Source of the DNA: an uncultured bacterium
GTDB lineage: Bacteria > Patescibacteria > Microgenomatia > Levybacterales > UBA12049
NCBI GenBank assembly: GCA_946885425.1
Contig: CAMPGJ010000021.1
Coordinates: 1 to 12,594, forward strand
Length of the DNA stretch: 12,594 bases
Direction of reading: 5' to 3'
In this document: positions 1-12,594 of the stretch, piece after piece
How positions within the stretch are numbered: position 1 is the first letter of the stretch
Layout: each line of letters begins with the position of its first letter
Program-made: the position numbers and the translations under genes
Notes under the pieces: generated by a model
The model's database searches: none
What the model saw: the letters and a program-made list of their open reading frames with translations, nothing else
What the model was told of the DNA's origin: nothing

Positions 1-68
1 GGATGCCGTGAATCGGACACGGACTGCCGCACCCCCAGCGCGGTGTACTACCACTATACTACATCCCG
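1..68 (-). tRNA. tRNA-Pro, anticodon GGG, 3' end cut by the window edge
   Basis: Read on the minus strand from base 68, the sequence folds as a standard cloverleaf. It has a 5' acceptor strand CGGGATG, T8 A9, a D stem GTAT/GTAC with a 7-nt loop, and an anticodon stem CCGCG/TGCGG. The loop CTGGGGG places GGG at positions 34-36 (window bases 34-36). A 4-nt variable loop and a T stem CCGTG/CACGG follow. The 3' acceptor strand stops after CATCC, so the last two paired bases, the discriminator and any encoded CCA lie outside the window. The C1 start (expected C1-G72 pair) is typical of bacterial tRNA-Pro. Whether CCA is encoded cannot be seen. Confidence 0.92.
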
Positions 69-130
69 TTTTATATTTTAAAATAATATCCAATAGTTTT
101 TGATTAATCTAGGAAATTTGCTTTTTTTCT

Positions 131-155
131 GGATTCCCGCGTCTGCGGGAATGAC
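131..155. repeat. REP-like hairpin repeat ending in AATGAC
   Basis: An 8-bp perfect inverted repeat, ATTCCCGC/GCGGGAAT, with a GTCT loop (133-152), is followed by GAC. Short GC-rich hairpins ending in GGAATGAC are widespread dispersed intergenic repeats in many bacteria. Its GC content stands out against the very AT-rich spacer between the tRNA and recA. Related elements occur at 5265-5292 and 7057-7098. It could also act as a mRNA or transcription barrier, but no T-tract follows it. Confidence 0.6.
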
Positions 156-247
156 ATTTGAATTAGTTTATTCGATTATTGTTTTGCTACTTGTATTCTA
201 CCATAAAAACCTGTTAGTATTTAACTTATCTTTGAAAAAAGAAACAT

Positions 248-1339
248 ATGGGTAGACATGCAAATCCACCAAAGGCAGCTGTAGAACATCAAGCAGATAA
301 CTCAAAAAAATTGGAATCAATCCGTCTTGCGATGGATCAAATTGAGAAGCAATATGGTCGTGGTGCCATTATGCGGTTTGGTGATGCTGCACAAAAATTT
401 GATATCTCTGTTATCTCCACAGGTTGTCTACCACTTGATTTGGCATTAGGTGCTGGTGGGCTCCCCAGGGGTCGTATTATTGAAATCTACGGACCTGAAG
501 CTTCAGGAAAAACTACCGTTTGTCTTTCAACAATTGCTCAAGCTCAAAAACATGGAGGCGTAGCAGCTTTTATCGATGCTGAGCATGCTTTGGATCCACA
601 GTGGGCGCAACGTTTGGGTGTAAAACTTGATGAGCTCCTTATCTCACAACCTGATACCGGTGAGCAAGCACTTGAGATTACAGAAAGCCTTGTCCGTTCT
701 GGAGGCATTGATGTTCTAGTAGTAGATTCTGTTGCTGCTTTGGTGCCAAGGGCTGAAATAGAAGGAGACATGGGTGATGCATCAGTTGGTCTTCAGGCAA
801 GACTTATGTCTCAGGCTCTTCGAAAGCTGACAGCAGTTATTTCCAGATCAAAGACTGTTGTTATCTTTACCAATCAGTTAAGACAAAAAATTGGTATTAT
901 GTTTGGTAATCCAGAGACAACAACAGGGGGATTAGCATTAAAGTTCTATTCTTCAGTTCGTATAGATATCAGAAAAATTGAAACCATTAAAGATGGTGAC
1001 AAAGCAGTTGGTTCACGACACAGAGTTAAGATTGTGAAAAATAAAATTGCAGCACCATTCCGGTTGGCTGAATTTGATGTTATGAGTACAGGTATATCTC
1101 GTGAAGGTGGCATCATCGATGTAGGTGTCGAAATGAATGTTATTAATAAAGCAGGAGCATTTTATCGATATAATGAGCAAATGATGGGGCAAGGGAAAGC
1201 AGCTTCAATGGAATATCTGAAAGAGAATCCTGAAATCTCCAAAGAGATCGTAGCCAAAATAATGGCTCAGAACAAAGATGGCAGAGCTCCACTTGCAGTG
1301 GGAGTTGAGGAGCCGGAAGAAGAAACGCTTGCCAGCTAA
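248..1339 (+). CDS. recA: RecA recombinase
   Basis: RecA is the ATP-dependent strand-exchange protein of homologous recombination and, in many bacteria, the co-protease of the SOS response. The 363 aa are full length for the family. Visible are the N-terminal oligomerisation helix (about 22-36), Walker A GPEASGKT at 82-89, Walker B VLVVDSV at about 156-162, the NQLRQKIG segment near 209, and the DNA-binding loop 2 around [11 protein letters not shown] at 218-228. The C-terminal tail ends in acidic residues (VEEPEEE), as is usual. The ATG at 248 has only a weak purine-rich stretch upstream. I see no LexA-type operator (neither CTG-N10-CAG nor GAAC-N4-GTTC) in the 179-nt leader, so SOS control is not evident. 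recX follows on the same strand after a 96-nt AT-rich spacer. Confidence 0.98.
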
Positions 1340-1435
1340 TTTCCCATTGTCCATTTACCATTTTCCATTGAATGTCCTTTTAAAAATTTAAAACTCGTTA
1401 AATAAATGGAACCTGGAAAATGAAAAATAATCCTC

Positions 1436-1918
1436 ATGGATCATTATCAAAAATTCCTCAATAAAGCATTAAGATTCCTTTCATATAGATCCAGGTCAGA
1501 AAAAGAAGTACTGGATTATCTCCAAAAAAAACAAACACCATATGAAATTCAGTCCCCAATTATGGATTTCCTAAAAGAACGGCGGTTTGTAAATGATGAG
1601 GAGTTTGCCATAAGTTGGATTGATCAGCGTATGCGAGTTAACGCTAAGGCACAGCGAGTTATTGAGATGGAGCTGAAGCAGAAGGGAGTTTCTCAAGAAG
1701 TCATAGCTAAGGCATTTCTCAACTCTCAATTCTCAACTCTCAACTCCGTAAGTGATTTAGATACAGCGAAGGGGCTGGTTTCGAAGAAGATTGAGAGATA
1801 TAGGCATTTGCCAAAGCAAGAATTATATCAAAAACTTGGAGGCTTTTTAGGAAGGAAGGGTTTTGATTGGGAGACAATCAAAAAAGCAATAGAATTCGAG
1901 CTAAAGAGTGATAAATGA
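1436..1918 (+). CDS. recX: RecX family regulator of RecA
   Basis: RecX binds RecA filaments and limits RecA activity. The 160 aa are typical in length. The pattern of three-helix repeats is visible: KALRFLSYRSRSEKEVLDYL at about 11-30, a second repeat with FLKERRFVNDEEFAISWI near 44-61, then RVIEMELKQKGVSQEVI, and a last repeat ending in LGRKGFDWETIKKAI. The position directly behind recA supports the call. No good Shine-Dalgarno precedes the ATG; an upstream ATG at 1420 is out of frame. The stop TGA is used as a true stop, arguing against UGA recoding. Residues about 94-103 (FLNSQFSTLNS) come from a 14-bp tandem duplication that looks like inserted low-complexity DNA, placed between helical repeats where the fold should tolerate it. 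Confidence 0.93.
   Translation: MDHYQKFLNKALRFLSYRSRSEKEVLDYLQKKQTPYEIQSPIMDFLKERRFVNDEEFAISWIDQRMRVNAKAQRVIEMELKQKGVSQEVIAKAFLNSQFSTLNSVSDLDTAKGLVSKKIERYRHLPKQELYQKLGGFLGRKGFDWETIKKAIEFELKSDK
1716..1743 (+). repeat. Two perfect 14-bp tandem copies inside recX
   Basis: The unit TTCTCAACTCTCAA occurs twice in direct succession (1716-1729 and 1730-1743). Because 14 is not a multiple of three, the two copies are read in different frames, giving FLNSQ and then FSTLNS. The pyrimidine-rich composition on the coding strand is unlike the purine-rich DNA around it. Confidence 0.85.
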
Positions 1919-1925
1919 AACGTGG

Positions 1926-1954
1926 TTGACGGGCGTTTGGCTATAGAGTATAAT
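1926..1954 (+). promoter_or_regulatory. Sigma-70 type promoter for rny
   Basis: A -35 box TTGACG (1926-1931) and a perfect -10 box TATAAT (1949-1954) are separated by 17 nt. It begins 8 nt after the recX stop, so rny can be transcribed independently of recA-recX. The predicted start point is near 1961. Confidence 0.85.
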
Positions 1955-1960
1955 ATAACT

Positions 1961-2017
1961 ATGGGCAAGAGAAGAAATCAATTAGTTGCACTCCAACAGA
2001 TTGTGGTTAGCCTCTAA
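1961..2017 (+). CDS. Possible leaderless 18-codon leader ORF ahead of rny
   Basis: An ATG at 1961 lies 7 nt downstream of the end of the rny -10 box, that is at the predicted transcription start, so the ORF would be leaderless. It encodes MGKRRNQLVALQQIVVSL and ends at TAA 2015-2017, 54 nt before the rny ATG. The peptide is basic at its N-terminus and hydrophobic at its C-terminus. It could be a leader peptide acting on rny translation, or a chance ORF in the 5' UTR. It is in the same frame as rny but separated by stops at 2015 and 2066. I do not recognise it. Confidence 0.35.
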   Translation: MGKRRNQLVALQQIVVSL

Positions 2018-2071
2018 GGTTATTTTCTCCATTCCCAACAAAATAGGAAATTACTAATACAGAAATAATAT

Positions 2072-3340
2072 ATGTCTACACAACAAGAAGATCTAATACA
2101 ACTTGAGAAGAAGCTTCTAGAGCGACAGGAGAAGCTTGATGCCAAACAGGACCAGCTTGAAGAAGAAAGAGAAGAGCTGAAAAAAAAGCGTGAGGAATAT
2201 CTCACAAAACTTCAAAAAGTATCCAATTTTACTACTGAAGAAGCAAAGCAAAAGCTTCTTGAAGAAACCCAAAAAGATGCTGCTGCTATGATGGCAAAAA
2301 TTATCAGAGAAACAGAAGAGACTGCAAAACGTACTGCTGATAAAAAAGGTCAAGAAATTATTATAGATAGCTTAAAACATGGCGCATTAAATTTTATTCC
2401 TGAATACACTGTCTCTGTAGTCAGAGTAGAGCAGGAAGATATAAAAGGAAGAATAATCGGAAAAGAAGGGCGTAATATTCGCGCTTTTGAGCAGGCTACA
2501 GGTGTAGACGTAGATCTTGATGAAGAGGGTATTATCCGTTTGTCTTCATTTGATCAGATTCGACGTGAAGTCGCACGTCGTTCTTTGGAAAAGTTATTAA
2601 AGGATACAAGGGTACAGCCATTCCGAATCGAAGAGGTTGTGAAACAGACAAAGGAAGAGCTGGAAAAGATAATGTTTGAAGAAGGGGAGAAGCTTGCTAA
2701 TGAAGTTCAAGTTTATAATTTACCTGTAGATCTATATCCGCTTTTGGGTAGGATGAAGTATAGAACCTCATATGGACAAAATTTGCTTGTTCATACGTTA
2801 GAAGAAACAAAGATAGGTATTCATATCGCTCATGAGATCGGAGCCAATGTAGATATTGTCCGTTTGGGATGCCTGTTCCATGATATTGGAAAGGTATTAG
2901 AAGGCGATGGGAGCCATGTTAAGCTTGGTGTGGAGTTGTTGAAGCGCTACAACTTCCCAGAACCTATCGTTAACGCTGTTGGTGAGCATCATGAAGATAA
3001 GCCCTTTTCATCAGTAGAATCAGTAATCGTTCATATTGCTGATGCTATCTCCGCTGCTCGTCCAGGAGCGCGTTACGAAGATTTGGAAAATTATGGAAAG
3101 AGACTTCAAGAGATGGAGAAAATTGCAAAGAATTATGAGGGAGTTGAAGACGCGTATGCATTTGAGGCAGGACGTGAATTGAGAGTTATTATAAATCCAG
3201 GTAAACTTGATGATAATCAAACAGTTCTTCTTTCACGTCAGATTCAGGAAGAGGTAAGTAGGTCCTTGGCTGTTCCCGGTGAAGTTAAAGTAACAGCAAT
3301 TAGAGAGTTCCGCGCAGTATACCCCGCTTCAACGGTATAA
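2072..3340 (+). CDS. rny: RNase Y endoribonuclease lacking an N-terminal membrane anchor
   Basis: RNase Y initiates mRNA decay by endonucleolytic cleavage. Domains in order: a charged coiled coil (about 5-95), a KH RNA-binding domain with GRIIGKEGRNIR at 126-137, and a metal-dependent HD domain with H241, H270-D271, the GEHHEDKP segment (H306-H307) and D324, ending in a conserved C-terminal part. The protein has 422 aa. The Bacillus protein is about 520 aa and starts with a membrane helix; here the first residues are already the coiled coil. An in-frame TAA at 2066 rules out an upstream extension. No convincing Shine-Dalgarno lies before the ATG. The gene has its own promoter at 1926-1954 and a perfect palindrome covering its stop codon. 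The recA-recX-rny order is common in bacteria. Confidence 0.96.
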   Translation: MSTQQEDLIQLEKKLLERQEKLDAKQDQLEEEREELKKKREEYLTKLQKVSNFTTEEAKQKLLEETQKDAAAMMAKIIRETEETAKRTADKKGQEIIIDSLKHGALNFIPEYTVSVVRVEQEDIKGRIIGKEGRNIRAFEQATGVDVDLDEEGIIRLSSFDQIRREVARRSLEKLLKDTRVQPFRIEEVVKQTKEELEKIMFEEGEKLANEVQVYNLPVDLYPLLGRMKYRTSYGQNLLVHTLEETKIGIHIAHEIGANVDIVRLGCLFHDIGKVLEGDGSHVKLGVELLKRYNFPEPIVNAVGEHHEDKPFSSVESVIVHIADAISAARPGARYEDLENYGKRLQEMEKIAKNYEGVEDAYAFEAGRELRVIINPGKLDDNQTVLLSRQIQEEVSRSLAVPGEVKVTAIREFRAVYPASTV

Positions 3341-3351
3341 TACCGTTGAAG
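3327..3351. repeat. Perfect 12-bp inverted repeat across the rny stop codon
   Basis: CTTCAACGGTAT (3327-3338) and ATACCGTTGAAG (3340-3351) are exact reverse complements around a single A. The TAA stop (3338-3340) sits at the centre. There is no T-run behind it on either strand, so it is not a canonical intrinsic terminator. It could form a 3' mRNA hairpin or bind a protein as a DNA dyad. Confidence 0.85.
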
Positions 3352-3352
3352 A

Positions 3353-3425
3353 AATTCGAAATCCTAAGCACCAAATTCGAAACAATATCCAAATACAAAT
3401 AATCAAACTCAAAACGTTTGAGGTT
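3353..3425. repeat. Dispersed-type AATTCGAAA intergenic repeat
   Basis: The spacer after rny holds AATTCGAAATCCTAAGCACC, a second AATTCGAAAC at 3374-3383 and a run of AAT/AAAT-rich words, ending at a short palindrome CTCAAA-ACG-TTTGAG (3408-3422). I recall this wording from non-coding repeats in draft genomes of uncultured bacteria, but that is memory and not a search. From about 3435 to 3465 the word GCTTTTGATAC occurs twice. No coding potential is seen. Confidence 0.5.
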
Positions 3426-3481
3426 CAATGTTTAGCTTTTGATACTCTTGATGCTTTTGATACTTTTTTTAAAAAAGGTTA

Positions 3482-3510
3482 TTGACATAAGCTCGTTTTC
3501 CTTGTATTGT
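3482..3510 (+). promoter_or_regulatory. Sigma-70 type promoter for hup
   Basis: A perfect -35 box TTGACA (3482-3487), a 17-nt spacer and a -10 box TATTGT (3505-3510). The predicted start near 3517 leaves a leader of about 37 nt before the HU start codon. Confidence 0.8.
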
Positions 3511-3535
3511 TAGTCTAAATTAAATTCTCTTTTTT

Positions 3536-3548
3536 GGGGGGAGGTGAT
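3536..3548 (+). promoter_or_regulatory. Strong Shine-Dalgarno of hup
   Basis: GGAGGTGAT, embedded in a G-run, lies 5 nt before the ATG at 3554 and is a full match to the 16S rRNA 3' end. It contrasts with the near absence of Shine-Dalgarno sequences before rny, speD, the ATP-grasp ligase and the multicopper oxidase. Confidence 0.85.
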
Positions 3549-3553
3549 AAAAA

Positions 3554-3826
3554 ATGACAAAAAAAGATCTTATTGAGGTAGTAGCAAAGAAAGCAAATCT
3601 TACAAATAAAGCAGCACGCGATGCTGTTCAGACCACGTTAAATACAATTCGTGATTCTCTGAAAAGAGGAGAAAAAGTTGTTTTAACTGGATTTGGAACA
3701 TTTAGTGTAAGAAGTAGACAGCAGCGAGTTGGAAGGAATCCAAAGACGGGGCAACCAATCACTCTCTCAGCACGTAAAGCGCCAGGTTTTACAGCAGGAA
3801 AGACACTGAAAAAAATCATCCGCTAA
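3554..3826 (+). CDS. hup: HU family DNA-binding protein
   Basis: HU is a small dimeric nucleoid protein that bends and wraps DNA. The 90 aa are the standard length. The N-terminal helices (MTKKDLIEVVAKKANL onward) lead into the GFGTFSVRSRQQRVGRNPKTG region, with the RNP motif (R-NPKTG) on the DNA-binding arm at about 60-66 and a C-terminal ARKAPGFTAGKTLKK. A consensus promoter, a perfect Shine-Dalgarno and a strong terminator frame it as a single-gene, highly expressed unit, as expected for HU. It could belong to the HU or IHF branch; the sequence is closer to HU. Confidence 0.97.
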   Translation: MTKKDLIEVVAKKANLTNKAARDAVQTTLNTIRDSLKRGEKVVLTGFGTFSVRSRQQRVGRNPKTGQPITLSARKAPGFTAGKTLKKIIR

Positions 3827-3844
3827 TACTCCGTTCTTGTTATC

Positions 3845-3882
3845 AAAAAGAAGCTTCTTGTTCAGGCAGGAAGCTTCTTTTT
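3845..3882. terminator. Bidirectional intrinsic terminator between hup and speE
   Basis: A perfect 13-bp stem, AAAAAGAAGCTTC (3845-3857) with its complement at 3870-3882, encloses a 12-nt loop. It ends in a T-run for the plus strand and, through the A-run on the left, also for the minus strand. It lies between two convergent genes, 18 nt after hup and 80 nt after the end of speE, and can serve both. Confidence 0.92.
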
Positions 3883-3961
3883 TGTTGGTAATTCTCCGAG
3901 TGTTTTTGGTTTCTTACCTATCAAAGCATGCTGGTCCTCTAGATCAAGAGATGACAGAATA

Positions 3962-4828
3962 TTATTTCCCTAAATTAGGGATAACACCTGAGGCTGAGTA
4001 CATCTCAGGGGTGAGATGCCTGTTTTCTTCTGAAATGTTTTTGAAAGCTTCTTTTACTTCTACCGGGGAAAGGTTTACCAATGATTTAGGTGAAGCGTAG
4101 ACAAAAGCAAAAGGACTTAGTTGATAGGATGGAACTACGGCTGTATGCAACTTAACCCAAGGGAAGACCTGTTGTAGTCGTTTATAAAAGGTATCAACCC
4201 ATTCTTTTTGGAATAATAAAGAACCACTTTGGATTGCCACAACGCCATCCTTAGTCAATGCATCCTTAACATCGTTTAAAAAAGGTTCTTCAAATAATTG
4301 TTCTGCCGGGCTATCTGGTTTTGGATCAGTAAGGTCGAGAACTATTACATCAAACTCATTTTTATGTGATTTTAAAAATTCTGCTCCATCAGTAAAAAGA
4401 ACCTTTACCCTTGGATCATCAAATCCATTTTCTGATAAACTAGGGAGAAATTTTTTGCTTACTTCTGTTACCCTTTCATCTATCTCTACTTGTATTATTT
4501 CTTCTACGCTTTTTATTCTCAACGCTTGTTTAATTGCTCCTCCATCACCACCGCCAATAATTAGGATTTTACGAGGAGAGCCCATGCGGATACTGGGGAG
4601 GAGCACCATCATCTCATGATATATATATTCATCTGATTCAGTAGTCTGAATAATATCATCGATGACTAACATCTTCCCAAAAAACGGTGTAGAAAAGACT
4701 TGAATATGTGCATATTGTGATTGCTCATCATGCAAGATTTCTTCTACAAAAGTTCGAATCTCTACCGTATCTTGTGCATAAGGCAATCCTTTTTCTGAAA
4801 ACCAAAAGTTTTTTTTCATATCACTCAT
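3962..4828 (-). CDS. speE: Polyamine aminopropyltransferase (spermidine synthase)
   Basis: The enzyme transfers the aminopropyl group of decarboxylated AdoMet to putrescine, giving spermidine and methylthioadenosine. The 288 aa are normal length. Visible are the N-terminal beta region, LVIDDIIQTTESDEYIYHEM (54-73), the nucleotide-binding GGGDGG (92-97), VEID (114-117), DGAEF (147-151) and the catalytic DLTDP (165-169). The C-terminal part is cytosolic and fully alpha/beta. The ATG at 4828 overlaps the speD stop in an ATGA arrangement, pointing to translational coupling; a second Met at residue 4 is an alternative start. Donor and product are inferred from the speD neighbour; a longer-chain or agmatine-using variant cannot be excluded from sequence alone. 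Confidence 0.95.
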   Translation of the reverse strand: MSDMKKNFWFSEKGLPYAQDTVEIRTFVEEILHDEQSQYAHIQVFSTPFFGKMLVIDDIIQTTESDEYIYHEMMVLLPSIRMGSPRKILIIGGGDGGAIKQALRIKSVEEIIQVEIDERVTEVSKKFLPSLSENGFDDPRVKVLFTDGAEFLKSHKNEFDVIVLDLTDPKPDSPAEQLFEEPFLNDVKDALTKDGVVAIQSGSLLFQKEWVDTFYKRLQQVFPWVKLHTAVVPSYQLSPFAFVYASPKSLVNLSPVEVKEAFKNISEENRHLTPEMYSASGVIPNLGK

Positions 4829-5208
4829 TGGAATTTTTTAATTCCTCTAGATACTTCCTCTATGTCTATTGTTGTCGGGTTCAGCATTTTCTTTAGGACC
4901 TCAACAGTTTTATGTGGATCCATCTTTTCACCACAGGTAAAGACATCTATTGCTGCATATTTGCGTTCAGGCCAGGTGTGAATAGAAAGATGGGATTCAG
5001 CTAGTAGGGCAATTGCAGTAACTCCAAAGGGAGAAAACTGGTGAGAAGCTATTTCTAAGACTGTAGCGTTAGAAAGTTTTGCGGCTTTCTCTAACGCTTC
5101 AACCAAAAATGCATGATCGTTAAGAACCTTTGATTTGCATCCCCAGAATTCAACTAACAAATGAACACTATGAAAATCATCTTGTTGTTGTAGAGAAGTT
5201 TTTTTCAT
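4825..5208 (-). CDS. speD: S-adenosylmethionine decarboxylase proenzyme, prokaryotic class 1B
   Basis: This pyruvoyl enzyme decarboxylates AdoMet to supply the aminopropyl donor for SpeE. The 127-aa proenzyme is the usual size. The self-cleavage site is E71-S72 in LAESHLSIHTWPE, with H77 five residues and C92 (DVFTCG) twenty residues further on. These are the same spacings as the pyruvoyl serine, processing histidine and catalytic cysteine of the Thermotoga enzyme, so it should be active. The gene lies upstream of and overlaps speE by 4 nt. A plausible promoter at 5327-5355 gives a leader of about 110 nt containing a palindromic repeat. No clear Shine-Dalgarno precedes the start; a 5-codon ORF (MALKA) ends across the speD ATG. 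Confidence 0.96.
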   Translation of the reverse strand: MKKTSLQQQDDFHSVHLLVEFWGCKSKVLNDHAFLVEALEKAAKLSNATVLEIASHQFSPFGVTAIALLAESHLSIHTWPERKYAAIDVFTCGEKMDPHKTVEVLKKMLNPTTIDIEEVSRGIKKFQ

Positions 5209-5236
5209 GCTTTGAGAGCCATACCGAAATATAGTG

Positions 5237-5292
5237 GAGATATCTCATACAACTTTGGTGGCTTGAGATATCTCGGCTCCGCTCGGAATGAC
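5237..5292. repeat. Palindromic repeat element in the speD leader
   Basis: The palindrome GAGATATCTC occurs twice (5237-5246 and 5265-5274). The second copy continues into a CGGCTCCGCTCGGAATGAC tail, resembling the other AATGAC-ending elements in this window. It lies in the 151-nt spacer between the ligase and speD, inside the predicted speD 5' UTR, so it could fold in the mRNA. Confidence 0.6.
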
Positions 5293-5326
5293 AAAATGTG
5301 CGTAGCACTATAATTCGTATTTAAAT

Positions 5327-5355
5327 AATATAGTTGAATGACATTAAAATGTCCA
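5327..5355 (-). promoter_or_regulatory. Predicted speDE promoter
   Basis: On the minus strand a -35 box TGGACA (5355-5350) is followed after 17 nt by a -10 box TATATT (5332-5327), each five of six to consensus. It lies immediately downstream of the ligase stop codon, so speDE need not depend on read-through from the ligase gene. Confidence 0.6.
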
Positions 5356-5359
5356 GATG

Positions 5360-6601
5360 TTAAATTCCTATCGGCATGAAATAACAAAAATCATCAGTGA
5401 TTTCTCTGTTGCATCCACGTAAGCCAGTTGCTCCTGGAACAAATTTTCCATCTACTTTGTATACCCATGATTCGTAGACCCAATTAAGTGTTTCTCCTTC
5501 TATGGGTATCTGAGAGACGGTGAGAAGCTCCTGATACACTTTTTTTTGTTTGACATAATAATCGTTGAGATATCTGCTTCTTGTCGTCTCACCATTTCTA
5601 ACGATATAACATCCCTGTCCTTGTCTTCCCCAAATTGGCTTAGCGATATATGATTTGCCTAGTTTTTTTGGAGTGAGGTATGTTTTAGGAAAATATTTTT
5701 CTGCTGCTTTATATTTACCTGTGAAGATATCTTCAGCATGTTCTGTTATATATGCTAGTGTTCCTTTTGATTGGACAAAATAAGCCGGGATTGCATGAAC
5801 TAGTGCAAACGATCGTTTAGCAAGTGCTTTAATAAAAAGATTGAACATTGATTCTCCATCTGCATAAACGCGCTCTTCCAGCCATTCCGGCACATCCCAA
5901 AAAATAAGCGCATCAAACTGTTTGCCTGTTCCTGTGTTGAAAGGTATGTCATCTTCCAGCGTAAAGTCGAGATTATCAATAGGAAATACCTCAGAAGTAT
6001 ATTCACAGAAATTAGCAAGCCAGAGCATTGTAGTAAGATCTTCCATATCGTTAAAGCAAACGAATCCTACAGTTGGCTTATCCCTTCTGTGAGGAGGTAA
6101 ATCAGCTAAACTTTTAGTAATTGCTTGGTTGAGCGCTTTTTTTAAATGGTTATTTGATTTGGGGGTTGGATTGCGAAGTCCAAATTGTTTTGTCATTAAA
6201 GGTGTTGCCATTTCTGGTTCAATCCATAGAGTCGGTGCTTCGGCATTAATTTCAAATAGTACTGGATGTCCATCTTTCCAAGCCCATCCAATCCTCATGC
6301 AAAAAAGCTCTTCTTTTGGCAGTTTCAAAAATTTTTTATGGTGTTTGGGAAAACCCCATTTCTCAAGCTCATCCTCATCCCAATCATAGATACGATTGGC
6401 TACCAAATCGAAAATCTCAGCTGTTTTCACATTTGCTCTTTGCAATTCTAACATCGCATGCTTGGATTCTTTATGACAGGTATAGAGCATATAGGGGTAA
6501 TCTATTTTTTTGCCGTCAATTTCGTAGTAACTATCCCAAAAAGGTGGAAGCCCACTTTTTTCAAAAAATGCAGATCGTTCAGGAGATATGAATTTGTTCA
6601 T
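5360..6601 (-). CDS. Glutathionylspermidine synthase-family ATP-grasp ligase (GSP_synth)
   Basis: The family (E. coli Gss synthetase domain and the YgiC/YjfC proteins) joins a carboxylate to an amine, classically glutathione to spermidine, using ATP. At 413 aa this is a stand-alone synthetase-type protein without the amidase domain of Gss. Family landmarks are R103 in MRIGWAW, FEINAEAPT at 116-124 (E117, N119), KPIWGRQGQG at 321-330, the YQELL near 356 and a C-terminal ITDDFCYFMPIGI corresponding to the family's closing Phe-x-Pro-His segment. Departures from the usual pattern are a Gly where an Asp normally follows R103 by two, and RQG for REG. It sits beside speD-speE, so the amine is probably spermidine; the acid partner is unknown. 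The promoter at 6610-6638 makes the mRNA leaderless or nearly so. Confidence 0.85.
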   Translation of the reverse strand: MNKFISPERSAFFEKSGLPPFWDSYYEIDGKKIDYPYMLYTCHKESKHAMLELQRANVKTAEIFDLVANRIYDWDEDELEKWGFPKHHKKFLKLPKEELFCMRIGWAWKDGHPVLFEINAEAPTLWIEPEMATPLMTKQFGLRNPTPKSNNHLKKALNQAITKSLADLPPHRRDKPTVGFVCFNDMEDLTTMLWLANFCEYTSEVFPIDNLDFTLEDDIPFNTGTGKQFDALIFWDVPEWLEERVYADGESMFNLFIKALAKRSFALVHAIPAYFVQSKGTLAYITEHAEDIFTGKYKAAEKYFPKTYLTPKKLGKSYIAKPIWGRQGQGCYIVRNGETTRSRYLNDYYVKQKKVYQELLTVSQIPIEGETLNWVYESWVYKVDGKFVPGATGLRGCNREITDDFCYFMPIGI

Positions 6602-6609
6602 CGACTTAA

Positions 6610-6638
6610 ATTATAGCATCGGGGAAAACAAATGTTGA
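6610..6638 (-). promoter_or_regulatory. Extended -10 promoter for the GSP_synth ligase, leaderless start
   Basis: On the minus strand there is a -35-like TCAACA (6638-6633), 17 nt, then TGC-TATAAT with a perfect -10 at 6615-6610. The ligase ATG begins only 9 nt after the last -10 base, so the transcript should start at or within a few bases of the ATG. No Shine-Dalgarno could fit. Confidence 0.8.
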
Positions 6639-6647
6639 GTATGAACT

Positions 6648-6676
6648 TTGATCTTATAGCAATTTGATGGTATAAT
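6648..6676 (+). promoter_or_regulatory. Extended -10 promoter for rnpB
   Basis: TTGATC (6648-6653), a 17-nt spacer and TGG-TATAAT with a perfect -10 at 6671-6676. The predicted start near 6683 coincides with the beginning of the P1 helix of RNase P RNA. The -35 boxes of this and the divergent ligase promoter are 9 nt apart. Confidence 0.85.
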
Positions 6677-6681
6677 TACTT

Positions 6682-6998
6682 GTCCTAGGAAGAAGGACCG
6701 CTACGATGCATCTTATGGTGTGTTGAGGAAAGTCCAGACAACAGTATACAGGGGATGGAGCGTAAGCTCCGATGTGAAAGCACTGGTGTCTCAATTCTTT
6801 ACTCACGTGTGGAATTGGGAACAGGTCCTGATTTAACAGGGTTTGAGAGCAGCAGAGACGAGTGAGTGTGAAACGGGCAATCCTACCTGTTGCAACCTCC
6901 GACTGGTACGTTATTAGGCGTATACCCGAGTACCGAAGCGAGGGCATAGACAAATTGCGGTTGTGAAACAGAATCTGGCTTATTCTCTTCCTAGGGCT
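6682..6998 (+). ncRNA. rnpB: RNase P RNA (bacterial class A-like), compact
   Basis: This is the ribozyme that removes the 5' leader of pre-tRNAs. The signature GAGGAAAGTCC lies at 6725-6735. The 3' conserved blocks are visible as ATAGACAAATTGCGG and ACAGAATCTGGCTTAT (near 6946-6982), and TCCAGA/TCTGG gives the P4 pairing. P1 is a clear 10-bp helix, CCTAGGAAGA (6684-6693) with TCTTCCTAGG (6986-6995). At about 315 nt it is a little shorter than the E. coli RNA (377 nt), and peripheral helices appear reduced. The L15 GGU that binds tRNA CCA is not obvious by eye. A run of T follows P1. The predicted protein ORFs across this span are by-products. Confidence 0.95.
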
Positions 6999-7004
6999 CT
7001 TTTT
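6984..7004 (+). terminator. Likely rnpB termination: P1 strand followed by a T-run
   Basis: The 3' strand of P1 (6986-6995) is followed by GCTCTTTTT. The local hairpin is the long-range P1 helix, so termination could depend on the folded RNase P RNA or on another factor. No separate hairpin is seen here. Confidence 0.4.
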
Positions 7005-7005
7005 C

Positions 7006-7098
7006 GTTGCTAGCGACGTAGGAGCGCGGCAAACTCGTCAAAGATATGTAATAGACGAGATTGCTTCGTCGTTCATTCTTCACTCCTCGCAATGACGA
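7006..7098. repeat. Intergenic repeat pair downstream of rnpB
   Basis: Two repeat-like segments fill the spacer. The first (7006-7034) runs from GTTGC to GGCAAAC around a GC-rich core. The second (7057-7098) starts GAGATTGCTTCGTC and ends CCTCGCAATGACGAAG. In the second, ATTGC pairs with GCAAT and CTTCGTC with GACGAAG. The AATGAC end matches the elements at 131-155 and 5265-5292. No gene is seen in this 106-nt spacer. The hairpin may close the convergent transcripts of rnpB and the minus-strand operon. Confidence 0.6.
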
Positions 7099-7104
7099 AG
7101 AAAC

Positions 7105-7917
7105 TTAGGGTAGTGGTTGAGTTGATGAGTCTCCTTCTGGTGCATATTCATATTTATAGGTATCAGTTGCAAAACAAGCCGGATCATCTTTTTCGCAGGG
7201 AACAGGCTTTTTTTCTAGTTCACTAAAGGAGATAGTTCGAGTTTCCAGATCTATTTTTGTATTCCCTACAACACCTAGGATTTTCTCTTCTCCAGATTTT
7301 ATATTTTTTATTATTACACTAACAGGTAATGCTTCTGGTGGAGGAGCGCTCTTAACTATAGCAAACACTATATATTGATCCGGGATAAAATTTGTAATAT
7401 AAGCAATTCCACCGTTGTAGGGTGGCTCTCCTGTCCTAAGTTCATTCTCCCATAATTTTTTTGTGGTTAGTCTTTGCAGGTCAATTTGATATATATAATT
7501 TGTTGTGTCTGTTTTTCCACTGACGAAAGACATCGAAAGATACCGCTTATCATTGCTTAATTGGTAGTTCTCAATTCCGGGGTGGCCTTCAAAGGAAAAA
7601 AGTTTTTTAGGATTTTTTAATTCATCAAAATTTGCAAATTGGTTAGGATCTTTTTTGAGGTTATACGATCTTTCATAAAAAGTAAGATGACCTATCGAAC
7701 TGGACGGTTTTTTATGCTCAACTAATAAATCTGGATATCGATAAAAAAGAATATTAGCTTCTCCTTTTTGAGCAAGATAAAACATATTTTCTTGAGGAGC
7801 TGCTGTCTGTTTGTTGTTACTATTTTGCATAGTTTTCTGAAATGTTATAACCCCTACAGTAACTAGCATTATAAGGAAGAAAACTATGTAATGTATTTTT
7901 TTGTTAATTTTTCTCAT
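7105..7917 (-). CDS. Membrane-anchored protein of unknown function behind the multicopper oxidase
   Basis: A 270-aa protein I do not recognise. Residues 1-8 are basic (MRKINKKI) and about 9-27 form one hydrophobic segment, a signal anchor with the rest outside. The body has repeated beta-rich pieces of the kind seen in propeller or lipocalin-like folds (YLSMSFVSGKTDTTNYIYQIDLQRLTTKKLW; PVSVIIKNIKSGEEKILGVV), but four or more clear blades are not visible. Two cysteines, PCEKDDPACFA near 240-250, could form a disulfide. There is no metal-site motif. The start ATG lies 2 nt after the oxidase stop, so both are surely on one transcript and probably coupled in translation. It may be a partner or chaperone of the oxidase at the membrane; that is inference from position. 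Confidence 0.85.
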   Translation of the reverse strand: MRKINKKIHYIVFFLIMLVTVGVITFQKTMQNSNNKQTAAPQENMFYLAQKGEANILFYRYPDLLVEHKKPSSSIGHLTFYERSYNLKKDPNQFANFDELKNPKKLFSFEGHPGIENYQLSNDKRYLSMSFVSGKTDTTNYIYQIDLQRLTTKKLWENELRTGEPPYNGGIAYITNFIPDQYIVFAIVKSAPPPEALPVSVIIKNIKSGEEKILGVVGNTKIDLETRTISFSELEKKPVPCEKDDPACFATDTYKYEYAPEGDSSTQPLP

Positions 7918-7919
7918 AA

Positions 7920-9998
7920 TTAATGTGGATCATTTCCTGTTCCTGCTCCATGTTTATAAGGTGTATAAACATTTTCATATTTATTGAGCATCATCATGCC
8001 ATTTGCTGCATGTTGCAGTACATGGCAATGGAGCATCCAAATGCCTTCATTATCAGCAAGTATAGCGACTTCTGCAGTTTCTCCAGGTTTTACAACTACT
8101 GTATCCATGTGGATAGGGCTTCCAGTAACGGGTACACCATTGATTTTCAGGACTGTATAAAATTGTCCATGGATGTGCATAGGGTGTATCATGTTTGAAT
8201 TATTCACGTAGGTTATTTTGGTCAATTGTCCTTTCTTTACGATTATATCAGGGATATTTGGAAAGAGCTTGCCGTTAATACTCAAATCTGCCCCTAATGT
8301 AAGTGTATATTCCGCGTCAAAAGTTGATTTAGGAAGCCTAGGGTCATCTTTTTTGACACCGTAATTGAGATAACTAAACACAGGAAGTGTATTCAAATTT
8401 GGAACACTTGGCTCTGTGCCTTGTCCTATGGTGAAGTTTTGTAAATTTTCTAACTCCAGTAATTTGACACTGCCTGTAGCGGGCATAATAAATTCTAAAT
8501 CAACACGGTTTCCCATTGCAAATTCAATAAGTTGTGATGAAATTTGTTGTGGCTCATTTATCTTTTGTCCATCAAGTGAAAAGACTTTGAATGGTGCACC
8601 GACAAAGGCTACCCGCAAGAGCGTCCCTGAAAAATCTGATTCGCGTGCATTGATTAACCTGAGCCGGACTCTTTCGCCTGGTAGAGCACTTAGTTGGGTT
8701 GTCGTCGGGCTTTTTACGGTATTGTTGTACGTGATTGTATGATCTCTTTGGAAGTTATCTTTATCTGTGGGCACTCTCGGTTCGACAATAATTGCACCCA
8801 TTAAACCTTTTGGTACCTGTTGTTGCGAGTTCTGATGAGGGTGGTACCAATATGTTCCGCTATCGGGCACAATAAAGTCGTATTGGTATGATCCACCTGG
8901 AGGCACAGAATTCTGTGTAACACCAGATATACCGTCTTGTGAAGCAGCAACTCTAACCCCATGCCAGTGGATGGCTGTTGCTTCAGGCAGTTTATTTACA
9001 AAATTAATTCGCATGTGATCGCCCTGGACTACACGCCATTCTGGGCCGGGCGTTTTTCCTGTGCTAAGATCACTATTGAATGTCCATATGGTAGAGGAGC
9101 CGTTCAACGGTTCTGCAATAAGATCGAATTTTCTTAAGGCTTCTGTTCCTGGTATATATTTAAGATCGTCTATAGATATCATACCAGTCGGGGTAGGCGA
9201 TACTGGACAAGGAGAGTGGCTTGGTTCACTTGGAGGCACAGTGGGTGTAATTGCTTCGGTTGGCAATACTGTTGGTACATTTGTCGGGCCAGGCGTAGGC
9301 GTAAGGATAGGCACTGGTGTTGGTAATCCTCCACCACCTAAAATCTGTAGAATGAGTTGGATAAACTTTAGAATAAAATCAAAAAGACCATTATTTTTTT
9401 TCTTTCTTTTAGTATTTGCTTGCATATCATTATCATGGCCGTTGGTTATATGACTTTCTACATTTGGGTCACAAGGATCGGTTGTTGGGGTAGGTGTTAT
9501 AACGTATGGTTTTGTTGTTGGGGTAGGAGTCACAGGCTCAGATGTTGGTGTCGGACATGCTCCTAAGCAGGCGAAGGTTGGGCTTATATTCTGTGGAGGA
9601 GTTGGAGAAGGCGCTATTATAGATGTCGGAGCTGCGGTTACTATAATAGTTCCTGTCATATTAGGATGCACACTACAATGGTAATAGTAAGTTCCGGGTG
9701 TTGAAAAAGTTTTTGTGTAGGTTTGCCCTTTATTTAATAACGGAGAATCCCATGAATTTGATGTCCCTCCAGTGTCAGAGGTTGTGGTATGTATGTCTGT
9801 GTCATCATTTCTCCAGGTAATGCTTGTTCCTGCCTGAATAGTAATATTTTGTTGAGAAAATGCATTATTTTTTATTATTATAGTTGCTGTGCTTTGAGCA
9901 TTTGCAGTATGGCTACGTTTATCAATAAAGGGAATGGCCAGAAAAAGAAAAAGAAATAAGGTCAATGATAGTAATAATCTGGTAGAAATAAGATTCAT
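7920..9998 (-). CDS. Secreted cupredoxin-multicopper oxidase fusion
   Basis: Multicopper oxidases oxidise a substrate (phenols, Cu(I), Fe(II), Mn(II)) and reduce O2 to water. The 692 aa contain a signal peptide (1-34, ANA|QS), then a cupredoxin (about 37-120) with the type 1 ligands H70, C108, H111 and M114 in the amicyanin-like CxxHxxM spacing. A Thr/Pro-rich linker (about 120-280) follows, interrupted by KRKKK and a hydrophobic segment at 205-224. The oxidase body (about 285-692) has all four copper motifs: HWHG 344-347, HPH 386-388, HPMHIHG 605-611 and HCH 657-659 with H663 and M668. The site is complete, so it should be active. The cupredoxin could hand electrons to the oxidase. The start ATG lies close to its predicted transcription start without a Shine-Dalgarno. 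Substrate cannot be told from sequence. Confidence 0.93.
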   Translation of the reverse strand: MNLISTRLLLSLTLFLFLFLAIPFIDKRSHTANAQSTATIIIKNNAFSQQNITIQAGTSITWRNDDTDIHTTTSDTGGTSNSWDSPLLNKGQTYTKTFSTPGTYYYHCSVHPNMTGTIIVTAAPTSIIAPSPTPPQNISPTFACLGACPTPTSEPVTPTPTTKPYVITPTPTTDPCDPNVESHITNGHDNDMQANTKRKKKNNGLFDFILKFIQLILQILGGGGLPTPVPILTPTPGPTNVPTVLPTEAITPTVPPSEPSHSPCPVSPTPTGMISIDDLKYIPGTEALRKFDLIAEPLNGSSTIWTFNSDLSTGKTPGPEWRVVQGDHMRINFVNKLPEATAIHWHGVRVAASQDGISGVTQNSVPPGGSYQYDFIVPDSGTYWYHPHQNSQQQVPKGLMGAIIVEPRVPTDKDNFQRDHTITYNNTVKSPTTTQLSALPGERVRLRLINARESDFSGTLLRVAFVGAPFKVFSLDGQKINEPQQISSQLIEFAMGNRVDLEFIMPATGSVKLLELENLQNFTIGQGTEPSVPNLNTLPVFSYLNYGVKKDDPRLPKSTFDAEYTLTLGADLSINGKLFPNIPDIIVKKGQLTKITYVNNSNMIHPMHIHGQFYTVLKINGVPVTGSPIHMDTVVVKPGETAEVAILADNEGIWMLHCHVLQHAANGMMMLNKYENVYTPYKHGAGTGNDPH

Positions 9999-10010
9999 AG
10001 AATCTAAATC

Positions 10011-10089
10011 AGCATACTAAATATTACTAGTATGAGTCAATAATAAAGCAACAATTGTATTGACATACTAGTATTTCATTTGTTACTGT
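10011..10089. promoter_or_regulatory. Divergent promoter region with dyad operator
   Basis: TACTAGTATGAGTCAATA (10025-10042) and TATTGACATACTAGTA (10058-10073) form a near-perfect inverted repeat with a 2-nt difference. Each arm holds an 8-bp palindrome TACTAGTA (10025-10032 and 10066-10073) next to a -35 box. Leftward: TTGACT (10040-10035), 18 nt, TATGCT (10016-10011), with the oxidase ATG about 6 nt after the predicted start. Rightward: TTGACA (10060-10065), 18 nt, TG-T-TACTGT (-10 at 10084-10089), with the 394-aa gene ATG at 10117. The palindromes fall within both spacers, an ideal place for a repressor. I do not know the cognate regulator; none is encoded in the window. Confidence 0.7.
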
Positions 10090-10116
10090 TTAGTAAGTAA
10101 GTTTGATTATCAGGCT

Positions 10117-11301
10117 ATGCATGCTTTTAACGACAAAAGATTTGTAGGGTTTTCTCTCATTTTATTGCTTCTTGGCTTCTCTGTAATTGTTACTGCATCC
10201 CGACAAAGCCAGAGTGATAGGGCCAAAGCCTCACAAGGCCAACTACAAACATACACTGGTAGCGGAACCTCCGGGCGGAATCCTTCTCAAAGGACCAACA
10301 ATATACATGCAAATGCTATGATTCCTATCCCCAAGGTGGATACATATCCCATTCCTCCGTTGGAAAGGGAGGACATCCTTAATTACATTTTAGGTGGTAC
10401 CAAAGGTGGAACAGCTACTGCTGGCGTGCAGAATAGCACTTCTTATATGGTTCCTAATAGCAGAATGCCAACTGCGGGAGAGAATGAATATGATGCTTCT
10501 GTTGCATTAATATATTATTATCAGATAAAAGCGCATATTGCTTATACTGATGTCGTTTTCAACTTTGAAGATGGGGATAAGGTCAAAGATATTGTTGATA
10601 ATATTTCCAGTGGTAGTGCTGTTCAATTGCGGACGCCAGAGGCTGACACTTTATTAAAAGTGGCAGTTACATATAAGGGCGACCTTTGTGGATTTGGTGA
10701 ATATAATAATCCTGGGATGAAACAATTGATCCTAAAATGGGGCAGGCCGGATCTGGCTAATGAATTAGGAGTGGGAGAAACAGATATTGAGAGTATAGGA
10801 TTGGTAGCTCAGGCAATTGATGAAGAACCAGATCAGGAGAAGCGAAGAGAATGGTTAGCAGAAATATATGTCTTTTATGACAATATTAATCCTAGAAGTC
10901 CCAGTGGTGCAGTCCCTCAACTGCGTGAATATCAGTGTGCTATCGACATAAATGCGGATGGAACATTTGATAGGCTTGTTGACAACTATGTGAAGGGTAT
11001 TAAAACAACCAATCTTATAAATCCTACACCTGGTGGTTTGGGATATCCTCTTCTTGCCCCATTGGTAACAACTCCTGTCACGCCTACTTTTTCTCCACTT
11101 GGTGGTGGCTCACCTACAACAGCGGCAACACCTACACATGAACCAACAGATATACAAGATGAACCAACAGTAACACCTGTTGTAGTTGTAGCAACAGCTA
11201 CTCCGGCTCCACAAGCACCAGCGCCCGCAGATGGCGGATTATTAGGTTTAATTATACAGTTGATTCTCGGTTTAATTCTGGCGATATTCGGCTCGAGATA
11301 A
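10117..11301 (+). CDS. Secreted surface protein of unknown function with Thr/Pro linker and hydrophobic tail
   Basis: A 394-aa protein I do not recognise. Residues 10-27 (GFSLILLLLGFSVIVTA) are a signal peptide or anchor. About 30-120 is low-complexity and polar. About 120-305 looks globular, with two cysteines (C191, C274) that could pair and a loop DINADGTFD at 277-285 resembling the start of a calcium-binding DxNxDG loop, without the usual acidic residue at position 12. A Thr/Pro/Ala linker (about 308-372) leads to GG and a hydrophobic segment (375-391) ending FGSR, a tripartite tail like known C-terminal sorting signals. It diverges from the oxidase gene across a shared operator and shares its linker style and the IQLIL core, so both probably sit at the same cell surface. 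Confidence 0.85.
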   Translation: MHAFNDKRFVGFSLILLLLGFSVIVTASRQSQSDRAKASQGQLQTYTGSGTSGRNPSQRTNNIHANAMIPIPKVDTYPIPPLEREDILNYILGGTKGGTATAGVQNSTSYMVPNSRMPTAGENEYDASVALIYYYQIKAHIAYTDVVFNFEDGDKVKDIVDNISSGSAVQLRTPEADTLLKVAVTYKGDLCGFGEYNNPGMKQLILKWGRPDLANELGVGETDIESIGLVAQAIDEEPDQEKRREWLAEIYVFYDNINPRSPSGAVPQLREYQCAIDINADGTFDRLVDNYVKGIKTTNLINPTPGGLGYPLLAPLVTTPVTPTFSPLGGGSPTTAATPTHEPTDIQDEPTVTPVVVVATATPAPQAPAPADGGLLGLIIQLILGLILAIFGSR

Positions 11302-11315
11302 TTGCATTAGCTAAT

Positions 11316-11324
11316 TGATATAAG
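11316..11324 (+). promoter_or_regulatory. Possible extended -10 promoter of the His/Arg repeat gene
   Basis: TG-A-TATAAG lies 35 nt before the start codon, without a good -35 box. The 57-nt spacer after the 394-aa gene has no intrinsic terminator, so the repeat gene may instead, or also, be read from the 10060-10089 promoter. Confidence 0.4.
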
Positions 11325-11343
11325 AGTTGTATCTTATGCGAAA

Positions 11344-11352
11344 GGGGGTGAT
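11344..11352 (+). promoter_or_regulatory. Strong Shine-Dalgarno of the His/Arg repeat gene
   Basis: GGGGGTGAT ends 6 nt before the ATG at 11359. It parallels the hup ribosome binding site and decides both the start and the reading frame of this low-complexity gene. Confidence 0.8.
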
Positions 11353-11358
11353 TTAATT

Positions 11359-11571
11359 ATGGCAAGTTCAGGAAGTGGTTCAGGATCAGGTTCAGGACAC
11401 GGTGGTTCAGGACGCGGTGGTTCAGGACACGGTGGCTCAGGTCGCGGTGGCTCAGGACACGGTGGTTCAGGACGCGGTGGTTCAGGACACGGTGGTTCAG
11501 GTCGCGGTGGCTCAGGACACGGTGGAACAGGAGCAGGCGGCTCAGGACACGGTGGCGGCGGACGCGGTTAA
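11359..11571 (+). CDS. 70-aa Gly/Ser-rich repeat protein with alternating His and Arg
   Basis: I do not recognise a family. After MASSGSGSGSGS the protein is six units of ten residues on the pattern GSGHG-GSGRG. His and Arg alternate strictly in units 1-4, with Ala for Arg in unit 5 and a Gly for Ser in unit 6. It has 6 His and 5 Arg, no Cys, no acidic residue and no hydrophobic segment, so it should be disordered and basic. Third-position changes between units (GGT/GGC, GGA/GGT) are silent in this frame but not in the overlapping frame at 11375, which supports this frame. A strong Shine-Dalgarno and a terminator frame the gene. Metal or copper binding through His, or nucleic-acid binding through its GRGG motifs, are both possible. 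There is no export signal. Confidence 0.75.
   Translation: MASSGSGSGSGSGHGGSGRGGSGHGGSGRGGSGHGGSGRGGSGHGGSGRGGSGHGGTGAGGSGHGGGGRG
11389..11568 (+). repeat. Six tandem 30-bp units
   Basis: Exactly 180 nt, six units of 30 bp, each made of two similar 15-bp halves differing mainly by CAC versus CGC. Units 1-4 are nearly identical; 5 and 6 have diverged. The array is open in all three forward frames because it lacks stop codons. Confidence 0.9.
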
Positions 11572-11585
11572 TTTGCGTCTTAAGC

Positions 11586-11601
11586 GCGGACGATAATCCG
11601 C
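11586..11601 (+). other. Small hairpin after the His/Arg repeat gene
   Basis: GCGGA (11586-11590) and TCCGC (11597-11601) with a 6-nt loop, 15 nt after the stop codon. No T-run follows; it may protect the 3' end ahead of the real terminator at 11614. Confidence 0.5.
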
Positions 11602-11613
11602 AAAAGAAATTTC

Positions 11614-11651
11614 AACAAAAACCCGTACACACTAGTGAGCGGGTTTTTGTT
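11614..11651 (+). terminator. Intrinsic terminator of the 394-aa / His-Arg repeat transcript
   Basis: A 12-bp stem, AACAAAAACCCG (11614-11625) with CGGGTTTTTGTT (11640-11651), has a 14-nt loop and a T-rich end. The A-rich left arm also gives a T-run on the minus strand, so it can stop the helicase transcript coming from the right. Confidence 0.88.
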
Positions 11652-11696
11652 TGGAATTAATGGCAGACGAGGATGGCATTTTGATTTCATTGACTT

Positions 11697-12594
11697 CTAT
11701 TTGCCAATGTAGGAGCGCAGGACGCAGTATTCACATTCTTGTTTCTTGCAGCCTTTATCCCAGAAGTCAAAAGACAAAATTTCATTTGTAATTTCACGTA
11801 TTTGCTGCTTAAGTGATGCTACTTCGTCGTCTGAAATATCAAAAACCTCGGCTTTATACAGTCCTTTTTCGTTTGGCTCAACGAATTCAATGACGCCCTT
11901 AACCATCCTCATCTTTTTATATTGATAGCCGTCAAGAAGAATTTTATAAAAAATTAATTGTCTTTTATAATCTCCATTTCCTGACTGCGTATTTCCTTCG
12001 ATAATGTTACGGCTTTTGGGTTTTCCAGTTTTAAAATCATATACAATCACATCATTTGAGTTATCTATGGTTTCAATCATGTCTATTTTCCCCGTTAAAG
12101 CAATATTTTTAGAAAAATGTACACCTTTTACATTTAGTTCGCTAATTAAATTATTGCTCCATGTGGCTGCATGCTCGTAGTAGTAGCCTTCAAGAACTTT
12201 TTTGCCCTTCTCTTTAAGCTCGACATTTTCTTGTTCTGTCAGTGGCTGTTTTAATAGTGCTTCATCATAATAGGTAAGTAGGAGAGGTAAAGAGGCTTTT
12301 TTGTTGCTACGCTTAATATAAGCGCTAAGTGCTTGGTGAATTGCAGATCCGAACATTGCACTCTTACTCATCGCTTCAGGAATTGCCAAAAGATTTCTGA
12401 AAAAATATCTCCAAGGACATTCCAGATAATTGTTTAGGTGTGTTGCTGCGAAGCCTTTCCGGGCGAACATCTCAGCAAAAAGATCCTTGTTTGCTAAATA
12501 TTCATTTATAGTATCTGTTGTATTATTTTTATCAAATGTGTTTAAAATTATTTGCTTATTATCCAAAAACTTTTTTTCAAATTCTTCTATGTTT
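11697..12594 (-). CDS. C-terminal PD-(D/E)XK nuclease part of a UvrD/RecB-type helicase, cut by the window edge
   Basis: The reading frame is open to the right edge; the first start-like codon, TTG at 12566, lacks a Shine-Dalgarno and is probably internal, so the N-terminus lies outside. The visible 298 residues show the RecB-family nuclease motifs in order: a Cys in NYLECPWRYFF, GSAIH, GKIDMIE (metal Asp), VYDFKTGK (DxK) and the QLIFY motif. At the C-terminus, CKKQECEYC precedes the end VLRSYIGK. With the early Cys these could hold an Fe-S cluster as in AddB and Cas4. The NIEEFEKKFL start resembles the end of the helicase part of UvrD-like repair helicases. The likely role is double-strand-break end processing, feeding RecA. 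A stand-alone nuclease is less likely. Confidence 0.88.
   Translation of the reverse strand, partial: NIEEFEKKFLDNKQIILNTFDKNNTTDTINEYLANKDLFAEMFARKGFAATHLNNYLECPWRYFFRNLLAIPEAMSKSAMFGSAIHQALSAYIKRSNKKASLPLLLTYYDEALLKQPLTEQENVELKEKGKKVLEGYYYEHAATWSNNLISELNVKGVHFSKNIALTGKIDMIETIDNSNDVIVYDFKTGKPKSRNIIEGNTQSGNGDYKRQLIFYKILLDGYQYKKMRMVKGVIEFVEPNEKGLYKAEVFDISDDEVASLKQQIREITNEILSFDFWDKGCKKQECEYCVLRSYIGK

What the first reader, a model, noticed from the sequence alone, without database searches (positions are those of the whole stretch)
7105..11651. Possible undescribed copper-linked surface module: oxidase fusion, anchored partner, tailed surface protein and His/Arg repeat protein under one dyad operator
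Seen: two divergent transcription units share one dyad promoter region. Left: cupredoxin-multicopper oxidase and, 2 nt later, an anchored unknown protein. Right: a secreted tailed protein and, with no terminator in the 57-nt spacer, a His-rich repeat protein, then a terminator. Known: multicopper oxidases need copper loading and often sit with copper-handling proteins; His-rich Gly repeats can bind metals. Inference: the four genes form one co-regulated unit for copper, O2 or metal oxidation at the cell surface of a small-genome bacterium in which respiration is usually reduced.
Basis: partly seen in the sequence, partly recalled or inferred. Interest (0 to 1): 0.72.

Follow-up and report, generated by a model that had tools for sequence, protein, structure and literature searches.

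The report
Copper oxidase with anchored partner gene
An uncultured bacterium carries an exported copper enzyme that probably uses oxygen, fused to its own electron-carrying domain and encoded beside a conserved membrane-anchored partner; the two genes transcribed the other way may belong to the same unit, but this could not be shown.

Summary
The left unit encodes an exported protein: a blue-copper (cupredoxin) domain, a Pro/Thr-rich linker with an amphipathic helix, and a multicopper oxidase (MCO) core with a complete copper-ligand set. Next to it is a 270-aa membrane-anchored protein with a propeller-like predicted fold. This pair recurs: 4 of 9 database rows of the 270-aa family (the window's own included) have the same longest-contig length as an oxidase row. 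The right unit encodes a rare secreted 394-aa protein (7 database rows, own cluster included) and a 70-aa Gly/Ser/His/Arg repeat protein that looks coding but has no export signal. The four-gene 'copper module' is not established: the dyad is only modestly better than chance, DNA of close relatives could not be reached, and the 270-aa and 394-aa families conserve Cys pairs but no His. Best reading: an oxygen-reducing surface metallo-oxidase/laccase with its own cupredoxin relay and a dedicated anchor partner, a new variant of a known enzyme kind.

The parts
7920..9998 (-). Cupredoxin-multicopper oxidase fusion, 692 aa: hydrophobic signal/anchor 8-26, cupredoxin up to about 120, linker, MCO core about 281-680
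   Evidence: Pfam PF13473 1.1e-15, PF07732 1.7e-34, PF07731 2e-28; one group with 7 relatives, SH-aLRT 99; ligands
9639..9881 (-). N-terminal cupredoxin domain with type-1 copper ligands H70, C108, H111, M114 (C-x2-H-x2-M loop; the assignment follows the recalled amicyanin pattern)
   Evidence: amicyanin model 54.3 bits, below its cut-off of 110.2
9555..9569 (-). CLGAC motif (residues 144-148) in the linker
   Evidence: CLGxC in 9 of 9 of the close oxidase family (P0008-P0016), a CLGxxC variant in 1 of 7 of the 394-aa family, 0 of 111 other MCOs fetched, 0 of 9 of the 270-aa family
9327..9389 (-). Amphipathic helix in the linker (GLFDFILKFIQLILQILGGGG, residues 204-224)
   Evidence: polar residues 3-4 apart, read from the sequence; the helix itself was not modelled
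7959..9158 (-). MCO core: H344/H346, H386/H388, H605, H608/H610, H657-C658-H659, H663, M668
   Evidence: all but M668 invariant in the 8-sequence alignment A4
7105..7917 (-). 270-aa membrane-anchored partner: hydrophobic segment 8-26 and an all-beta, propeller-like domain with invariant C241/C248
   Evidence: 9 rows, own included; AlphaFold2 pLDDT 85.4, pTM 0.75; mostly propeller neighbours
9999..10116 (.). Divergent intergenic region with two TACTAGTA palindromes (10025, 10066) next to two -35-like boxes (TTGACT 10040-10035 minus; TTGACA 10060-10065 plus)
   Evidence: one search lists the minus-strand promoter only, the plus-strand box was read by eye
10117..11301 (+). 394-aa secreted protein: hydrophobic segment 9-27, probably helical domain with invariant C191/C274, Pro/Thr tail, C-terminal hydrophobic helix 373-391
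   Evidence: model has pLDDT 49 (low)
11233..11289 (+). C-terminal hydrophobic helix of the 394-aa protein, in a context similar to the oxidase linker
11359..11571 (+). 70-aa Gly/Ser/His/Arg repeat protein, units GSGHG and GSGRG mostly alternating, pI 12, no hydrophobic segment
11608..11658 (+). Rho-independent terminator-like hairpin after the repeat gene

Best explanation
The left unit makes an exported, membrane-associated, oxygen-reducing multicopper oxidase that carries its own electron-relay cupredoxin, joined by a long Pro/Thr-rich linker with an amphipathic helix, together with a dedicated membrane-anchored propeller-like partner. Most likely mechanism: the cupredoxin or the type-1 copper of the MCO core takes electrons from a reduced metal (Cu+ or Fe2+/Mn2+) or a phenolic compound outside the cell, and the trinuclear site reduces O2 to water. 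The gain would be protection from copper or O2. The partner would hold or assemble the enzyme at the membrane. Shown: domain make-up, ligands, recurrence of the pair in part of the family. Inferred: substrate, direction of electron flow, role of the partner. The right-hand genes may be co-regulated through the shared promoter region; that is inference only and is treated under the rivals.
For: Cupredoxin and Cu-oxidase domains above Pfam cut-offs. Trinuclear His and type-1 Cys/His of the MCO core invariant in the 8-sequence alignment. The profile aligns in one stretch over its residues 304-679 to the multicopper oxidase 6vow_A, and the best five solved chains are named laccase, multicopper oxidase or copper oxidase. 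The 8 family members form one group (SH-aLRT 99) next to MCO rows without a cupredoxin match, one of them from Aggregatilineales (domains). For 4 of 9 rows of the 270-aa family, own included, the longest contig (14422, 12359, 10950, 6441) equals that of an oxidase row. The genes are 2 nt apart. The 270-aa model is confident. O2 scavenging is proposed for terminal oxidases of CPR bacteria (PMC9166423, passages), if the host is one.
Against: No substrate evidence. The middle MCO domain has no Pfam match of its own: PF00394 scores best on residues 582-666, over the last domain. CopA and CueO models match far below their cut-offs. No further copper family turned up in the ten proteins scanned, and only 12.6 kb is visible. 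Oxidase rows on contigs of 6278, 5373 and 19740 bases (P0013, P0015, P0016) have no 270-aa row of equal contig length, so the pairing may be limited to the nearer branch. P0014 has no cupredoxin domain, nor has P0012, which is a partial protein on a 1532-base contig.
Confidence: 0.6

Rival explanations
1. All four genes form one co-regulated surface copper/O2 module. A regulator on the paired TACTAGTA palindromes drives both sides. The oxidase and the 394-aa protein assemble through their similar tails. (This concerns the right-hand genes and can be true together with the best explanation.)
For: TACTAGTA palindromes beside two divergent -35-like boxes, 41 bp apart. Oxidase linker and 394-aa tail resemble each other: against the window oxidase's linker, 0 of 500 shuffled tails score as high for 5 of 7 family members. 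Both Cys of the CLGxC motif are present in P0005 and both are missing in the other six. No terminator between the 394-aa gene and the repeat gene.
Against: Repeated palindrome in 20 of 2000 shuffles, inverted pair in 50 of 2000; overall symmetry 138 of 1000. Two of 7 tails do not stand out (P0006 24 of 500, P0007 96 of 500), and with three other linkers only 2, 1 and 4 of 7 tails beat every shuffle. No 394-aa row shares a contig length with a listed oxidase or 270-aa row (120 of 986 oxidase rows listed). No conserved His in the 394-aa family. Repeat protein has no export signal.
Confidence: 0.2
2. The two sides are unrelated neighbours. The shared tail is a general surface-anchoring or oligomerisation device of this lineage, used by many secreted proteins. 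The repeat protein is a cytoplasmic, cationic, RGG-like nucleic-acid- or metal-binding protein.
For: 394-aa rows sit on contigs of 8108, 12914 and 29429 bases with no listed oxidase row of that length. Repeat protein: pI 12, 6 His, 5 Arg, no hydrophobic segment. Other proteins of the lineage could not be surveyed for the tail.
Against: The contig-length index also misses this window's own 394-aa gene, so it has false negatives. The tail motif was found in 0 of 111 other MCOs and 0 of 9 partner proteins, though most of those MCOs come from other lineages and say little about this one.
Confidence: 0.45
3. The oxidase is a nitrite reductase-like enzyme (NirK plus cupredoxin), as reported for CPR bacteria, and serves nitrite reduction rather than O2 reduction.
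For: NirK is described in CPR genomes, with a separate cupredoxin proposed as donor (PMC5581439, passages; PMC12931201, passages). Cu_nitrite_red model hit of 60.2 bits. A copper nitrite reductase (9cck_A, 6.6e-36) is the sixth-best solved chain.
Against: Hit far below the cut-off of 296.3. One chain carries the four HxH-type pairs and the HCHxxxH motif expected of a trinuclear MCO (pattern recalled). Better-scoring solved chains are oxidases.
Confidence: 0.05

Closest known systems
Laccase / CueO / CotA-type multicopper oxidases (Pfam PF07732/PF00394/PF07731)
   Same: First and last Cu-oxidase domains and the full set of type-1 and trinuclear ligands
   Different: Adds an N-terminal cupredoxin and a linker of about 160 residues with CLGxC and an amphipathic helix; the middle domain is not recognised by Pfam on its own; CopA and CueO models match only below cut-off
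Cupredoxin (plastocyanin/amicyanin) domains
   Same: H70, C108, H111, M114 and a C-x2-H-x2-M loop
   Different: Fused to its likely redox partner instead of being free
NirK-cupredoxin systems of CPR bacteria (PMC5581439; passages read)
   Same: Copper redox enzyme plus cupredoxin proposed in bacteria with little respiration
   Different: NirK is a different enzyme with a separate cupredoxin; here it is an MCO fusion
Laccases reported in a few Patescibacteria MAGs (PMC9868632; one passage read)
   Same: Same broad enzyme class in bacteria of that superphylum
   Different: No architecture or neighbourhood in the passage seen; lignin degradation was suggested there

Membership tests
Three-domain multicopper oxidase | First and last Cu-oxidase domains above Pfam cut-offs | tested here: met
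   PF07732 118.9 bits (cut-off 21) and PF07731 99.3 bits (cut-off 20.4)
Three-domain multicopper oxidase | A separate middle Cu-oxidase domain | tested here: inconclusive
   PF00394 scores 37.1 bits (cut-off 21) but on residues 582-666, over the last domain; length and the one-stretch alignment to 6vow_A (profile 304-679) fit three domains
Three-domain multicopper oxidase | Eight trinuclear His and the type-1 Cys/His ligands | tested here: met
   H344, H346, H386, H388, H608, H610, H657, H659 plus H605, C658, H663, invariant in A4; roles assigned from the recalled MCO pattern
Three-domain multicopper oxidase | Copper binding and O2 reduction | not testable with these tools
   Needs purified protein
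Copper-resistance oxidases CopA / CueO | NCBIfam subfamily/equivalog cut-off | tested here: not met
   152.4 of 478.95 (TIGR01480) and 111.1 of 525 (NF008205) bits
Copper nitrite reductase NirK | TIGR02376 cut-off | tested here: not met
   60.2 of 296.3 bits
Cupredoxin domain | Complete type-1 copper ligand set and Pfam cut-off | tested here: met
   H70, C108, H111, M114; PF13473 57.9 bits, cut-off 27
Beta-propeller protein (270-aa partner) | Closed propeller of repeated four-stranded blades | tested here: inconclusive
Four-gene copper surface module | Four genes linked in related genomes | tested here: inconclusive

The most novel reading that the evidence does not exclude
A lineage with reduced respiration builds an oxygen-reducing copper complex on its surface. 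A cupredoxin-MCO fusion and an unrelated secreted 394-aa protein carry the same tail module (CLGxC knot, Pro/Thr spacer, hydrophobic helix) through which they assemble with a propeller-like anchor, all switched from one divergent operator.
Probability: 0.15. Interest if true: 0.65.

Novelty: new variant of a known kind. Interest (0 to 1): 0.42.

Why it matters
A self-contained, exported O2-reducing copper enzyme with a built-in electron relay would show how bacteria with little respiration (if the host is one) deal with oxygen or metals. The tail shared by the oxidase and an unrelated secreted protein is a concrete, testable lead on how this lineage holds proteins on its surface.

Tried and rejected
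CPR genomes could not be reached: the 'of' field takes only genome handles, none of the 80 genome loci is a CPR genome by its title, and the control genomes were printed without handles. So 'small-genome bacterium' stays untested.

Looking for the families elsewhere: the 394-aa profile found no relative in genome contigs (124 pattern matches, none confirmed) or viral contigs (173, none). The 270-aa profile found none in viral contigs (32, none); it was not run on genome contigs. In those 85 loci, tblastn with 5 of 7 394-aa members (cores 81-330) and 7 of 9 270-aa rows gave 0 hits, and the window's cupredoxin gave 1 (L083).

The 394-aa fold: pLDDT 49, too low, so no fold search was run. Its PetC-anchor and anti-CRISPR Pfam hits are below cut-off and were rejected. 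Solved-structure searches with the 270-aa and 394-aa profiles gave one hit at E 0.76 (rejected) and none. Promoter and terminator scans were no richer than shuffles (12 against 13.8; 4 against 4.6). Whole-region symmetry was not significant.

Rows dropped: P0012 (partial) and P0017 were left out of A4; P0012 was left out of the tree, which kept 115 of the remaining 119 rows after a length filter. Protein searches scored only the 7997 candidates sharing most words for the 394-aa and oxidase queries, and all 361 for the 270-aa query. Tail tests used 4 of the 8 A4 linkers. The repeat protein had no search in the large protein database.

Papers: searches (MCO, cupredoxin, laccase, copper or oxidase terms with Patescibacteria, Microgenomates or CPR; and MCO/cupredoxin fusion terms) showed no title or listed abstract start describing this fusion or these partners. 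Only the passages were read; no paper was read whole.
Full report
Layout. The spacer between the last two has none. To the left lies a convergent RNase P RNA gene (6687-6992). The 270-aa start is not certain: database row P0128 begins 16 residues later.

The oxidase. Pfam finds a cupredoxin and the first and last Cu-oxidase domains; the middle-domain model PF00394 matches best over the last domain, so the middle domain is not recognised on its own. Total length and a one-stretch alignment to the multicopper oxidase 6vow_A fit a three-domain enzyme. The 8-sequence alignment A4 keeps the trinuclear His and the type-1 Cys and His invariant (ligand roles from the recalled MCO pattern). The axial residue is Met in P0008-P0010 and Leu in the other five (context printed). 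The cupredoxin has H70, C108, H111 and M114. In a tree of 115 MCO cores (quick method; from the 120 listed of 986 hits) the 8 members form one group (SH-aLRT 99) next to P0017-P0019 and then P0020-P0022, of which P0020 is named Aggregatilineales. CopA, CueO and NirK models match below cut-off. The sixth-best solved chain is a copper nitrite reductase, after five oxidases.

The right-hand unit. The 394-aa family has 7 rows, the first being the cluster of the window's own protein, with invariant C191/C274, no invariant His and a low-confidence helical model. The repeat gene shows coding constraint (pairwise differences 40/14/10 at codon positions 3/1/2) but no export signal, so a surface role is not supported. 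No 394-aa row shares a contig length with a listed oxidase or 270-aa row. But the window's own 394-aa gene is hidden in cluster P0001, whose longest contig is 1621, so this index misses at least one known case.

The shared tail. CLGxC occurs in 9 of 9 of the close oxidase family, as CLGGPC in 1 of 7 of the 394-aa family, in 0 of 111 other MCOs and 0 of 9 of the 270-aa family. A hydrophobic-helix pattern, drawn up after seeing the sequences, matches 8 of 9, 5 of 7, 0 and 0. Against the window oxidase's linker, the last 100 residues of 5 of 7 394-aa members beat all 500 shuffles; P0006 (24 of 500) and P0007 (96 of 500) do not. With the linkers of P0011, P0014 and P0016, 2, 1 and 4 of 7 beat every shuffle. 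The best alignment of P0005 covers the CLGxC motif and Pro/Thr stretch but not the helix, and shuffling breaks up Pro/Thr periodicity, so these figures flatter the match. The strongest single item is the near-identical stretch in P0005 (VTPTFSCLGGPCPTPT against ISPTFACLGACPTPT).

The operator. Two TACTAGTA palindromes lie 41 bp apart beside two -35-like boxes; one search lists only the minus-strand promoter. Chance gives a repeated 8-nt palindrome in 20 of 2000 shuffles and a 10-nt inverted pair in 50 of 2000; overall symmetry is unremarkable (138 of 1000). It is suggestive and untested in relatives.

Literature. NirK with a cupredoxin is described in CPR genomes (PMC5581439, passages; PMC12931201, passages). 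Laccases are reported in a few Patescibacteria MAGs (PMC9868632, one passage). O2 scavenging is proposed for CPR terminal oxidases (PMC9166423, passages). That the window is from this superphylum is my inference from recalled gene content, not a result.

Verdict. A genuine, rare variant of a known enzyme kind with a recurring anchored partner. The larger module remains a hypothesis, with one new supporting clue (the tail) and several gaps.

Noticed in passing
window 6687-6992 (+): RNase P RNA gene. The best Rfam model of its clan is the archaeal one (84.8 bits, just above the cut-off of 84), odd for a bacterial contig.
   Followed up: no
window 3962-6601 (-): Polyamine cluster: glutathionylspermidine-synthase-like protein, SAM decarboxylase SpeD and spermidine synthase SpeE in a row.
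   Followed up: no
window 7040-7100: Palindromic sequence between rnpB and the 270-aa gene (hairpin 7054-7070) that resembles widespread REP-type elements (recalled resemblance).
   Followed up: no
window 11697-12594 (-): RecB-like PD-(D/E)XK nuclease (PF12705) running off the window end, convergent with the repeat gene.
   Followed up: partly
window 2072-3340 (+): RNase Y read as 422 aa; the N-terminal model matches only from profile position 96 to 196 of 201, so the usual membrane anchor may be missing.
   Followed up: no
window 1-68 (-): tRNA gene cut by the window start (Rfam 44 bits), not reported by ARAGORN.
   Followed up: no
L083 12322-12576: An IMG/VR locus with an MCO relative also holds a cupredoxin-like match (36% over 85 residues, E 5e-8).
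   Followed up: no
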